Of a stretch of DNA of 64,000 nucleotides, positions 1 to 64,000 are shown piece by piece. The DNA is taken from the NCBI GenBank assembly GCA_016342355.1, contig JAEINP010000019.1, positions 1 through 64,000 on the forward strand, written 5' to 3'. The position numbers and the translations under genes were made by a program. The stretch comes from Desulfatibacillum sp. (lineage in GTDB: Bacteria; Desulfobacterota; Desulfobacteria; Desulfobacterales; Desulfatibacillaceae). The number at the start of each line of letters is the position of its first letter. The first letter of the stretch is position 1. Under the pieces are notes generated by a model that made no database searches, was not told the origin of the DNA, and saw nothing but the letters and a program-made list of their open reading frames with translations.

Positions 1-130
1 AGCAAAAAGGTCAAAAAAACGAAAACATATTTTTGAAATTTAAAAATCAACGGACCTGCCCTTGGCAATTACGGGGTTGTGTGAAGCCCCAAACCTCAAC
101 TATAAAAGCAGGCCCTATTTTAGTCAATTG

Positions 131-1207
131 TTATTGTACAAATTTATCCAGGGCTTTCAAGCCCTTGGCGAACCCAAGCTCCATGGCCTTGGCAATGAAC
201 CTTCCCGTGTACGGGATTTTGGCCTTGAAGCTCATAGTCCACACCACCCGGCATCCGTCCTGGGTTTTGGAAACCAGAATGGTTCCTGTATAATCTTTCA
301 AGGGAGACCCCTGGCTGATGACATATTGGCACAAATAGGGAGGCTCCAGGCGGGTGATGGTTTCTTCCAGAGTGGTTGGGCCGATTTTCACTTTGCGCAC
401 AGACCCGATCCCGTTGGGGTTATCCTTATCTGAAGGACTGTCCTGAATTCTTGTCAGGGTAGCGTCCAGAAACAAACTCATCAACTCTGGCGTGGCAAGG
501 TAGGGAAATACTGTCTCAGGGGGTACGGCATATTCCCGGGACAAAAAAACCCTTTGGCCGCCGTATAGGGCGTTGTGCAGAAGCAACCCCAGTTCCACCG
601 ACAGGGTGACATAATGCTTCCAGTTGTCCCTGGAACCTCTGTGGAGCAGATTTCTCCCCGTCTGCCTGGCTGTGGAAAGAGCCACTCGGGCCAGGGTCGT
701 GGGTTGGTCCATGGCTTGGTGTTCCCCTTCCAAAAGACACTGGTCCAAAAATTCCACCACCCGGGAAATGGGCGCATGTTTGACCATGCCCTCCCTGGCC
801 AGGTAGCGGACCACTCCGTCCTTGTCCAGGACCACGGTGGCAGGTTTGGCGATCCCCCCGGCCTCATGGGGATTATACAGGTCCCATGCCCTGACCATGC
901 TGCGCTTTTGGTCAGACAGGATGTCGAATTTCAGCCCCATTTCCTCACGCATGGCCTCAGACTGGTCAGGCGAGTCCACGGACACGGCATATACTGCAGC
1001 GCCCAGGTCCTCCAATTCCCGGACATGGGCGTTGATCTCCTCCAGCCTGGCCACACAGGCAGGACACCAGTGGCCCCGGCAAAAGCACAGGACCACATGC
1101 CGGTTGTTTTTCCGTATATCTGTGAAACTAACGGCTTGACCGTGAGAATTTCTGACACGGAAAAACGGGGCTGGCCTGCCCACCTGCAAGATTTCCAAAC
1201 TCGTCAT
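131..1207 (-). CDS. Peroxiredoxin (AhpC/TSA-like) fused to an SRPBCC lipid-binding domain
   Basis: Two domains are visible in 358 residues. Residues about 1-165 form a thioredoxin-fold peroxiredoxin-like domain: RPAPFFRV start, then CFCRGHWCPACVARLEEI, where CPAC sits at the position of the redox cysteines of AhpC/TSA and peroxiredoxin-like proteins. Residues about 200-358 look like an SRPBCC/polyketide-cyclase fold (LSREYAVPPETVFPYL is the typical first strand-helix). The expected role is thiol-dependent reduction of peroxides in the cytoplasm; the second domain could bind a hydrophobic or lipid hydroperoxide substrate (inference). No signal peptide is seen. The ATG follows GGAGG at 5 nt, which supports the start. 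It is the only minus-strand gene before the promoter region at 1.2-1.4 kb and appears monocistronic. The fusion is unusual; each half alone is a common family. Confidence 0.85.
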   Translation of the reverse strand: MTSLEILQVGRPAPFFRVRNSHGQAVSFTDIRKNNRHVVLCFCRGHWCPACVARLEEINAHVRELEDLGAAVYAVSVDSPDQSEAMREEMGLKFDILSDQKRSMVRAWDLYNPHEAGGIAKPATVVLDKDGVVRYLAREGMVKHAPISRVVEFLDQCLLEGEHQAMDQPTTLARVALSTARQTGRNLLHRGSRDNWKHYVTLSVELGLLLHNALYGGQRVFLSREYAVPPETVFPYLATPELMSLFLDATLTRIQDSPSDKDNPNGIGSVRKVKIGPTTLEETITRLEPPYLCQYVISQGSPLKDYTGTILVSKTQDGCRVVWTMSFKAKIPYTGRFIAKAMELGFAKGLKALDKFVQ

Positions 1208-1363
1208 ATCACCCTCCCTGGTATGAATTTCAACGCATGGACTATTTTAATACCAGAAGCCAAGGCAGGATGCAAAGGCCTTTTTGGGTCCGGATAATCT
1301 TTGGGAGAAAACACTCAAAATATTTTGCTCAAAAAAAATGCTTCTTTAATCAAACAAAAATAT

Positions 1364-1397
1364 TTGACAATAGAGAAAGCATGCATTATTGTTTCTC
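1364..1397 (+). promoter_or_regulatory. Sigma70-type promoter with nested inverted repeats
   Basis: TTGACA (1364-1369) and TATTGT (1387-1392) are separated by exactly 17 nt. Two nested inverted repeats cover it: ACAATA (1367-1372) with TATTGT (1387-1392), and GAGAAA (1373-1378) with TTTCTC (1392-1397), centred near a GCATGC palindrome. This is what a repressor operator over a promoter looks like. It would drive rightward transcription into the short frame at 1449-1595. The regulator is unknown. Confidence 0.55.
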
Positions 1398-1448
1398 AGG
1401 ATCGGAGAAACCCGGTCCAAACATAAAAACCATGAAACGGAGGAAACC

Positions 1449-1595
1449 ATGCAACAACAAGACGATTTTTTGGCAAAAGGCAAGGGTGGGGGCGAAGAGC
1501 GCAATCCGGCCCTCAGGCTTATAGCATTGAGCTACACCCGGTTTGGTGCGGCGCCTTTTAAGTTGGGCAAGGGGAGGCGTGGCCGCAGGAATTAA
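1449..1595 (+). CDS. Possible 48-residue basic peptide
   Basis: A short frame starting MQQQDDFLAK and ending in an Arg/Lys-rich tail (GKGRRGRRN). It has a CGGAGG Shine-Dalgarno 5 nt before the ATG, and the promoter at 1364-1392 lies about 55 nt upstream, so transcription and translation signals are both present. The product matches no family I recognise; there is no signal peptide or membrane segment. It could equally be a leader peptide or a chance frame in the 550-nt gap between two minus-strand genes. The rest of this gap (1596-1764) shows nothing coding. Confidence 0.3.
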   Translation: MQQQDDFLAKGKGGGEERNPALRLIALSYTRFGAAPFKLGKGRRGRRN

Positions 1596-1764
1596 AAGGA
1601 TGCTGATAGTGGGGGAGGACGCCGGTTGGCAGGGTTCTCCCCTGAGATAGGGTTCAGGAAGACCTAAGGGGGGGTGGCATGTTTATAAGCATAGTGTTTT
1701 TTTGCTTTTCAGGAATATTTTTCGGGTTGCTTTGGCTCCATTGTCTGGTAGCCTGAACCCGGGT

Positions 1765-2691
1765 TCAGAAGAGTTCTTGTTCTTTGTCGAGCCAGTAGCG
1801 GGCTTGGTCCCGGGCGAAAACGTTGAGCATGGCGCCGCCTTCCAGGACTCTGGGGTTGGTTTCCAGGATGTGGTTTAGCAGGAGGTTAAAGCGTTGCCTG
1901 TCTCCTATGATGACGGAGAGGAAGCGGGCTTCATAAAGGTCTATCATAAGGTTTTTGCCATGGGTTACGTCTCGGGCTTCCTGGAACATTTTTGCGGAAT
2001 TTGCGGGTCCTGAACCGACGCCCATGAATTCGGGAATCAGGGCGTAATAGATGGCGACGAATACCTGGCTGGTTCCGAACAGGTAGTCTGGGTCTATTTC
2101 CATGGCCCGGCGGACCATATCCAGGCTTTCGGGGATTTCCAGTTGGGCCTGATGATCGTTTCTGTTTTGGAGCAGGTAGAGCATTTTGGCAGAAGCAGTC
2201 CACACCAGGGCTTCCACATAGTCATCTCCCAGGTATCCCACCAGTTCACTGATTTTCTTTCCTGAATCCAATCCTTCCCGGAATTTACTATTGGTCCTTA
2301 ACGCACGTTTTCCGCAGGTTCGGGCAATGTGGTAAAGCTGGGAGGCGAATGCGGGGTCATCCTTTTCCACCATCAATCCGTAGCAGCAATGGAGATAGGC
2401 GGCTTTGCTTTGTATTTGCCGGTCATTGGGGTGGAGTTCCGCCAGGGCCGTCACCAGGACCATATTGCCGCCAATGCCTTCTCTCGCCAGCCTGAGATTA
2501 TCCGTATCCATCAGTTCGTCCACAAGTATCTGGATGGTGGGCCCGGCGAAAATGGCCGCGCCTGTGGAAACACCTACTTGGGTGGCCTTTTGCAGCATCC
2601 TGGTGCAGCCGGCGCAGGCAAGAATGAGGCTGATAAATGTCAGAATAAGGAACCTGGGGGCGCTGTAACTATTATTGAGGCAGGAATGCAT
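1765..2691 (-). CDS. TatT-like (TRAP transporter T-component family) lipoprotein
   Basis: 308 residues beginning MHSCLNNSYS, with a hydrophobic signal segment ending LILACAGC, so a lipoprotein modified at Cys26 or Cys29 is likely. The mature part is all-helical with TPR-like spacing and the features of the TatT family (PF16811): an early TGAAIFAGPTIQ segment, a central helical region and the conserved stretch YYALIPEFMGVGSGPANSAKM. TatT proteins are periplasmic trimers linked to TRAP transporters, yet no DctP/Q/M genes lie nearby, so this copy is an orphan. The ATG at 2691 is chosen because GAGGAG lies 5 nt upstream; a longer frame to 2721 lacks this. It follows the unknown secreted protein at 2760-4235 by about 70 nt and is probably cotranscribed. 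Confidence 0.75.
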   Translation of the reverse strand: MHSCLNNSYSAPRFLILTFISLILACAGCTRMLQKATQVGVSTGAAIFAGPTIQILVDELMDTDNLRLAREGIGGNMVLVTALAELHPNDRQIQSKAAYLHCCYGLMVEKDDPAFASQLYHIARTCGKRALRTNSKFREGLDSGKKISELVGYLGDDYVEALVWTASAKMLYLLQNRNDHQAQLEIPESLDMVRRAMEIDPDYLFGTSQVFVAIYYALIPEFMGVGSGPANSAKMFQEARDVTHGKNLMIDLYEARFLSVIIGDRQRFNLLLNHILETNPRVLEGGAMLNVFARDQARYWLDKEQELF

Positions 2692-2759
2692 GGGAACTCC
2701 TCGAAATAACGGTGTTGACATTGATTCTTGGGTCAGCCCTGGAGAATTCGCAGGGTTTG

Positions 2760-4235
2760 CTAAGTCTGGCCTTGTTGGGCCATGGCCTGGAAGTCCGCCA
2801 TGATGACCTCCAGGGCTTTTGATCGGAAGGCTTTGGCTTCCTTGGCCGTGATGGGTCCCATTCCAAAGTAGTCAGAAGCCATTTTGGCCCCGAACCGGAC
2901 AAAGAAATTATCCAGGATTTCCGTGGAAGCATAGGCCTGGGTTTTGGTGTTTTTGGGGTCCGTGGTGTTGCACATCAATTTGAAGATGGAGCCCTCTCCT
3001 TCGTTGGCCTGGATCATGACCGTGGAAAAATCGTATACAAGTTCTTCCATGGAAGCAGGGAGAAGCCAGTCCACGCTCCAGGTGGGAAAGATATACAGGG
3101 CTCTTCCCGAGACCCTGGTGTTCACCAGGTTGTCTGACCGGACAGAAAGGAGCATGCCCTGGTCCAGTTTTTCGTAGTCCACCAGGATGCGGAGGCCTTC
3201 TGTGGCGAACCTCAGGCCATTGGCCTTGGTGTAGAGGTCGGCCACAATGTCCAGGGGGTACACATTCAAGTTGCTTAGACTGAATTCCTCGACAAAATAA
3301 GGCTTTCCAAAGCCGTCCACGGGCACCACTTTGCCATTGCGCGTGTTAAAGGAAAAGGTCAGGAAATCCTCCCGGGTCTGGAAATCTGACTCCATTACCA
3401 AGTGGTCGAACTCGTTGAAAAAGCGCATGTGGGTGCGGACGGAATTTTCCAGATGATCCAGGTGGGCGGCGGTCCACGGGTAGTCGTCGTTTAGTTTATT
3501 GAGAAACAGGGATGTTTTGACGGTAACATGGTTAAACTCTTTGCCTTCATGGGATTTTATTTCAGAATCCACTTTCAAGTCCATGAAATGCCCGAAAAAT
3601 TTCTCTGAATTGGGAAATGTCTCCCGCAGCTGCGCAACCACATCAAATGCCTGGCCGCATTTTTCCGGGTTTTCCTTGCAAATTTTTTCCTGACTCAATT
3701 TCACATTGTCAGGGCTAAGGACCAAAAGCAGACCGTCTATCAGGCGGTTTACGCTAAGGTGGGACAAACGTCCCGTGTTGGCCGCGGCGTTCACATAAGT
3801 GGAAAAACTGGGTTCCCCTACCACGGAGCGGCGGTGGTGTTTGAAAGCCACGTCCGCGATCATGCTTCCATTTTGATCCAGGCGGGGGGCAGTGCTGTGT
3901 GCGGTAGTCAGGTCGAAAATATAGGCGTTGTCTTCGTTGCGGCCATGGAAGGTCAGCCCTTTATATCCTTTGGCGCCTGGCACCAGAAACTGGCTGTCGT
4001 AGATTTTTTGAAAACGAAAATCATCCAAGGAATTGGCCAGGAATGAGGAACAATCCCGGGTTTGTTCGCTGGTAATCCGGTGGTCGTTAAAATTTTTCAG
4101 GACCTTTGCCAGGTTGTAAATGCTTGCCGCGCCATCGTGGTCGACCGTCATATTAAAAATGGCGTCCCGTGCGGCGAAACCAGTGGCGCAGGTGAGTGCA
4201 ATGGCAGATAAGGCTATGGCAATCCAGGATTTCAT
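2760..4235 (-). CDS. Secreted protein of unknown function (491 aa)
   Basis: Starts MKSWIAIALSAIALTCATGFAARD, a clear Sec signal peptide with a likely cleavage after the ATGFAA segment, so the product is periplasmic or surface-exposed. No membrane segment follows and no family is recognised. The mature chain is mixed alpha/beta with several HDH/HHRR-type polar clusters and four to five cysteines (CSSF, CKENPEKC, MCNTT) that could form disulfides. The ATG at 4235 is preceded by a G-rich stretch (GGGGGGGGAC) serving as ribosome site; a 37-residue upstream extension in frame lacks signal-peptide character and is rejected. It is transcribed in the same direction as, and just upstream of, the TatT-like lipoprotein, so the two may act together in the envelope (inference). 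Confidence 0.65.
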   Translation of the reverse strand: MKSWIAIALSAIALTCATGFAARDAIFNMTVDHDGAASIYNLAKVLKNFNDHRITSEQTRDCSSFLANSLDDFRFQKIYDSQFLVPGAKGYKGLTFHGRNEDNAYIFDLTTAHSTAPRLDQNGSMIADVAFKHHRRSVVGEPSFSTYVNAAANTGRLSHLSVNRLIDGLLLVLSPDNVKLSQEKICKENPEKCGQAFDVVAQLRETFPNSEKFFGHFMDLKVDSEIKSHEGKEFNHVTVKTSLFLNKLNDDYPWTAAHLDHLENSVRTHMRFFNEFDHLVMESDFQTREDFLTFSFNTRNGKVVPVDGFGKPYFVEEFSLSNLNVYPLDIVADLYTKANGLRFATEGLRILVDYEKLDQGMLLSVRSDNLVNTRVSGRALYIFPTWSVDWLLPASMEELVYDFSTVMIQANEGEGSIFKLMCNTTDPKNTKTQAYASTEILDNFFVRFGAKMASDYFGMGPITAKEAKAFRSKALEVIMADFQAMAQQGQT

Positions 4236-4363
4236 GATGTCCCCCCCCAAGTGGCATGAATTCGGATTAGGCTCTGGCGCCGAATAGTCTTTCAAACTAC
4301 TCGGAAGCCTGAATTTTGTCAACAGGGCACGGTGCTTTTGCGCCATTCTCCCTATTGGAAAGT

Positions 4364-5416
4364 TTAGAGCGGATACGGCGTGTTATTGAGCCCGGCATTT
4401 TCAGGAAGTCCGAACATGATGTTCATGTTCTGGACGGCTTGTCCGGCCGCGCCCTTGACCAGGTTGTCGATTACCGAAACAAGGATGAGTCTGTTGGCGT
4501 GCTGGTCCACCCTGGCGGCTATGTGGATGCCATTGGTTCCCCGTACATGGGAAGTCCCGGGCAGTGTACCCTCCGGGCAAATTTGCACAAAAGGGCAGTC
4601 CTTATAAAACGCTGTCAGGATTTTCAGGGCCGCTGATGTGTCCATATTTTTTTTCAGCATGGAGTAACTGGTGGCAAGCATCCCCCGGCTCATGGGAATG
4701 AGGTGGGGCACAAAGGTGATGCGCACCTCTTTACCCGCCTCCATGGAAAGGATCTCTTCCATTTCAGGGCAGTGCCGGTGATCGGCGACCTTATAGGCTG
4801 AAAAACCTTCCTGAACCTCGCAAAAATGGGAGGTAAGGGAAAGTCCTCTTCCCGCACCGGAAACGCCGGATTTGGCGTCAATGACAATGCCTTGGGTGGA
4901 GATGAATCCCTGGCGGATGAAAGGCGCCAGGGGCAACAGGGAGCACGTGGGATAGCAACCGGGGTTGCCAATAATGGAGGCCTTGGCGATTTGGTCCCGG
5001 TAGAGTTCGCATAACCCGTACACCGAGCTTTGCAGCAGTTCCGGCGAGGTATGAGGTTGATACACGGATTCGTAGGCAGCCTGGTTCGAGAACCTGAAAT
5101 CCGCCGAAAGATCCACTACTTTGGTGTGGGTTCCTTCCAGTTTGGGCACAATGGCCATGGGCAGTTTATGAGGCAGAGCCAGAAAGGCCACATCCGCCCG
5201 TTCTCCTATGGACTGGGCGTCGAATTCTTCGCAGACCAGGGGGACTATTCCCCGGAAAGCGGGAAAGATGTCGGCGATGGCCTGGCCCGCATATTGCCGG
5301 GAGGTCAGGGCCGTCAACTCCACCCCAGGATGATCCCAGAGAATCCGTACCAGTTCGGCGCCCGCGTATCCGGTGGCGCCCACCACTGCCGCTGCAATCT
5401 TCTTGCTTTGCGTCAT
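4364..5416 (-). CDS. argC: N-acetyl-gamma-glutamyl-phosphate reductase
   Basis: Third step of arginine biosynthesis: NADPH-dependent reduction of N-acetylglutamyl phosphate to the semialdehyde, in the cytoplasm. The N terminus carries the Rossmann motif VVGATGYAGAELVRIL (residues 11-26), and the active-site cysteine lies in IIGNPGCYPT (Cys154). SADFRF, SGVSGAGR and the C-terminal NLVKGAAGQAVQNMN helix are family hallmarks. Length (350 aa) is normal. The ATG at 5416 is preferred because GAGG lies 9 nt upstream; two in-frame ATGs just upstream are too close to it. It lies downstream of rplM-rpsI but behind an intrinsic terminator at 5452-5480, so its expression is either read-through or from an unseen promoter. 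Confidence 0.96.
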   Translation of the reverse strand: MTQSKKIAAAVVGATGYAGAELVRILWDHPGVELTALTSRQYAGQAIADIFPAFRGIVPLVCEEFDAQSIGERADVAFLALPHKLPMAIVPKLEGTHTKVVDLSADFRFSNQAAYESVYQPHTSPELLQSSVYGLCELYRDQIAKASIIGNPGCYPTCSLLPLAPFIRQGFISTQGIVIDAKSGVSGAGRGLSLTSHFCEVQEGFSAYKVADHRHCPEMEEILSMEAGKEVRITFVPHLIPMSRGMLATSYSMLKKNMDTSAALKILTAFYKDCPFVQICPEGTLPGTSHVRGTNGIHIAARVDQHANRLILVSVIDNLVKGAAGQAVQNMNIMFGLPENAGLNNTPYPL

Positions 5417-5451
5417 GCCCATTAGCCTCAAGCAGATCCGGGAAACAGAAA

Positions 5452-5480
5452 ACGGGGAAAAGGCAAACCCTTTTCCCCGT
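5452..5480 (-). terminator. Rho-independent terminator of rplM-rpsI
   Basis: A perfect 12-bp stem, ACGGGGAAAAGG (5452-5463) with CCTTTTCCCCGT (5469-5480), encloses a 5-nt loop. On the minus strand it is followed by a T-rich run (TTTTCTGTTT). It lies between rpsI and argC. Confidence 0.75.
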
Positions 5481-5533
5481 GGGAATACTCAAATGCAGGA
5501 CCAAACAACAAGTAGCGTAAGACTCGGCGTATT

Positions 5534-5929
5534 TTAACGCTTGGAGAACTGGAACCTTGCGCGTGCGCCCTTTTGGCCGTACTTTTTCCGTTCCTTGACG
5601 CGGGGGTCGCGGGTAATGTACCCGGCCTTTTTCAGGGATCCCCGGAGATCAGGCTGGAATGCAAGCAAGGCCTTGGTGATACCATGGCGAATAGCGCCAG
5701 CCTGGCCGGTAAAACCACCGCCCTTGACAGTGACGGTCACGTCTACGGAATCCCGGAGGTCTGACAGGGTCAGGGCCTGCAGGGTGCGCTTGACAGCGGA
5801 TTCCACCGTGAAATATTTGTCTATGGGCTTATTGTTGATAGTAATGACTCCGCTTCCGGGCCTGAGCCAAGTTCTGGCAATAGCGGACTTCCGTTTACCC
5901 GTGGCGTAGAAGACGTTTTCCTGGTTCAT
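5534..5929 (-). CDS. rpsI: 30S ribosomal protein S9
   Basis: 131 residues, the usual length. It shows the S9 signatures [20 protein letters not shown] at the N terminus, [19 protein letters not shown] in the middle and the basic C terminus ending KARFQFSKR-type residues ([11 protein letters not shown]), which reaches the P-site tRNA. The start ATG overlaps the rplM stop codon as ATGA, so translation is coupled. The rplM-rpsI order is the normal bacterial operon. Confidence 0.98.
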
Positions 5930-6387
5930 TCCTTAGCTCCTAATACTGCGAACGTTAAAGGCTCGGGCTGTTGCGCTTCATGGGGATGTTCGGGACCAGC
6001 GTACACCCTGAGCTTTTTGTTAAGCTGCCTGCCCAGTTTGTTTTTGGGCAGCATGCCTTTAACGGCAAAGCGGATGAGGTCCTCGGGCCGTTTTTCCAAA
6101 AGTTTGGCGGCGGAAATGGTGGTCAGGCCGCCAATGTATCCGCTATGGCGGTAGTACATTTTCTGAGCCAGTTTCCTGCCTGTGAGCCGAATCTTGTCGG
6201 CATTAACCACAACAATGCAGTCTCCGGTATCGGTGTGGGGGGTATACATTGGATTATGCTTTCCCCGGATGCGGGCAGCTATCTGGGAGGCAAGCCGTCC
6301 CAGTACCTGATTTTCCGCGTCCACTATGTACCAGTTCCCTTTGTTGTCCGTCGCTTTTGCTGCATAAGTATATTTTTTCACTGTCAT
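5926..6387 (-). CDS. rplM: 50S ribosomal protein L13
   Basis: About 150 residues with the L13 core ([51 protein letters not shown]). Early-assembling large-subunit protein. Start choice: the ATG at 6387 has its AAGGGG only 1 nt upstream, while an in-frame GTG at 6381 (giving MKKYTYAAK) has the same AAGGGG at a normal 7 nt, so the GTG may be the true start; both are compatible with the family. Transcribed from the promoter at 6414-6440 and overlapping rpsI by 4 nt. Confidence 0.97.
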
Positions 6388-6413
6388 ACCCCTTAATTAA
6401 AGAATCCGCATAA

Positions 6414-6440
6414 ATTATAGAACCCACGCTTTGATGTCAA
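6414..6440 (-). promoter_or_regulatory. Promoter of rplM-rpsI
   Basis: On the minus strand, TTGACA (6435-6440) and a perfect TATAAT (6414-6419) lie about 27-50 nt before the rplM start. The spacer is 15 nt, shorter than the optimal 17. The high match of both boxes suits a ribosomal protein operon. Confidence 0.6.
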
Positions 6441-6560
6441 GCGTTTTTTTCATTGCCTTTCAGGTTTTGCACCCGGGCGACTAGTATGCTAATTGTAGCC
6501 CCGGAGCCGTGGCTACCACGAAGGCCAGGGTTAATCAATAGCTAATTCAAGGATGGAATC

Positions 6561-7211
6561 ATGGAAAAACAATTTGTGATCGACGAGTTGTCCCAAAGTG
6601 AAAGCTGGCGCATCCTCCGCATCATGAGCGAGTTTGTGGAGGGCATAGACACCATGTCCGAAGTGGGGCCGGCCGTAAGCATCTTCGGGTCCGCCAGATG
6701 CACCCCGGAGGACAAATATTACAAGCTGGCCCGCAAGCTGGCCGCCCGATGTGTTAAGGCCAATTTCGCCGTAATCACCGGCGGGGGCGGGGGCATCATG
6801 GAGGCCGCCAACCTGGGCGCGGCCGACGAAAACGGGGTCTCCGTGGGCCTGAACATAGAGCTTCCCTTTGAGCAAAAGCCCAACCCCTACGCCAATCTCC
6901 AGATGAACTTCAAGTACTTTTTCGTGCGAAAGGTGATGTTCGTCAAATACGCCACGGCATATGTGGGCATGCCCGGAGGCTTTGGCACCCTGGACGAGCT
7001 GTTCGAAGCCGTCACCCTCATTCAGACCCACCGGATCAAACCCTTTCCTGTGGTGCTGGTGGGCTCGGATTACTGGACCGGCCTGGTGGATTGGATCAAG
7101 GGGCAACTCCTGAAAAGAAAGCTCATATCCCCTGCAGACATGGACATAATCAGGATTATGGACGATCCCGACGAAATCGTGGCCATGCTCAAACGCCGTA
7201 TTATCCTATAA
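6561..7211 (+). CDS. LOG-family nucleotide 5'-monophosphate phosphoribohydrolase (TIGR00730-like)
   Basis: 216 residues of Rossmann-type fold. It has the family signature PGGFGTLDE at about residue 138 and the nucleotide-loop GGGGGIMEAAN at about residue 75. Family members, often called lysine-decarboxylase-like or LOG, cleave the ribose-base bond of nucleoside monophosphates (PpnN/LOG type). Cytoplasmic; no signal peptide. The ATG has AGGA 7 nt upstream. A short inverted repeat (GTAGCC 6495-6500 with GGCTAC 6511-6516) sits in its leader. It is divergent from rplM and ends at a bidirectional terminator, so it is monocistronic. Confidence 0.88.
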   Translation: MEKQFVIDELSQSESWRILRIMSEFVEGIDTMSEVGPAVSIFGSARCTPEDKYYKLARKLAARCVKANFAVITGGGGGIMEAANLGAADENGVSVGLNIELPFEQKPNPYANLQMNFKYFFVRKVMFVKYATAYVGMPGGFGTLDELFEAVTLIQTHRIKPFPVVLVGSDYWTGLVDWIKGQLLKRKLISPADMDIIRIMDDPDEIVAMLKRRIIL

Positions 7212-7235
7212 GTCCTCAAAGACCTGGAAAAAAAT

Positions 7236-7271
7236 CCGGCTGCCTGCTGGGGGCAGCCGGGGCTGTTTTTT
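7236..7271. terminator. Bidirectional Rho-independent terminator
   Basis: CCGGCTGCC (from 7236) pairs with GGCAGCCGG (ending 7260). On the plus strand it is followed by GGCTGTTTTTTA, and on the minus strand by ATTTTTTT. It separates the convergent LOG gene and crotonase gene and can end both transcripts. Confidence 0.8.
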
Positions 7272-7292
7272 AGGGGACCCCGCAAAGGCGTC

Positions 7293-8051
7293 TTATTTCT
7301 GTCCTGATGCAAGCTGGGCGATGCACATGGCTTGGTTCCGGTCTTCCAGCTTGACAGCCTGCTCCAGGCTGACTCCGCTGATGTTCTGGTCCAAAGCCTC
7401 TTTGGTGAGCTTGAGGCCCAAGGGGGACTTACCGGCTATTTTTTCGGCCAGGGCCAGGGCTTCGGCCATGAGCTGGTCTTTTTCCACAACTGCCTGGACC
7501 AGCCCGATCCGAAGGGCTTCGGCCGCATCGAAAAGATCTCCGGTATAAAGGTACCTGGCGGCGTTTCCCGCGCCCACGGCCCGGGGAAAAAGCCACGAAG
7601 ACCCCATGTCCGCCCCTCCCACCCCAATATTGATGTAAGCGGCCGAAAACCTGGCTTCCTGTGCAGCCAGCCTGATATCGCATGCCAGGGCGATGGAAAA
7701 GCCAGCCCCGGCCGAAGCCCCGTTGACTGCGGCGATCAAGGGTTGGGGAATTTGGCGCATCAATACAATCAGGTCGGAAAAACTCTTTTGCCGGGTATAG
7801 GCGGACGCCGGAGTGAAGCCCCACTCGGGATTGGTGATATTGGAATCCTTGATGTCCAGGCCGGCTGAAAAGCCCCGCCCGGCCCCGGTGACCACCATGA
7901 CCCGGGTATCCTGGTCGTGCATTCTCTGGCTCAGGCAGTCCTCCAATTCGTCACGCATGGGATAATTGATGGCGTTCAGGCAGGTGGGCCGGTTCAGGGT
8001 GAGGATGCCCACAGGCCCCTGTTGTTCGTATTGAATGGCCTTATAATCCAT
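7293..8051 (-). CDS. Enoyl-CoA hydratase/isomerase family (crotonase) protein lacking both canonical glutamates
   Basis: 252 residues with a crotonase fold: GILTLNRPTCLNAIN, GAGRGFSAGLDIK (CoA/oxyanion loop) and AAVNGASAGAGFSIALACDIRLA. The two glutamates of true enoyl-CoA hydratases are absent: the first position reads SAAYINIG and the second AARYLYTG. An Asp in VGGADMGSSW sits where dienoyl-CoA isomerases carry their catalytic Asp. It is therefore more likely an isomerase or another crotonase activity than a hydratase (inference). The start codon lies inside the end of the upstream 846-aa membrane-protein gene (11-nt overlap), implying translational coupling. Confidence 0.88.
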   Translation of the reverse strand: MDYKAIQYEQQGPVGILTLNRPTCLNAINYPMRDELEDCLSQRMHDQDTRVMVVTGAGRGFSAGLDIKDSNITNPEWGFTPASAYTRQKSFSDLIVLMRQIPQPLIAAVNGASAGAGFSIALACDIRLAAQEARFSAAYINIGVGGADMGSSWLFPRAVGAGNAARYLYTGDLFDAAEALRIGLVQAVVEKDQLMAEALALAEKIAGKSPLGLKLTKEALDQNISGVSLEQAVKLEDRNQAMCIAQLASGQK

Positions 8052-10581
8052 GCACAGATCTCCTTTTCTGGTATTGGATGTTATTCTTGTATAGATGTAT
8101 GCGCTCGATAATTTGAGACAAAAATTCAGAATCGTTTTGCTCGCGGACTATTTTAAGGCATTTCTCGGCAGTCTCCACGGCTTGGGTGAACTGCCCCGTC
8201 CTGGCCTGGGCCGCAGCAAGTGTGTCCAGTATACTCGAATTATTCGGGGATGTCTCCCGTAAAGCGGAAGCGATGCGGACCGCTTTTTCACCGTCGGCCA
8301 GAGCCGGGTCTGGGGTGGTAGCCAAAAACCAAGCAAAATTGTTCAGAACCAGCATGGATTGGGGCTTTGCTTCAAAGGCTTGGAACAGCAGAGCACGGGC
8401 CTTTGCCGGATACCCCAGGGAATGGTAGATTCCCCCGGCAATGCTGAGGTCGCGGGCTTCCGCCAGATTCATGGCCCAGGCGATTTCCAGACACATGGCC
8501 GCATTGGGATAGTCTTGTTGGGAAAACAGCTTGCGCCCCAACTCTCCTATGCCCTCCAGGGCGCCCTCAAAACAGCCTATGCGCCTTTCCAGCATGACGT
8601 AGCAGGCCTGTAGGCCCAGAAACAAGGTGAGACCCGCTGCGTCCCCGGTGTTGATATAGGACTCCAGGCTCGCTGCAACAAAGGGATCCTGCTCCATTGC
8701 CTGGCAGGAAATGCCGTTTTTATTTAAAGAGGTCAGTAAGTTGTCTGCGTCATCAGCGGCAGCGTTTAAAAATACCAGAAGCCCAATGTCCTTGTTTTCC
8801 GGGTCCTGGAACAGAACAAACCAGCCCGCGCAATTTCCGGGAGGAATGGTGTTCGGGTCAGGCCAAATATTGCAAAGAGGGGCAAGGAGCGGAATACCGG
8901 ATAGCCTCGTGGCCTCGACCTCAGGTGAAATGTTCATTGCGGGCAGGGGCGCTACCACCACATGGGGCCTGTATTTTTTTGCAGCCAGAAGGTACTCGGT
9001 CATTGTATTCCAGGGCGCGGGCTGCAGGGGTTCCAAAGTAACAAAGCGCCGCTGTCCTGCCAGGATTCTCTCCATCCCGGCAAAGTTCCCGGATTCGTAG
9101 CCTGCAGGAGCCCGAAGCATACGGCAGGCCCTGTATATGGAACGCTGGTCCCGTAACGGCCAGTCAGCCACTGAGTCTGAAAGTAACGTGGCCGGGGGAG
9201 GCGACAAATATTGCTCCGACTGATCCAGGTTGAAGCAAAACAAGGGTTTTTGCGGAAAACGCAGGCTTTCCAGAGCCTCGTGGGACCGGTTAGCAAAGGA
9301 AGGATCGACTTCCTGCCGGAATTCCCCCACCCTTGTCAGCAAAGAGAAGACATTGGATAAAACCAGAATGGCCAAAATTGGGGGGAGTAGTTTGCGGGTC
9401 CTCGGGAAAATCTCTAAAAACCGATTGGCTGACAAGGATGCGGCCACAAGAATGCATCCGCTTGCAGTCAGCCAATACCGGACAATTTTTAAAATAGTGC
9501 ATTGGAGGATATCGGGCCGATGGGAAAGGATCAGGGAGTTCATGAGGATCAGCAGCAAAATTCCCGCGGCCATTATGAAGGCTATTTCAATTTCTGCTTT
9601 AATGTGTTGGTTTTGAAAAGAGTTTTCTTTATTGCCGTGCGTTTTTAAAAACCATGGAATTAGGCAGGCGATTCCAAATGCCACTCCGGCCCATTGGCCA
9701 TATCCCCCAAAAAAGCGGCTCATCGTGCCTGCAAGTACCTGGAACCCCTCATTCATATAAAAGCACCAATTCGCCAAATACTCCAAAATATCGAAAGGCC
9801 CTGCTGCGGATATTGGAAGGCATCCGCTGGCTTGGCTAATGAGCCACGGACCCAGGAAGAATTTGTGTCCGGCAAACAAAACTCCCACTGCGGCCAGAGA
9901 CCACCACACCCCACGCAACCAGGGTGGCCGCCTGCGCATAACAAGATAGAGCGATACCAGCCCAGCCATGGACGTTAAAAAAAACACCCCCTGGGGACCT
10001 AAAAATGGCAAGGGGAGGGCCGCTAAAAACATTTTTATTCCCGATGGCCATACGCCTTCCCTGCCCTTGGACAATTTTACAAGCATCCACAGGGATAGAA
10101 CTCCAAAAACAGTGGCCACACTTTGCCCAGGAAGAAGAAAACCGAAGGAAAAGACCGCCACCGGGGATGTGAGAAAAAGTAGTAAAAATAGCAGACTAAT
10201 AATAAATGGGGTGGCCTTTAAAAATTTCCGGGAAAAGGCATAATGGATGAGTGACACAGCCAGGAGTGACAGACAGTGCAACAGACTGAAGAAATGAGGC
10301 AATCCCGCCAGAGCGCACAGCCTGATGAACAAAGCGTCTGGATAACCCAGTAAATACGCCAGTTCCCGGCCTAAATAGCCCATCCGGTCGTAGCTGTGAA
10401 CGTTCAGAATTATACGGGCAAAATCCTGGGCGCCCTCATAATCCAGGTATCCAATAAGGAACAAAGCGCTTTCATGAAAAACACCAAAGCAGCGGGCAAA
10501 AATTCCCATGAGCGCAAGGGAGCATACCCAGGCACCCAAACAGGCGCCCAATTTAAGATTACCGGAACAGCTCAAGGCCAT
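8041..10581 (-). CDS. Polytopic membrane protein with C-terminal TPR-like domain
   Basis: 846 residues. The first about 430 contain roughly ten hydrophobic segments typical of an integral membrane protein of the PMT/glycosyltransferase-like or O-unit type, though no catalytic motif was recognised. A soluble, probably periplasmic region follows (about 430-650). The last 180 residues hold TPR-like repeats (LGRKLFSQQDYPNAAMCLEIAWAMN; ARALLFQAFEAKPQSMLVLNNFAWFLATTPDPALADGEKAVRIASAL; ILDTLAAAQARTGQFTQAVETAEKCL). The arrangement resembles membrane proteins that handle polysaccharide or lipid-linked sugars, but the function is unassigned. AAAGGA lies 5 nt before the ATG. Its 3' end overlaps the crotonase gene. 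Confidence 0.75.
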   Translation of the reverse strand: MALSCSGNLKLGACLGAWVCSLALMGIFARCFGVFHESALFLIGYLDYEGAQDFARIILNVHSYDRMGYLGRELAYLLGYPDALFIRLCALAGLPHFFSLLHCLSLLAVSLIHYAFSRKFLKATPFIISLLFLLLFLTSPVAVFSFGFLLPGQSVATVFGVLSLWMLVKLSKGREGVWPSGIKMFLAALPLPFLGPQGVFFLTSMAGLVSLYLVMRRRPPWLRGVWWSLAAVGVLFAGHKFFLGPWLISQASGCLPISAAGPFDILEYLANWCFYMNEGFQVLAGTMSRFFGGYGQWAGVAFGIACLIPWFLKTHGNKENSFQNQHIKAEIEIAFIMAAGILLLILMNSLILSHRPDILQCTILKIVRYWLTASGCILVAASLSANRFLEIFPRTRKLLPPILAILVLSNVFSLLTRVGEFRQEVDPSFANRSHEALESLRFPQKPLFCFNLDQSEQYLSPPPATLLSDSVADWPLRDQRSIYRACRMLRAPAGYESGNFAGMERILAGQRRFVTLEPLQPAPWNTMTEYLLAAKKYRPHVVVAPLPAMNISPEVEATRLSGIPLLAPLCNIWPDPNTIPPGNCAGWFVLFQDPENKDIGLLVFLNAAADDADNLLTSLNKNGISCQAMEQDPFVAASLESYINTGDAAGLTLFLGLQACYVMLERRIGCFEGALEGIGELGRKLFSQQDYPNAAMCLEIAWAMNLAEARDLSIAGGIYHSLGYPAKARALLFQAFEAKPQSMLVLNNFAWFLATTPDPALADGEKAVRIASALRETSPNNSSILDTLAAAQARTGQFTQAVETAEKCLKIVREQNDSEFLSQIIERIHLYKNNIQYQKRRSVHGL

Positions 10582-10597
10582 GCAATTCCTTTCACAA

Positions 10598-10614
10598 AAA
10601 CACCGGTAGTGTTT
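10598..10614. promoter_or_regulatory. Inverted repeat in the leader of the 846-aa membrane protein gene
   Basis: AAACAC (10598-10603) and GTGTTT (10609-10614) flank CGGTA, 17 nt before the start codon and just upstream of the ribosome site. It may be an operator or a leader hairpin. The rest of 10582-10870 holds only the divergent promoters. Confidence 0.35.
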
Positions 10615-10836
10615 CAGGAAAAGATTTTAATCATTTGGCCGCAGCCAGCCCTGCACCCCATTTAGAGCATTGGAAACGGCGGATGTTGTTATAATAATGA
10701 GATCGGTAGCAGCAAATGTCCAAATTGTCAACCGTTCGTTGAATTTTTTGCATGCGTAGAATTTTCTGATCAACGGGCATGCAGGTTATCGTCCGTTACA
10801 GTGGCCTTTTCATGAAGCCGGAATTCCTTATCACTC

Positions 10837-10865
10837 TTGACTACTTTCCTCTTTATGGACATAAT
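10837..10865 (+). promoter_or_regulatory. Promoter abutting the DUF1566 start codon (leaderless arrangement)
   Basis: TTGACT (10837-10842), 17-nt spacer, CATAAT (10860-10865). The ATG of the next gene is at 10871, so the expected transcription start is at or within a base or two of the ATG. There is no Shine-Dalgarno, and an in-frame TAA at 10862-10864 rules out a longer upstream frame. Confidence 0.5.
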
Positions 10866-10870
10866 GTACT

Positions 10871-11881
10871 ATGGCTCAAAGACCAATTTTTCCTACAGAT
10901 CAATTCGAGTGCTTCGATGCCTCCGGAAAACCGGCGCCTTGCCATGGCGCGCAGGACCCTGTCGGTGCGGGCCGACCCTGGCCGTCTCCCCGGTTTCATG
11001 AGGAAGGCCAGACGGTTATTGATAATCTCACGGGATTGGTATGGACACAGGACGCCGCGGTTAGCATGTTCCCCATGATCTGGGCCGATGCCTTTGATCT
11101 GGTGGCCCGCATGAACAAGATACAGGCTTACGGATACTCGGATTGGCGGGTCCCCAACCGCAGGGAGTTGTTCAGCTTGATCAGCCATGTGAGGAGCAAT
11201 CCGGCCCTGCCCCAGGGGCATCCTTTTGTGAATACCTTGTCCGGTTGGTACTGGACCTCCACCACCCTGACCCGGATGGCCGTGGAGGCTTGGCAGGTGA
11301 ACCTGGGCAGCGGGCGTGTGAGCACGGGAATGAAGCATGAAATGGCCATGATCTGGCCTGCGAGGGGCGGCGACAAGGGGGAAGTGCGGCTGGCATGGAC
11401 AGGACAGAAGTTGTGCTACAGCCTTGGGGGCAATTTGCTCCCATGCCATGAATGCGGTCAGGACGGGGAATTGCGGACGGGTGCGCCCTGGCCTTCCCCC
11501 CGTTTTACCCAGTCCGGCCAGGCAGTGTTGGATCTGCTGACCGGTCTGTCCTGGACTCACAACGCCAATTGCGGCCCTGGACTGGTCGTTTGGGAAGAGG
11601 CCTTTGAAGCTGTGGCCCGCCTCAACACAAGCCGGTTGGATGGACATAATGATTGGCGCGTTCCCACCATTCGGGAACTGGAAAGCATAACCGATATGGG
11701 CGCCCATACTCCGGCCTTGGTTCAGGGGCGGCCCTATGTGAATCTTCGGGATTATTACTGGTCCTCTTCAACCGTAGCCCACGCTATGGACCATGCATGG
11801 GTCCTGGAAACCGGTGACGGCAGAATCACCCACCGGAAAAAACAGGAAAAGGCCTGCCATGTATGGGCAGTCAGGGCCTGA
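10871..11881 (+). CDS. Tandemly duplicated DUF1566 (Lcl C-terminal) domain protein
   Basis: 336 residues made of two homologous halves of about 165. Each has RPWPSPRF or APWPSPRF, LLTGLxWT, EAFxxVARxN, DWRVPxxRELxSI, a YYWSSST/WYWTSTT motif and a closing W-A-R. These are the marks of DUF1566 (PF07603), a C-type-lectin-like fold usually found in secreted or surface proteins. No signal peptide is present here, which is unusual. The start ATG is forced by an in-frame stop 7 nt upstream and appears leaderless (see promoter). It precedes a geranylgeranyl-reductase-like gene by 29 nt. DUF1566 domains can be targets of diversity-generating retroelements, but no reverse transcriptase is in the window. 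Confidence 0.88.
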   Translation: MAQRPIFPTDQFECFDASGKPAPCHGAQDPVGAGRPWPSPRFHEEGQTVIDNLTGLVWTQDAAVSMFPMIWADAFDLVARMNKIQAYGYSDWRVPNRRELFSLISHVRSNPALPQGHPFVNTLSGWYWTSTTLTRMAVEAWQVNLGSGRVSTGMKHEMAMIWPARGGDKGEVRLAWTGQKLCYSLGGNLLPCHECGQDGELRTGAPWPSPRFTQSGQAVLDLLTGLSWTHNANCGPGLVVWEEAFEAVARLNTSRLDGHNDWRVPTIRELESITDMGAHTPALVQGRPYVNLRDYYWSSSTVAHAMDHAWVLETGDGRITHRKKQEKACHVWAVRA

Positions 11882-11910
11882 TTTTAACAAAAAAGTGAGG
11901 AAATGAATTC

Positions 11911-13095
11911 GTGAGAACTTGCCAGACAATCGTGGTGGGAGGGGGGATGGCCGGCCTTGCAGCGGCCATTTTTCTACGTAGGGCGGGCAAGGACGTTCTG
12001 GTGCTTGAACGGTCCAAAACCCCGGCGTTCAAGACCTGTGCAGGGGGCATCACGCCCCGGGGGGCCACCCTTGCCAAACGGCTGGGCCTGAACCTGGGTC
12101 CCCTGGTGTACACTTATGTCATGGAAAACAACACGCCTCCGTGGCACTATAACCGGTTTGAAGCGGATATCCCGGTTATGGCTGTGGCGGACCGCCAGGT
12201 CATCGACCGCAGTGTGTTTCAGCAGGCCCTGGCCGAGGGCGTGGCCATTGAGCATGCCGCGGTGGAAGGTTTAGACTATGCCCGGGGGAAATTTTCCATC
12301 AAAACCAACAAGGGGAGTTTTTCCTCCCGAATCCTGGTGGGGGCGGACGGCGCCAACAGCCTCACGCGGCGAGCCTTCAAAAGCAAGGCCCCCTATTATG
12401 CAAGAGCCGCCATGTACCGGCGTATTGAAACCGACCGCTACCAGGACCGGATTATTTTTGACGGAGGCTGCGTTCCCGGAGGATATGGCTGGGTGTTTCC
12501 CACAGGCCACGGTACGGTCAATGCCGGGGTGTATGACATCGGGAAAAATGTCCGTGGCGGATTGAAGCAAGGCCTGGACGATTACATCAGGGCCCGGTTC
12601 GGCGCCACGTCCCCTTCGGGGCAGGCGCGGGGCGGAGTTATCCCCTGGGGAGGCCATAGCCGTCCCGCTCATGGCGCACCGGTTCTTTTGGTGGGAGACG
12701 CAGGAGGATTCGCCGATCCCCTGACGGGCGAGGGCATTTACCAGGCTTTGTACTCGGCCAAGGCGGCCGCGGACGCCATCATCCACAACGATCACACGAC
12801 CGTGCGCCGGTCCTATTACCGGAGGCTTTTTTCCATGCGGGTGAACGTCAAGGCGCTGGAGTGGTTTTGTCCCTTGGCCCACACGCCCTTTGGGGCCAGG
12901 ATGGGGGCCAGGCTTTTGGGCAAGCCATGGGTATATGCTCCGGCAGCGGAAGGGCTTTTGCAAGGCCTCAATTCTTCATCCATAGCGGCCATGTATCCCC
13001 TGCTGTTTGCCTATTCAGCCATGAAGCCGCGGATCAAGAACCATAGGTCCCGGTCTTATTGTTCCCTGGAAGAGCATTCGACCCGGCCCTTTTAG
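11911..13095 (+). CDS. Geranylgeranyl reductase family FAD-dependent oxidoreductase
   Basis: 394 residues with a GG-reductase layout: the dinucleotide fold VVGGGMAGLAAAIFLRRAGKDVLVLER at the N terminus, LVGADGANS in the middle, and the diagnostic LVGDAGGFADPLTGEGIYQAL near residue 275. The family reduces isoprenoid double bonds (prenyl side chains of lipids, quinones or chlorophyll) or acts as a general flavin hydroxylase-like oxidoreductase; the substrate here is unknown. A GTG start is used: an ATG 8 nt upstream runs into a stop after two codons, and GAGG lies 11 nt before the GTG. It probably shares a transcript with the DUF1566 gene and ends 6 nt from the convergent outer-membrane protein gene. 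Confidence 0.9.
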   Translation: MRTCQTIVVGGGMAGLAAAIFLRRAGKDVLVLERSKTPAFKTCAGGITPRGATLAKRLGLNLGPLVYTYVMENNTPPWHYNRFEADIPVMAVADRQVIDRSVFQQALAEGVAIEHAAVEGLDYARGKFSIKTNKGSFSSRILVGADGANSLTRRAFKSKAPYYARAAMYRRIETDRYQDRIIFDGGCVPGGYGWVFPTGHGTVNAGVYDIGKNVRGGLKQGLDDYIRARFGATSPSGQARGGVIPWGGHSRPAHGAPVLLVGDAGGFADPLTGEGIYQALYSAKAAADAIIHNDHTTVRRSYYRRLFSMRVNVKALEWFCPLAHTPFGARMGARLLGKPWVYAPAAEGLLQGLNSSSIAAMYPLLFAYSAMKPRIKNHRSRSYCSLEEHSTRPF

Positions 13096-13101
13096 GCAGG
13101 G

Positions 13102-13770
13102 TTAGAGGGGGAAGCTCAGCCCCAGGCTTATGTTCCCGTAGCGGACCATGTCCGCATCCCCGAAGCCTAAAAAGTAGCATGACTCCATTTGGAGGGAAAA
13201 CTGGTTGCCGGGAAAAAGAATCAGCCCCAAACCAGCCTGGGCCGCTCCTCCTGAATTGCTGGAACTGAACCAGTCCCCTTGCTGGTTGGATGCATTTTTT
13301 GTGGCGTCGTCCGCAAAGAGATTGTGGTTGCCGTGGGACCAACCGCCGCCCAGGATGAGATAAGGCTTCCACACCTCGCTATCCAGTCCGGGGGATAATT
13401 TCACCACGCCCATGTACATATTCACGGAGCTGTCCAGTTCCAGGTATTGGGAATTTTTCCAGGAAGGCGCATTCCCTGCCACGGAGAAGTCGGGCAGCCA
13501 GTGAAAATTCAACTCCGTGGCCAGGTATTTGTTCCATCTGTATCCGGCCTGGAGATACCCGCCATAGGTGTTGTTGGTGTTGTAATCCAGGTTATAGGGG
13601 TCGTCTATTTTAAAATTTTCAAAAGCGTACTCTCCCCCCAGGCCCAGATAAAAAAACTTTTCTGTTCTGATAGTGTCGGTCCAATCTTCCATCCGCAAGT
13701 CTCCGGCATGCACCCAGGCGGGCGCAGCAAGGCTGACGGCCAGGACAAAAACCAATATACATCTTTTCAT
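13102..13770 (-). CDS. Outer-membrane beta-barrel protein
   Basis: 222 residues starting MKRCILVFVLAVSLAAPAWVHAGD, a Sec signal peptide cleaved after VHA. The mature part alternates aromatic and polar residues in strands (FFYLGLGGEYAFENF, YGGYLQAGYRWNKYLATELNF, KPYLILGGGWS, AAQAGLGLILFP, NISLGLSFPL) typical of OmpA/OmpW-size eight-stranded barrels. The PagL HxS catalytic pair was looked for and not seen, so an enzymatic role is not proposed. The start at 13770 is chosen because AGAGGGGGG lies just upstream and it begins the signal peptide; the 18-residue upstream extension is rejected. Confidence 0.82.
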   Translation of the reverse strand: MKRCILVFVLAVSLAAPAWVHAGDLRMEDWTDTIRTEKFFYLGLGGEYAFENFKIDDPYNLDYNTNNTYGGYLQAGYRWNKYLATELNFHWLPDFSVAGNAPSWKNSQYLELDSSVNMYMGVVKLSPGLDSEVWKPYLILGGGWSHGNHNLFADDATKNASNQQGDWFSSSNSGGAAQAGLGLILFPGNQFSLQMESCYFLGFGDADMVRYGNISLGLSFPL

Positions 13771-13963
13771 AATTTCCCCCCTCTTAAGAAGTCCCTCCGG
13801 ACATGATCGCTTGTTCAAGGCCATCTAACATTTAACGGTATAATTTTCAACGGGTTTCCATTTTTGGAAAATATAGTGAGGCGTCGCACCGGTTGGTCTG
13901 CTGGATTCTTTCATCGGTTCAGGGCGGGCAGCCTTGAAGCCCTTGCCGTCTATGGGGTTGGCT

Positions 13964-14491
13964 TTAGGGTGACCCGTCTCCGGCAAATATTTCAGGTGCA
14001 ATTCCCCTCGCCTGCTGTTCCAGGACCTTGAGGGCCATGGTGATAAGTTCTTCCGGGCTGTCCAGACCATAAACGGTCTGGAGTTTGGGCAACAGGTCCA
14101 GGACATCCTTTCCCAAACCCAGTGTCACATAACGCCCTCCGGCTTCCTCCAATCTTTTCGCATTTTGTTCGATGAGGAAGATTCGGGCCTTCTCCCTGAT
14201 GAGATTGACGGAGAGTTTTAAGGGCTTCAAGGGAGGGAGGGGCTGCCTGTTGGGGGGCAGTTTCTTTACGAAGGCCCTAACAATTTGGGGAGGAGGCAGT
14301 TCTCCGAATTCCTCCTGGAAGGCGTTCTCCAATTTGGGCAGGGAAGGGTCGATGCCAGTGAGAACGGTTTTGGCCAAAGCGATCTTCATGCCGCCATAGG
14401 GGTCGGTTTTCAGGCTCTCTCTTAGCTTTCTTTCGCGTGTGGAAGCCTTTTTGTTCAATCCGGGTCTCCTGTGTTTCGGCGAGGCGGCCAT
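13964..14491 (-). CDS. Hypothetical protein (175 aa)
   Basis: Basic N-terminal third (PKHRRPGLNKKASTRERKLRESLK), a proline-rich centre (LPPNRQPLPPLKPLKLS) and a helical C-terminal part (SPEELITMALKVLEQQARG) reminiscent of small DNA-binding ribbon-helix-helix tails. No family is recognised and no signal peptide or TM is seen. The ribosome site is weak (CAGGGA 1-2 nt before ATG), so the start is uncertain; an internal Met at residue 35 is an alternative. The 140 nt between this gene and the outer-membrane protein gene hold nothing recognised. Confidence 0.5.
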   Translation of the reverse strand: MAASPKHRRPGLNKKASTRERKLRESLKTDPYGGMKIALAKTVLTGIDPSLPKLENAFQEEFGELPPPQIVRAFVKKLPPNRQPLPPLKPLKLSVNLIREKARIFLIEQNAKRLEEAGGRYVTLGLGKDVLDLLPKLQTVYGLDSPEELITMALKVLEQQARGIAPEIFAGDGSP

Positions 14492-14894
14492 GTCCCTGGC
14501 AATGCCCTATCCCGCCCCCAATGAAAAGTGCTTACCATCCGAATTTATACGGATGACTGCCCCTTGATAAACAAGCGGCCCATGCCCCGCCATTTCTCCC
14601 ATAGAGTGGGGGCAGAAAATGATAGGACGGATATTCCAGGCCTTGGCGGGCAAGTATATGGCTCCGGGAATTTTTTGGGTTATCCGGCCCCATTTTTTTC
14701 AATAATGGCCATTTATCAATGGATTCAAGCATTATAACCGATGTTTCTAAAAAAATAATTACAAAAGATACCACAACGTATTCCCATCTGTCCATAGCAG
14801 GAATAACATCTATCCTCCCGAAAAATCTTTTATTCTTGATCGAACAGGGTATTTTTACTAAACTACCCTTTCAATTTACTGCAGGAGAGAACCT
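14492..14894 (+). promoter_or_regulatory. Intergenic region with promoter of the kinase-SPFH-kinase cassette
   Basis: A 403-nt gap, AT-rich towards its right end. TTGATC (14836-14841) and TAAACT (14859-14864) are spaced 17 nt apart and lie about 30 nt before the kinase start, with GGAGAG 5 nt before the ATG. No credible gene was found in the gap. Confidence 0.5.
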
Positions 14895-16874
14895 ATGGAC
14901 ACCCAGGATAAACTGGACGATCAATTGACCATGGTGGACGGCATGGGGCAAGGCGGGAACGAGCCCCGGGAGACAGGGGGCGCATTGGACGATGCCCCCA
15001 CCCTGGTCACCGAGCCTTCGCCGGACACCCCCGCAGGCCAGTCCCCCAGTGAACGTTTTGAAATTTTAGACGAACTGGGCCGGGGGGGCATGGGGGTGGT
15101 GTATAAGGCCAGGGACAAAAAATTGGGGAGAATCATCGCCCTTAAATCCCTCAAGCCCGAAAGCACGGCCTCCGGCAAGGCTGTGGAACGCTTTTGGCGA
15201 GAGGCCAAGGCCATTGCGACTCTTAGTCATTTCAATATTGTAGGTATTTATGATGTGTTGGAGCAGGGCCAGGCTTTGTGGATCGCCATGGAATATCTGC
15301 CCAACGGCAGCCTGAAGGACAAGGTGCGAAGGTCCGGCGCCCTGCCCGCCGGACAGGTTGCCAAAATCGGCCGCCAACTGGCGGACGCAGTAGACCACGC
15401 CCATTCCCGGGGTATCTATCACAGGGACATCAAGCCAGGCAATGTGCTGCTTACGGAACGGGACACTCCCAAGCTGGGGGATTTTGGCCTGGCCCAGGAA
15501 GTGAGTACGGCCGGGGACATGACTGTGCAAGGGGCCATGATGGGTACCATGTACTATGCCGCTCCCGAGCAAATGGCCAACGGCAGCAATGTGGATGCCC
15601 GAAGCGACATATATAGCCTGGGCGCGACCCTGTATATGCTGGCCACGGGCGAGGCGCCCCGGGCCATCCGCCCGGAACGCATTCCCCGGGAATTGCGGGC
15701 GATCATTAGCAAATGCCTGGAAGAACATCCTGATAAACGTTTTCAAAACGCTGCGGAACTTTCCAAGGCCCTTTCCACCGGAGATTTTGCCCAAGCGCCC
15801 AAAAAGGTGGGTCAGGCCTGCCCGGCCTGCGGCCATTTCAATCCTGAAACCCTGCGTTATTGCCAGAAATGCGGGGGCGGGCTGGCCGCCTTGTTTCGTA
15901 AATGCCCCAAGTGCCGTGCTGAAAATCATGTGAGCGTGGAGTTTTGCGGAAAATGCGGCGAAAACATCCCCGTAGCCCTACTGGCTCTCAAGGCCCGGAA
16001 GGCCACTGCGGACGGGAATCCCCAGGCTGCCGCAAAAACGTGGAAAACCATCCTGTCCAAAGACCCGGAACACACGGAAGCCAGGGCATGCCTGGTAAGG
16101 ATTGTGGAAAATAACCGGCGCATCAAGGAGTTGGCGGGGGAGGCGCGGGACGCCTATAAAAGGGGCGATAAAGAAAGCGCTTATAAATGCTTTTGCCGGA
16201 TCACGGAAATTGACCCGACCCTGGAGGAAGCCAGGACAAAGTGCGAATCCATGAAGCCGGGCTTGGTCCAGCAAAGGATGGCCCGGGGCCGTACTTTTTT
16301 TTCAGCCAAAAAATACGAACAGGCATACAGTCAACTGCAGGGTGTGCTTGACCTGGATGAATTCAACCGGGAAGCCCTGGACATGCTTACCACCGTCTCC
16401 CGTTTTTACAGGCCCTCGGCGCCCAAAGTGCCCAAGGCAACAGCCCATGTGTCCATGGGCCTGTCCGGGTCCCGCCGGGTGAATAAAAAGTTGATGATGA
16501 TCATTGCGGGCGGAATTGTCGTGATTTTTTTCCTTATCCTCATGAGTTTTTCCGGCAGCGGCGACAGCTCCGTGCTGTTTGACAAGCAGGCGAAAAGCAC
16601 TGCCGCCCGGATTGCCCAATCCCTGAAAACCCTTGTCTCACTCCAGCCGGACAAACCGGTCACCTTGGGCGCAATTCAATCCACGGGTGTCCAGTGGGCG
16701 CCGGTTGTAAGCGTTTTGGTCAGCGATCCTGATCCGGCCCATCCCCGGGTTATGGTGGTTCATGCCTCGGGCGCGCATATGTATGTTGTGGACGGGGAAG
16801 GGGCAATCACCGAAAAACCTTATGAAAAGCCCACCCCGGACCAGGTTTCAGACCTGGGTGAAAAAAGTCCTTGA
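14895..16874 (+). CDS. Membrane-anchored serine/threonine protein kinase with paired zinc ribbons
   Basis: 659 residues. Kinase domain at about 55-295: glycine loop LGRGGMG (61-67), catalytic Lys84 (IALK), HRDIKPGN (Asp178), DFG (Asp196) and YAAPEQ, so it should be active and of the bacterial PknB-like type. Two zinc ribbons follow (Cys309/312/323/326 and Cys337/340/351/354), then a TPR-like helical region (about 360-500), one transmembrane helix (about 533-552, LMMIIAGGIVVIFFLILM) and a roughly 100-residue outer part. The kinase is thus cytoplasmic and the C terminus extracytoplasmic. The N-terminal 50 residues are acidic and Thr/Ser-rich, a likely autophosphorylation tail. GGAGAG precedes the ATG. 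First gene of a three-gene cassette. Confidence 0.92.
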   Translation: MDTQDKLDDQLTMVDGMGQGGNEPRETGGALDDAPTLVTEPSPDTPAGQSPSERFEILDELGRGGMGVVYKARDKKLGRIIALKSLKPESTASGKAVERFWREAKAIATLSHFNIVGIYDVLEQGQALWIAMEYLPNGSLKDKVRRSGALPAGQVAKIGRQLADAVDHAHSRGIYHRDIKPGNVLLTERDTPKLGDFGLAQEVSTAGDMTVQGAMMGTMYYAAPEQMANGSNVDARSDIYSLGATLYMLATGEAPRAIRPERIPRELRAIISKCLEEHPDKRFQNAAELSKALSTGDFAQAPKKVGQACPACGHFNPETLRYCQKCGGGLAALFRKCPKCRAENHVSVEFCGKCGENIPVALLALKARKATADGNPQAAAKTWKTILSKDPEHTEARACLVRIVENNRRIKELAGEARDAYKRGDKESAYKCFCRITEIDPTLEEARTKCESMKPGLVQQRMARGRTFFSAKKYEQAYSQLQGVLDLDEFNREALDMLTTVSRFYRPSAPKVPKATAHVSMGLSGSRRVNKKLMMIIAGGIVVIFFLILMSFSGSGDSSVLFDKQAKSTAARIAQSLKTLVSLQPDKPVTLGAIQSTGVQWAPVVSVLVSDPDPAHPRVMVVHASGAHMYVVDGEGAITEKPYEKPTPDQVSDLGEKSP

Positions 16875-16901
16875 TTGTAACTCAAAAACCAGGAGTCCGA
16901 T

Positions 16902-18548
16902 ATGCAACAAAATCCGGGAGCATGGCGTTTGGATGACGCTACTGTGGCGCGCGTCCTTGGCCGCGAAGACCTGGCCAGCCATTGGATCTACGGCAGGCAG
17001 ATGTCTGTTCATCCCGGCGAGGCCGCCCTGTGGATGAAGGATGGCAAAGTGGTAAAGGTTGTCACCGAGGGGGATAAAATGGTGTCCGGGGTGGTGGACC
17101 GCCTCAAGGGCATTTTTTTTGCCGGGGGCGTTCTCGCAGTTATTATGATGGATGTGAACGATATCACCCTTGAGTTTCGGATCGGAGTGGACAAGGAATC
17201 TGTTTTCGCCAATGACCCGGACTTTTACGGCAAACTCCTTGAGGCCTACGGACACAACCAGGAAAAAAACGAAGCCGTTTCCACCCTGGTTGACCAATAT
17301 TCCCAAAATCTGGACACGGAATTGCAACAGCGCAAGGCAATCCTTACCAAAGACCGGGAAAGCGTGGCATTTGATGTGCGCCTGACTTTTGGTCTTTTGC
17401 CTGAAAAAGGGGCGGATCTGTTCAAACTTTTTGGTGCAAAGACCGTTATTCAGCGCTTTTTCATAGAAAATCTGACCCGGCAACGGTTGGAAAACGCCGT
17501 GTTTGTTCCGGCCCTGGCAGTCCATACCGGAGCGGAGCTGCGTCAAAACATGGACATTCTGGCGGAAATCAACAAGACCGCCCGCACAAACCTGGAAGCA
17601 TGGCTGTATGATCAAGGCATAGGCCTCAGGCGTCTGGCTATCAATCCCGCACTCACGGGAGACGAGCGTAAGGCTATAATTTTAAAAGAAAAAAAATCCC
17701 TGGAGTCCGCTGCCACAGACCGCCATCACCACGACCTGGAAGAACTCCAGCGCGAGTACGAACGCCTTATCATGCGGGAGCAACTGGCGGCCCAGGTTAC
17801 CCAGGTCAAAGGGGATACGGACAAGGAGAAACAGAAAATCCTCCACGCCACATTTTTGGCGGACCAGGAAAAAAAGCTCTCCGCGGCCCAGGTGGCTGAC
17901 AAAATCGAGCGCATTCGCCTATCCACCAAAATGGAAGCGCATAAAAAGCTAAAGGAATTGGCTGTTCTTGGCGTTAAGAAAAAGTGGGAACTGGAAAAGG
18001 AACGGATGGCTGCCGAGGCTGAAGTGGAAATGGACAAAATGCGCGTCCTGGCCGAGGAGTACCGAAAAAACAAAGAGTTGAAGGCCAATCAAAAACTCAG
18101 GGAGCTGGAAATGCGCCAGGTTGAGGCCAGACAGGAACGGGAGCATGTGGAACGGCTTCTGGAAATGGGCGCCCGGGAAGGGGCTCTGACCGACGGCGTA
18201 ATCCAGGAGGCCCTTCGCCAGCAAAGTGTGCGGAAGGCCCTGGACCAGGGTGAGAATGTGGGAAGAGCCTTTGGAGAGGCTGAAGGAAAAAGGCTGGCAA
18301 GCAAAGAACTTCCGTCCCTGCCGGGCCAGCCTTCCATTTCCATCACGGGCCAGGGACCCATGATCGTGGAAACCGGCCTCCACAAAAAAGAAGCTGCTGC
18401 GGGAAAGCCGTCTCTCCCCGGACCAGCTCCGTCCTTGCCGTCTCCCAAAGACGACAACAACATAGTCACGGTGTGCCCCCAATGCGGAGAAGTTGTCCCG
18501 GAAGGTTCGGCCTTTTGCGGGGTTTGCGGAAATAGGTTGGGTGAATAG
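16902..18548 (+). CDS. SPFH/band-7-like protein with long coiled coil and C-terminal zinc ribbon
   Basis: 548 residues. Residues about 30-260 resemble an SPFH (stomatin/prohibitin) domain: the entry segment MSVHPGEAALWMKDGKVVKVVTEGD matches the family start, followed by mixed beta strands and the AINPALTGDER turn. Residues about 260-430 are a heptad-rich Lys/Glu coiled coil. A Pro/Gly linker contains ISITGQGPMIVE (residues 479-490). A single zinc ribbon closes the chain (Cys525/528/539/542). No strong TM is present; a hydrophobic stretch IFFAGGVLAVIMM (about 71-83) could touch the membrane. SPFH proteins oligomerise into scaffolds, so this may organise the two flanking kinases (inference). 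AGGAG lies 6 nt before the ATG; 27 nt after the first kinase. Confidence 0.75.
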   Translation: MQQNPGAWRLDDATVARVLGREDLASHWIYGRQMSVHPGEAALWMKDGKVVKVVTEGDKMVSGVVDRLKGIFFAGGVLAVIMMDVNDITLEFRIGVDKESVFANDPDFYGKLLEAYGHNQEKNEAVSTLVDQYSQNLDTELQQRKAILTKDRESVAFDVRLTFGLLPEKGADLFKLFGAKTVIQRFFIENLTRQRLENAVFVPALAVHTGAELRQNMDILAEINKTARTNLEAWLYDQGIGLRRLAINPALTGDERKAIILKEKKSLESAATDRHHHDLEELQREYERLIMREQLAAQVTQVKGDTDKEKQKILHATFLADQEKKLSAAQVADKIERIRLSTKMEAHKKLKELAVLGVKKKWELEKERMAAEAEVEMDKMRVLAEEYRKNKELKANQKLRELEMRQVEARQEREHVERLLEMGAREGALTDGVIQEALRQQSVRKALDQGENVGRAFGEAEGKRLASKELPSLPGQPSISITGQGPMIVETGLHKKEAAAGKPSLPGPAPSLPSPKDDNNIVTVCPQCGEVVPEGSAFCGVCGNRLGE

Positions 18549-18557
18549 GAGTCGCAT

Positions 18558-21059
18558 ATGGCCGTTTTTTCCCCGGTGAGATTTGGAAAATATCTATTGT
18601 TGGACCCCATTGCCGTAGGCGGCATGGCGGAATTGTTCCGGGCCAAAATGACCGGGGATGCGGGTTTTGAAAAACTCATCGTCGTCAAAAAAATCCTGCC
18701 CCATCTTGTGAACGAAAAGGAGCTGGTGGAGTCTTTCATTTACGAGGCCCGTCTGGCAGCCCATCTTCAGCATGAAAACATTATCAGGACCTATGATTTC
18801 GGCCGCATGCAGGACGATTATTTCATCGCCATGGAGTACCTGTTCGGCAAAAACCTCCGCATGCTCATGGAACAAGCCAAAAGCCAGCATCTTTCCCTGG
18901 GCATGGGCAACATCCTCCATATCATGGCGTTGGTATGCGCCGGGCTGGATTATGCCCACAGCCTGAAGGACTTGGCAGGCAAGCCCCTGACCATTGTCCA
19001 CAGGGATATCAGCCCGCCCAATATTTTCATTACCTACGACGGCCATGTAAAAGTGGTGGATTTTGGCGTGGCAAAGGCCGCCAGCAAGAACACCACCACC
19101 CAGCATGGCGTGATCAAGGGCAAGGTGGCGTATATGTCGCCGGAACAGGCCAGCGGAAAGGAAATCGACCACCGGTCCGACATTTTCGCCGTGGGCTGCA
19201 TCCTTTATGAGATGGTGACGGGCAAAAGGATGTACGAAGGCGAAACCATGCAGGTTTTGGTAAAGGCCCAGGACGCGGACTTCGAGCCTGCGGAAAATTT
19301 GGCGAATATTTCCAGAAGTCTGGCCATTGTGCTTGCCAGGGCTTTGGCAAAAAACCCGGAAGAGCGGTACCAGACCTGCGGCGCCATGCTTGCCGGGTTG
19401 GAAGATGTAATGGTGGAGTTGTCCATCCGTCCCTCCCAAAGGGCGCTGGCAAGTTATATTACCGCCCTTTTTGATGATGAAATGCCAAAGGAAGAAGCCC
19501 TGATGAGGGAGGTGGCGGCGGCGCAGGTCCAGGAGGACCAATTAGCGCTTGTTCAGGCCGCCCCCCCTAAAAAAACGGTGGAACGAAAACCGCCTGTTGC
19601 TGCCAAGGCAGGCTCCACTTGCCCATCCTGCCGTAAACCGGTAGACCCGGACCTGGACTATTGCCCCTGGTGCGATGCGTCCCTGAAGGTGATGCAGCCC
19701 GCCATGGTGGCCTGCTCCGCCTGTGGCAAGCAGGTCCAGGCCCATTACAGGGTGTGCAACTATTGCGGGGCGCGGATGCAGGACAGGACCCTGGCCTCTA
19801 CCTCTGCCGGGCTTCCGGTCCATGACGCCGCCAGTCCGGGCGCAACCGGGCTGCCCGTCATGATTTATTTCAATGCCGGAAAAATCATCAGCGAAAAAAC
19901 CATTGATTTTCTGGAGCTGGCTGTAGCCAACGTCGGATCCACCCCTGTGGATGGCTTTACGGTCACGATCCGGGGCACCCTCATAGCCCGTATCCTGGAG
20001 GAAAAACTGCCTTTCAGCCTGGACCCGGGCAGGCCCTATGCCCTTAACGTGCCGGGCTTTTTGCCCCGGTGCGCGGGCAAGGACTCCCTGCGCCTGACCG
20101 TGGAGGGCCGCGCCAAGGACGGGGAGCCTTTTTATCTTTTGGGCACAATTCCCGTGGAAGTGACCGGCAAGGAGGAGGTGGCCTCCAACGTCAACGTGAA
20201 TATTTCCGCCAAGGGTCCCCTTATTGTGGACATGGAGGACGCCATCCCCGGCCTGACCGGTAAAAGGAATCAGGATTCCGATCCGTCCATACCCCGGTGG
20301 ATTCCCCTGGAACTCCACCCTGATCTGGAAAAACAGGAAAGAGCCAGCCGGAAATTTCCGCCAGCCTGCGTTTCGGCCGATACCTGCACCCTGGACGAGG
20401 CCGTGGCTTCGGCCCTTCATTCCCTGAGTCCTGAAACCGTACCCATGGCCCGGTTCTCGTGCCCGGACGGTACCGTCTACCATATTATTCCCGGCGCCTC
20501 CCTCTTGTTAGGGCGCAAACGCGACATCAACCATGTGCCTTCGTTTTTGTTTCCCGAGGAAGCTCACGAAGGGGAAAACGTCAAGGTCAGCCGGACCCAT
20601 TGCAGGATATTCATTCGCAAGAATCGGGTGTACATCCGGGATACCAGCTCCAACGGAACCTTTTTGGGCAAGGAACGCCTTCCCTCCAAGGAGGATGTGA
20701 TGCTGGGCACGGGCCAACAGGTGGTCATAGGCGGGGTTCTGGAAATGTGGGCCGATATTTTCACCAACGGCCAGACCATCATCGCCGTGCGTCTGAAACG
20801 CCAAAACAACAAGACCAACGAGCGCTATATCCTGGCTCATGGCCCGGCGCCCCTTGGCCCGGGGGACAGCAACCCCATACAGGTTGCCGGGGCGCCCAGT
20901 TTTTTGGGGGCCATCTATTACAATCCCGTGGCGGACAAATGGGTGTTTAGAGCCCTGGAAGGTTTTTCCAACAAGGGCCGGGATATGATCCTGCCCCCGG
21001 AAAAGGAACTGACCTTTGGCAAGGCCAAATGCCGGTTTGAAATCGTGCAGCCGGAATAG
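18558..21059 (+). CDS. Serine/threonine protein kinase with two zinc ribbons and FHA domain
   Basis: 833 residues. Kinase domain about 8-290: glycine loop region PIAVGGMAELFRAK, Lys44, HRDISPPN (Asp150), DFG (Asp168) and MSPEQ, with the HRDISPxN variant common in myxobacterial-type kinases. Two zinc ribbons: Cys355/358/369/372 and Cys386/389/400/403. A beta-rich region (about 430-560) carries NISAKGPLIVD, closely matching a segment in the upstream SPFH protein. An FHA phosphothreonine-binding domain spans about 640-740 (LLGRKRDIN, SRTHCRIF, DTSSNGTFLG). A further beta domain ends the chain. No TM is seen: cytoplasmic. FHA would let it dock on threonines phosphorylated by either kinase. GGAG lies 6 nt before the ATG and 10 nt after the SPFH stop. 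Confidence 0.92.
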   Translation: MAVFSPVRFGKYLLLDPIAVGGMAELFRAKMTGDAGFEKLIVVKKILPHLVNEKELVESFIYEARLAAHLQHENIIRTYDFGRMQDDYFIAMEYLFGKNLRMLMEQAKSQHLSLGMGNILHIMALVCAGLDYAHSLKDLAGKPLTIVHRDISPPNIFITYDGHVKVVDFGVAKAASKNTTTQHGVIKGKVAYMSPEQASGKEIDHRSDIFAVGCILYEMVTGKRMYEGETMQVLVKAQDADFEPAENLANISRSLAIVLARALAKNPEERYQTCGAMLAGLEDVMVELSIRPSQRALASYITALFDDEMPKEEALMREVAAAQVQEDQLALVQAAPPKKTVERKPPVAAKAGSTCPSCRKPVDPDLDYCPWCDASLKVMQPAMVACSACGKQVQAHYRVCNYCGARMQDRTLASTSAGLPVHDAASPGATGLPVMIYFNAGKIISEKTIDFLELAVANVGSTPVDGFTVTIRGTLIARILEEKLPFSLDPGRPYALNVPGFLPRCAGKDSLRLTVEGRAKDGEPFYLLGTIPVEVTGKEEVASNVNVNISAKGPLIVDMEDAIPGLTGKRNQDSDPSIPRWIPLELHPDLEKQERASRKFPPACVSADTCTLDEAVASALHSLSPETVPMARFSCPDGTVYHIIPGASLLLGRKRDINHVPSFLFPEEAHEGENVKVSRTHCRIFIRKNRVYIRDTSSNGTFLGKERLPSKEDVMLGTGQQVVIGGVLEMWADIFTNGQTIIAVRLKRQNNKTNERYILAHGPAPLGPGDSNPIQVAGAPSFLGAIYYNPVADKWVFRALEGFSNKGRDMILPPEKELTFGKAKCRFEIVQPE

Positions 21060-21181
21060 AAATCTCTTTTTTGACATCCATGTATCTGTGGTCCGCCACC
21101 AAAAGAAAAAATTCCCACTGGCGCGGTGTATGGCTGTTCGCCCAATCAGTAATGTTTATCACAGCCAAATTTTATGATTAT

Positions 21182-21260
21182 CAAATCCACATTTGACGTT
21201 TGATGGATTTGGACTAGCTGGTCAAGTTCCCCAGGGCGGCTTAAAAATTTTTGACCCCAT
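21182..21260. repeat. REP-like palindromic element, copy A
   Basis: CAAATCCA (21182-21189) and TGGATTTG (21204-21211) form a perfect 8-bp inverted repeat whose loop contains TTTGACGTTTGA. About 35 nt further, AAATTTTTGACCCCAT (21245-21260) occurs. Both motifs recur at 43221-43266 (copy B) in another arrangement, which marks them as dispersed repeats. Located in the 356-nt gap after the FHA kinase. Confidence 0.5.
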
Positions 21261-21302
21261 TTTTTTTACAAAAACATGAGGCTACAAAAATAGCTCTAAA
21301 AA

Positions 21303-21357
21303 AGACAAAATATTTTGTCTGTAAATATTGACATTGTAATTGCCATGAATTACTGTC
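21303..21357 (+). promoter_or_regulatory. Promoter and operator region of the lipase-like operon
   Basis: TTGACA (21328-21333), 17-nt spacer, TACTGT (21351-21356). The spacer holds an inverted repeat GTAATTgccatgAATTAC (21336-21353), itself flanked by GACA and TGTC. Just upstream lies an 18-bp perfect palindrome AGACAAAATATTTTGTCT (21303-21320). Both look like binding sites of dimeric repressors or activators. Confidence 0.6.
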
Positions 21358-21415
21358 ATCACATGGAAGGCAGGATCATACACAAACCCTTAAAGGGCCT
21401 AAAAGGTCTTTCCTA

Positions 21416-22390
21416 ATGGAAAAAAGGGACATCATGGCAAACAAAGAACGGGGAGCGCGGTGGTGGAACAATAGTTTGAGCGCGCTAAACGGGGTGTTGG
21501 GCGATTACCTTGTGAACCGGGGAAACGAACTGGCCCTTCCCATGAGTTTTTATCAGGATGGCAAGCCTCTTTCCCTGGACAGGGATTTGGAAGAACAACT
21601 GGGCCGCCCATTAACGGATAGGGTGTGCGTGCTGGTCCACGGCTTGTGCTGCCATGAGGGTTTTTGGGATTTCGACCGGGACGGGGGTTCGACCTCCTAC
21701 GGGAAGATGTTTTCCCGGGACTTAGGCTTCACGCCCTTTTATGTGCGCTACAACACAGGCTTACCCATCCTGGGAAACGGGGAGCGTCTGGCCGTACTTT
21801 TGGACGAACTGTTCCGGGTATATCCGCAACCCTGCCGGGAGGTGTTGCTTCTGGGTCACTCTATGGGCGGCCTGGTTTTTCGGGAAGCCTGCCGGGTGGG
21901 ACTGAAGAGGTCCATGGCCTGGGTGCGCCAGGTGTCGAACTGTGTTTGTCTGGGTTCTCCCCTTAAGGGTGCACCCTTGGAAAAGCTGGGCAGCGTCTCG
22001 GCCAAAATCATGGACTTGGCAGGGCACCCCTTGACCCATGTAGTCCGGGACCTCATCAACATCCGGAGCCAGGGCATCAAGGACTTGTGCCACGGTGAAG
22101 ACGGTTCTCCAAAGCCTGAGACCGGGGCTTTTCTGCCGGAAGCAGGGCATTTTGCCGTGGCAGGAACCCTTACCCAAAATCCTGCCCATCCCGTGACTTT
22201 GATATTGGGTGATTCCATGGTGCGGATCCCCAGCGCAACAGCCCGGGACAGTTCCGGTTCGGCCCCGGCTACGGAAAACGTGCGTGTTTTCCCGGGCGTG
22301 GGTCACATGGCTTTAATGCACAACATGGAAGTCTACCAACAGATTGTTTCCTGGATCCGTCCGGCGCCTGGGCTATTGGAAGCTGGCTAA
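21416..22390 (+). CDS. Alpha/beta hydrolase, lipase/esterase-like
   Basis: 324 residues with the oxyanion segment VLVHGLCCHEG, the nucleophile elbow LLLGHSMGG (Ser149 from this start) and a late VGHMALM supplying the catalytic His. The acid is likely the Asp in LILGDSMV. There is no signal peptide, so it is intracellular. An N-terminal 50-residue helical extension precedes the hydrolase core. An alternative ATG at 21434 (MANKERG) has AAAGGG 5 nt upstream and may be the true start. Related proteins hydrolyse lipids or polyester; the substrate is unknown. The gene shares a transcript with the 92-aa gene 12 nt downstream and has its own promoter. Confidence 0.85.
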   Translation: MEKRDIMANKERGARWWNNSLSALNGVLGDYLVNRGNELALPMSFYQDGKPLSLDRDLEEQLGRPLTDRVCVLVHGLCCHEGFWDFDRDGGSTSYGKMFSRDLGFTPFYVRYNTGLPILGNGERLAVLLDELFRVYPQPCREVLLLGHSMGGLVFREACRVGLKRSMAWVRQVSNCVCLGSPLKGAPLEKLGSVSAKIMDLAGHPLTHVVRDLINIRSQGIKDLCHGEDGSPKPETGAFLPEAGHFAVAGTLTQNPAHPVTLILGDSMVRIPSATARDSSGSAPATENVRVFPGVGHMALMHNMEVYQQIVSWIRPAPGLLEAG

Positions 22391-22402
22391 CGAAGAGGGC
22401 TT

Positions 22403-22681
22403 ATGAAGAAAGTAAAAGGGCTGATAGACCTGGTCCAGGACGGAGTGCACGAGGGCGCCGTAATTGTGGAAAGAACCCACAAGGCCATTGCGGACATCCC
22501 TTTTGCCGTGTTGGGAATGACGCCGGTTGTTTCTTCCGTGTCCCAAATCGTGCGTTTTACCCACGACAATATTTCCAGCCTTGTCTACGATGCGATCCGG
22601 AGTGTCAATTGCGCGGCAGGCGCGCTGGCAGAAGCAGCTATTGACGTGGCCCGTGATCTTGGCGAAGAAAAGGATGATTAG
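22403..22681 (+). CDS. Small protein of unknown function coupled to the hydrolase (92 aa)
   Basis: Starts MKKVKGLIDLVQDGVHEGAVIV and is predicted all-helical and amphipathic, with a moderately hydrophobic centre (IPFAVLGMTPVVSSVSQIV) and an acidic tail (DLGEEKDD). The AGAGGG site lies 3-4 nt before the ATG, and the 12-nt spacing after the hydrolase indicates one operon. The size and amphipathic pattern recall phasins or small lipid-associated proteins, but no motif proves it. It may be an accessory or membrane-tethering partner of the hydrolase (inference). Confidence 0.7.
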   Translation: MKKVKGLIDLVQDGVHEGAVIVERTHKAIADIPFAVLGMTPVVSSVSQIVRFTHDNISSLVYDAIRSVNCAAGALAEAAIDVARDLGEEKDD

Positions 22682-22745
22682 ACCGGCGAATAGGTTTTTG
22701 GGCCGTGGGTAAGGCTTAATCGGCAAGGGCCTCGATATTAAAAAA

Positions 22746-22772
22746 GGGGGAGAAGGCCTCGCCCTCTCCCCC
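22746..22772 (-). terminator. Terminator downstream of acyl-CoA synthetase
   Basis: GGGGGAGA (22746-22753) pairs with TCTCCCCC (22765-22772). On the minus strand the stem is followed by TTTTTTTAAT, a good U-tract for the synthetase transcript. On the plus strand a weaker T-rich run (TTCTCTTTTC) follows, so it may also end the hydrolase operon. Confidence 0.7.
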
Positions 22773-22793
22773 CGGATTCTCTTTTCAATCAAG

Positions 22794-24320
22794 CTAAGCC
22801 TCTGCGCCAAACTGTGCGCGCAGGTCTTTTTTCAGGATTTTGCCGGTCATGGTCCGGGGCAGTTCCTGGACAAAGGCCACCTTTTTCGGACATTTATACC
22901 CGGCCATTCTTTCTTTGCAATAGGCGATGATCTCTTCCTCCTGGACTTCCATTCCCGGATTCACCACCAGGATGGCCATGCCCACCTCGCCCCATTTCTC
23001 ACTGGGGATGCCTATGACTCCGGCGTCGGCGATTTTGGGGTGGCTCATGAGGGTGTCCTCCACCTCGGCAGGATACACGTTTTCGCCGCCTGAGATGTAC
23101 ATGTCCTTTTTCCGGTCCATGAGGTACAGGTAGCCTTCCTCGTCAAAATAGCCCATGTCCCCGGTATGGAGCCACCCGTCCACAATGGTGTTTGCCGTGG
23201 CTTCGGGCCGATTCCAGTAACCCAGCATGATGATGGGCCCCTTGACCACCACCTCTCCCATTTCCCGGGGGGGAAGCTCATTGTTTTGAGAGTCCACCAC
23301 CTTGACTTCCGTATGAAGCAACGGCTTGCCGCAGGAGCCTATTTTGCTGATGGCCTCCTCCTGCCGAAGGGCTGAAATGGCCGGGGCGGTTTCGGTCATG
23401 CCGTATCCCTGGGCAAAGAGGACGCCTTTTTTCTGGTAGGTTTCGATAAGCGCCTTGGGGCAGGGGGAGCCGCCAGCCAGGAGGTATTTGACGCTGGAGA
23501 AGTCCGTGGTTTCGAATTCCGGCATCTGGCTCATGAACAGATACATGACCGGTATGCCGAACATGACTGTAACCTTATCCTCCTGGATCATTTTCAAGAC
23601 CCCCACGGGATCAAAAAACCGCTGTATGGTGAGGGAGGCGCCGCCATACAAAGCGGGTGTGGCCGAGCAGTTCAAGGCGCCGATATGGAACAGGGGTGCG
23701 CAGCACATGGTGACCTCATTATGATCCGACCCATATGTGACCGCCGCGTTGATGGCGTTCCACTGGGTGTTTCCATGGCTGAGTATGGCGCCCTTGGGCT
23801 TGCCCGTAGTGCCGGAGGTGTACATGATGAATTGGGGATCATCCAGGGTGATTTCGGATTCCGGCTTGGGTTCCGATATGGGCATGGGCGAGGTGAGGGC
23901 TTCATATTCCCCGTCCGAGGAAGATCCCCCCGCCATTTCGCAAATGCATTCCTTTACCGAGGGAACCTTGTCCCGCAGGGCTTCCCTCACCGGGAGGAAT
24001 TCCGGGGAGTAGAACATCATGCAGGGTTCGCAGTCATTGATGATGAATTCCAGTTCCGGGGGCGCCAGCCTGAAATTTAGGGGCACCATGATGGCCCCGA
24101 TCTTGGAGCAGGCAAAGAGGATTTCCAAAAACACATGGCTGTTGCCCATGAGGGCTGCGACCCGGTCTCCCTTGCGGATGCCTTTTTTAATCAATAAATG
24201 GGACAAACGGTTGATGCGTTCGTTGAATTCCCGTTTGTTAAGACGAAGATCCTGGTACTTGATGCAAGGTTCGTCGGGATAGAGCTTGGCCCATTGGGCT
24301 GGCCATTGACCTACGTTCAT
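22794..24320 (-). CDS. AMP-forming acyl-CoA synthetase
   Basis: 508 residues of the ANL superfamily: P-loop YTSGTTGKPKGAIL, GYGMTETAP (A4/A5), YWNRPEATANTIVDGWLHTGDMGYFDEEGYLYLMDRKKD hinge region and the catalytic Lys near the C terminus in RTMTGKILKKDLR. It activates a carboxylic acid to its CoA thioester via an acyl-adenylate; chain length cannot be read by eye. The ATG at 24320 has GGAGG 5 nt upstream; a 26-residue upstream extension is rejected. It lies 79 nt after truA on the same strand. Confidence 0.93.
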   Translation of the reverse strand: MNVGQWPAQWAKLYPDEPCIKYQDLRLNKREFNERINRLSHLLIKKGIRKGDRVAALMGNSHVFLEILFACSKIGAIMVPLNFRLAPPELEFIINDCEPCMMFYSPEFLPVREALRDKVPSVKECICEMAGGSSSDGEYEALTSPMPISEPKPESEITLDDPQFIMYTSGTTGKPKGAILSHGNTQWNAINAAVTYGSDHNEVTMCCAPLFHIGALNCSATPALYGGASLTIQRFFDPVGVLKMIQEDKVTVMFGIPVMYLFMSQMPEFETTDFSSVKYLLAGGSPCPKALIETYQKKGVLFAQGYGMTETAPAISALRQEEAISKIGSCGKPLLHTEVKVVDSQNNELPPREMGEVVVKGPIIMLGYWNRPEATANTIVDGWLHTGDMGYFDEEGYLYLMDRKKDMYISGGENVYPAEVEDTLMSHPKIADAGVIGIPSEKWGEVGMAILVVNPGMEVQEEEIIAYCKERMAGYKCPKKVAFVQELPRTMTGKILKKDLRAQFGAEA

Positions 24321-24398
24321 AGCAACCTCCTTGGTGGGAAAAAAGTGGGAATGGGGGGATGATGTGTCAGTATAGAGGGAGGGCCGGGGCAAGGTCAA

Positions 24399-25136
24399 TC
24401 AATATTTGACGAGCATCATGAACAGGCCTATGGGCGGCGCGGTGGGGCCGGCCTGGGAACGGTCGCCTGATTCCAGAATGGTTTGCATGGCCAGGGGCGG
24501 GATTTTGCCCATGCCAATATAGACCAGGGTGCCCACAATGTTACGCACCATGTAACGCAAAAAACCGTTGCCTTCCACCCGGTAGATCAAATGATTTTCC
24601 CATACCTGGAGTTGGGACTGGGTGATGGTCCGCACGCTGGTGGCTTTGGGGCTGCCAGCCCCCTCAAAGGCGGAGAAATCGTGGGTGCCAACGAGCAGTT
24701 CCGCAGCCTGGCGCATGGCGTCCTGATCCAGCTTACGCCTGACATACCAGGCATAATGGCGGCATACGGCCGGAGGCGTAGGCCCGTTTGTGATATGATA
24801 TTCGTAGATCTTGCTGGAGGCGCTTTTTCGGGCGTGAAAGCTTTCGGGCGCCAGGGTGCACTCCTTGCACACAATGTCATTGGGCAGGGTGGAATTCAAC
24901 GCCTTTACAAAAATCCCGGCTTCCAAGTGGGTATCACACCAGAAATTGGCTACATAGTTCAGGGCATGGACTCCGGAATCCGTGCGTCCCGCGCCATAGA
25001 CAATGCATTTGGTTCGGGTGATTTTTTCCAGGGCGTCCTCCACAACTTCCTGGATCGTAAGGTCGTGGGGCTGCCTTTGCCATCCGTGGTAAAGGGTTCC
25101 ATCATATTCCAGAATGAGTTTGAAGTTTCTTTTCAT
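24399..25136 (-). CDS. truA: tRNA pseudouridine38-40 synthase
   Basis: 245 residues starting MKRNFKLILEYDGTLYHGWQRQ, the standard TruA beginning. The catalytic aspartate is in GAGRTDSGVHA (Asp53). FHARKSASSKIYEYHI and FLRYMVRNIVG are also conserved. Modifies the tRNA anticodon stem. The ATG at 25136 is chosen over an upstream 54-residue extension because the family begins here; only a weak AGGG site precedes it. Probably cotranscribed with the acyl-CoA synthetase behind it. Confidence 0.96.
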   Translation of the reverse strand: MKRNFKLILEYDGTLYHGWQRQPHDLTIQEVVEDALEKITRTKCIVYGAGRTDSGVHALNYVANFWCDTHLEAGIFVKALNSTLPNDIVCKECTLAPESFHARKSASSKIYEYHITNGPTPPAVCRHYAWYVRRKLDQDAMRQAAELLVGTHDFSAFEGAGSPKATSVRTITQSQLQVWENHLIYRVEGNGFLRYMVRNIVGTLVYIGMGKIPPLAMQTILESGDRSQAGPTAPPIGLFMMLVKY

Positions 25137-25430
25137 ACACGCCCTGATAATACATTCGCTCCCGGACCGCAAGAGCCGGATTTTGCAGGGTTGGGCCAGT
25201 CCCATGGTCAGGGCCGGACCATGCCTGCACAATTCCCCAATGGCATTCGGATGCGGCGGTTCTTTGACGCCTGCCAGAGGAAGGAGGCATTGCCACATAC
25301 AGGCGGACCATCAAGGCGTTTCCCGGGAGGCGATAATCGTAATTATCTGGATCTGGTGCGCTATTTGCATTACAATTCTTGTAGGATTGGTCAAAAATGA
25401 CTCAAGGAGTTTTCGGAAAGAGGCTATAGA
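25137..25430. promoter_or_regulatory. Divergent intergenic region truA / sensor kinase with inverted repeats
   Basis: No gene is seen. Two small inverted repeats are present: GATAATcgtaATTATC (25332-25347) and TACAAttcTTGTA (25371-25383), both 50-100 nt before the kinase start. They are candidate operator sites for the kinase gene. Confidence 0.35.
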
Positions 25431-28400
25431 ATGCCGCATGTTGGCCCACCAAAATCAACCTTTAGGTTTAAATACAGACAGTTGTTTTTTCTCGTCTTGT
25501 TGTTTCCCTTTCTTTTTTTGATACTCCCGGGACTTTCTCAGGCCATTGACCAGGAAGGCGGGATAATGGCCAGGGGTGACCGGGCTTATCCTCCCTATGA
25601 GTATCTGCAGAATGGAAAACCTACGGGGTTCAATATAGAAATTTTGGAGGCTGTCTGTAAAATCATGGGCTATCGGCCGGAGATTGACATTGGCCCCTGG
25701 AATGAGGTCCGGGAAGACCTGGAAAAGGGCCGTATCGACATGATCACGGGGATGTATTTTTCTCCCGAGCGGGACAAGATTGTAGACTTTTCCAGCCCCC
25801 ACATTATCGTCAATCACGGCGTCTTTGTTAAAAAGGGTTCTCCGATACGGTCCATCAACGATATCAGGGATAAGCGGGTGGCCGTGCAGGAGGGGGACAT
25901 CATGCACGACTACGCCCTAAAAAACGGTCTTGGCAAGCCAGTTTTAACGGCCCCTGACCAGATTGACGTTCTGCGGCTTGTGGCCGAAGGGAAAGCGGAT
26001 TGCGCCCTCATGCCCAAGCTCCAGGGCCTGTATTACGCCAGGAAGGAAAAATTACGGAATATTGTGACTGTGGGGCCGCCCATCCTGCCTCGGGAATATT
26101 GTTTTGCGGTCCGGGAGGGAGATACGGACCTGCTGGCCGGTTTGAATGAGGGGCTAAGTATCCTGAAGGCCACCGGGGAATTTGAACGCATCCATCAAAA
26201 ATGGTTTGGTGTGTATGAAAGGGAACCGGCAGCCGCTACTATAAGGAAGTATGTTCTTTGGGTGGCAATGCCGTTGTTGCTGCTCCTGGCTCTTTCCTAT
26301 TTGTGGTCCCGGTCGCTCAAACGGCAGGTGGCGATTCAAACTCACGCGTTGATAGTCAGTGAGCAACGTTTTTCCGGGCTTCTGGATCGCCTTAACGAGG
26401 CTGTTTTTCATATGGAATTGCCGGAAGGCAGGTATCGGTATTTCAGCCCGGCAGCCTTGCAGGTGTTTGGGTATTCGGCCCGGGAGTTTTTAGACACCCC
26501 CCTTTTGATTCGTAAAATTCTCCATCCGGATTGGCTGCCCCAATTTGATGAGGCGTGGAGCAGCCTGTTGGAGGGCAAGGTGGCGCCCTCGTACGAATAT
26601 GGAATCATTGATCCAAAAGGCAGGGAACGGTGGATATTCCAGACCAACACCGGGGTTTATGACGAAAACGGCAATATCATCGCCATTGAAGGCTGCTGCA
26701 GTAATATTTCAGACAGAAAACGAACAGAAAATATGGTGCAGGACCACCTCTCATTTTTTAAGAACGTCTCCCGGGTGGAGCAGGAACTGGCAGGCACCCC
26801 GGATTTGGAAGAGACTCTTGAAAAGGTCTTGGAGGTTGTCCTGGACATTTTTGATTGTGATCGGGCATGGCTTTTGTATCCTTGCGACCCAGAGGCCGCC
26901 ACATTCAAAGTGCATATGGAGACCTCCACCCCGGAGTTTGCCGTTCCGTCGCTCCGGGAACACGATTTTCCCATGACACCAGGGCTGGTCAGGGCTTTTA
27001 GAGATATTTTAGACTCAAGGGAGCCCGCCCCCTTTGGTTTCAGGCCCGGAAAAGTGGAGTGGGATCCCCGGAACAGGTACAATGTCCTCTCACTCCTGGC
27101 CGTGGCAGTGTTTCCAAAAGTGGGTAAACCGTGGATTTTTGGGCTGCATCAGTGCGCCTATTCCAGGATCTGGACCCAATGGGAAAAAAGTCTGTTTAAA
27201 GAGATTGGTCTCAGATTGGCCGAAGCATTGAATTCGCTCCTTTTGTTTCGAGATTTGGAGCAAAGGGAGGAGATGTTCCGGGCCATTACGGAAAATGCCT
27301 CGGATGTGACGGGGATTTTGGCCCGGGACCTGACATTCAAGTACATCTGCCCTTCCTCCATAAGGGTTTCCGGTTTTGGGGAAGAACAGTTCTTGGGGCA
27401 ATCGCTGGACAAGTTTGTTCACCCTGACGACCTGCCGGAATTCCTGGAGGCTATCGCTGCATCACGGGAGCAGGAAGGCAAGACCTTTGTGTTAAATGGG
27501 ATCAGGATGTTAAATGGGGATGGTTCATACACCCATTTTGAAATCCTTGTTGTCTGTCTCCTGTCCACCCCGGGCGTCAAGGGTATTGTCCTCACCGGCC
27601 GGGACCTTACTATCCGGCGGGAAGCGGAAATTGAAATGAACCGTTTGCGTCGGTTGTTGACCGATATCATCAATTCCATGCCTTCCGTATTGGTGGGTAT
27701 TGACGCTCAGGGGCGCATCACCCATTGGAACCGGGGTGCGGAACAGTTCACGGGTATTGACGAGGCGTCCGTCCTGTCCATGGAGTTGGAACAGGCCCTT
27801 TCCCATATTGTCTCCTTATGCGAAAAAGTGCGGGAGTCTCAGGAAAAGGGAGAACCCTTGCGGGAGGTCAATGTTCCGGTTAAGGTTCTGGGGGAGCAGC
27901 GGTTTGTGGATATCACCATCTACCCCCTGACCTCCGAAGATCAGGGAGGCGCAGTCATTCGCATGGATGACGTGACAGAGCAGGTACGGATTGAGGAGAT
28001 GATGATACAGTCTGAAAAGATGCTGTCCGTGGGAGGCTTGGCCGCCGGTATGGCCCATGAAATCAACAATCCCCTGGCCGGCATACTTCAGAATGCGGAG
28101 GTGGTTATCAACCGCCTATCCGAAAATCTGCCGGCGAATATGAAAAGCGCCATGGACCTGGGCCTCAGCATGGATGGGATCAGGGCATACATGGACGCCA
28201 GGGGTATATTCACCTTGCTGGGTAACATCCGGGACTCGGGCCAGCGTGCAGCCAGCATTGTGGACAACATGCTGGGTTTTTCCCGCAAAACCGAATCCCT
28301 TTTTCTGGCTCACGACCTGGTTTCCCTGATGGAGAAAACCCTGGACCTGGCTTCCAGCGACTATGACTTGAAAAAGGACTACGATTTCAAGAGGATAGAG

Positions 28401-28805
28401 ATTGTCCGGGAATACGATGACAATCTTCCCCTGGTGGAGTGCGATGCCGTCAATATACAACAGGTTCTGTTAAACTTGCTGAAAAACGGGGCGGCTGCCA
28501 TGTCTGAAAAAGAGTATGACGGGGACCGGCCCAAGTTTGTACTGCGTTTGAGACAGGAAGGGGAAATGGTAAGGCTGGAGGTGGAAGATAATGGCGTAGG
28601 CATGCCCAAGGACGTGCGAAAAAGGGCGTTCGAGCCTTTTTATACTACCAAGGCGGTGGGCCAGGGCACAGGCTTAGGTTTATCGGTTTCCTATTTTATT
28701 GTGGTGGAAAAGCACAAGGGACGCATGGGCGTGGAATCCAGGCCGGGCCAGGGTTCCACTTTTGTCGTTCAATTGCCCATACACATGGTCAAGGAAAGCC
28801 TGTGA
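25431..28805 (+). CDS. Sensor histidine kinase with periplasmic solute-binding domain, PAS and GAF domains
   Basis: 1124 residues. A signal-anchor (about 17-38) is followed by a type-3 extracellular solute-binding domain (about 43-260; PPYEYLQNGKPTGFNIEILEAV, GMYFSPERDKIVDFSSPH). A TM follows (about 272-291), then PAS (about 312-430), GAF-like (about 440-610), two more PAS (about 615-860), HisKA with His876 (GMAHEINNPLAGIL) and HATPase (DNGVGMP, GTGLGLS). The ligand-binding domain suggests sensing of a small organic molecule or amino acid in the periplasm. No receiver or response regulator is adjacent, so the partner is unknown. Start supported by AGAGG 8 nt upstream. Convergent with the PP2C gene, 39 nt between stops. 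Confidence 0.93.
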   Translation: MPHVGPPKSTFRFKYRQLFFLVLLFPFLFLILPGLSQAIDQEGGIMARGDRAYPPYEYLQNGKPTGFNIEILEAVCKIMGYRPEIDIGPWNEVREDLEKGRIDMITGMYFSPERDKIVDFSSPHIIVNHGVFVKKGSPIRSINDIRDKRVAVQEGDIMHDYALKNGLGKPVLTAPDQIDVLRLVAEGKADCALMPKLQGLYYARKEKLRNIVTVGPPILPREYCFAVREGDTDLLAGLNEGLSILKATGEFERIHQKWFGVYEREPAAATIRKYVLWVAMPLLLLLALSYLWSRSLKRQVAIQTHALIVSEQRFSGLLDRLNEAVFHMELPEGRYRYFSPAALQVFGYSAREFLDTPLLIRKILHPDWLPQFDEAWSSLLEGKVAPSYEYGIIDPKGRERWIFQTNTGVYDENGNIIAIEGCCSNISDRKRTENMVQDHLSFFKNVSRVEQELAGTPDLEETLEKVLEVVLDIFDCDRAWLLYPCDPEAATFKVHMETSTPEFAVPSLREHDFPMTPGLVRAFRDILDSREPAPFGFRPGKVEWDPRNRYNVLSLLAVAVFPKVGKPWIFGLHQCAYSRIWTQWEKSLFKEIGLRLAEALNSLLLFRDLEQREEMFRAITENASDVTGILARDLTFKYICPSSIRVSGFGEEQFLGQSLDKFVHPDDLPEFLEAIAASREQEGKTFVLNGIRMLNGDGSYTHFEILVVCLLSTPGVKGIVLTGRDLTIRREAEIEMNRLRRLLTDIINSMPSVLVGIDAQGRITHWNRGAEQFTGIDEASVLSMELEQALSHIVSLCEKVRESQEKGEPLREVNVPVKVLGEQRFVDITIYPLTSEDQGGAVIRMDDVTEQVRIEEMMIQSEKMLSVGGLAAGMAHEINNPLAGILQNAEVVINRLSENLPANMKSAMDLGLSMDGIRAYMDARGIFTLLGNIRDSGQRAASIVDNMLGFSRKTESLFLAHDLVSLMEKTLDLASSDYDLKKDYDFKRIEIVREYDDNLPLVECDAVNIQQVLLNLLKNGAAAMSEKEYDGDRPKFVLRLRQEGEMVRLEVEDNGVGMPKDVRKRAFEPFYTTKAVGQGTGLGLSVSYFIVVEKHKGRMGVESRPGQGSTFVVQLPIHMVKESL

Positions 28806-28844
28806 CAGGGCTATGTTTTACGCTAAACCGGAACGCAGGGTTTT

Positions 28845-30515
28845 TTAATCAAAAACCACTTCCATGATGGAAAAATCGTCGTCCAGGGAGTCTTCGCCGC
28901 ACATTTTTTTTGCGTGCCCGAAAAGGCGGTCCATTTCAGCCCCTTCATTGGGGGGAACATTCGCCATAAAGTCTGTGAATTCGTCGTATTTCCACATGAC
29001 GCCTTCCGGGGTTTCAATTTCATATACCCCGTCTGAAAACACGAACAACCGGCACTTGCCCTCGATCTGCACTTCGTTTTTCTTGTACTTCACATTGGGC
29101 ATGCCCCCTATGAACATATTGGGGGTTTTAAGGCCGATGGGCCGGATGTGCCCCTTGGGGCCGCTTGTCATGAGCAGGGCCGGGGGATGGCCTCCACTGG
29201 CGTAGACCAGGGTGCGGGTCTTTTGGTTATAAACCCCGTACCACATGGTAAAATACATTTCGTTGTGGCGTTCCATGGGAAAGGAGTTATTGAGGGAGTT
29301 AAGGACCTGATCAGGTTCCCTGAAATCCGTCCCGGGCAGAGACTGGGACTGGAGCACGTTGATGACGGAAACGGAAAGCAGGGCCGCATGGACCCCGTGG
29401 CCGCACACGTCCAGAAGATAAATGGCAAAGTGGTCGTCGTCCACCCAATGGTACCCAAAGGAATCCCCGCCCAATGAGGTGGAGGGGATAAATCTCCAGT
29501 GCGCCCTCAAGGGGCCATCCGTGATGGGTGAGGGCAACAGGGTTTTTACGTAGTCAGCAGCCTTGGACAACTCGGAGTATAGTTTTCTAAGGGCCTCGTT
29601 TTTCTTGGTGACGTCCCGGAAGGTGCCAATAAAAAACTCCTCGTCTTTTTTCCCCCCGATTCGCACCACGGCTTCCATGGGAAAAGGTTCCTCGTTTTTG
29701 CGGAGACCCGGCAATTCATGCAGTTCCCCGGAAAAAATGCGGTCCAGGATGTCTTCATCTTCCCCGTGCTGCAATAGTTGGAGAAGGGACATGTCAATGA
29801 ATTCGTCGTGGTCATACCCGAAGATATTCATGGCTGCGGGATTGATTCCCCGAATGCGGAGGCTTTCAATACCAAAGGTAATGATGGCGTCGGCTGCGGC
29901 TTCCACAATATCCGAGGCGTTTTTGGCGCCCTGGAGTTTTTCCTGGGCAACGAGGTTTTCCAAAAGCCGGGACCGGAATATAGCCACGGCAGCCAGGCCT
30001 GCAAAGGCTTCCAGGATTTCCAGGTCTCCATCATCGAAATTTGCGGAATTCTTAGGGTTCAGGACCTGGACCACGCCCAGGAGCTCGTTTTCATGGAGAA
30101 TGGGAGAACACAGGATAGCCCGGGTTATAAATCCGGTTTCACTATCAGCGCGTTTGGAAAAACGGGGGTCGTTCTGGGCGTCCCGGATGTTCACCGAGTG
30201 TTTGTTTTCCCCTACCCAACCAGCCACTCCTTCTCCCAGTTTGAGGGTGATCTTATCCCGGAGGATTTTATCCAGATTACCGGGCTGTTCGTTGGAAGCC
30301 ATTTCAAATTCCAACACGTTGCGGTTAGGCCGATACCGCATGATGGAGGCGGCTTCCGCGTTGGTGACTTCCTTGGCCAGATTCATGAGCAGAGGAAACA
30401 GGTCTTCCAAAGACTCCACCCTGGCGATGGTCTGGTTGGCTTCGATCAGTTTTTTAAGCCTGACGGCCTGGTTTGATTGGTCGGTGGCTTCCATAACTAA
30501 TCTGCGCCGCAGCAA
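28845..30515 (-). CDS. GAF-PAS-PP2C serine phosphatase (RsbU/SpoIIE type)
   Basis: 556 residues: GAF (about 10-190), PAS (about 205-310; NPAAMNIFGYDHDEF), then a SpoIIE-like PP2C domain (about 330-556) with GGDSFG, LLDVCGHGVHAALLS, ASGGHPPALL and DGVYE metal-binding motifs. Such phosphatases dephosphorylate a STAS anti-anti-sigma protein to switch partners. Start choice: TTG at 30515 has AAGGAG 7 nt upstream, inside the 3' end of the RsbW-type gene, whereas the ATG at 30494 has no ribosome site; the TTG is preferred. The two genes overlap by 19 nt. Confidence 0.92.
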   Translation of the reverse strand: MLRRRLVMEATDQSNQAVRLKKLIEANQTIARVESLEDLFPLLMNLAKEVTNAEAASIMRYRPNRNVLEFEMASNEQPGNLDKILRDKITLKLGEGVAGWVGENKHSVNIRDAQNDPRFSKRADSETGFITRAILCSPILHENELLGVVQVLNPKNSANFDDGDLEILEAFAGLAAVAIFRSRLLENLVAQEKLQGAKNASDIVEAAADAIITFGIESLRIRGINPAAMNIFGYDHDEFIDMSLLQLLQHGEDEDILDRIFSGELHELPGLRKNEEPFPMEAVVRIGGKKDEEFFIGTFRDVTKKNEALRKLYSELSKAADYVKTLLPSPITDGPLRAHWRFIPSTSLGGDSFGYHWVDDDHFAIYLLDVCGHGVHAALLSVSVINVLQSQSLPGTDFREPDQVLNSLNNSFPMERHNEMYFTMWYGVYNQKTRTLVYASGGHPPALLMTSGPKGHIRPIGLKTPNMFIGGMPNVKYKKNEVQIEGKCRLFVFSDGVYEIETPEGVMWKYDEFTDFMANVPPNEGAEMDRLFGHAKKMCGEDSLDDDFSIMEVVFD

Positions 30516-30961
30516 GCGGCATCTCCTTTTATACTGAGTTCGAGGACGTTTTTGTCATCAATTCTATGATAATTCAGGGTGTTTAGCATATTACGAATCA
30601 GGTGAATACCCAGCCCGCCCACGGTTCTTTCTGAAATCGGAGTGGTCAGGTCTGGTTCGGGGGCGCTTTCCACATCAAATTGATGGCCATCGTCCACAAT
30701 GGTCATGGCAATCCCCGAGTCCTGCACTTCCAGGTGCACAGCGATTTCGTGCTCCCTGGCTTCGTCGTCATAACCGTATTTGAAAATATTGGTCAGGATT
30801 TCTTCCAGAGCCAGGTTGACACCATACACCACCCTGGGGCAGAGCTGGTTAACATCCAGAAAATCATTCACCCGAATGCAAAGGCGGCCAAGTTCGTCAA
30901 AATCATTTTTTATGGCAAGATCCAAAACCCGGGCCATAGTAAAGCCTGTATCCCCTCCCAT
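30497..30961 (-). CDS. Anti-sigma factor kinase, RsbW/SpoIIAB-like ATPase
   Basis: 154 residues with the GHKL fold: N-box NLALEEILTNIFKYGY, G1 VDDGHQFDV and G2 GGLGIHLIRNML. It should phosphorylate the neighbouring STAS protein and hold an unknown target. An internal ATG at 30937 (MARVLDL) with AGG 7 nt upstream is a possible start; the longer start has GGAGG only after its ATG. A stem-loop (30965-30987) lies directly before the gene. Partner switching is complete here apart from the final target: no sigma factor is in the window. Confidence 0.9.
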   Translation of the reverse strand: MGGDTGFTMARVLDLAIKNDFDELGRLCIRVNDFLDVNQLCPRVVYGVNLALEEILTNIFKYGYDDEAREHEIAVHLEVQDSGIAMTIVDDGHQFDVESAPEPDLTTPISERTVGGLGIHLIRNMLNTLNYHRIDDKNVLELSIKGDAACCGAD

Positions 30962-30964
30962 GCC

Positions 30965-30987
30965 CCAGCCTGTCTAAGGCAGGCTGG
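30965..30987. other. Intercistronic stem-loop before the RsbW-type gene
   Basis: CCAGCCTG (30965-30972) and CAGGCTGG (30980-30987) form a perfect 8-bp stem with a 7-nt loop. No T-tract follows on either strand. It could modulate expression of rsbW-rsbU relative to the upstream STAS gene. Confidence 0.5.
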
Positions 30988-31049
30988 CCGAGCATGATAG
31001 TAATCCGAAAAAACGGATTCAAAGCCAAGGCCATCGTAAAAAGGCAAAA

Positions 31050-31388
31050 TCACCCCATTGCAATGGAACGGGCTTCCTTTTCATCATGGGTGATAGGCAT
31101 GAGTTCGGTCAGGCCTGCTGTTTGCAAAATTTCCTCGACCAGAGGCTGGGGTTTGAGGAGCACCATTTTGGATCCTTCGGCAAACAAAGCCTTGGCGCCC
31201 TGGAAAAGCATCCTGATACCTAATGATGCCAGAAAAGAAACCTGGCTAAGGTCAACAATCAGGGCTTTTCCTGCGCCGGAATGGGCGGCAAAAGCTGTGC
31301 CGACTGTCTGTTCACCCGCCACATCAAGCCGTCCTGCCAGGGCTAAATGGGTGAATGCGTCGTCCGACTGCACCACAGTCAATTCCAT
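31050..31388 (-). CDS. STAS-domain anti-sigma factor antagonist (RsbV/SpoIIAA-like)
   Basis: 112 residues, one STAS domain. The phosphorylatable serine is in the strand-turn-helix DLSQVSFLASLGIRML (Ser55 in ASLG). Starts MELTVVQSDD, with AAGGA 7 nt upstream; a 24-residue upstream extension is rejected. It sits 16 nt after the acyl-CoA synthetase stop, so it can be read from the liv operon, and it precedes the kinase and phosphatase genes of the same module. Confidence 0.92.
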   Translation of the reverse strand: MELTVVQSDDAFTHLALAGRLDVAGEQTVGTAFAAHSGAGKALIVDLSQVSFLASLGIRMLFQGAKALFAEGSKMVLLKPQPLVEEILQTAGLTELMPITHDEKEARSIAMG

Positions 31389-31404
31389 AGTCCGTTCCTT
31401 TCTA

Positions 31405-33210
31405 TCAGGTCTTGCCCCCGTACATTCCCTCAATGAGGTCGGCAAAGGCCTGGTTGACAAATTTCCGCTTAACTTTCATGGTTGGAGTAACTTCACCATC
31501 TTCCTCGTACAACTTTTTGGGCAAAATTACAAACTTCTTCACCTGCTCCACCCGGGCCAGGGAGTTATTTACCTTATTCACCTCCCCGGCTATCAGTTCT
31601 GTAATCCGGATGTCCTGGGTGAGATCCCTGTAGGTGGAAAATTGCACCTTTTGATCCTGAGCATATTTCACAACGTTGTCCTCGTCAATCATGATCAAAC
31701 AGGCGAGGAATTTTCGTTTGTCTCCCACCACCACGGCATCGTTAATATAGGGGGAGAATTTCAGCTTGTTCTCAATATACTGGGGTGTGATATTCTTGCC
31801 GCCAGCAGTAACGATTATGTCCTTTTTTCTGTCGGTTATGCGTAGATACCCCTCGTCGTCCAGCTCCCCCACATCCCCGGAATACAGCCAGCCGTCCACC
31901 ACGGTTTCGGAAGTGGCTTCGGGGTTGTTGAAATACCCGGCAAACACCCCGGGCGATTTTACAAGGATTTCCCCGTCCGGGGCGATTTTCACTTCCGAGC
32001 CAGGCACAGGTTTTCCCACTGTGCCGATTTTTGCGTTTTTATCACTGGCCAAGCAGGTCACGCCCGACCCTTCGGTCTGGCCGTAGCCTTCCACCAGGTT
32101 CACGCCAATGGATTGAAAAAAACGTAACACGTCCGGTGAAATGGGAGCGGCCCCGGAATAGGCCACCCGCATGCGGTCGAAGCCCATGTGTTCTTTCAGG
32201 CTGCGCAGAACGCAAAAATGCGCCATGCCATAGGCCATGTTCAACCAGGCGGGGACGGGCTTGTGGGCCAGTTTCAGGTCTGCCCTCCGTTCGCCTATCC
32301 TGGAGGCCCATTGAAAGGCTTTCCGTTTGAACCAGGTGGCGTCGGACATTTTAATATAGATGGTGGAATGGTATTTTTCCCAGATTCGGGGAACCGCATA
32401 GCCCACGGTGGGGGAAATTTCCACCATATTCTGGCTGACAGTGTCCGAGCTTTCTATAAAATTGACCACATAGCCCGATACCAACTGTCCGAATACGGAA
32501 AACAGACGTTCGAAAATGTGGCACAGGGGCAGGAATGACAACACCTCGTCGCCGTCAATGAACTCATTTTCAAAAGTCACGGCCCTGGCCATCCAGGTAA
32601 CATTCCGGTGGGTGAGCATGGCCCCCTTAGGGGGACCGGTGGTGCCGGAGGTATAGATAAGCACGGCAAGATCATCGGGCTTGCTTTGGTCTATGCGTTT
32701 TTCAAAAGCCTCGGGGTCGGATTGTATGGCGGCTTCGCCTGCTTCCAGAAATGCTTCAAAGGTCATGACCCGGGAGTCCTGGAAATGCCGGAGCCCCTTG
32801 GTTTCCCAAACAATCACCCTTTTCAGCAAAGGGGTGCGGTCGGCAAAATGGAGCCATTTGTCCAGTTGCTCCTCGTTTTCCACAAACAGAAAACGGGATT
32901 CCGAATTCTCCACCACATAGTGGACCTGCTCCCAGGCATTGGTGGAATAGATCCCTGTAGCCACTCCACCGGCGCACTGGACGCCCATGTCAATATAAAC
33001 CCATTCCGGGCAGTTATCTCCTATAATGGAAACGCATTGACCCTGTTCCAGGCCCATGGAGATGAGCGCAGCCCCCACTTTTTTGGCCGTGTTGTAGTAC
33101 TGGCTCCAGGTAATGTCGTGCCACAGGCCATATTCCTTCCTGCGCAGGGCAACCCGTTTCCCGAAGCGGTGGGCGGTATCCCGAAAAATCCGGCCGGTTG
33201 TATCAGTCAC
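31405..33210 (-). CDS. Long-chain-type acyl-CoA synthetase of the liv operon
   Basis: 601 residues of the long AMP-binding type (FadD15/ACSL-like): YTSGTTGPPKGAMLTHRN P-loop, EGYGQTEGSGVT, DGWLYSGDVGELDDEGYLRITDRKKDIIVTAGGKNITPQ and a C-terminal PTMKVKRKF in place of the simpler FadD end. Makes acyl-CoA from a carboxylic acid imported by the adjacent transporter (inference from gene order). GTG start with GGAG 8 nt upstream inside livF; 4 nt after the livF stop. Confidence 0.93.
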   Translation of the reverse strand: MTDTTGRIFRDTAHRFGKRVALRRKEYGLWHDITWSQYYNTAKKVGAALISMGLEQGQCVSIIGDNCPEWVYIDMGVQCAGGVATGIYSTNAWEQVHYVVENSESRFLFVENEEQLDKWLHFADRTPLLKRVIVWETKGLRHFQDSRVMTFEAFLEAGEAAIQSDPEAFEKRIDQSKPDDLAVLIYTSGTTGPPKGAMLTHRNVTWMARAVTFENEFIDGDEVLSFLPLCHIFERLFSVFGQLVSGYVVNFIESSDTVSQNMVEISPTVGYAVPRIWEKYHSTIYIKMSDATWFKRKAFQWASRIGERRADLKLAHKPVPAWLNMAYGMAHFCVLRSLKEHMGFDRMRVAYSGAAPISPDVLRFFQSIGVNLVEGYGQTEGSGVTCLASDKNAKIGTVGKPVPGSEVKIAPDGEILVKSPGVFAGYFNNPEATSETVVDGWLYSGDVGELDDEGYLRITDRKKDIIVTAGGKNITPQYIENKLKFSPYINDAVVVGDKRKFLACLIMIDEDNVVKYAQDQKVQFSTYRDLTQDIRITELIAGEVNKVNNSLARVEQVKKFVILPKKLYEEDGEVTPTMKVKRKFVNQAFADLIEGMYGGKT

Positions 33211-33214
33211 TAGG

Positions 33215-33991
33215 TTATCTCCACCTTTTTTTTCTTTTCCAACGTTGATACCCCTTGGCCGATTCCTGGGCCTTGAAACCCAGGTAAAACTCTTTTACGT
33301 CCTGATCTTCCAAAAGCTGGCAGCAAGGTCCGGCCATGACAAATCGTCCGTTCTCCAGAATCAGGCCAAAATCCGAAATGCCCAGGGCCTTCCTGGCGTT
33401 TTGTTCCACCAGCAAAATGGTGACGCCCTGATTCCGGATGATCTTGATGATTTCGAAAATTTCCTTGACCAGGAGAGGGGAAAGGCCCAGGGAGGGTTCG
33501 TCCAGGATCAGGAGCCGGGGCCTGGACATGAGGGCCCGGCCTATGGCCAGCATTTGCTGCTCGCCCCCGGACAGGGTTCCGGCCCATTGATTCACCCGGT
33601 CCGCCAGGATGGGGAAATAGCTGTATATTTTTTCAAAATCATGCTTCAGGGCGGAACGGTCTTTCCTGGTATGGGCGCCCATGAGGAGGTTTTCCTGCAC
33701 GGTCAGTTCGTTAAACACCTCGCGGCCTTCGGGTACATAGGCGATGCCCATACGCACGATGTCTTCCGTTTCCTTGCCATCAATGCGTTTGCCGTCGAAC
33801 TCGATGGTTCCCTTGTCCGGCTGGTCGTCAATGAGGCCCATGATTGTTTTAAGGATGGTGGATTTACCGGCGCCGTTGTTTCCCAAAACCGTTGTGATGC
33901 CGCCTTCTTCCACAGAGAGGGAAACCCCCCTGACCGCATAGATCAGGTCGTAATAGGTTTCGATGTTTTTTACTTCAAGCAGCACACTCAT
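33215..33991 (-). CDS. livF: Branched-chain amino acid-type ABC transporter ATPase LivF
   Basis: 258 residues: Walker A GNNGAGKST, signature LSGGEQQM, Walker B RLLILDEPSLGL. The short LivF-type ends the liv ATPase pair. Its ATG lies inside livG (17-nt overlap), with GAGAGG/AGAGAG as ribosome site. Lys/Arg-rich C terminus (RWKRKKRWR). Confidence 0.94.
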   Translation of the reverse strand: MSVLLEVKNIETYYDLIYAVRGVSLSVEEGGITTVLGNNGAGKSTILKTIMGLIDDQPDKGTIEFDGKRIDGKETEDIVRMGIAYVPEGREVFNELTVQENLLMGAHTRKDRSALKHDFEKIYSYFPILADRVNQWAGTLSGGEQQMLAIGRALMSRPRLLILDEPSLGLSPLLVKEIFEIIKIIRNQGVTILLVEQNARKALGISDFGLILENGRFVMAGPCCQLLEDQDVKEFYLGFKAQESAKGYQRWKRKKRWR

Positions 33992-34766
33992 CGCTCTCTT
34001 CCTCTCCGAGGTAGGCGGTCAAAACCTCCGGGTGTATTTGCACCTGGGCAGGAGTTCCCTCGGTAATGGGTCTGCCGAAATTGATGACAAGAATCCGGTC
34101 CGAAATATCCATGACCATGGCCATGTCGTGTTCGATGAGCAGGATGGTCACGCCCAGTTCGTCCTGAATATCCTTGATCCAGAAAATCATGTCCTGTTTT
34201 TCTTCGGAATTCATGCCCGCGCAGGGCTCGTCCAAAAGCAGCAGTTCCGGCTCCAGGGCCAGGGCCCTGCCCAGCTCCACCAGTTTCTGGGTACCGTAGG
34301 GAAGCATGCCCACAGGGTAATCCCGGACCCCCTGGAGTTCCAGCAGATCAATGATTTCCTCCACCTTCTTTCGGTGAATTTGTTCCTCCCGCCCGGCATA
34401 AGAGCGTCTACCCCACATGAAACCGCCCCGGAACAGGCCGGTTTTCATAAACACATGCCTGCCCAGCATGAGGTTTTCCATAAGGCTCATGTGGGTGAAC
34501 AGCTCTATGTTCTGGAATGTGCGGGCGATGCCCATTCTGGCGACCTTGTCAGGCTTTTTGCCTACCAGTTCCTGGTCTTTGAAGCGTATGGAGCCGCCGG
34601 AAGGTTTATAAATGCCATTGATGCAGTTGAAGAGGGTGGTCTTGCCGGCCCCGTTGGGTCCGATAACAGAAAAGATGGAGCCTTTTTCGATTTCAAAGCC
34701 CACCCCTTCAAGGGCCGCCAGTCCGCCAAACCACATGGAAAGATCTTCTACCCTGAAAAACGCCAT
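33975..34766 (-). CDS. livG: Branched-chain amino acid-type ABC transporter ATPase LivG
   Basis: 263 residues: Walker A GPNGAGKTTLFNCI, PSGGSIRFKDQELVGKKPDKVARMGIARTFQNI and Walker B ELLLLDEPCAGM, as in LivG. The canonical LSGGQ signature is replaced by LPYGTQKLVELGRAL, a variant common in the LivG subfamily. ATG at 34766 with AAAGG 7 nt upstream; 28 in-frame residues upstream are rejected. Confidence 0.94.
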   Translation of the reverse strand: MAFFRVEDLSMWFGGLAALEGVGFEIEKGSIFSVIGPNGAGKTTLFNCINGIYKPSGGSIRFKDQELVGKKPDKVARMGIARTFQNIELFTHMSLMENLMLGRHVFMKTGLFRGGFMWGRRSYAGREEQIHRKKVEEIIDLLELQGVRDYPVGMLPYGTQKLVELGRALALEPELLLLDEPCAGMNSEEKQDMIFWIKDIQDELGVTILLIEHDMAMVMDISDRILVINFGRPITEGTPAQVQIHPEVLTAYLGEEESDECAA

Positions 34767-34834
34767 GCACCAGCCTTTCGAAGCCGGGGCAACTCTCCTG
34801 CCCCTGGCCTTGCCAATGTCCTGGTTTTTCCTTC

Positions 34835-34862
34835 CCGAAGCCGGGACCATGCCCGGCTTCGG
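34835..34862. other. Stem-loop after the solute-binding protein gene
   Basis: CCGAAGCCGGG (34835-34845) and CCCGGCTTCGG (34852-34862) form an 11-bp perfect stem with a 6-nt loop between livK and livG. No T-run follows on the minus strand, so this is a processing/stabilising hairpin that can raise binding-protein mRNA over the membrane parts. Confidence 0.6.
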
Positions 34863-34898
34863 AAAAGGATATGGGATGCCTATGGGTCACCAAGTTAA

Positions 34899-36089
34899 TC
34901 AGTCGATCTTGAGCCAGTCGGTCAACTGGATCATGTCGCCGCCTTCCGCGCATTTGGCGATAAACACTTCGGTCTGGCCCTGACGGCACATGGGACTGTT
35001 TACATCAAAGGGCGCAAAGCTGATCCGGCCCATGATACCCCGGAAGTATTGGAGTTGTTCCAGCTCACTCACAAGGCGTTCCCGGGTAAGGTCGCGTCCG
35101 CACCGATGCAGGGCCTCCACCAGGGGTTCGGCAAAGCCAAATCCTGCGGTAAAAAAGGTTCCCCACCTTTCGTCCGGGGCGGCGAATTTGTCGAATGCGG
35201 CCTTGTATTCCCGCATGAGGGGGCCAAAGGAGTCGGGGCCGTCCCCGAAGGCGGTGGTTATGACGCCCACCCACAAGCCCTGGCTGATTTCGTTCATGTA
35301 GGGGTAATCCGAACACGTGCTGGTGCTCATCCATTGGGGTTCAAACTTCATGGCCTTGGCCGTTCCCAGCGTAATCAGGGCATGCTTGGGAGACACCCAT
35401 AAAAGGACGGTGTCGGCCCCGGACTTTTTCAGGTTCATGACATGGGGTTTCAGGTCTGTGTCCGACTTTTCCACGGGAATTTCTGCAACCAGGCTCAACC
35501 CATGTTTGGCCAGTTCCTCCTTGGCGCCCATAAGCCCGTTCTTGCCGTACTCATCGTTTTGGTAAACCATGGCCACACTCTTTTTGCCCATGATTTCGAC
35601 GGCGTAGCGGCACAATGCCTTGGCTTCCATTTTGTATAGGGGGTAGGAGGCGAAAAGATATTTGTTGGGGGGGGTGATCCAGTGCAGCGATCCGGAGGAG
35701 GGACTGATCCAGGGGACCTTGCGTTCCATGAGATAATCCTTGACCGCCATGCCGGGGGCAGTTCCCACACCGCCGACCCAGGCGAAAACGCCTACGTCCT
35801 CCTGAAGTTGTTTCACACCGGCCAGGGTCCGGGCCGGGTTATACCCGTCGTCAAAGGTGTGGTAGACAATTTTTCTGCCATGGATGCCGCCCTTTTCGTT
35901 TATCATATCAAAAAGGACTCCCGTACCCCGGGCAACCGAACCCCAGGCTGCTGCCGGTCCGGTTTGGGGCCCCCACTGGCCAATGTGGATTTCGGTGTCG
36001 GTCACCCCCTCTTCGGCCCATGCCGGAAGACCTGCGAACAGAACAAGGGAAAGCAATGTGGCGACTGCCCAAATAATCCGTTTTTTCAT
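34899..36089 (-). CDS. ABC transporter periplasmic substrate-binding protein, LivK/Leu-Ile-Val family
   Basis: 396 residues: Sec signal peptide (MKKRIIWAVATLLSLVLFAGLPAWAEE) and a type I periplasmic-binding fold (IHIGQWGPQTGPAAAWG, VGGVGTAPGMAVKDYLMERKVPWISPSSGS, VAMVYQNDEYGKNGL). The family binds branched-chain amino acids, amides, urea or aromatic/aliphatic carboxylates; the acyl-CoA synthetase in the same operon favours a carboxylic acid (inference). Its own ribosome site AGGAGG lies before the ATG. Confidence 0.93.
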   Translation of the reverse strand: MKKRIIWAVATLLSLVLFAGLPAWAEEGVTDTEIHIGQWGPQTGPAAAWGSVARGTGVLFDMINEKGGIHGRKIVYHTFDDGYNPARTLAGVKQLQEDVGVFAWVGGVGTAPGMAVKDYLMERKVPWISPSSGSLHWITPPNKYLFASYPLYKMEAKALCRYAVEIMGKKSVAMVYQNDEYGKNGLMGAKEELAKHGLSLVAEIPVEKSDTDLKPHVMNLKKSGADTVLLWVSPKHALITLGTAKAMKFEPQWMSTSTCSDYPYMNEISQGLWVGVITTAFGDGPDSFGPLMREYKAAFDKFAAPDERWGTFFTAGFGFAEPLVEALHRCGRDLTRERLVSELEQLQYFRGIMGRISFAPFDVNSPMCRQGQTEVFIAKCAEGGDMIQLTDWLKID

Positions 36090-36129
36090 GATATCCCTCC
36101 TGTGTTTGGGTGCTTTGAAAAGAACTGGA

Positions 36130-37005
36130 TCATACTTTTTTCACGTAATGGCGGGCGAAAATCCCGCTTGGTTTTACGCATAATACAATGACTATGATGG
36201 CGAAGGCTACTGCGGATTTAAATTCCATGTATGCATATTGCCCAAAAAGGTTTTCCACAATACCCACCAGATAAGCCCCGAAAACCGCTCCGGGAATGGA
36301 AGTCATGCCGCCCACCACTGCTCCGGAAAAACCCTTGAGCATGGGATCCCACATCATAAAAGGCTCCATGGATTTGGGCGCGATGAGGATTCCCGCAACG
36401 CACCCCACCAGGGAGGAAATGCCCCAGGTGAACATAAGCACCCGATTGGTGCGGATTCCCATGAGGCGGGCAGCCACTTTGTTCTGTTGGGTGGCTTTCA
36501 TGGCCAGGCCCAAACGGGAAAAGCGGAAGAAAAGGAATAGGCCAAGCATAATGACCCACACTATGGCGAAGGTGAGAGCTTCCAAAGTGGTTGCGAACAA
36601 ATTGCCGATCATGAGCGTATCGTAGGTGGAAATGGGAAAGGGCATGACCTTTTGTTCAGCCCCGAATTTCCAGGAAACCAGCCCGATGAGGACCATTTCC
36701 AGACCGATGGTCACGATGATCATGCCCAGGACGTTTTGTTCCTTGGCCCTCCTGAGAATAGTAAATTCCAGGACGCAGCCCACAAATACCGCAAAAAGGG
36801 CGGCCAGGGGAAAGGCATAGAAAAAAGGCACGCCATAGGTATGGAGGATCATGTAGGTGAAGAATACCGAAACCAGAGCCATTTCACCCTGGGCGAAATT
36901 CACCACCTCCGAGGTTTTGTAAATAATCACCATGGCGATGCCCATCAGGGCGTATCCGCTGCCCACCGCAACGCCGTTCAACAAGGTCTGCAACAAATCG
37001 GTCAT
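36130..37005 (-). CDS. livH: Branched-chain amino acid-type ABC transporter permease LivH
   Basis: 291 residues, about eight membrane helices, starting MTDLLQTLLNGVAVGSGYALMGIAMVIIYKTSEVVNFAQGEMA, the hallmark LivH beginning. The EAA-like loop GMTSIPGAVFGAYLVGIVENL is present. Forms the permease pair with LivM. Confidence 0.95.
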   Translation of the reverse strand: MTDLLQTLLNGVAVGSGYALMGIAMVIIYKTSEVVNFAQGEMALVSVFFTYMILHTYGVPFFYAFPLAALFAVFVGCVLEFTILRRAKEQNVLGMIIVTIGLEMVLIGLVSWKFGAEQKVMPFPISTYDTLMIGNLFATTLEALTFAIVWVIMLGLFLFFRFSRLGLAMKATQQNKVAARLMGIRTNRVLMFTWGISSLVGCVAGILIAPKSMEPFMMWDPMLKGFSGAVVGGMTSIPGAVFGAYLVGIVENLFGQYAYMEFKSAVAFAIIVIVLCVKPSGIFARHYVKKV

Positions 37006-37073
37006 GGACTCGCTCCCGCCAAAATTCTTTCAGGGAAAACCCTGCGCAGGTACACACAGGAAAGAACACGCCC

Positions 37074-38135
37074 TTAAAAAGGCCAGGTCTTCCAATATTT
37101 TTTCATACGCAGCCACAGGCCATAGATGCCCAGGGGTTCGAACATCATGATCAGCACCATGATGGAACCAAACACAATATATTGGATGTTACTGACCCCC
37201 GTAATGGAAAACCAGGACCGGGACATGACCTTGAGCCATTCCCCCAGGAACGGAACCTCCAGGATGTTGCGTAGGGTCAGGTCCAGCCAGGTCAGGAGAA
37301 CCGCTCCGGCAATGGCCCCGAAAATGGAACCCAGCCCGCCCACCACCACCATGGCAAGAAACATGATGGACATGAGCATGTTGAATATCTCAGGTTCGAT
37401 ATAGCCCAGGATGAACGCATACAGACCCCCTGCCAGCCCCGCCAGAAAGGCGCTCACGGCAAAGGCCAGGGTCTTGTACAGCGTGAGATTCACACCCATG
37501 GTTTCGGCGGCTATGTCCGCGTCGCGAATGGCTATGAATGCCCGGCCCACCTTGGTTTTCACAAGGTTTCTGGCAAAAAGGCACACCAGAACCGCAATGA
37601 GGACAAACAGGTAATACCGGCTGATATCCGAGTCCAGGTGCAGGGGGCCGATTACTAGTTCAGGGGCATGGAGACCCTGGCGGCCTCCAAAATACTCCAC
37701 CCGCCCAATGATCTGAGTGACGGTCAGCCCGAATCCCAACGTGGCGATGGACAAATACGGCCCTTCCAGCCTGAGGGCGGGCAAGCCCAGCAAGAAACCG
37801 AACAAGGCGGACAAAGATGCGGCCAGGAACAGGGAAACCACAAAGGGCAGGCCCAGCTTAGCCATAAAAACAATAGTTGCATAAGCCCCGATGGCAAAAA
37901 AACCGGCATGACCAAGGGAAATTTGCCCTGTGTATCCCACCAGCAAATTCAGGCCCATGGCGACTATAATATTAACCGCTATGCAGTTGGCCACATAAAC
38001 ATAATAGGTCTTTAAAAATTTGTCGGCAATAAAGGGAAACAATGCCAGCCCAAGAATCAGGGCGCAAAACCAGAAGATGATCCAACGTGACGTAAAAATA
38101 GCCACATCTTCATAATAGTCCCGCTTCATATCCAT
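37074..38135 (-). CDS. livM: Branched-chain amino acid-type ABC transporter permease LivM
   Basis: 353 residues, about ten membrane helices; NLLVGYTGQISLGHAGFFAIGAYA and GGLGSIFGAIAGA are family motifs, with AIRDADIAAETMGVNLTLYKTLAFAVSAFLAG. The ATG at 38135 has GGAG 8 nt upstream; 30 in-frame residues upstream are rejected. First gene of the operon livM-livH-livK-livG-livF-acyl-CoA synthetase, possibly continuing into the partner-switching genes. Confidence 0.94.
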   Translation of the reverse strand: MDMKRDYYEDVAIFTSRWIIFWFCALILGLALFPFIADKFLKTYYVYVANCIAVNIIVAMGLNLLVGYTGQISLGHAGFFAIGAYATIVFMAKLGLPFVVSLFLAASLSALFGFLLGLPALRLEGPYLSIATLGFGLTVTQIIGRVEYFGGRQGLHAPELVIGPLHLDSDISRYYLFVLIAVLVCLFARNLVKTKVGRAFIAIRDADIAAETMGVNLTLYKTLAFAVSAFLAGLAGGLYAFILGYIEPEIFNMLMSIMFLAMVVVGGLGSIFGAIAGAVLLTWLDLTLRNILEVPFLGEWLKVMSRSWFSITGVSNIQYIVFGSIMVLIMMFEPLGIYGLWLRMKKYWKTWPF

Positions 38136-38609
38136 GAATGTCGCTCCGACAGGCCGGCTGGGGGTGGGACCGGCACTGGAAAATGAGTAGCCCGACAAAA
38201 GAAAGGAGGGCGAGTTTCTAACCATTCACAATAAAATACCATACCTTATCCGACCCTGTCACTGTTTTTTCAGGTTTTTTGTGCGCCTTGTCCGGAAAGC
38301 TCCTCTGAAATGTGAAATACCAAACACGGACTCTATGAAATTGTTCATTGACTATCTTTTGGATATGTGGCATATAAGTATCAATTGGCGAGCATTAGAC
38401 CCGCCGATTCGGGATGGGTGGAAAAAGGCTTTCAGCCTCCTGTCTACCCCTCCCAACATCAAACGGCAGGCGCACTAGTAGTATTGGGTTTATCTAAGAA
38501 CCCACCCCACCGAAGTTGCGGTAAGGTAGTCTCGACTGCCTAAGACCGCCCCATTTCTTGTAGTATATCCCCTTTTAATCTCCGTTTCCTTCAACCAGCC
38601 TGCCCTTTT
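38136..38609. other. Intergenic region upstream of livM with three adjacent small hairpins
   Basis: No credible gene (a 65-codon GTG frame at 38281 lacks a ribosome site). Three consecutive small stems are present: TGGGTT/AACCCA (38485-38504), ACCG/CGGT (38509-38522) and GGTAGT-CTCG-ACTGCC (38525-38540, one G-U pair, tetraloop). This could be a small structured RNA or leader. The livM promoter should lie at 38140-38300 but no strong box was identified. Confidence 0.3.
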
Positions 38610-39392
38610 CTAAAGTGGTTTTCCCATAAAAATAACAGATTTTCCATGCACAGAATAGGGAACTTCCTTGAATTCCCAAGCATATCCTTCTCCCAAAAGA
38701 CCTGCCATGGCCATCATGTCGCGTTTTCGGTGGACGCGCATGGTGCTCACCAGACCGTCCCAGGCGCCTAAGGGTAAAAGCGGCCCCAGAGTCACCAGGG
38801 CTTGAAGCACCCAGTCCAACCCTTGCTTTTCCGAGCGAAAGGGCCGCAATGCCCCTGCGGCAAAAAGCCATACAAAAAGGGACAAATACCTGCTCAGGTC
38901 GCCGTTCAGGCCTTCCACAATAAAAATGGCCCGTTGCTTGCTGACTGCATCGCGCAATATTTGCAGACCCAAATCCGGGGGAAAATGATGAAAGGCGTTA
39001 TTGATCATGACCGCCTGGCAGTCAATGTCCCGGGGAACATCCGTGGCGCTTACCGGCGTGGGAATCATCTCCACCACGTCCGGATGGCGGGCGCAAACCC
39101 TTGCCATGGCTTCCTGATTGGGAAATAAATCCGACATGAGAAATTTTGGGGTGGGGGCCTGGACTTTTTCCATGGCCCGGACAAGGATGGATATGGGTTC
39201 CCCCGAACCGCTGCACAAGTCCAGGATGGTTTGGCATTGGACCTGTTGGCAGAAGTTGGTGAACTCGGGAACCACGTTTTCATAAACCCCGGCCATTTCC
39301 AAACCCTGGCCAAGGGTTTCCACAATGGCCTCCCGGATTGCTCCGGGCAGCCATGCCTGATCGTTGAACTCAAAACCCTGAATGCGTCGCAT
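38610..39392 (-). CDS. Class I SAM-dependent methyltransferase
   Basis: 260 residues. Motif I TILDLCSGSGEPISILV at about residue 60, followed by LMSDLFPNQEAM and a post-II segment with VMINNAFHHFPP. Substrate unknown. The ATG at 39392 (MRRIQGFEFND) has GGGGGAGA just upstream. The reading frame continues open upstream through the PEBP gene, but that extension is an out-of-frame shadow. Same strand and 55 nt downstream of the PEBP gene. Confidence 0.82.
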   Translation of the reverse strand: MRRIQGFEFNDQAWLPGAIREAIVETLGQGLEMAGVYENVVPEFTNFCQQVQCQTILDLCSGSGEPISILVRAMEKVQAPTPKFLMSDLFPNQEAMARVCARHPDVVEMIPTPVSATDVPRDIDCQAVMINNAFHHFPPDLGLQILRDAVSKQRAIFIVEGLNGDLSRYLSLFVWLFAAGALRPFRSEKQGLDWVLQALVTLGPLLPLGAWDGLVSTMRVHRKRDMMAMAGLLGEGYAWEFKEVPYSVHGKSVIFMGKPL

Positions 39393-39447
39393 AATTCTCC
39401 CCCGGAATCCATGAAATCTTCCACGGAACTGTATGGGCCTATGGTGG

Positions 39448-39945
39448 TTATGGCTTTTTAAACGTGCCCATGATCTGGCCCTGAGCCAGGATGTGCCCCT
39501 GTATGGCTTTGACCAGGTGTTTCTTTTTGGTCTTTGCAGGGTCCAGACCCAGCAGGGTGTCCAGGGCGTACACGGTGAAAAAATACCGGTGGACGCCAAA
39601 AGGAGGCATAGGGCCGGCATAGCCGTTCTTCCCGTATCCGTTCTTGCCCTGCTTGATGCCGTTTTCCAGGCGGGCCTTGATGGGGAGGCCCGGTTCCAGG
39701 GCCGTGATGGCGGGTGGGATGTCATACACCACCCAGTGGGTGAAGTTGAACAGGCGCAGCCTGGGGGAGGGGGCGTCCGGATCGTTGGCGATAATGGCGT
39801 AGCTCATGACGCCTTCCGGAGCCCCTTCCCAGGCCAGGGGAATAGAAAAATTCTCCCCGTGTTGGGTGTGATCAATGGGCATGGGGTCCGAGTCCCTGAA
39901 GGCCGTACTCGTCACCCGAAATTTTTTGATGCCGTTAAGGTTCAT
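39448..39945 (-). CDS. YbhB/YbcL-family phosphatidylethanolamine-binding-like protein
   Basis: 165 residues of the bacterial PEBP/Raf-kinase-inhibitor-like family: IPLAWEGAPEGVMSYAIIANDPDAP, FTHWVVYDIPP and GYAGPMPPFGVHRYFFTVYALD. The natural ligand is unclear in the family. No signal peptide. The ATG at 39945 has GGAGGGGGG upstream; the seven preceding residues are dropped. Confidence 0.93.
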   Translation of the reverse strand: MNLNGIKKFRVTSTAFRDSDPMPIDHTQHGENFSIPLAWEGAPEGVMSYAIIANDPDAPSPRLRLFNFTHWVVYDIPPAITALEPGLPIKARLENGIKQGKNGYGKNGYAGPMPPFGVHRYFFTVYALDTLLGLDPAKTKKKHLVKAIQGHILAQGQIMGTFKKP

Positions 39946-39986
39946 GTTTCCCCCCTCCTTAAACAAGTTCCTTGTATTTTAAATAG

Positions 39987-41096
39987 TTATTCCAATCGAA
40001 TCAAATTATAGTCCTGGGTTCCCAGGCCAAGTTCCTCCCCGTAGGTTACCTGAATGAGTCCCTGGGTGTAGCTCCGCATGCCCTGGAACTTATCCAGTCC
40101 GGGGTCGTGGTTTCCCTTTAAAAGATCATGCTGGTGGCCTGTCTGGCCATTGACAAGGTCCAGGCTGGCCTTGTCCAGGGCGACCGGGTCCTTGGAAGCC
40201 AGGATGCCCACGTCCGGCACGATGGGAGCATCGCTCCATGGTACGCAATCGCAATCCGGGGTCACGTTCTGGACAAAATTGATGAAGCCAATCTTGTCCA
40301 GTTTATCCTTGACCGCCCCGTAAGCGTACTCGGTCATGCGTTCCATAAAGTCCTTGATGTCTGTTCCCCAGTTGGGGTTGATGGCCTTTTCCGGGCATAC
40401 AGTCATGCACTCGCCGCAGCCGATGCACAGCTTGGAGTCAATTTTGGAAAGCTCGTCCGTCACCACGGCGGCGGCCACCGGGCAGACTTCCTCGCAGCTT
40501 CCGCAGCCCGTGCATTTTTCCTTGTCCACTCTCATGGTGAGGTCGTGCTGCTGTTGTTTTCCGGCTGCCGGAGCGCATCCCATGGCAAGGTTTTTGATAG
40601 CCCCGCCCCAACCGGCCAATTCATGCCCCTTAAAATGGGAGAGCGCGATGATGGCGTTGGCGCTCACGATGTCCGAGGCGATTTTGACGGACTTGAAATG
40701 CTTTTTGTCGATCTCCACTTCCGTGATGTTCTTGCTGGTAAGGCCGTCGGCGATAATCAAGGGCGCGCCCACCACGGAATAGGAAAAACCGTGTTCTATG
40801 GCGGTGATGAGATGGTCCACGGAATTGGACCGGCTGCCCGAGTACAAGGTGTTGGTGTCGGTGATAAAGGGTTTGGCCTTGGCTTCCTTGATTTTATCCA
40901 CCACCTGACGCACATAGACCGGGCTGATAAAGGAATCGTTGCCCTTCTCTCCAAAGTGAATCTTGATGGCCGCCAGATCCTTTTTCTTAAGCAGACCGGC
41001 GAACCCCGCCTTGTCGAAAAGTTCCTGAATCCGGTTGATTTTGTTATTTTTCCATGAACGTGTTTTAAAATCGGCGAAAAAGACATCTGAAGCCAT
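39987..41096 (-). CDS. DUF362 domain protein with two 4Fe-4S clusters
   Basis: 369 residues. Residues about 1-180 form the DUF362 fold (KIHFGEKGNDSFISPVYVRQVVDKIK, LSHFKGHELAGWGGAIKNLAMG). Two ferredoxin-type cluster motifs follow: CTGCGSCEEVCP and CIGCGECMTVCP, each with a fourth Cys next to Pro. The C-terminal third is DUF362 again, so the ferredoxin is an insertion. A cytoplasmic electron-transfer role is likely. GGAGG lies 7 nt before the ATG. Confidence 0.92.
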   Translation of the reverse strand: MASDVFFADFKTRSWKNNKINRIQELFDKAGFAGLLKKKDLAAIKIHFGEKGNDSFISPVYVRQVVDKIKEAKAKPFITDTNTLYSGSRSNSVDHLITAIEHGFSYSVVGAPLIIADGLTSKNITEVEIDKKHFKSVKIASDIVSANAIIALSHFKGHELAGWGGAIKNLAMGCAPAAGKQQQHDLTMRVDKEKCTGCGSCEEVCPVAAAVVTDELSKIDSKLCIGCGECMTVCPEKAINPNWGTDIKDFMERMTEYAYGAVKDKLDKIGFINFVQNVTPDCDCVPWSDAPIVPDVGILASKDPVALDKASLDLVNGQTGHQHDLLKGNHDPGLDKFQGMRSYTQGLIQVTYGEELGLGTQDYNLIRLE

Positions 41097-41223
41097 GGGT
41101 CCACCTCCTGGCAGGGGTTAGGGTGCGTGGGTAATTTATACATTTGTATCAGAAGGCCGGTGCTTCTTGCAACCGTTTGGCCTGGATTTCCGGAACGGAA
41201 GCCAAAATTCACGCACAGGGAAG

Positions 41224-41799
41224 TTACATGCCCATAATCCGTTTTCCGGCGTCCCGGGCCAGTTCAGTAAGCTCCGCCTTGGCTTTGGCGTCGTTTTTGT
41301 CGTAGACCCCGCAGGCCCGGACCGGGATGACCTCGGTGAATCCGTACCACCGGAAAAAAGCCTCGTACCGGGGGAATATGTCTGCGAACAGGGATTCGTC
41401 GGGCTGGCCCTGAGCCAGGACAAAGACCATCTTTTTGCCTGGAGGCAACCGGCTGGGATTGGCCTGTTTTACATATTCCGGCACCAGAAAACTGAAGGTC
41501 CGGTCGATGAAGGCTTTGGCCTGGGCGGTCACGTCGCCGTAATAGACCGGAGAAGCAAGCAACAGGGCGTCGCAGTCCAGGACCGAATCCAAAACCTGGG
41601 TCAAATCGTCTTTGACCACGCATTTTTCCGACTTGCCTTTGCACGACATGCACGCCTGGCATCCTTTGAAAGTCAGCTTGTTGAGCAAAAAGGTTTCCAC
41701 TTCCGCGCCCTGTTCCTGGGCGGTCTGTGCGATCACTTCGGTCAGGTAGGCGGTATTCCCTGTTTTTCTGGGGCTTCCTAAAACACATGTCACCTTCAT
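41224..41799 (-). CDS. Iron-sulfur flavoprotein-like NADPH-dependent FMN reductase
   Basis: 191 residues with the flavodoxin-like start MKVTCVLGSPRKTGNTAYL and a cysteine-rich segment CQACMSCKGKSEKCVVKDDL (about residues 46-65) as in iron-sulfur flavoproteins of anaerobes. SPVYYGDVTAQAKAFIDR is the FMN loop. ATG with GGAGG 7 nt upstream. A paralogue with the same cysteine layout lies at 63152-63730. Cytoplasmic, likely redox defence or electron transfer. Confidence 0.9.
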   Translation of the reverse strand: MKVTCVLGSPRKTGNTAYLTEVIAQTAQEQGAEVETFLLNKLTFKGCQACMSCKGKSEKCVVKDDLTQVLDSVLDCDALLLASPVYYGDVTAQAKAFIDRTFSFLVPEYVKQANPSRLPPGKKMVFVLAQGQPDESLFADIFPRYEAFFRWYGFTEVIPVRACGVYDKNDAKAKAELTELARDAGKRIMGM

Positions 41800-42440
41800 G
41801 GACACTCCTCCTTTGGGGTTTGAGTTGAGCATCCCTTAAATACCATACCCGGCACGGGCATATCAAAGCAAAAACCCCGAAGACCCAATCGCAAGGATTA
41901 TCCAAAAGAATTTTTCAAAAGAAACGGGATGGGCTTGAAAGGATCTGGAAGATGACAAAGGCGCAAGAAGGCAAAGGGGCCAAAGGGACCAAAGGGGCAC
42001 TATCAAGACAGGGATCTGCACCTGCGCCTGGATTCGCTAACTATCTTTGACCCCGGTAGCACAAGACGCTGCAAGGGCCACCCTACTACTGCCCTGTAAT
42101 GCCCGTGCCACCCGCGCCACTCGCGGGGATTTATCCCCCCTTGCATTTCGGCACAATTTGCCATACATTAACCATAAATGACGAACAACGATACGATAGA
42201 AACTCAGGCATGATCACCGACTCACACCGGGGAAACAGCGCAATATTCGAAAATGTGTAATTTTATCCTTTCCGCATATCACGCCGGGATAAATGGAATG
42301 ACAAACTGCAACCCTCATGAAAGAGAAGGGTTTGCCTATCCCTTGGCGGGACTTCTAAAGGTGTCTTGTATGGGCACAAACGAACAAACCCGGTTGCTAT
42401 GAGGGGCCTCCCAATTATTGTTGGGGTACAAGGAGAATTT
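41800..42440. other. Long intergenic region containing the left inverted repeat of a gene cassette
   Basis: A 641-nt gap with no credible gene. It begins with a purine-rich low-complexity run (about 41955-42000, repeats of AAAGG and AAGG), then carries TTTGACCCC (42046-42054) and ATGCCCGTGCCACCCGCG (42099-42116); both recur inverted after the downstream gene. It ends with the AGGAG site of the gene at 42441. Confidence 0.45.
42099..42116. repeat. Left inverted repeat flanking the 42441 gene
   Basis: ATGCCCGTGCCACCCGCG matches the reverse complement of 43205-43222 at 17 of 18 positions. A second outer motif, TTTGACCCC (42046-42054), also recurs inverted at 43223-43231. The pair brackets one gene. 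Confidence 0.6.
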
Positions 42441-43199
42441 ATGAATCGTTCGGCAAACCTGTTTTTATTGGTAATTTTTCTCTGCTTCGCGCAAAACGCA
42501 TTGGGAGGTTTGTTAAGTTTTCAGGTAGAAGCAGATCGTGCAACGAAGGCGTTAAACTGTTCGAGAGCCAAAATTTTGCCTGCAAGTTCTGGTATGGGGG
42601 CACTCTATGGATGCATAGCGGGCTCAGCTGAGACGGTGAAGCTCTTTATCAACGAAGCAGAAGATGTTGGCAAGGTGAAGAATGTTAAATTAATGTGGAA
42701 TGATTGGTTCGTCGATGTAGGTTATGGCAAGCATGCTGACAAAAAGGAGGCCACTGCCTTTGTCAAGGCTTTTGCAAGACTATATGCTCCCAACATGGAA
42801 AAAAAACTGATAGCCATCTTTTTTTCGAATTCCAATTCGACGTTGGAGATAGGTGACAACCAGATTGAATTCACCTATAGGCGAGGTTCAAAAATCGATG
42901 AACGATTATTCGTGCTTACTCCCAAGGCTGTGTTGGCTGTAAAAGAACAGGTAAATAATAGTTCGGCTGATGAGTTCTGCATGTGTAAGGTCTTGGTATC
43001 AAAGGCTGTTGGATATCCCGAATCTCAATTGTCCGGGGATGGCGAGCCTACTCAGGAAGCTGGATACAAAAGTTTCATGATTAAAGGCCGAGGAAAGGAC
43101 CTGTTCTTTTGCGAAATTCATTCTAATGGCCGCTATAAGATAAAAGCGGCATTAAATGGTAGCTTTCCCTTTAAATATATAGCTGAGGGCAAGTTCTGA
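42441..43199 (+). CDS. Secreted protein of unknown function, AT-rich, repeat-bracketed
   Basis: 252 residues starting MNRSANLFLLVIFLCFAQNALGG, a Sec signal peptide. The mature part is unrecognised; it contains five cysteines, including the pair in the segment EFCMCKVLV, and a lysine-rich surface. The gene is visibly AT-richer and uses more A/T-ending codons than its neighbours, and it is the only plus-strand gene amid minus-strand genes from 22.8 to 45.5 kb other than the sensor kinase. Inverted repeats lie on both sides. The ATG has AGGAG 5 nt upstream. Together these suggest recent acquisition as a small cassette. Confidence 0.65.
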   Translation: MNRSANLFLLVIFLCFAQNALGGLLSFQVEADRATKALNCSRAKILPASSGMGALYGCIAGSAETVKLFINEAEDVGKVKNVKLMWNDWFVDVGYGKHADKKEATAFVKAFARLYAPNMEKKLIAIFFSNSNSTLEIGDNQIEFTYRRGSKIDERLFVLTPKAVLAVKEQVNNSSADEFCMCKVLVSKAVGYPESQLSGDGEPTQEAGYKSFMIKGRGKDLFFCEIHSNGRYKIKAALNGSFPFKYIAEGKF

Positions 43200-43204
43200 A
43201 AAAA

Positions 43205-43266
43205 CGCGGGTGGCACCGGCATGGGGTCAAATTTACGTTTGACGTTTGAGGGTGGTTTGATCCCAT
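43205..43266. repeat. Right inverted repeat and REP-like element, copy B
   Basis: CGCGGGTGGCACCGGCAT (43205-43222) mirrors 42099-42116. It overlaps a stem: ATGGGGTCAAA (43221-43231) with TTTGATCCCAT (43256-43266), one mismatch in 11, and a loop containing TTTGACGTTTGA, the core shared with copy A at 21182-21211. Confidence 0.6.
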
Positions 43267-43384
43267 TTATGGCCTTTTCATTCTTGGCAAACCAGAAAAT
43301 ATTCGGTTCCTTGCCGTGTCTCATGGGTTTTGTCAAATTCAATGGTTGTGAGCCTGAACAGAGAGCTGAGAGCTGAAATGAGTG

Positions 43385-45010
43385 TCAGACCAAATCGGGA
43401 TCTGTGAGGACCTCCACCAGGGCAGGGCCGTTGTGGGCGAATGCTTGTTCCAGGGCCCCGTCCAGTCGATAGACGGATTCCACGCGGATTCCCAAAGCCC
43501 CGCACAATTCGGCATATTGGGAAAAATCAGGATTGCGCAAAGACGTGGACCAGATCGGCTTTTTATCGGCCTTTTGCTCCTTGGCGATCTTGCCCAGCCT
43601 GGAGTTGTTCAACAGAATGTGCTTGATAGGCATGCCGTACTTGACCGCCGTGGTCACCTCGCCCATGTACTGGCCAAAGCCCCCGTCCCCTGTCACCGCC
43701 ACGATGGGCCGGTCCGGGCTGGCGCAATAAGCGCCTATGGCTGCCGGATATCCGAAACCGATGGACCCCAGCATCCCGGACATAAGTACACTCTGGTGCT
43801 TGCACTCAAAATATCTTCCAAAGGAATAGGTGTTGTCTCCCACGTCGGTGGTGATGACCGCATTGGCTGGCACGCGCCGGTTCATGGCCTCGAAAAGCGC
43901 CGCGGAACTGATACCCTTTCCCTGGTCCCTGGAAGCTCTTTTGGACTTGGTTTCCCGCCAGTCGTTCCATTGGGCGGCCAGTTCCTGTCTGGCATCTTCT
44001 TTGGGGGCAATGCCGGACAGGGATTGGGCAAGGCCCTCCAGGGCGGCTCGGATATCCCCCCAGACCGGCAGGGTGACGGGTTGGAATTTTCCCAAGGCTG
44101 TGGGGTCCAGGTCCACCTGGATAGTGGGGATGTCCTTTGCGATCCGGGTATGGCGGGCAAAGGAAGCGCCCAGGACCAGCAACAGGTCCGCACTTTTCAT
44201 GGTCCGCATGGCAATGGGGGTCCCGCTCAGGCCCAGGACCCCGCAGGAAAGGGGATGGGAGTCGGGGATGAATCCCTTGGCCTTGAAGGTGGTCATGACC
44301 GGAACGCCCCAATCCAGGGCAAATATAGCCACAAGCCCGGGGCATTGCTTGCATCCATGCCCCATGATGATAACAGGCCGGCGGGCATTTTTGAACATTT
44401 CCGCGGCCCGGGCCAGATCCGTGGGCATGGGGGAAATCCTTGCCTCGGTGATTCTCCCCCGAGGGCTTCCGGGAAGGGTTTCCTGGTCCACTTCCAGTTC
44501 CTGGACATCATTGGGAAAGATCAGATGGGCCACATCGCGTTTTTGGACCGCGTTTCTAAGGGCCTGATTCATGAGTTCCGCATGGTTGCTGGAGCGAAAC
44601 ACTGTCTGGGAAAAACAGGCGGCGCCGTCAAAGGCGCGGGACAAATCCACTTCCTGAAAGCCGCCTATCCCCAAAAGCCCGGATGCCACCTGCCCGGTTA
44701 GAGCAATCACAGGCGCCCGGTCCAAATGGGCATCCCACAAACCAGTGAGAAGATTGGTGGCCCCGGGGCCTGCTATGGAAAGGCACGCAGCAGGCACACC
44801 GGAAAGTTTGGCGTAGGCCGAGGCTGCAAAGGAGGCGGCCCCTTCGTGTCGAATGCCGACAAACTCCAACTCGCCGGTCTGGCAGCGTTTGCGGATGGCT
44901 TCGGCCAGGCCAAGGTTGGAATGGCCCACCATGCCAAAAACGTGGCGGACACCCCATTGGATCAGGGTGTCCACCATGAGATCGCTCACATTTTTAGGCG
45001 TTGGTTCCAT
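43385..45010 (-). CDS. Thiamine pyrophosphate-dependent enzyme, acetolactate synthase/pyruvate oxidase-like
   Basis: 541 residues with three ThDP-enzyme domains: FVGIRHEGAASFAASAYAKLSG with the catalytic Glu, IAGPGATNLLTGLWDAHLDRAPVIALTG, and the ThDP-binding motif GDGGFGQYMGEVTTAVKYGMPIKHILLNN (GDG...NN). GGFQEVDLSRAF resembles the pyruvate-oxidase FQE segment more than anabolic acetolactate synthase. Substrate unassigned: pyruvate or a 2-oxo acid. It starts 3 nt after the rubrerythrin stop and is probably translated by coupling, since its own ribosome site is too close to the ATG. Confidence 0.88.
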   Translation of the reverse strand: MEPTPKNVSDLMVDTLIQWGVRHVFGMVGHSNLGLAEAIRKRCQTGELEFVGIRHEGAASFAASAYAKLSGVPAACLSIAGPGATNLLTGLWDAHLDRAPVIALTGQVASGLLGIGGFQEVDLSRAFDGAACFSQTVFRSSNHAELMNQALRNAVQKRDVAHLIFPNDVQELEVDQETLPGSPRGRITEARISPMPTDLARAAEMFKNARRPVIIMGHGCKQCPGLVAIFALDWGVPVMTTFKAKGFIPDSHPLSCGVLGLSGTPIAMRTMKSADLLLVLGASFARHTRIAKDIPTIQVDLDPTALGKFQPVTLPVWGDIRAALEGLAQSLSGIAPKEDARQELAAQWNDWRETKSKRASRDQGKGISSAALFEAMNRRVPANAVITTDVGDNTYSFGRYFECKHQSVLMSGMLGSIGFGYPAAIGAYCASPDRPIVAVTGDGGFGQYMGEVTTAVKYGMPIKHILLNNSRLGKIAKEQKADKKPIWSTSLRNPDFSQYAELCGALGIRVESVYRLDGALEQAFAHNGPALVEVLTDPDLV

Positions 45011-45013
45011 CCC

Positions 45014-45535
45014 TTAAAAAGCCATGCAGGCAGGTTCGTAGTATTCCTGGGAATACTGGCAGCTTGGGCATTTCTTGGGGGGTTCTTTGGCTTCAATGAT
45101 GTATCCGCAAATTCCGCACTTCCAGGTAATGGGTTCATCGCGTTTGAAGACCGTGCCGTTTTCCACCATTTCCAGGATTCTTTTATACCGTTCCCGATGC
45201 TCTGCTTCAATTTTGCCAACTTGCTTGAAAAGGCGGGCTGCGTCTTTGTCGCCTTCCTCTTCAGCTTGCTTGACAAAATCAGGATACATGGTCACGGTTT
45301 CGTAATCTTCGCCGCCAATGGCTTCTTTCAGGTTGGTTATGGTATCGCCCAGCCCGCCCATTCTTTTGAAATGGTCCTTGGCGTGCTGCATTTCGTTGAA
45401 GGCGGTTTCTTCAAAGATTTTAGCAATGTAGTGGTATCCTTCTTCCCGGGCGACTTCAGCGAAAAAGGTATATTTATTCCTTGCCTGGGATTCTCCGGCA
45501 AAGGCGGCCGCGAGATTTTCCTGTGTTTTGGACAT
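45014..45535 (-). CDS. rbr: Rubrerythrin
   Basis: 173 residues: ferritin-like diiron domain with Glu motifs (AAFAGESQARNKY, EEGYHYIAKIFEETAFNEMQHAKDH) and a C-terminal rubredoxin-like Fe(Cys)4 domain (CGICGY and CPSCQYSQEYYE). Peroxide reductase of anaerobes. ATG at 45535 with AGGAGG 5 nt upstream. The promoter lies in the Fur-box region at 45631-45651. Confidence 0.96.
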   Translation of the reverse strand: MSKTQENLAAAFAGESQARNKYTFFAEVAREEGYHYIAKIFEETAFNEMQHAKDHFKRMGGLGDTITNLKEAIGGEDYETVTMYPDFVKQAEEEGDKDAARLFKQVGKIEAEHRERYKRILEMVENGTVFKRDEPITWKCGICGYIIEAKEPPKKCPSCQYSQEYYEPACMAF

Positions 45536-45630
45536 GGGTTCCTCCTGTGTCTTATGAGTTATTTGGTCAGGATCATCCAATATTATAGTGGAATTTCCTT
45601 AGGGCGTCCATCTTTTTGGCATTGCTAACA

Positions 45631-45651
45631 GATAATAATAATCATTGTCAA
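45631..45651 (-). promoter_or_regulatory. Fur box overlapping the rubrerythrin promoter
   Basis: GATAATAATAATCATTGTC (45631-45649) matches the Fur consensus GATAATGATAATCATTATC at 17 of 19 positions. A minus-strand TTGACA (45646-45651) overlaps it; the -10 (near 45622-45628) is weak. It lies about 100 nt before the rubrerythrin start. Confidence 0.65.
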
Positions 45652-45919
45652 GTGGAACCCGCTCCTAATCAAAGTTTTTTAGTTTTCGCCACCCGTGCTA
45701 ACACCCCGCTCCATTATTGTCCAATGGCCGCGCGGCGCTTGAGGGGGCAAGTGCGGCTTTGGCGGAGCCCCGGATGACAGACAAGGCAAGAACCTTGACT
45801 TTGTAAGAGTCAATCTAATATAACTATCATGGTTTTCTATTAAATATAGCCTTAAGTCAGTTTTACTTAACAAGGTCTTGAAAGAAAATTCCCGTCTTCC
45901 CACTCCATCTGAGGTGTAT

Positions 45920-48900
45920 ATGTTCCGTCCCCGCAGCCTGTTAATCAGGCTGATTGTTTCATTTTTAAGCCTTCTGCTAACCGGGATTGCCGTTTCCTCG
46001 TATTTTTCCTGGATTCAGGCCCGCAAAATGGTTGAGAAGGTCGTGTATGACGAGCTTCAGGCTGCGGCCTCGGTCAAACGGGCGGACCTCCGGGAGTGGG
46101 TGGAGAGGCAGCGCAAACAGATCATACTCATGTCTCAGCTCCCGGACGTACGGATTTTATGTGAGGACTTGGCGCCTGATGACGAAAGCCCTATTTTTGT
46201 AGGCGCTCAGGAGTATTTGAGGGTTTTGTTGAATTCCGTGGCCACTTCAGTGCCTGGACTTGCCGAGGTGTTTATTTTGTCCAAAAGTGAGGGCAAGGTG
46301 CTGGTTTCCACCAATTTGCGGCACGAGGGTTTTTCCCGCAAGGATCAGGCCTATTTCGAACTGGGCAAGGATGGGGTTTTTTTGCAGAATTTGTACCTGC
46401 CTCAGGGTTATTCACTTCCGACCATGACCATTGCTGGCCCGGTGATTAACGCTCAGGGTGAAACCCTGGCCGTATTGGCCGCCCATCTCAATCTGGATAA
46501 CATGAACGAAGAGGTCATAGGCCGTACATCCTTTCAGGAGGGGAGAGAGGTTTATCTGGTAGACCGGAGGTTCGGCATTATCAACAAGCAGGTTTTGCCC
46601 GGGCAAAAGGGTTCATGGAATCTGAACACCGAGGGCATACATAAGTCTTTGGCGGGGGCCCGGGGTTCCGGGGTGTATGTCAATCACACAGGCCGTAAGG
46701 TGATGGGCGTCTACCTGTGGATGCGGGAGTGGGATTTGGGGATGTTGGTCGAGGTGGATGAAAACAGGGGCTTGGCCCAGGCCCGGACCATTGCCGGAAC
46801 CGTACTGGGTACGGGGATTGCCGTGGCATTCATCCTGGCCATTGCGGTTTATTTTTTGTCCTTGCGTTTTGTGCGGCCAGTAACGGCCATAACCAAGGCG
46901 GTCCAGGCAGCGGCCAAGGGGGACCTGACCCAAAGGGTTCCAGTGCGTTCTCGCGATGAGATTGGGGTATTGGCTGACAATTTTAACTCCATGATCAGCC
47001 AGTTGCGGGCCTTGTATGCGGCCATGGAAGTGAAGATTGATCAGGTTCAGCAGGCCAAGGAGACCATTGCGGACCGGGAAAAGTGGTTTCGGGCTCTTAT
47101 TGAAAACGCCACGGATATTGTCAGCATTTTGGACGCCAATGCGGTCATCACCTACCAAAGCCCTTCGGTGGAAAGGATATTGGGGTTGGACCCCATGGAC
47201 ATGGTTGGCCACAGCGTTCTGGAATGGTTTCATCCCGAAGACGTTGAAAAGTTCCAGGCTATGCTGCCTACGATATTGAATCATCCTGGCATGCTACGGG
47301 TTTCCGAATTCCGGCTAAGGCACAAAGACGGCAGTTGGCGGACGCTAGAATTATTGGGCAACAATCTGTTGGACGATCCCCTGGTGGGGGGCCTGATATT
47401 GAATATCCGTGATGTGACGGAGCGGCGAGAGGCTGAAAAAGCCCTGGAAGAGGAAAAGGAGCGACTGGCTGTGACGCTCCGAAGCATAGGCGACGGCGTG
47501 GTGGCCACTGACGGAGACGGTCGGGTGCGTTTGTTCAACGAGGAGGCCCAGCGCCTGACAGGGTGGACAGCCGCCGAGGCATTGGGGCGGTCGGCCCGGG
47601 ATGTTCTGCATATCCACCATATCTATAATGAAGAGGATTACGAGTATTCGGATCTGGCTGGAATTGTCCTTGCCTCGGGCCAGGCAAAGCCCTCCCGGGG
47701 GGATACCATCCTGGTGTCCCGGGATGGGGTTTCCACCCATATTTCATCCAGCGCCTCTCCCATCACGGACGAAACCGGCCACGCCATCGGCTCCATATTG
47801 ATATTGCGGGATGTGACCCAGCGGCGGAAATACGAAACCGAATTGCAGAAAATGGACAAGCTGGAGTCCATAGGCGTTTTGGCTGGCGGGATTGCCCATG
47901 ATTTTAATAATATTCTTACCGGTGTTCTGGGCAGTATTTCCCTTGCCAAGCTCTATGCCAGGGAGCAGACAAGGGTTATAACCAAGCTCCAGGAGGCGGA
48001 AAAAGCCTGCCTAACAGCCAGGGAGCTGACCCAGCAACTTCTCACCTTTGCCAGGGGCGGAGCCCCGGTAAAGGAAAGCGCTTCCCTGGTGGAGTTGTTG
48101 CGGGAGTGTGTGGGTTTTGTCCTGTCCGGCTCCATGGTCCGGTGCGAGTACTCGGTGCCGGAAGACCTCATGCCCGCCGAGGTGGACGCGGCCCAAATCC
48201 GGCAGGTTATTCAGAATTTGGTGATTAACGCCACCCAGGCCATGCCCCGGGGAGGCATCATAAATATTTCCGCCAAAAATGTGGAGGTGGGGGAAAAGGA
48301 CAGCCTGCCCCTGGCTCCTGGAAAATATGTGGAGATGTCCATCAAGGATCAGGGGGAAGGCATTTCCCCGGAGGATATCCCCAACATCTTCGATCCCTAT
48401 TTCACCACCAAACAGGAAGGCAGCGGTTTGGGTCTGGCCACGGCCTATTCCATTGTGAAAAAGCATGAAGGGCATATTTATGTGGAATCCGCCCCGGGCG
48501 GGGGAACCACTTTTGTGGTGTACCTGCCCGCCTCGGAAAGCGCCCCGGTACCCAGGGAGACCCATCCCCAGGAGATGAACCGCGGCCATGGCAGGGTGCT
48601 TTTGATGGACGACGAAGAAGTGGTGCGGGACATAACCGGAGAAATTCTGGAATACCTGGGCTTTACGGTGGACAAGGCGCCGGACGGCGCCGAGGCGGTC
48701 CGGATTTATCAGGAAGCCATGGAAAGCGCCCAGCCTTTCAGGATTGTGATTATGGACCTCACCGTACCAGGGGGCATGGGCGGCAAGCAGGCCATGGAAA
48801 AAATCCTGGAAATGGATCCTCATGCCAAAGCCCTGGTTTCCTCAGGCTATTCCCAGGACCCCATCATGAGCGAATTCCGGGAATTCGGCTTTTCCGGGGT

Positions 48901-49000
48901 GATTGCCAAACCTTTTACTCCTGAAAACCTCATGCGCGTCATCAACCGGGCGCTGGAGGTGGAACTGTCTGACACCAATTCGTGGAACTTAATCAGTTAA
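45920..49000 (+). CDS. Hybrid sensor histidine kinase with receiver domain
   Basis: 1026 residues. TM1 (about 7-28), an extracytoplasmic sensor of double-Cache type (about 35-290; VFILSKSEGKVLVSTNLRHEGFSRKDQAYFE), TM2 (about 295-320), HAMP (about 320-375), a short coiled coil, two PAS (about 390-510 and 515-640), HisKA with His660 (GIAHDFNNILTGVLGSI), HATPase (DQGEGISPED, GSGLGLATAYSIV) and a receiver whose phosphoacceptor is Asp946 (IVIMDLTVPGGMGG). Start: ATG at 45920 with GAGG 5 nt upstream; 14 residues upstream are rejected. No adjacent response regulator with an output domain. The 384-nt gap before it also serves rubrerythrin. Confidence 0.95.
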   Translation: MFRPRSLLIRLIVSFLSLLLTGIAVSSYFSWIQARKMVEKVVYDELQAAASVKRADLREWVERQRKQIILMSQLPDVRILCEDLAPDDESPIFVGAQEYLRVLLNSVATSVPGLAEVFILSKSEGKVLVSTNLRHEGFSRKDQAYFELGKDGVFLQNLYLPQGYSLPTMTIAGPVINAQGETLAVLAAHLNLDNMNEEVIGRTSFQEGREVYLVDRRFGIINKQVLPGQKGSWNLNTEGIHKSLAGARGSGVYVNHTGRKVMGVYLWMREWDLGMLVEVDENRGLAQARTIAGTVLGTGIAVAFILAIAVYFLSLRFVRPVTAITKAVQAAAKGDLTQRVPVRSRDEIGVLADNFNSMISQLRALYAAMEVKIDQVQQAKETIADREKWFRALIENATDIVSILDANAVITYQSPSVERILGLDPMDMVGHSVLEWFHPEDVEKFQAMLPTILNHPGMLRVSEFRLRHKDGSWRTLELLGNNLLDDPLVGGLILNIRDVTERREAEKALEEEKERLAVTLRSIGDGVVATDGDGRVRLFNEEAQRLTGWTAAEALGRSARDVLHIHHIYNEEDYEYSDLAGIVLASGQAKPSRGDTILVSRDGVSTHISSSASPITDETGHAIGSILILRDVTQRRKYETELQKMDKLESIGVLAGGIAHDFNNILTGVLGSISLAKLYAREQTRVITKLQEAEKACLTARELTQQLLTFARGGAPVKESASLVELLRECVGFVLSGSMVRCEYSVPEDLMPAEVDAAQIRQVIQNLVINATQAMPRGGIINISAKNVEVGEKDSLPLAPGKYVEMSIKDQGEGISPEDIPNIFDPYFTTKQEGSGLGLATAYSIVKKHEGHIYVESAPGGGTTFVVYLPASESAPVPRETHPQEMNRGHGRVLLMDDEEVVRDITGEILEYLGFTVDKAPDGAEAVRIYQEAMESAQPFRIVIMDLTVPGGMGGKQAMEKILEMDPHAKALVSSGYSQDPIMSEFREFGFSGVIAKPFTPENLMRVINRALEVELSDTNSWNLIS

Positions 49001-49089
49001 CAGCAATTTGGTATCAGTGGATTTCTGGCGACAATGTTATTGCCCAAAGGAAGGACAAGGCTTCTTGGGCAGTTAAGGGTCTATAATTG

Positions 49090-49115
49090 ACTCCCCCTGC
49101 TTGGGCAGGGGGAGT
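49090..49115. terminator. Terminator-like hairpin between convergent genes
   Basis: ACTCCCCCTGC (49090-49100) and GCAGGGGGAGT (49105-49115) form a perfect 11-bp stem with a TTGG tetraloop between the hybrid kinase and the methyltransferase fusion. T-runs on either side are weak. Confidence 0.55.
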
Positions 49116-49136
49116 GGGTTATTGCAACTTCCGGGA

Positions 49137-50336
49137 TCAGGCTTTGACGCCCCATACTCCGAATACGGGGTCGGAGCAATATAGCTCGTCCGCGTATTTG
49201 TCGTCGTCGGGCCGGGGCAGGCCTTGCATGGAGTAGGTCTGCAACTCCTTGAAAGCCTCTGATTGGAGGAAATACTCCGTCACCAAGCCCATGCGTTCGA
49301 AGTCATGGGCTTCCTTCCACACGTCCACCGCCTTAGGCGGAAACCACCGGTTGGAAAAGGTCACCACAAAAACCCCGCCGGGCCTGAGCACTCGGGCCAC
49401 GTCCTGGAATACCGCCAGGGGATGGGTCAGGTATTCCACGCTCACGGTGCAGATGACCGCGTCAAAGGAGTTGTCTTCGTAAGGCAGCCTGGCGCTTTCG
49501 TTGAGGTCCTGGACTGTGAACCCGCTCAGGCGGGGGTTGTTTTCCAGTTCCTCCTGGTTCATGCCCAGCCCATGGACGCTTTTTAGCTCCAATTCCCCGG
49601 GAATATGGGAGTTCCAGCTTGCCATGAGGTCCAACACGTCCATGCCCTTTTTCAACACCCTGCCATACAGCCCGGAAACCACTTCCATGGCCCGGGTGTC
49701 GATATGGTTGACCATGCGAGGCTGTTGGTAAAAGGCGGTATCCCTGGCGGGGTCCTCGCGCTCGAACGCGCCGGGATAAAAAAAGTCTGTTGGGCAGCCA
49801 TTGGCCCGGGCCTGCATGCCAGGTCCCACGCCCAGGATGTCCTCCACGGCAAGGCAACTGCCGCCGCGTCCCTCCTTGTTGCTGATGTTGCCCGCAACAC
49901 GGGCTTTGAGGGTGAGTTCCCGGCCTGCCAGGGGATGGTTGAAATCCGCCGTAAGGCCGTGCCCGTTCATGGTGCTGACCCTAAACGGGGCGCGGTTTTG
50001 GGGGAAAATCCCTCCTACGTCCTTCAGGACGCCCCGGGGATAAAACCGGCCTCCCCGCACTGCCCGCCCCAGGGATTTTTCGTCCACCTGGGCCAGCTTG
50101 AGGGCCTTGACCAGACGGGAGGAATATGCGTCCACCCCTTGCCCGGCCTTTAGCTGGGTATGAGTCCACGCGCCCGGGGGACTCTCCAGCAAAGCAGCCT
50201 TCATCTTTGCAGGCAGTAGATCCCGCCAGAAATGAACCCGATCCACATAAAAATTTTCTTCATGGGCCGCGTGATCGCTGTTCCACTTCACCTGGAACTC
50301 AACGCTTGCCGCTAATTCCGACTTAAGCTGTGTCAT
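49137..50336 (-). CDS. SlyD/FKBP-like domain fused to SAM-dependent methyltransferase
   Basis: 399 residues. The first about 150 resemble the SlyD-type FKBP: VGGIFPQNRAPFRV followed by DFNHPLAGRELTLKARV (131-147), which mirrors DGNHxLAGxxLxFxVxV of SlyD, though the early prolyl-isomerase residues are altered. Residues about 225-345 are a methyltransferase: DVLDLMASWNSH (motif I variant), VQDLNESARLPYEDNSFDAVICTVSVEYL and RVLRPGGVFVVTFSNRWFP. The substrate may be a protein presented by the chaperone part (inference). ATG at 50336 with GGAGG 5 nt upstream; 69 in-frame residues upstream are rejected. Cytoplasmic. Confidence 0.85.
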   Translation of the reverse strand: MTQLKSELAASVEFQVKWNSDHAAHEENFYVDRVHFWRDLLPAKMKAALLESPPGAWTHTQLKAGQGVDAYSSRLVKALKLAQVDEKSLGRAVRGGRFYPRGVLKDVGGIFPQNRAPFRVSTMNGHGLTADFNHPLAGRELTLKARVAGNISNKEGRGGSCLAVEDILGVGPGMQARANGCPTDFFYPGAFEREDPARDTAFYQQPRMVNHIDTRAMEVVSGLYGRVLKKGMDVLDLMASWNSHIPGELELKSVHGLGMNQEELENNPRLSGFTVQDLNESARLPYEDNSFDAVICTVSVEYLTHPLAVFQDVARVLRPGGVFVVTFSNRWFPPKAVDVWKEAHDFERMGLVTEYFLQSEAFKELQTYSMQGLPRPDDDKYADELYCSDPVFGVWGVKA

Positions 50337-50563
50337 AAAAGCCTCCTTGAAAAAATGCCATCGTGGAAGCCCGGTCCAGGACACTGTAGCCGACAATAAT
50401 GTCAGTACGAAAACGAGGCCTGTCAAGGGGGGACGAGCAGGACACAAGAAGTCAGGCAGCAGAGAAGACACTGCCCGGCGCGGGACTCGGTCCGCGCCGG
50501 GCAATGGGGGAAAGCGATAATCCAAGGGGAGAAAAGGATCCATCGCTCATCTGGGAGGAAAAA

Positions 50564-51334
50564 TTATTCGCCCTTGAAAACCGGCTGGGTTTTCATGGCA
50601 AAGGCGGTCATGCCTTCCATGCAGTCCTTGGATTCAAACAACTTCACCAACTCCTGGCGTTCCAGTTGCAAGGCCAACTCCGGCGAAATGCTTTCCCGCA
50701 TGGACAAAACCCGCAATATGGCGGACAGCGCCAGCGGGGGACGTGTGGCCAGGGTGGCGGCCATTTCCAGGGCCTGGTCCATAACCGTGCCGTCCTCGCA
50801 CACCCGGTTGACCAAACCCAGTTCCAGGGCTTCGTCCGCCTTTATCTGCTGGCCCAACAGCATCATTTCTATTGCTTTCGCCCTTCCCACAAGGCGGGGC
50901 AGGCGCAAAGTGCCGCCGTAGCCGGGCATGATGCCCAGGTTGGTTTCGGTAAGGCCGATGCGGGCGCCTTTTTTCAAAAAACGCATGTGGCAGGCCATAG
51001 CCAGTTCCAGGCCGCCGCCGAACGCATGGCCGATCATGGCGGCGATCACGGGCCGGGGAAAGGCTTCGATCTTGTTGAAAATATCCTGAGCGCGCTTGAG
51101 GAAATCAATGGGAGAGAGATTGCCGAATCCGCCGGACAAATCCGCCCCGGCGCAAAAAATCCGGTCCCCGGAACCCGTGATGATCAAGGCCCGAAGGTCT
51201 TTGTCCTGGGCCGCAAGGTCCAGGGTCATGCTCATGCCCTCGAAGACCTCGGCGCTTAGTTGATTGGCCTTGGGCTTGTTGATGGTCAGGATGCCGGTGC
51301 TTTCCCGTTTTTCGTACAACACAGAGTCTGACAT
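50564..51334 (-). CDS. Enoyl-CoA hydratase (crotonase) with both catalytic glutamates
   Basis: 256 residues: GSGDRIFCAGADLSGGF, AAMIGHAFGGGLELAMACHMRF, and the catalytic region IGLTETNLGIMPGYGGTLRLPRLVGRAKAIEMMLLG with Glu in TETN and in AIEMM, both kept, unlike the crotonase at 7293. Should hydrate trans-2-enoyl-CoA in beta-oxidation. Lies 9 nt after the hydroxyacyl-CoA dehydrogenase stop: same operon. Confidence 0.93.
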   Translation of the reverse strand: MSDSVLYEKRESTGILTINKPKANQLSAEVFEGMSMTLDLAAQDKDLRALIITGSGDRIFCAGADLSGGFGNLSPIDFLKRAQDIFNKIEAFPRPVIAAMIGHAFGGGLELAMACHMRFLKKGARIGLTETNLGIMPGYGGTLRLPRLVGRAKAIEMMLLGQQIKADEALELGLVNRVCEDGTVMDQALEMAATLATRPPLALSAILRVLSMRESISPELALQLERQELVKLFESKDCMEGMTAFAMKTQPVFKGE

Positions 51335-51343
51335 GGTGCCTCC

Positions 51344-52504
51344 CTATTTCATCTCCTTGAATGATCCGTCCGCCACTTCAGGCTCGGCCTTGAAAATCGC
51401 CAGGCCAAAGCGGTCTTCCAGTTTTTGGAGGGCCTCGGTCAATTGTCCGGGCTGCATGCCGGAACAAATGGCAAAGGGGCCTGCCATGGCTTTCATACCA
51501 TGTACCACGGCCAGGTCAATATCCGCCACCGAGGCGGCAATGCCTTCCTTGAACACCCGCACGGCCTCGTTGATCTGGATGGCCAGCATCTCCATGGGGG
51601 TGATATCCTGGCAATTCCTGGAAGTGTCGATCACCGGCTTGCCCGTGGACCAGTCGTAAATGCCCTTGCCGGTTTTCTTGCCAAGATCTCCGGCCTTCAC
51701 CTTGGCGGTAAGGTACTTACCGGGCTTGAATTCAGGCGACAGGGTTTCGGCGTAATAGGTCAAGGTGTGCACAAACACGTCCAGCCCCACATAGTCTGCC
51801 AGTTCATAGGGTCCCTGGGGCATACCCACCATTTTCATGGCCGTGTCCAGTTCGTCGGGCTTGATCTTGCCTTCGTCCAGGATGGCGCTCAGCAGGGCCT
51901 GGTTAGGCGCGTTGATGCGGTTGACAATAAAACCGGGGGAATCCTTAAGCACCACCACGGGAATCTTTTTAATGGCTTCGGTAAACTGAACCAGCACCCG
52001 GGCCGTGTCGTCACTGGTCTCTGCGCCTTTGATGATTTCCACCAGCTTCATGCGGTTGACCGGATTGAAAAAATGCAGCCCGGCAAAACGCCGGGGATTG
52101 GACACGGACTTGGAAATCTCCGTAATGCTCATCGTGGAGGTATTGGTTGCCAGAATGGCGTTTGCAGGAGCATTGGCGGATACATCGGAAAAAACGGATT
52201 TCTTCAGGTCCATGATCTCGGGCACGGCCTCGATCACGATCTGGGCGTCGCCCACGGCCTTTGCAGTGTCCGTGGTGGCGGAAATCCTGGCCAGGATATC
52301 TTCCTTGTCCTGTTCCGTGATTTTGTTCTTGCTCAAAAGGATGTCCAGGCTTTCGGCGATGCGGGTCATACCCCGGTCCAGGAACTCCTGCTTCACGTCC
52401 TTCATGGCCACTGTGTATCCCGCCATGGCCGCCACTTGGCAAATGCCGTGTCCCATGTCGCCCGAGCCAATTACCGCCACCTTTTTAACGTCCGCAAATT
52501 CCAT
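51344..52504 (-). CDS. 3-hydroxyacyl-CoA dehydrogenase
   Basis: 386 residues: NAD-binding start VAVIGSGDMGHGICQVAAMAGYTVAMKDV, ILATNTSTMSITEIS, GLHFFNPVNRMKLVEII and DSPGFIVNRINAPNQA, then the C-terminal domain with a second shorter repeat. Oxidises (S)-3-hydroxyacyl-CoA with NAD+. ATG at 52504 with GGAGG 5 nt upstream; 30 residues upstream are rejected. Promoter with a palindromic operator at 52582-52610. Confidence 0.95.
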   Translation of the reverse strand: MEFADVKKVAVIGSGDMGHGICQVAAMAGYTVAMKDVKQEFLDRGMTRIAESLDILLSKNKITEQDKEDILARISATTDTAKAVGDAQIVIEAVPEIMDLKKSVFSDVSANAPANAILATNTSTMSITEISKSVSNPRRFAGLHFFNPVNRMKLVEIIKGAETSDDTARVLVQFTEAIKKIPVVVLKDSPGFIVNRINAPNQALLSAILDEGKIKPDELDTAMKMVGMPQGPYELADYVGLDVFVHTLTYYAETLSPEFKPGKYLTAKVKAGDLGKKTGKGIYDWSTGKPVIDTSRNCQDITPMEMLAIQINEAVRVFKEGIAASVADIDLAVVHGMKAMAGPFAICSGMQPGQLTEALQKLEDRFGLAIFKAEPEVADGSFKEMK

Positions 52505-52581
52505 TGATTCCTCCGTGTGGATTATTGTGAAATCCTGTTGAATTCCCATGCGTCCTGCATGGGAGAATTGCCTGTCGCAAA

Positions 52582-52610
52582 ACAGAACTGACATGTCAGT
52601 CTAATTTCAA
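52582..52610 (-). promoter_or_regulatory. Promoter with 14-bp palindromic operator for the beta-oxidation pair
   Basis: Minus strand TTGAAA (52605-52610), 17-nt spacer, TTCTGT (52582-52587). The palindrome ACTGACATGTCAGT (52587-52600) fills most of the spacer and is perfect, as expected for a TetR- or FadR-type repressor of fatty-acid genes (inference). Confidence 0.5.
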
Positions 52611-52655
52611 GATATAGACAAACCCCGCCCCCGTGTCAAGCCGTTTTCACCAATT

Positions 52656-52796
52656 CAGACCCTAAGTCAGTGTATAAGTTTTAACGAGAGGCCTTGCGCC
52701 GGTCTGGGCAGACGCACATTCGATCCGACCGGGCTATTTCCCGGAGCAGTGGGTCGGAGTCCATGTGCAGAATTTTCGGCTTCCATGGCGAATTCT
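52656..52796. ncRNA. Candidate structured RNA element in the helicase-dehydrogenase gap
   Basis: Abutting stems are seen: GTCT-GGGC-AGAC (52702-52713), then a long interrupted stem GCACAT (52714-52719) and TCCGACC (52724-52730) pairing with GGTCGGA (52752-52758) and ATGTGC (52763-52768) across a symmetric 4/4 internal loop, then AGAATT (52769-52774) with AATTCT (52791-52796). CAGACC (52656-52661) can also pair with GGTCTG (52701-52706). Strand unknown; could also be a 3' structure of the helicase transcript. No gene lies in 52505-52860. Confidence 0.35.
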
Positions 52797-52860
52797 TGTC
52801 CACGCTATGGATTCGTCAGGAATATTTTGGCAGCCCCCTTCCTGCGGGGCCGTATGGCGG

Positions 52861-55800
52861 TTAATCCCCAAACAGGTCCAGTTGGACGGGTTCGGGTTTT
52901 TTCTTGCGCTTGAAGGGCTTTTTCAGGTCCTTCATTTCCTTTTCGATGCGGGCAAGGAAAGGGCTGGGCTTTTGGGAAAGCACCATGCCGAACATCCTTC
53001 TTCGCTTGGCGTAGGTCAGCCATAAGCGCCGTTGGGCGCGGGTGAGAGCCACGTAAAAAAGGCGCAATTCCTCCTCAGGGTCCGACTCCTTGCCTTCCCG
53101 TGCATGGGGAATCAGCCCGTCCTCGCACCCTGCCACAAAAACGCCCCGGAATTCCAGACCCTTGGCCGCGTGCATGGTCATGAGGGAAACCCGGTCTGCT
53201 TCCGGCGCCAAGGTGTCGGCGTCGCTGGCCAGATTCACCAGGTCGCAAAACCGAGCCAGGCCGCCGGAAAAATCCCGAGCCATGTCCACGATGCAGGCGC
53301 TGGCCGTCCGGCCGTTGCCGCTTCGGGCATACAGGGGTTCCAGGGGAATGCTGTAAATCAGGTGTTCCAGGGCCTCCGCCAAGGGCATATCCTCTGTTTT
53401 CCTGCGGGCGTCGGCAATAGTTTTCCAAACCGTATGCAGCCGGATTTGCTGAGAATTGGACAAGCCCGGCAAGGGAAGTCTGCGCGCCACGTCCAGGGTC
53501 TGGGTCAGGTTTTTGCCCTGGGATTCCCCCCAGGTTCGAAGGGTTTCCATGGTCTTGTCGCCAATGCCCCGTTTAGGGACATTCATAATCCGCAGCAGGT
53601 CCAGGTCCGTGCCTGTTTGGTTAATCAGCCGGAGATAGGAAAGCAGTTCCTCCACGCCGGGATGGTCCACCAGCCTTTTTTTGTCCACCACCTGATAAGG
53701 GATGCCCGAACGGTCCAGGGCTTCCACCAAGGGAGGTAGTTGGAGGCGGGTTCGGAACAAAACCGCAAAATCCCCAAGACTCCAGTCTTCGTCCGAAGTA
53801 TCCAGTTCCACCCTGCCCGAATCCAGGGAAAAATGGCTGGTGCCGCCCACCATGCTTTCCATGATGTGCACAATGGCTTCCGACTCAGCCGCCGAAGTGG
53901 GGGTATCCAGGATCATAATCCTGTCGGCGCCCACAATGCCGGAATGGAGGCCGAAATCCTGTCCCGGCTCTCCCATGACCTGTCCCGCCACTTTCAGGAC
54001 GGTTTCCGTGGACCGGTAATTGGTGGAAAGATGGATAATCCGGGCGCGGGGATAGTCTTCACTAAACCGGTTGAAAAAGACCACGTCCGAACCCCGAAAC
54101 CCGTAAATAGCCTGATCCGGGTCCCCAATCACAGCCAGATCCCCGTCCGGGGGGCACAAAAGCCCTAAAAGCCGGTACTGGACCTGGTTCACGTCCTGGA
54201 ATTCATCCACGCACACATGGGGAAAACGCTTTTGGAGGGATTCCCGGTACAGGGAGTCCGCCTCAATAGTCCGCACAGCTTGGTACATAAGGTCGTCAAA
54301 GTCCAAAAGCCCCAGGCCGAAGATCAATGTCTGATAAGCAATATAGGCCTCCTTCATAGCCATAGCCCCGCCTTCCGGAACCTGAAATTCGGCGAAATTC
54401 GGGGAAACCATACGCTGCTTTGCCAGGGAGATATGGAGGGAGGCCTGTTCCGGCTTGATCTTTTTGATCCCGGCTTCCTTCAAAGCCTGGCGGATGTAAT
54501 GGAGCCGGTCCTTTTCCCCCAACACGCTGATGGCCCGGCCTTCGGCCTCGGCCTGCTCACGCAATAGGGTCAGGCAAAAGGCGTGAAAGGTAGCCACATG
54601 GACCCGGCTTCCCTGCTCACCCATCATTTTTTCCAAGCGATGGTGCATTTCCCGGGCCGCTTGGTTGGTGAAGGTAATGGCCAGGACAGACTCGGGCAAG
54701 GCCCCGGTTTCCTGAATCAAGCGGGCTATGCGGTGGGTGAGGGTGCGGGTTTTTCCGGTCCCCGGGCCTGCCTTGATGAGCAAGGGCGATCCTTGGTGAT
54801 TGACCGCGCTTTTCTGCACCGCGTTCAATTCAAAGGGCTTGGGCGCCGGACGTTCCACGGGGACCTGCTTTTGGACTGCCGGAGCCAGGGGCGGTTCTTG
54901 GGATTCCATGGTTTCATTCCCGGCAATGGCAGAATCCGGGAATAAGGCGGTATCTTCAAAAATCAGGCTCGGTTCAACCGCTTTTTTTTTGATTTCGGGC
55001 TTTTTTTTTACGGCCTTGGCTGGTTTGGGAATACTGAATAAAGCCTGCTGACCCAACAGGATTTCCCGTTCCTGATCGTCAAACACGGCCACCGTGCCGT
55101 ACTCGCCGTCAAATCCGCCGTTGAGCACAATGTTTCCGGCGCGCATCCGTTTTATGGCTTCGCCCAATAGAGGCAGGGGCGACTTCTCCAGTTCTTCGAT
55201 GGCGGCGTCCTTGATGATCCAGAGCTCCGGCCCCATGGCTTTCAGGATTTCGTGATAAACCGTGGTCACCTTTTTGCTGGTCGGCCCCACGCCCAGCACA
55301 GTGGACAAAATATCCACCAAGGGAACCAGGCTGTGGAAAGGATGCCGCCTTTCCGGCAGTTGGCCGTCTTGCCTGTCCGCCAGTTCTTCCACCCTGTGGA
55401 GCACACCCAGCGTCAGGGGCTTGCCGCAAACCGGGCACAGGCAATCATGGGCCAGGCTTTCCCCGGGCCTGAAGCAAATGCCGCATTTTCGGTGTCCGTC
55501 CAGGTGGTACTTGCCTTCCTCGGGAAAAAACTCAATGGTGCCCAAAAAGTTCTCGCCCGTCTCCAATGCCCGGCGCATGGCCGGGAACGAAAGCTCGGTG
55601 TCGAACAGGTTGGCCTCCCTGGCCAGTTTGGAGGGGGAATGGGCGTCGGAATTGGATACCAGAGTCCTTCCATCCAGGCCCGAAATTCTCCAGTTCATGG
55701 GCGGATCCGAGGAAAGGCCGGTTTCCAGGGCGAAAATATGGGACGAAAGATCTTCGAAGCATTCTTCTATGGAATCAAATCCCGACTTGGAGTCCAGCAG

Positions 55801-56313
55801 GGAAAACCAGGGAGTCCAAATGTGGGCCGGGATGAAAATTCCTTCGGGGTCATGCTCCAGCATGATTTCCAGCAAATTCCTGGCGTCCAGCCCCAGGATG
55901 GGCCTGCCATCCGAGGTGATATTGCCTATGGAATCAAGTTTTGCGTTGAATTTCAGAACTTTTTCAGGGTCCGGCATGCAAATGACATTGTGGTTTTTGC
56001 GGGTCCTGTCGTTCTTTTTATAGATGTTGCTGATTTCCGCACTGAGGATAAAGCGCACCGGCCCCCTGCAGGATTCGGGCACCTTGGCGTTCACCGGGTC
56101 TGCAAACTCGGGCTTGAGGACAAACAGTCCTGGCTCGGCAGGCTCCAGTTTTTCCCGGATTTCCCCAAACCATTTGGGATGGGTGAAGTCCCCGGTGCCC
56201 ACCACGGTCAGGCCCTTTAACTGGGCCCAGTAATGAAGACTCTCCAGGTTCAGGTCCCGGGCCGTAGCCCGGGAATAACAGGAGTGGATGTGCAAATCAG
56301 CGGCAAAAGACAT
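52861..56313 (-). CDS. EndoQ-like PHP endonuclease fused to UvrD/Rep helicase with C-terminal sliding-clamp motif
   Basis: 1150 residues. The first about 430 resemble the endonuclease Q family: PHP metal motifs DLHIHS, GTGDFTH, PAHIWTPW and SNSDAHS, plus a Cys cluster CGICF...CLCPVC. EndoQ enzymes nick 5' of deaminated bases. A Lys/Pro linker follows (about 430-500). Residues about 500-1100 are a UvrD-type superfamily 1 helicase: Walker A AGPGTGKT (about 516-523), DEFQDVNQ, GDPDQAIYGFRG, TNYRSTETVLK, MTMHAAKGLEF and FYVALTRAQ. The last residues are QLDLFGD, matching the beta-clamp consensus QL[SD]LF (1144-1148). Likely a one-protein repair machine: nick, unwind, recruit by clamp. Weak GGATG before ATG. 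Downstream of ccdA and thioredoxin. Confidence 0.92.
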   Translation of the reverse strand: MSFAADLHIHSCYSRATARDLNLESLHYWAQLKGLTVVGTGDFTHPKWFGEIREKLEPAEPGLFVLKPEFADPVNAKVPESCRGPVRFILSAEISNIYKKNDRTRKNHNVICMPDPEKVLKFNAKLDSIGNITSDGRPILGLDARNLLEIMLEHDPEGIFIPAHIWTPWFSLLDSKSGFDSIEECFEDLSSHIFALETGLSSDPPMNWRISGLDGRTLVSNSDAHSPSKLAREANLFDTELSFPAMRRALETGENFLGTIEFFPEEGKYHLDGHRKCGICFRPGESLAHDCLCPVCGKPLTLGVLHRVEELADRQDGQLPERRHPFHSLVPLVDILSTVLGVGPTSKKVTTVYHEILKAMGPELWIIKDAAIEELEKSPLPLLGEAIKRMRAGNIVLNGGFDGEYGTVAVFDDQEREILLGQQALFSIPKPAKAVKKKPEIKKKAVEPSLIFEDTALFPDSAIAGNETMESQEPPLAPAVQKQVPVERPAPKPFELNAVQKSAVNHQGSPLLIKAGPGTGKTRTLTHRIARLIQETGALPESVLAITFTNQAAREMHHRLEKMMGEQGSRVHVATFHAFCLTLLREQAEAEGRAISVLGEKDRLHYIRQALKEAGIKKIKPEQASLHISLAKQRMVSPNFAEFQVPEGGAMAMKEAYIAYQTLIFGLGLLDFDDLMYQAVRTIEADSLYRESLQKRFPHVCVDEFQDVNQVQYRLLGLLCPPDGDLAVIGDPDQAIYGFRGSDVVFFNRFSEDYPRARIIHLSTNYRSTETVLKVAGQVMGEPGQDFGLHSGIVGADRIMILDTPTSAAESEAIVHIMESMVGGTSHFSLDSGRVELDTSDEDWSLGDFAVLFRTRLQLPPLVEALDRSGIPYQVVDKKRLVDHPGVEELLSYLRLINQTGTDLDLLRIMNVPKRGIGDKTMETLRTWGESQGKNLTQTLDVARRLPLPGLSNSQQIRLHTVWKTIADARRKTEDMPLAEALEHLIYSIPLEPLYARSGNGRTASACIVDMARDFSGGLARFCDLVNLASDADTLAPEADRVSLMTMHAAKGLEFRGVFVAGCEDGLIPHAREGKESDPEEELRLFYVALTRAQRRLWLTYAKRRRMFGMVLSQKPSPFLARIEKEMKDLKKPFKRKKKPEPVQLDLFGD

Positions 56314-56334
56314 GGGTGTGCATCCGGTTGTCGG

Positions 56335-56799
56335 CTATTTTTTCTTCTTGGAAAAATCCTGAAAACTCATGGTCTTATAGGAGTCGGAGCCCAAGAACTC
56401 CAGAATCATCATAAACTGTTCCGGCGCCATGTATCCGGGTTGGGCTGTGAGGGGAGTCTGGCCGTCTGCGGAAAACCCATGGGCCGGAAAACCTCTGACC
56501 CTGTATTGGGAGGCAAGTTTTTTGGCGTCGTCCCCTTTTTCCGGGTTCAGTTTTACGGACAAAAAATGGTCGTTCAGGTATTTGATAACCTTGGGATCTT
56601 TAAAGGTGGTGGCGTCCATTTTTTTGCAGTAACCGCACCAGTCCGTATAAAAATGAAAATAAACCTGCTTGCTGCTGTTTTTTGCTCTGCTCTGGGCTTC
56701 GCTCAGGGAGGTCCATTTGATGGCGGAGTCGCTCCAGCCCGCGGTAGCTACCGCAAGGCACAGGGCCAGGGCTAAAACAACAATTTTAGCTGATTTCAT
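56335..56799 (-). CDS. Periplasmic thioredoxin-like protein
   Basis: 154 residues: signal peptide MKSAKIVVLALALCLAVATAGWSDS and thioredoxin fold with the redox motif DWCGYCKKMD (CGYC), FPAHGF as cis-Pro region and a Lys-rich end. Similar to SoxW/DUF255-type reductases. Reduced by the CcdA protein encoded 12 nt upstream (same strand); its likely role is periplasmic disulfide reduction. Confidence 0.9.
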   Translation of the reverse strand: MKSAKIVVLALALCLAVATAGWSDSAIKWTSLSEAQSRAKNSSKQVYFHFYTDWCGYCKKMDATTFKDPKVIKYLNDHFLSVKLNPEKGDDAKKLASQYRVRGFPAHGFSADGQTPLTAQPGYMAPEQFMMILEFLGSDSYKTMSFQDFSKKKK

Positions 56800-56811
56800 A
56801 TTTTGTCTCCT

Positions 56812-57495
56812 TTAAATCCAATCCAGAATAAGGGCGACCCCCAGCAGGATCATAATGCCCCCTGCCGTGGGTAGGATGTACTTCATATATTTTTTTGCCT
56901 TTGCCAAAAAGGCCAGAAGCAGATGCACAAAAATCGCCAGAATCATAAACGGAGCGGCAAGGCCGATGGAATACACTGCCAACAAAGCGCCCCCACGCAG
57001 AGCGGTTTCCTGGCTGGCGGCCATCATGAGCACGCTCATTATAAAGGGTCCCATGCAGGGAGTCCAGCCCGCCCCAAAGGCCATGCCCACCAAAAACATG
57101 CCCGCCATGCTGGCCGGACGTTGGGCGAAATTAAAACGTTTTTCCACGTCCAGGGCCTTGATGCGGAAAAGCCCCATCACATGCAGGCCCAGGATTATTA
57201 CAACAACACCGCCCGCAATGCGGATGGTTGCCATGTGGTCGAGCAGCAGGCCTCCCAGGGCCGACGTGGTCATTCCAAAGGCGGTGAACACAAAGGAAAA
57301 CCCGGCGCAAAAAAGGGCTGTGGAAATAATCAGGCGTTTGCGGATTTCCCCATGCCCCTTGTCAGTCAGCTGGTCCAGGGAAGCTCCTGCCAAAAAAGTG
57401 AAATAGGCAGGCACCAGGGGTAAAACGCAGGGGGAGAAAAAGGACAGCAACCCCTGGATCAAGGCGGCAAAAAAGCCAATATTTGTTTCAACCAT
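56812..57495 (-). CDS. ccdA: Cytochrome c biogenesis protein CcdA (thiol-disulfide transporter)
   Basis: 227 residues with six membrane helices and two conserved cysteines in SFFSPCVLPLVPAY and GAGWTPCMGPF, the classic CcdA pair. Carries reducing equivalents from cytoplasmic thioredoxin to periplasmic partners. First member of ccdA-thioredoxin-helicase run, 65 nt after proC. Confidence 0.94.
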   Translation of the reverse strand: MVETNIGFFAALIQGLLSFFSPCVLPLVPAYFTFLAGASLDQLTDKGHGEIRKRLIISTALFCAGFSFVFTAFGMTTSALGGLLLDHMATIRIAGGVVVIILGLHVMGLFRIKALDVEKRFNFAQRPASMAGMFLVGMAFGAGWTPCMGPFIMSVLMMAASQETALRGGALLAVYSIGLAAPFMILAIFVHLLLAFLAKAKKYMKYILPTAGGIMILLGVALILDWI

Positions 57496-57560
57496 ATATA
57501 TTCTCTCAGAATCGGTCAGCTAATCGCGGGCAAAAGCCCCTTCCTCCGGCCAGTTCCGGT

Positions 57561-58406
57561 CTATCCCAGTTCATCGCCCCGTTTTTTGGCGGCGACCATG
57601 CCTTTGACAATGGCATCCAGCACCTGGTTTTCGTTGAAAACCTTGAGGGCCGCCTCTGTAGTACCGCCCTTGGACGTAACTTTTTGCCTAAGCAGGGCAG
57701 GATCTTCGCCGGTTTCTTCCATAAGGGCGGCAGCCCCCTTGATGGTCTGGATGGCCATGGCCAGAGCCTTGTCCTCGGGCAAGCCCACCTCCACCCCGCC
57801 TTTGACCATGGCTTCGGCCAAATAAAACACATAAGCCGGGCCGGAACCGGACAAGGCAGTCACGCCGTTGATATCTTTTTCTTCGAACCACAAGGCCTTG
57901 CCGGCGGCGTTCAGGATGGTCTCGGCCACCTGGGAGTCCTGCTCCGTAGTATGGATGTTCTTTGCCATACCGGACATGCCCTGGCCCACCATCGCAGGGG
58001 TATTGGGCATAACCCGCACAATGGGCAGCCGGGTTTTGGCGGTGTCGTCCAACCCGGCGTACAGGATACTCTCCATAGTATCCATGCTGACGCCTGCGGC
58101 TATGGAGATGATGAGCTTTCTTTCCGGCCCTGGAAAGCCGGGTGCAGCCGCCATGCTTTTCAGCATGTCAGGCAAAATCTGGGGCTTGACGGCCAACACA
58201 ATGGTCGTGGAACTGGCAAGCACTTCCCGGTTGTCCAGGGTGGTGGCAATCCCGAATGTCTTTTCCGCCTGAACAAGACGCTGGGGATCAATGTCGGAAG
58301 CGACGATGTTGCCCGCAGGCAGAACCTTGGATTTAACCAAAGCCCCGATCATGGCCCAGGCCATGTTCCCGGCGCCTATAAAACCAATGGTTAGGTTGTC
58401 ATTCAT
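57561..58406 (-). CDS. proC: Pyrroline-5-carboxylate reductase
   Basis: 281 residues: NADP-binding IGFIGAGNMAWAMIGALVKS, VVLAVKPQILP-type strand (IVLAVKPQILPDML), SIAAGVSMDTM, RVMPNTPAMVGQGMSGMA and the C-terminal signature GSGPAYVFYLAEAMVKGGVEVGL. Last step of proline biosynthesis. The start at 58406 (MNDNLTIG) is chosen by the family N terminus; GGAG is 15 nt upstream, so the ribosome site is weak. Confidence 0.94.
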   Translation of the reverse strand: MNDNLTIGFIGAGNMAWAMIGALVKSKVLPAGNIVASDIDPQRLVQAEKTFGIATTLDNREVLASSTTIVLAVKPQILPDMLKSMAAAPGFPGPERKLIISIAAGVSMDTMESILYAGLDDTAKTRLPIVRVMPNTPAMVGQGMSGMAKNIHTTEQDSQVAETILNAAGKALWFEEKDINGVTALSGSGPAYVFYLAEAMVKGGVEVGLPEDKALAMAIQTIKGAAALMEETGEDPALLRQKVTSKGGTTEAALKVFNENQVLDAIVKGMVAAKKRGDELG

Positions 58407-58560
58407 GTCGGTGTAATAATTCTCCTGTTTTTTTGGCGTATAATCATCCACAATACCCCTTACTGGTAACCACACTTGACGCCTTTGTCAATGATTATAC
58501 CCGGTTTCCCCTGCGTCCTGATCTTGACTTTTCAACAAAAACAGTGGCAATATCCAGCCC

Positions 58561-59448
58561 ATGGATGATTTATCTACACAAGCCAATGACGGATACCGTG
58601 TGACCATTGTAGGCCTTGTGGCCAACATAGTCCTTGTGGCTGTCAAGCTCGCTTTGGGAATACTGGGCCGTAGCCAGGCCCTGATTGCCGATGCCGTCCA
58701 CTCGGTCTCCGATCTGTTTACGGACCTGGTGGTGATCCTGGGCCTTCACTACGGACGCAGATCCGCAGACGACCAACACCATTTCGGCCATGGCCGGTTG
58801 GAAACCATGTCCACCACAGTGGTGAGCATTTTTCTTGCCGCTGCGGGCATTGGCATCGGCTTTGACGCGGCCCGGTCTATTTACCTGAAAACCACCTGCC
58901 ATCCTTCCTGGATAGCCCTCATCGGCGCGGGCCTTTCCATCATAGTCAAGGAAGTCCTTTACCGGTACACAGTGCATGTGGGCAACAAAATAAAGAGCAA
59001 GGTGGTGGTGGCCAATGCATGGCACCACCGCTCCGACGCATGGTCCTCCATAGCCGTTTTCGCGGGAGTGGCCGGAGCCCAGATTCACCCGAGCCTGAAC
59101 GTCCTGGACTCCATTGCAGCCCTGCTGGTGTCCTTTGTGGTCCTCATGGTCGGGGTAAAAATGTTCTGGAGCACCATAAGGGAATTGTCCGATGCAGCCC
59201 CGGACAGCGACACCCTGAAACGAATCACCGGGTGCATCTGTGGAGTTTCCGGGGTCCAGGATGTGCATGACCTCAAGGTCCGAACCTCCGCCGATATGCT
59301 CCAGATGCAGGTTCACATCGTGGTGGACGGCAGTCTTTCCGTGCGCGCAGGCCACAGCATTGCCAAAGAGGTGGAACAATGCCTTTTTGACGAAATCAGC
59401 GAAGTGGTGGATATTGTCGTCCATGTGGACCCTGACGAAGAAGTATAG
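58561..59448 (+). CDS. Cation diffusion facilitator family transporter
   Basis: 295 residues: six membrane helices with the metal sites ADAVHSVSD (helix 2) and NAWHHRSDAWSS (helix 5), FGHGRLE cytosolic loop, and a C-terminal cytoplasmic ferredoxin-like domain (HDLKVRTSADMLQMQVHIVVDG). Exports divalent metal (Zn, Fe, Co or Mn) using proton antiport. Shares sequence style with MamB/MamM but no magnetosome genes are nearby. No clear ribosome site. Lone plus-strand gene. Confidence 0.92.
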   Translation: MDDLSTQANDGYRVTIVGLVANIVLVAVKLALGILGRSQALIADAVHSVSDLFTDLVVILGLHYGRRSADDQHHFGHGRLETMSTTVVSIFLAAAGIGIGFDAARSIYLKTTCHPSWIALIGAGLSIIVKEVLYRYTVHVGNKIKSKVVVANAWHHRSDAWSSIAVFAGVAGAQIHPSLNVLDSIAALLVSFVVLMVGVKMFWSTIRELSDAAPDSDTLKRITGCICGVSGVQDVHDLKVRTSADMLQMQVHIVVDGSLSVRAGHSIAKEVEQCLFDEISEVVDIVVHVDPDEEV

Positions 59449-59478
59449 CCTTTTCTGAAAAAACCAATTTTGCAGCTA

Positions 59479-60246
59479 TCAAAAAAACAATTCGGGGTTT
59501 TCCATGGAAACCCGGGTAAGGGCAAAATCATACCGCACCGGGTCCCGGGGACAGATTTCCCCAAATCCCCTGGTGGCTTCCAGGGCGGTCTTCAGGTCGT
59601 TCTGCTTGCGGCTGGTCAGGGCCATGCTGCGGCAAATTCTCCCCATATGCACATCCATGGGCACGATCAACTGTCCGGGATGCACACAGGTCCAGCCTCC
59701 CGGGTCCACCTGGTCCTTTCTGACCATCCATCGCAGGAACAGGTTGAAGCGTTTGCAGGCGCTGCCTCTAAACGGGTCCGGGATCAAATGCCCGGCTCCT
59801 TCCAGCCCAGCCCTGGACATTAAATTGTAAAATGCTCCCATGGAGGGCATTACATGATCGTGGTCAGGATTGGTTCCCAGAGAATACGCCTGCTCCAGGC
59901 CGCCATGGGTTTCCAGCAGGCGTTTGATTGCAGTAAACAGAGCGGCAAGATGCTCCGCCTTGCAAAACCGATGGCAAAAGCCTTGGAATATCGGAGGAAA
60001 ATCCTGCTCCCGGCGCTGGGACAGAAAAACGGAAGGCCGGGGGCCAAGGATCTCCAAAACCCGGGAGACGCTCCGGCGAATCAGGACCACCCGCCCGTAC
60101 GCCAGGGCCGAAGCAATGAGGGCTACGATTTCCCGGTCACGAAGTTCAGGATAAAAATGGAGAAATTCCAAGGGATCGGTGGAAAGATACTCGGGGCGGT
60201 TATACTGTTTGTAGATGGACTCCAACGTCTCCCTGGTATTTTTCAA
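59479..60246 (-). CDS. TIGR02757/DUF2400 family protein
   Basis: 255 residues with the family features FLHFYPELRDREIVALIASALAYGRV near the start, DPFRGSACKRFNLFLRWMVRKDQVDPG and a P-x-D-V-H motif (VPMDVHMGRICRSM). Fold resembles the DNA glycosylase HhH superfamily, function unknown. TTG start with AGGAG 5-6 nt upstream; the 5' end overlaps the rubredoxin gene by 47 nt. Confidence 0.85.
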   Translation of the reverse strand: MKNTRETLESIYKQYNRPEYLSTDPLEFLHFYPELRDREIVALIASALAYGRVVLIRRSVSRVLEILGPRPSVFLSQRREQDFPPIFQGFCHRFCKAEHLAALFTAIKRLLETHGGLEQAYSLGTNPDHDHVMPSMGAFYNLMSRAGLEGAGHLIPDPFRGSACKRFNLFLRWMVRKDQVDPGGWTCVHPGQLIVPMDVHMGRICRSMALTSRKQNDLKTALEATRGFGEICPRDPVRYDFALTRVSMENPELFF

Positions 60247-60391
60247 AATGTCTCCTGGAGCCGCTGCAGACCGGACAAGTCCAATCCACTTTTAAATCAT
60301 TAAACGCGGTGCCGGGCGGAGTCTGGCTTTCTCCGTCCCCTTTGAGCGGATTATAAACGTACCCACATACCTCGCAAAAATATTCTTCCAT
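60200..60391 (-). CDS. Rubredoxin with extended C terminus
   Basis: 63 residues: CEVCGYVYNPLKGDGE and CPVCSGSRRHFE, the two Cys-x2-Cys iron ligands. The usual rubredoxin ends a few residues after the second motif; here 14 extra residues overlap the next gene. Electron donor, probably to rubrerythrin. Start ATG with GGGAGG 9 nt upstream (TTG 3 nt before is possible). Confidence 0.93.
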   Translation of the reverse strand: MEEYFCEVCGYVYNPLKGDGESQTPPGTAFNDLKVDWTCPVCSGSRRHFEKYQGDVGVHLQTV

Positions 60392-60423
60392 CAAGGCAAT
60401 CCTCCCTACATGGATAAAAAAAA

Positions 60424-60840
60424 CTAAGCTGCCTTAGCAGCCCTGCACTCCCGGCAAAGCCCTGTCAGTTCCAAACGGTATCCGGAAATGTCAAACCCTT
60501 CCACAACATCCTCGGGGATTTCTGGCATGGGAAACAAATCGGCTGGAATGTCCATTACAGCGCCGCACATGGCGCACCGCGCATGATGATGATCGCTGGT
60601 GTCGCCATCATACCTCCGCTGGGTCCCGGATATCTCCAACTTTAAAACCTCTCCGGCTGTGGATAAGGTTTCCAGATTCCGGTAAACAGTGGCAAGGCTG
60701 ATGCGGGGAAGGCGCTTGCGGACCATCTCATAAACCTGATCCGCTGTGGGATGGCTTTTAACCTTTTTGAGCTCTTCCAGGATAACCTTCCGCTGTCGGG
60801 TCATCCGAAACTGCTGTTTTTCGGGTATTGTATTTGTCAT
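60424..60840 (-). CDS. Fur-family regulator (PerR/Fur-like)
   Basis: 138 residues: helix-turn-helix RMTRQRKVILEELKKVKSHPTADQVYEMVRKRLPRISLATVYRNLETL, histidine cluster DHHHARC and structural Cys pairs CAMC and CREC, as in PerR-type members. It likely binds sites such as the box before rubrerythrin at 45631 and controls the adjacent rubredoxin. Promoter: TTGACT (60879-60884), 17 nt, TACTAC (60856-60861). TATTA-N3-TAATA inverted repeat at 60918-60930 may be an autoregulatory site. Confidence 0.94.
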   Translation of the reverse strand: MTNTIPEKQQFRMTRQRKVILEELKKVKSHPTADQVYEMVRKRLPRISLATVYRNLETLSTAGEVLKLEISGTQRRYDGDTSDHHHARCAMCGAVMDIPADLFPMPEIPEDVVEGFDISGYRLELTGLCRECRAAKAA

Positions 60841-60855
60841 TTTTCACCACAGCCA

Positions 60856-60930
60856 GTAGTAATTCCTATTTGTATATAAGTCAAGCCCCTTTTTTACCAC
60901 AGGGGGGATGATAAGGCTATTATGCTAATA
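60856..60930 (-). promoter_or_regulatory. Promoter and inverted repeat upstream of the Fur-family gene
   Basis: Minus strand TTGACT (60879-60884) and TACTAC (60856-60861) are 17 nt apart, close upstream of the start at 60840. Upstream is TATTA-TGC-TAATA (60918-60930). Confidence 0.45.
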
Positions 60931-61009
60931 AGTTAAATGGTTGTGCAAGAAAAAAGGTCATTTGGCAAGGAAAATACGGAGAATGAACGAAAAAATGTGG
61001 GATGGGACA

Positions 61010-61035
61010 GCCCGGGGGACTCAATTCCCCCGGGC
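61010..61035 (-). terminator. Terminator of the small zinc-ribbon gene
   Basis: GCCCGGGGGA (61010-61019) pairs with TCCCCCGGGC (61026-61035). On the minus strand a T-tract (CATTTTTTC) comes 13 nt later. It lies just downstream of the gene at 61054-61233. Confidence 0.6.
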
Positions 61036-61053
61036 GTTGAACATATGTCTCAA

Positions 61054-61233
61054 CTAAAAATCGGCCTTGCATTGGGAAAAATCAACCTGCTTCTTGCACT
61101 TCTTGCAAGTGTGTGGCTTGTCAAACTCGTCGGAAAAAATTTCCAGTTCCGCTCCACATTCCGGGCACTTGCAGGTAAAGGATTTCAGTTTTTTGTTTGC
61201 TTCGAATCCAGGGCAATGTTGGGGTGTGGTCAT
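61054..61233 (-). CDS. Small zinc-ribbon protein (59 aa)
   Basis: MTTPQHCPGFEANKKLKS... then CKCPEC and CKKCKK, giving a Cys-x2-Cys zinc ribbon (CPEC about 23-26, CKKC about 43-46) in a Lys-rich 59-residue protein. AGGAGG is 5 nt before the ATG, an ideal site. A good terminator follows. It is divergent from the fumarase gene. Function unknown; may be a small metal-binding or nucleic-acid-binding protein. Confidence 0.82.
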   Translation of the reverse strand: MTTPQHCPGFEANKKLKSFTCKCPECGAELEIFSDEFDKPHTCKKCKKQVDFSQCKADF

Positions 61234-61338
61234 GGAGGCCTCCTTTGGTTGTTGTCAGTCCCGGGCGGTGCACAGTCGATGAACACCACTCATGATATTA
61301 ACGGCTTATGTACATTCCTATCAAGGCAAAGCTTGTTT

Positions 61339-61367
61339 TTGAAACCGAATTATCCTATATTTACATT
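61339..61367 (+). promoter_or_regulatory. Promoter of fumarase
   Basis: TTGAAA (61339-61344), 17-nt spacer, TACATT (61362-61367), about 54 nt before the start codon at 61421. Confidence 0.5.
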
Positions 61368-61420
61368 TTGTTTTCCCCGTATGCTGTTTGACTGAGTCCA
61401 TAACAAACAGGAGACATATC

Positions 61421-63073
61421 ATGGACAATTGGCAATACCAGGATCCTTTTCCCCTGGGAAAAGATAATACCGTTTATAAAAAAATCACCTCAGATTTTGT
61501 TTCCACTGCAAATTTTGAAGGAAACACCATTGTAAAGGTCCAATCCGAAGGTTTGAAACTCTTGGCAAAACAGGCGTTTCGGGATGTTTCCCATCTTTTG
61601 CGAACCGCCCACTTGGAACAACTTGCACACATCCTGGACGATGCCAAGGCCTCGGACAACGACAAGTACGTGGCCCTGGAAATGCTCCGAAACGCCGCCA
61701 TTGCGGCTGAAGGAGTCTTTCCCACCTGCCAGGATACAGGCACTTCCGTGGTCATGGGCAAAAAGGGCCAGGCTGTTTGGACCGATGGTTCCGATGCTGC
61801 GGCCCTCTCTGCCGGAATCCGGGAAGCCTACTTGGAGGGCAACCTGCGCTATTCCCAAAACGCCCCCCTGACCATGTTCAAGGAGGTCAATACCGGGTGT
61901 AACCTTCCGGCCCAGATCGACATCCTGTCCACGCCCGGCGACCAGTACAGCTTTTTGTTCATGGCCAAAGGCGGTGGTTCGGCCAACAAGACCTACCTTT
62001 TCCAGGAAACCAAGACGGTCCTGAACGAGAACGCCATGCTCTCCTTTATGCTGGAAAAAATGGTGGGCCTGGGCACGGCCGCCTGTCCGCCCTATCACCT
62101 GGCCTTTGTGGTGGGCGGCACATCGGTGGAGGCCAACCTTAAAACCGTCAAGCTGGCAACCGCCAAGTACCTGGACAATCTGCCCACCCAGGGCAACGAG
62201 TCGGGCCAGGCGTTCCGGGACCTGGAACTGGAGGAGAAACTCCTCAAGGCCTCCCAGGATTTGGGCATCGGCGCCCAGTTCGGCGGAAAATACTTCTGCC
62301 TGGATGTCCGGGTCATCCGCCTGCCCCGCCACGGCGCATCCTGCCCCATCGGCATAGGCGTCAGTTGCAGCGCCGACCGGAACATCAAGGCGAAAATCAA
62401 CGCGGACGGCATCTTTTTGGAGCAACTGGAAGAGCATCCGGAACGATTTCTGCCCGAAGCCATGCTCTCCCAGGCCGAGGCCGTACACATTGACCTGAAC
62501 CGCCCCATGGACGAAATCCGGGCCATCCTGACAAAATATCCCGTAGCCACACGGGTCATGCTTTCCGGCGATATTGTGGTCGCCCGGGACATCGCCCACG
62601 CCAAGCTCAAGGAACGCCTGGACAGCGGAGAAGGCCTGCCGGACTATTTCAAAGATCACATTGTCTATTATGCGGGTCCGGCTAAAACGCCTCCAGGCTA
62701 TGCCTGCGGCTCCTGCGGCCCCACCACCTCCGGCCGTATGGACCCTTATGTACCCATCTTCCAAAAAAACGGGGCGTCCATGGTCATGCTTGGCAAGGGC
62801 AACCGCTCCACCAACGTCACCGAATCATGCCGAAAATACGGCGGGTTCTACCTGGGCTCCATTGGCGGTCCCGCAGCCAGGCTGGGCAAGGAATGCATCA
62901 CAGCCATCAAAACCCTGGAATATCCGGAACTGGGCATGGAAGCCATAAGTCTCATAACCGTTAAGGATTTCCCCGCCTTCATTATCGTGGATGACAAAGG
63001 GCACGACTTCTTCGCGGCCTTGTCAGGACGCTATCGGGTTCTGCGGGAAACCATGCACCTAAGCGACATGTGA
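61421..63073 (+). CDS. Fumarate hydratase, class I (iron-sulfur)
   Basis: 550 residues, both domains of class I fumarase in one chain. Cysteine ligands in [19 protein letters not shown] and [10 protein letters not shown], catalytic region [13 protein letters not shown], and [15 protein letters not shown] with KGNRS of the C-terminal (beta) domain. Reversible hydration of fumarate to malate, oxygen-sensitive 4Fe-4S. ATG at 61421 with AGGAG 7 nt upstream; 11 residues upstream are rejected. Ends with a strong terminator. Confidence 0.96.
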
Positions 63074-63088
63074 TTGAGAAACCATATT

Positions 63089-63120
63089 CCCGGAAGGCCT
63101 CGGCCTTCCGGGCTTTTTTT
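63089..63120 (+). terminator. Rho-independent terminator of fumarase
   Basis: CCCGGAAGGCC (from 63089) pairs with GGCCTTCCGGG (ending 63112), followed by CTTTTTTT. Confidence 0.85.
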
Positions 63121-63151
63121 CAGTTCCCCACAAAGGCTTCGCTCAAAAAAA

Positions 63152-63730
63152 TCATTCCCCGGCCACAATTTTCCGGCCCAATTCGCGGGCTTGGGCCATG
63201 GCGTCCTCGTTTTCCAGAACTGCGCCTTTTTCTTCAACCCGCCGAAAAAAAACGCCTCCCCCGTATTCCATATCCATGGCATCGTAAAAGTACTTGCAAG
63301 TCAGCTCGCATCCTTCAAACAGATTTTTACCCCGGGTGGCGCCCACGCCAATGGCATAGCCTGTCCCGCTTTCATAAGGCACGGACGGCCCCTGGCCTTT
63401 TTTCAAAAGCCTGTCCGACCACATGGCCTGTGTCCGATCGATAAGGGCCTTTAACTGAGCCGGGAAATTATAGAAAAAAATCGGCCCCGAGGCTATGATG
63501 GCGTCCGCCTCTTTCAGAAGGGGGTAAACTTCCTGCATATCATCCTGAACAACACATTCCCCTGTTTTATCGCATCCGCCGCATTCCCTGCAGCCCGATA
63601 TGTTCAGCTTGCGGGCGTAAATCGCCTTTGTCTCAGCCCCTGACTCTTTGGCCGCTTCCAATGCCGCATCCAGAAGAAGATCACTGTTTCCGCCCTTTCG
63701 CGGGCTTCCGTATATCCCCAAGACTTTCAT
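63152..63730 (-). CDS. Iron-sulfur flavoprotein-like NADPH-dependent FMN reductase (second copy)
   Basis: 192 residues: MKVLGIYGSPRKGGNSDLLLDAA start, Cys-rich CRECGGCDKTGECVVQDDM, GPIFFYNFPAQLKALIDR flavin loop and GVGATRGKN. Paralogue of the gene at 41224. The start at 63730 is preferred: GGAGG is 7 nt upstream of it and only 1 nt from the ATG at 63736. Confidence 0.9.
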   Translation of the reverse strand: MKVLGIYGSPRKGGNSDLLLDAALEAAKESGAETKAIYARKLNISGCRECGGCDKTGECVVQDDMQEVYPLLKEADAIIASGPIFFYNFPAQLKALIDRTQAMWSDRLLKKGQGPSVPYESGTGYAIGVGATRGKNLFEGCELTCKYFYDAMDMEYGGGVFFRRVEEKGAVLENEDAMAQARELGRKIVAGE

Positions 63731-63816
63731 GTTCATGCCTCCAGTGTAGAGTTATCGAGATTGAGTACCATTGACACTACAGGATTACCCGTACACACGT
63801 CAATAAGGCTTCTTGT

Positions 63817-63888
63817 TTGCATGTTCCCATAAAGGAGTTATATTAGAAAAATTGTGCGCTTTCCGGGCTTTTTTCCTAAATCGCCCGG
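63817..63888 (+). promoter_or_regulatory. Promoter and leader hairpin of the rhomboid gene
   Basis: TTGCAT (63817-63822), 16-nt spacer, TATATT (63839-63844). A leader stem CCGGGC (63863-63868) with GCCCGG (63883-63888) follows, then AAGG 6 nt before the ATG at 63921. Confidence 0.4.
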
Positions 63889-63920
63889 CCAAAGGGCCAG
63901 GAAAGGAAAAAAGGCATCCC

Positions 63921-64000
63921 ATGTTTCCCATTCGCGACACCATTCAATCCCGCACAGTTCCCGTGGTGAACAATCTGATTATCGGAGTGAATATCCTGGT
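63921..64000 (+). CDS. Rhomboid-family intramembrane serine protease, N-terminal fragment
   Basis: Only 26 codons are in the window (MFPIRDTIQSRTVPVVNN...IIGVN). This opening, FPIRDTIxSRTxPVV followed by a membrane helix, is characteristic of bacterial rhomboids. Partial at the window end. Confidence 0.75.
   Translation, partial: MFPIRDTIQSRTVPVVNNLIIGVNIL

Follow-up and report, generated by a model that had tools for sequence, protein, structure and literature searches.

In signalling systems of the PknB/GarA type, Hanks-type Ser/Thr kinases are accompanied by partners with an FHA domain, and PknB itself carries PASTA repeats. Acidic threonine motifs are known from such kinase/FHA systems as sites of autophosphorylation and FHA docking. 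Proteins of the SPFH family have been described in other settings: the available text of one report has YdjI of Bacillus subtilis as an SPFH protein needing the membrane partners YdjG and YdjH of its own operon (PMC8581546). For archaeal ESCRT systems, the sections at hand of another describe a protein composed of SPFH domain, coiled coil and zinc ribbon in Meth_adaptin loci and assign kinases as well as FHA proteins to the main and Halo_FHA loci (PMC10936438). Proteins joining a kinase, a zinc ribbon and a beta-rich part appear, in the accessible part of a third report, in the GAP1-N2 systems of Actinobacteria (PMC7159879).

Investigating a window of 64,000 nucleotides of Desulfatibacillum sp., a sulfate reducer of the family Desulfatibacillaceae (the whole stretch of DNA analysed here), we observed elements of all these systems side by side in three intact open reading frames of the same strand (Table 1), which encode a membrane Ser/Thr kinase (K1), an SPFH-like coiled-coil protein (S) and a second Ser/Thr kinase with an FHA domain (K2). 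The genome concerned comprises 5.26 Mb in 142 contigs. The genes are separated by 27 nt (K1/S) and 9 nt (S/K2), the initial annotation having given 27 and 10, and an AGGAG-type ribosome-binding-like site lies close upstream of each of the three starts; a scan for promoters and terminators gave nothing convincing at the ends of the unit. Much of the domain content read from the letters by the initial annotation was recovered by profile searches and hydropathy: two intact kinases with two zinc ribbons each (Pfam Pkinase and DZR in both), a single C-terminal zinc ribbon in S, the FHA domain of K2 and the membrane helix of K1, which is strong and the only clear one of the three proteins in hydropathy windows. 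The TPR-like region of K1 stays below the cut-off in K1 itself and exceeds it in the G022 orthologue. By the positions of the CxxC pairs, there are five zinc ribbons, distributed 2+1+2 (K1 309/323/337/351; S 525/539; K2 355/369/386/400). The pilin-like domain and the threonine motifs of K1 as well as the beta-rich segment and the invariant block of K2 had gone unnoticed.

Table 1. Features of the K1-S-K2 locus, with window coordinates and the basis of each assignment
Feature	Position	Strand	Basis and remarks
K1, membrane Ser/Thr kinase	14895..16874	+	659 aa; orthologues in 6/9 family genomes, window genome included
K1 N-terminal threonine motif 1, LDDQLTMVDG	14913..14942	+	T12, M13 invariant in 5 aligned orthologues
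K1 N-terminal threonine motif 2, LDDAPTLV	14985..15008	+	D32, A34, T36 invariant in 5 aligned orthologues
K1 kinase domain	15057..15665	+	Pfam Pkinase 4.3e-53, residues 55-257
K1 double zinc ribbon	15819..15959	+	Pfam DZR 9.5e-9; eight Cys invariant in 5 orthologues
K1 TPR-like region	15984..16394	+	Below cut-off in K1; TPR_14 1.5e-7, over cut-off, in G022 orthologue
K1 transmembrane helix	16491..16547	+	Residues 533-551, mean hydropathy 2.83
K1 type IV pilin-like outer domain	16566..16826	+	Structure model, Foldseek, VIA, hhalign
S, SPFH-like coiled-coil protein with C-terminal zinc ribbon	16902..18548	+	548 aa
S N-terminal stretch, like start of Band_7_1 (COG4260-type) proteins	16965..17075	+	hhalign
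S probable SPFH domain, residues 84-251	17151..17654	+	VIA Z 10.7 to PHB1/2; low-confidence model
S long coiled coil	17658..18287	+	Model helices 253-426 and 431-462
S linker motif SISITGQGPMIVE	18333..18371	+	Sequence; resembles K2 motif, not clearly beyond shuffles
S zinc ribbon	18474..18539	+	Pfam Zn_Ribbon_1 6.3e-6
K2, Ser/Thr kinase with FHA domain	18558..21059	+	833 aa
K2 kinase domain	18585..19418	+	Pfam Pkinase 2.4e-40
K2 double zinc ribbon	19620..19775	+	Pfam DZR 2.7e-9; only in S-bearing genomes, none in K2 of G022/G138
K2 beta-rich segment, read as Ig-like	19851..20168	+	No Pfam family; strand content judged by eye
K2 invariant block NVNVNISAKGPLIVDMEDA	20187..20243	+	19/19 identical to K2 of the MAG (G083)
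K2 FHA domain	20553..20732	+	Pfam FHA 2e-11, 44.6 bits vs cut-off 20.7
K2 C-terminal conserved segment	20775..21056	+	No Pfam family; conserved in five aligned K2

The K1-S-K2 locus is a variant of known kinase/FHA signalling, and no description of the composite was found in the open-licence literature searched. As in the PknB/GarA type, the catalytic motifs of Hanks-type kinases are present (ALK, HRDIKPGN and DFG in K1; VVKK, HRDISPPN and DFG in K2) together with an FHA domain, whose phosphothreonine-binding motif residues (GRK/GRN, SR.H, NGT) are intact in all five aligned K2 proteins. However, the FHA domain is here fused to a second kinase, and the outer part of K1 is pilin-like where PknB has PASTA repeats. 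Unlike the GAP1-N2 systems, as far as they are described in the available part of PMC7159879, the three genes include no GTPase, vWA or PP2C. The archaeal ESCRT systems differ in that, in the sections at hand of PMC10936438, SPFH and kinase/FHA components belong to different locus types and stand beside ESCRT proteins; none of the latter was found among the neighbours of K1-S-K2 scanned with Pfam.

The arrangement in related genomes distinguishes the core of the unit from its accessory part. In the family sample of nine genomes, a profile found K1 in six: the window genome (G000), its nearest relative Desulfatibacillum alkenivorans (G001), a more distant MAG of another genus (G083), G022, G235 and G138 (the wider K1 tally of 17/291 genomes includes pilin-only and TPR-only matches). 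A profile of the FHA tail of K2 matched in five of the 291 genomes, all belonging to this family (G000, G001, G022, G083 and G138), and in G235 a K2 kinase domain adjoining K1 is cut off by the contig edge. K1 and K2 hence occur in the same six of the nine family genomes, linked and in the same order in five of the six. S was found in three family genomes, directly after K1 in each; a search with the single S sequence returned the same three of 291 class genomes, and its profile, applied to 395 genomes of the phylum, found the window genome and D. alkenivorans only, plus zinc-ribbon pieces in 16 others. Plasmids, phages and viral contigs contained no match to S and gave no sign of its carriage by mobile elements. 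Since D. alkenivorans keeps the order K1-S-K2 at 74-82% identity to the window and the MAG keeps the K1-S pair at 46-47%, the linkage of the genes is more than chance, and their homologues, for which an unlinked distribution would have spoken against a unit, are not usually unlinked (K1-K2 linked in 5/6, K1-S in 3/3).

Three relatives carry the kinases without S between them: in G022 they are separated by 98 nt, in G235 they lie side by side, and in G138 the tail of a K1 (E 8.9e-9 in hmmsearch) stands about 250 nt upstream of K2, the body of K1 being located on another contig. S was not found elsewhere in these three genomes either, which are 97, 83 and 86% complete, respectively. In the MAG, the next recognisable gene after K1-S is rsmA (TIGR00755 2.4e-69), a frame of 197 aa between S and rsmA matching nothing, and K2 is found on another contig, its start cut by the contig edge and its kinase domain outside the readable part. 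Based on the gene order across these six genomes, K1-K2 is supported as the core unit and S as accessory; S appears dispensable for the core, because two further genera of this family have the kinases side by side without it. The initial annotation had proposed one assembly, in which an SPFH scaffold hosts a two-kinase relay. Its two-kinase part is a real, family-restricted unit, whereas a fixed assembly of three genes was rejected on the S-less arrangements in G022, G235 and G138, and the SPFH scaffold would at most be a lineage-specific addition.

The pilin-like domain sets K1 apart. It comprises about 90 residues behind the membrane helix, and its structure model reaches mean pLDDT values of 89-94 in 10-residue blocks over model residues 41-120, falling to 72 at the end. 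In Foldseek, the top row was PilA4 (6.3e-4), followed by two further pilins (0.075 and 0.2 in rows 2-3), and the VIA comparison gave Z 11.4 to PilA4 with eight further pilin rows at Z 8.1 to 5.7. Other genomes contain small proteins that match a profile of the K1 tail and bear a prepilin motif of the GFTLIEL type (six of nine extracted matches); the one scanned with Pfam matched N_methyl, and hhalign aligned the K1 tail with these six proteins at E 3.2e-13. The modelled outer domain of K1 thus has the pilin fold and is like type IV pilins in its C-terminal sequence as well. Unlike them, this domain is fused to a kinase, and K1 has no cleavage/methylation motif ahead of its helix (no GFTLIEL-type sequence, no Pfam N_methyl match); K1 should therefore be regarded as a kinase whose outer domain is pilin-like rather than as a pilin. 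No pilin-like kinase sensors were found in the open-licence literature searched.

At its other end, the first ~50 residues of K1 contain two motifs of the form D/E-D/E-x-x-T, with T12 and T36 as their threonines. Two such acidic motifs per protein are found in each of the five orthologues, conserved inside a tail that is otherwise variable between genera, and the G138 orthologue contains six looser copies (D-D/G/Q-x-x-T) within a tail of 134 residues. By analogy with the described kinase/FHA systems, these motifs would be the sites at which K1 phosphorylates itself and at which an FHA domain docks.

The assignment of S to the SPFH proteins requires more caution. Profile searches failed to bear out the call of the initial annotation: the Pfam Band_7 match (E 0.012, 16.1 bits) stays below the cut-off of 23.6, and a whole-genome Band_7 search placed S (0.003) and its orthologue in D. 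alkenivorans (0.004) weakly, at the same place. NCBIfam yielded nothing informative, and a PDB sequence search with S (best E 0.096) found no SPFH protein. Support came from fold comparison. The AlphaFold model, for which three sequences were used, is of low quality (mean pLDDT 53.8); even so, SPFH or major vault proteins fill each of the first 32 rows in Foldseek, with a best E of 7.7e-4 as the one row at or under 0.001. VIA-align ranked prohibitin PHB1/2 at the top (Z 10.7, 2.4 A over 101 residues), followed by stomatin (Z 9.5) and HflK/C (Z 9.0), covering model residues ~79-249, with the caveat that FliL chains come next at Z 8.1-8.6. In hhalign, the SPFH part of S gave E 0.0031 to Band_7_1 and 0.089 to stomatin-type proteins, compared with 0.22 and 0.13 for unrelated controls; the full-length value of 4.7e-7 to Band_7_1 (0.2 to stomatin types) is possibly inflated, because the zinc ribbon may contribute to it. 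Since SPFH proteins rank at the top of the fold comparison, the modelled domain of S probably has the SPFH fold. It is followed by a coiled coil, the helix spanning residues 253-426 of the model. The highest hydropathy window of S is borderline (1.65, residues 64-82), so that S may reach the membrane unaided.

Among SPFH proteins, those of the YdjI/COG4260 type resemble S in combining the domain with a C-terminal zinc ribbon and in a short N-terminal stretch. S, however, possesses a coiled coil of ~200 residues and is not a member of this group, because the Band_7_1 profile does not match it (Pfam at E <= 0.1, whole-genome search at E <= 0.001). The Band_7_1 protein of the window genome has three ribbons and S has one; kinases K1 and K2 adjoin S, in place of PspA in the PspA-YdjGHI system. 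Band_7_1 proteins are common (137/241 class genomes, more than 140 matches), and in 34 of these loci, examined with flanks of up to ~1.5 kb, no K1/K2-like kinase or FHA protein was detected at E <= 0.001; the same test detects them in the window. The ribbon count was readable in 12 of these 34 frames, ten of which had ribbons. Among three genes scanned around the window genome's own Band_7_1 gene, there is no kinase.

A connection between S and K2 is suggested by an insert of the second kinase. The K2 proteins of all three S-bearing genomes (window genome, D. alkenivorans, MAG) contain two zinc ribbons, the beta-rich segment and the block NVNVNISAKGPLIVDMEDA, whereas the readable full-length K2 of G022 and G138, two genomes without detected S, consist of kinase and FHA domain only and lack all three elements; the insert is thus present in 3/3 S-bearing versus 0/2 S-lacking genomes, G235 with its truncated K2 having been left out. 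Zinc ribbons in every member, as stated by the initial annotation, are hence a property of the S-bearing lineage. The block is identical at 19/19 positions between the window and the MAG, whose K2 proteins share a mean identity of 45% over 485 aligned positions. The S-bearing/S-lacking split has an ultrafast bootstrap of 95% in the tree of six K1 sequences and 51% in that of K2, and the correlation may reflect a single evolutionary event. A likeness of the S linker SISITGQGPMIVE to a 'GP' motif of K2 is suggestive of a motif shared by both sequences, but can be taken as a lead only, because 41/500 shuffles reach the score of the window pair. Over nine S-linker/K2 pairs (three S against three insert-bearing K2), between 26 and 243 of 500 shuffles did so; two of the nine, both with the S of the MAG, which is without the GP pattern, aligned stretches other than the motif. 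A DNA pattern built from the S and K2 motifs, and matching these five times by construction, had two other matches in 291 genomes, while its reversed control had six.

Pfam assigned no family to the tails of K1 and K2. The highest hydropathy window of K2 (1.76, residues 112-130) falls inside its kinase domain. Relatives of this domain are found at E <= 1e-60 in 22/116 genomes of the order, the window genome and D. alkenivorans included; in four such proteins that were scanned, the fusion partner is a Ras-like GTPase domain once and TPRs twice.

Taken together, we favour, with a probability of roughly 0.4, the reading that the locus encodes an envelope signalling unit composed of a pair of Hanks-type kinases, with an SPFH protein added in one lineage. 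K1 would sit in the inner membrane and sense a periplasmic cue, perhaps membrane-resident pilin subunits or envelope strain, by means of its pilin-like outer domain, and it would autophosphorylate the threonines of its acidic N-terminal motifs. The FHA domain of K2 would bind these phosphothreonines and bring K2 to the membrane, where K2 might be phosphorylated in a relay between the kinases or act on targets. In the S-bearing lineage, S could form an SPFH oligomer with coiled coils, which zinc ribbons and the invariant block NVNVNISAKGPLIVDMEDA of K2 would bring to K1 and K2, and might cluster the kinases, in analogy to YdjI with its need for membrane partners from its own operon. A bolder version, which we consider rather unlikely, sees here a new class of envelope complex, in which a pilin-like-sensing kinase recruits an FHA kinase by means of a self-phosphorylated threonine array and an SPFH oligomer organises both via the co-evolved zinc-ribbon/beta/GP-motif insert of K2.

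Several other explanations have to be weighed against this reading. K1 and K2 could be a plain phospho-docking pair, with S inserted by chance and merely co-transcribed, and with a K2 insert that is unrelated and only happens to belong to the same lineage. The S-less neighbourhood of the kinases in G022, G235 and G138 agrees with this, S presence and K2 insert could mark one and the same branch, and the resemblance of the S and K2 motifs does not clearly exceed that of shuffled sequences; however, S standing directly behind K1 in another genus at 46% identity, along with the insert block identical there at 19/19 positions, suggests a kept partner, and we regard a chance insertion as somewhat unlikely. 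The gene order K1-S-K2 would also suit S as a target, phosphorylated by K1 and read by the FHA domain of K2 to control membrane organisation, all the more as the available text of PMC8581546 ascribes to SPFH proteins a part in membrane dynamics and in recruitment. Yet the conserved threonine motifs are located on K1, and genomes without detected S have kept the FHA domain, whose main ligand can hardly be S there, making this role of S distinctly unlikely.

The pilin-like domain of K1 invites the idea that the unit reports type IV pilus assembly or surface contact, the outer domain mixing with pilin subunits in the membrane. Such an account is compatible with a two-kinase envelope unit and would fix its signal; none of five neighbouring genes scanned with Pfam, however, is a pilus gene, and the pilin-like domain also occurs in other membrane proteins, for example a TM2 protein (L099), so that it may be a general module. 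We hold this particular signal to be quite improbable. Very improbable indeed is an anti-phage kinase system, for which it might be said that both K1 and K2 match the PADLOC models PD-T4-6 and MADS6. These matches tell little, because matches to the kinase domain alone are expected of any Hanks-type kinase, and the best 25 per kinase are confined to this domain and its edge; with no full-length match among them and S matching nothing in PADLOC, a defence system was rejected.

Bacterial Ser/Thr kinases have mostly been studied singly, and to our knowledge few of them have known inputs. If the bolder version of the envelope unit holds true, Desulfatibacillum would possess a bacterial example of a kinase cascade organised on a scaffold of SPFH type. 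In the K1-S-K2 unit, a kinase whose outer domain can be recognised comes with a predicted docking site for a second kinase, while relatives with and without S provide a natural comparison, and together these make the contribution of an SPFH protein to a kinase pair directly testable.

Genes encoding kinases of the K2 type, named after the FHA-domain kinase of the unit, were observed in the compared genomes. In G082, one such kinase forms a fusion protein with a Ras/Roc-like GTPase domain; GGDEF and hydrolase genes come after it, and genes related to these also follow the kinase in G258 (stretch L039). At the stretches L042, L046, L047, L048, L052 and L055, the K2-type kinase is followed by a gene for a small related protein. 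Two of these proteins were scanned, with a LysM domain above the cut-off in L042 and a sub-threshold LysM match in L046.

The pilin-like C-terminal domain of the membrane kinase K1 is shared by other, apparently membrane-bound proteins lacking the prepilin motif (L088, L090 and, at G001:C40 of D. alkenivorans, L099), the last with a TM2 domain and a zinc-ribbon match below threshold. In the G138 K1 orthologue, a threonine motif resembling LDDTxTxLxPG occurs six times in the N-terminal tail.

Upstream of K1, a divergent gene encodes a protein without any Pfam match, which is conserved in D. alkenivorans (70% identity). The long antisense open frame in D. alkenivorans, whose counterpart in the window is split into pieces, is probably a codon-bias effect.

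Coordinates of the features discussed
Feature	Location	Strand
Protein with two Lcl_C stretches	window 10871-11881	+
175-aa protein	window 13964-14491	-
1010-codon frame of D. alkenivorans, antisense to K1, S (SPFH-like) and K2 start	L005:10375-13407	-
GTPase-fused kinase, G082	L040:8040-9587	-
K1 orthologue, G138 (134-residue N-terminal tail)	L102:2683-3084
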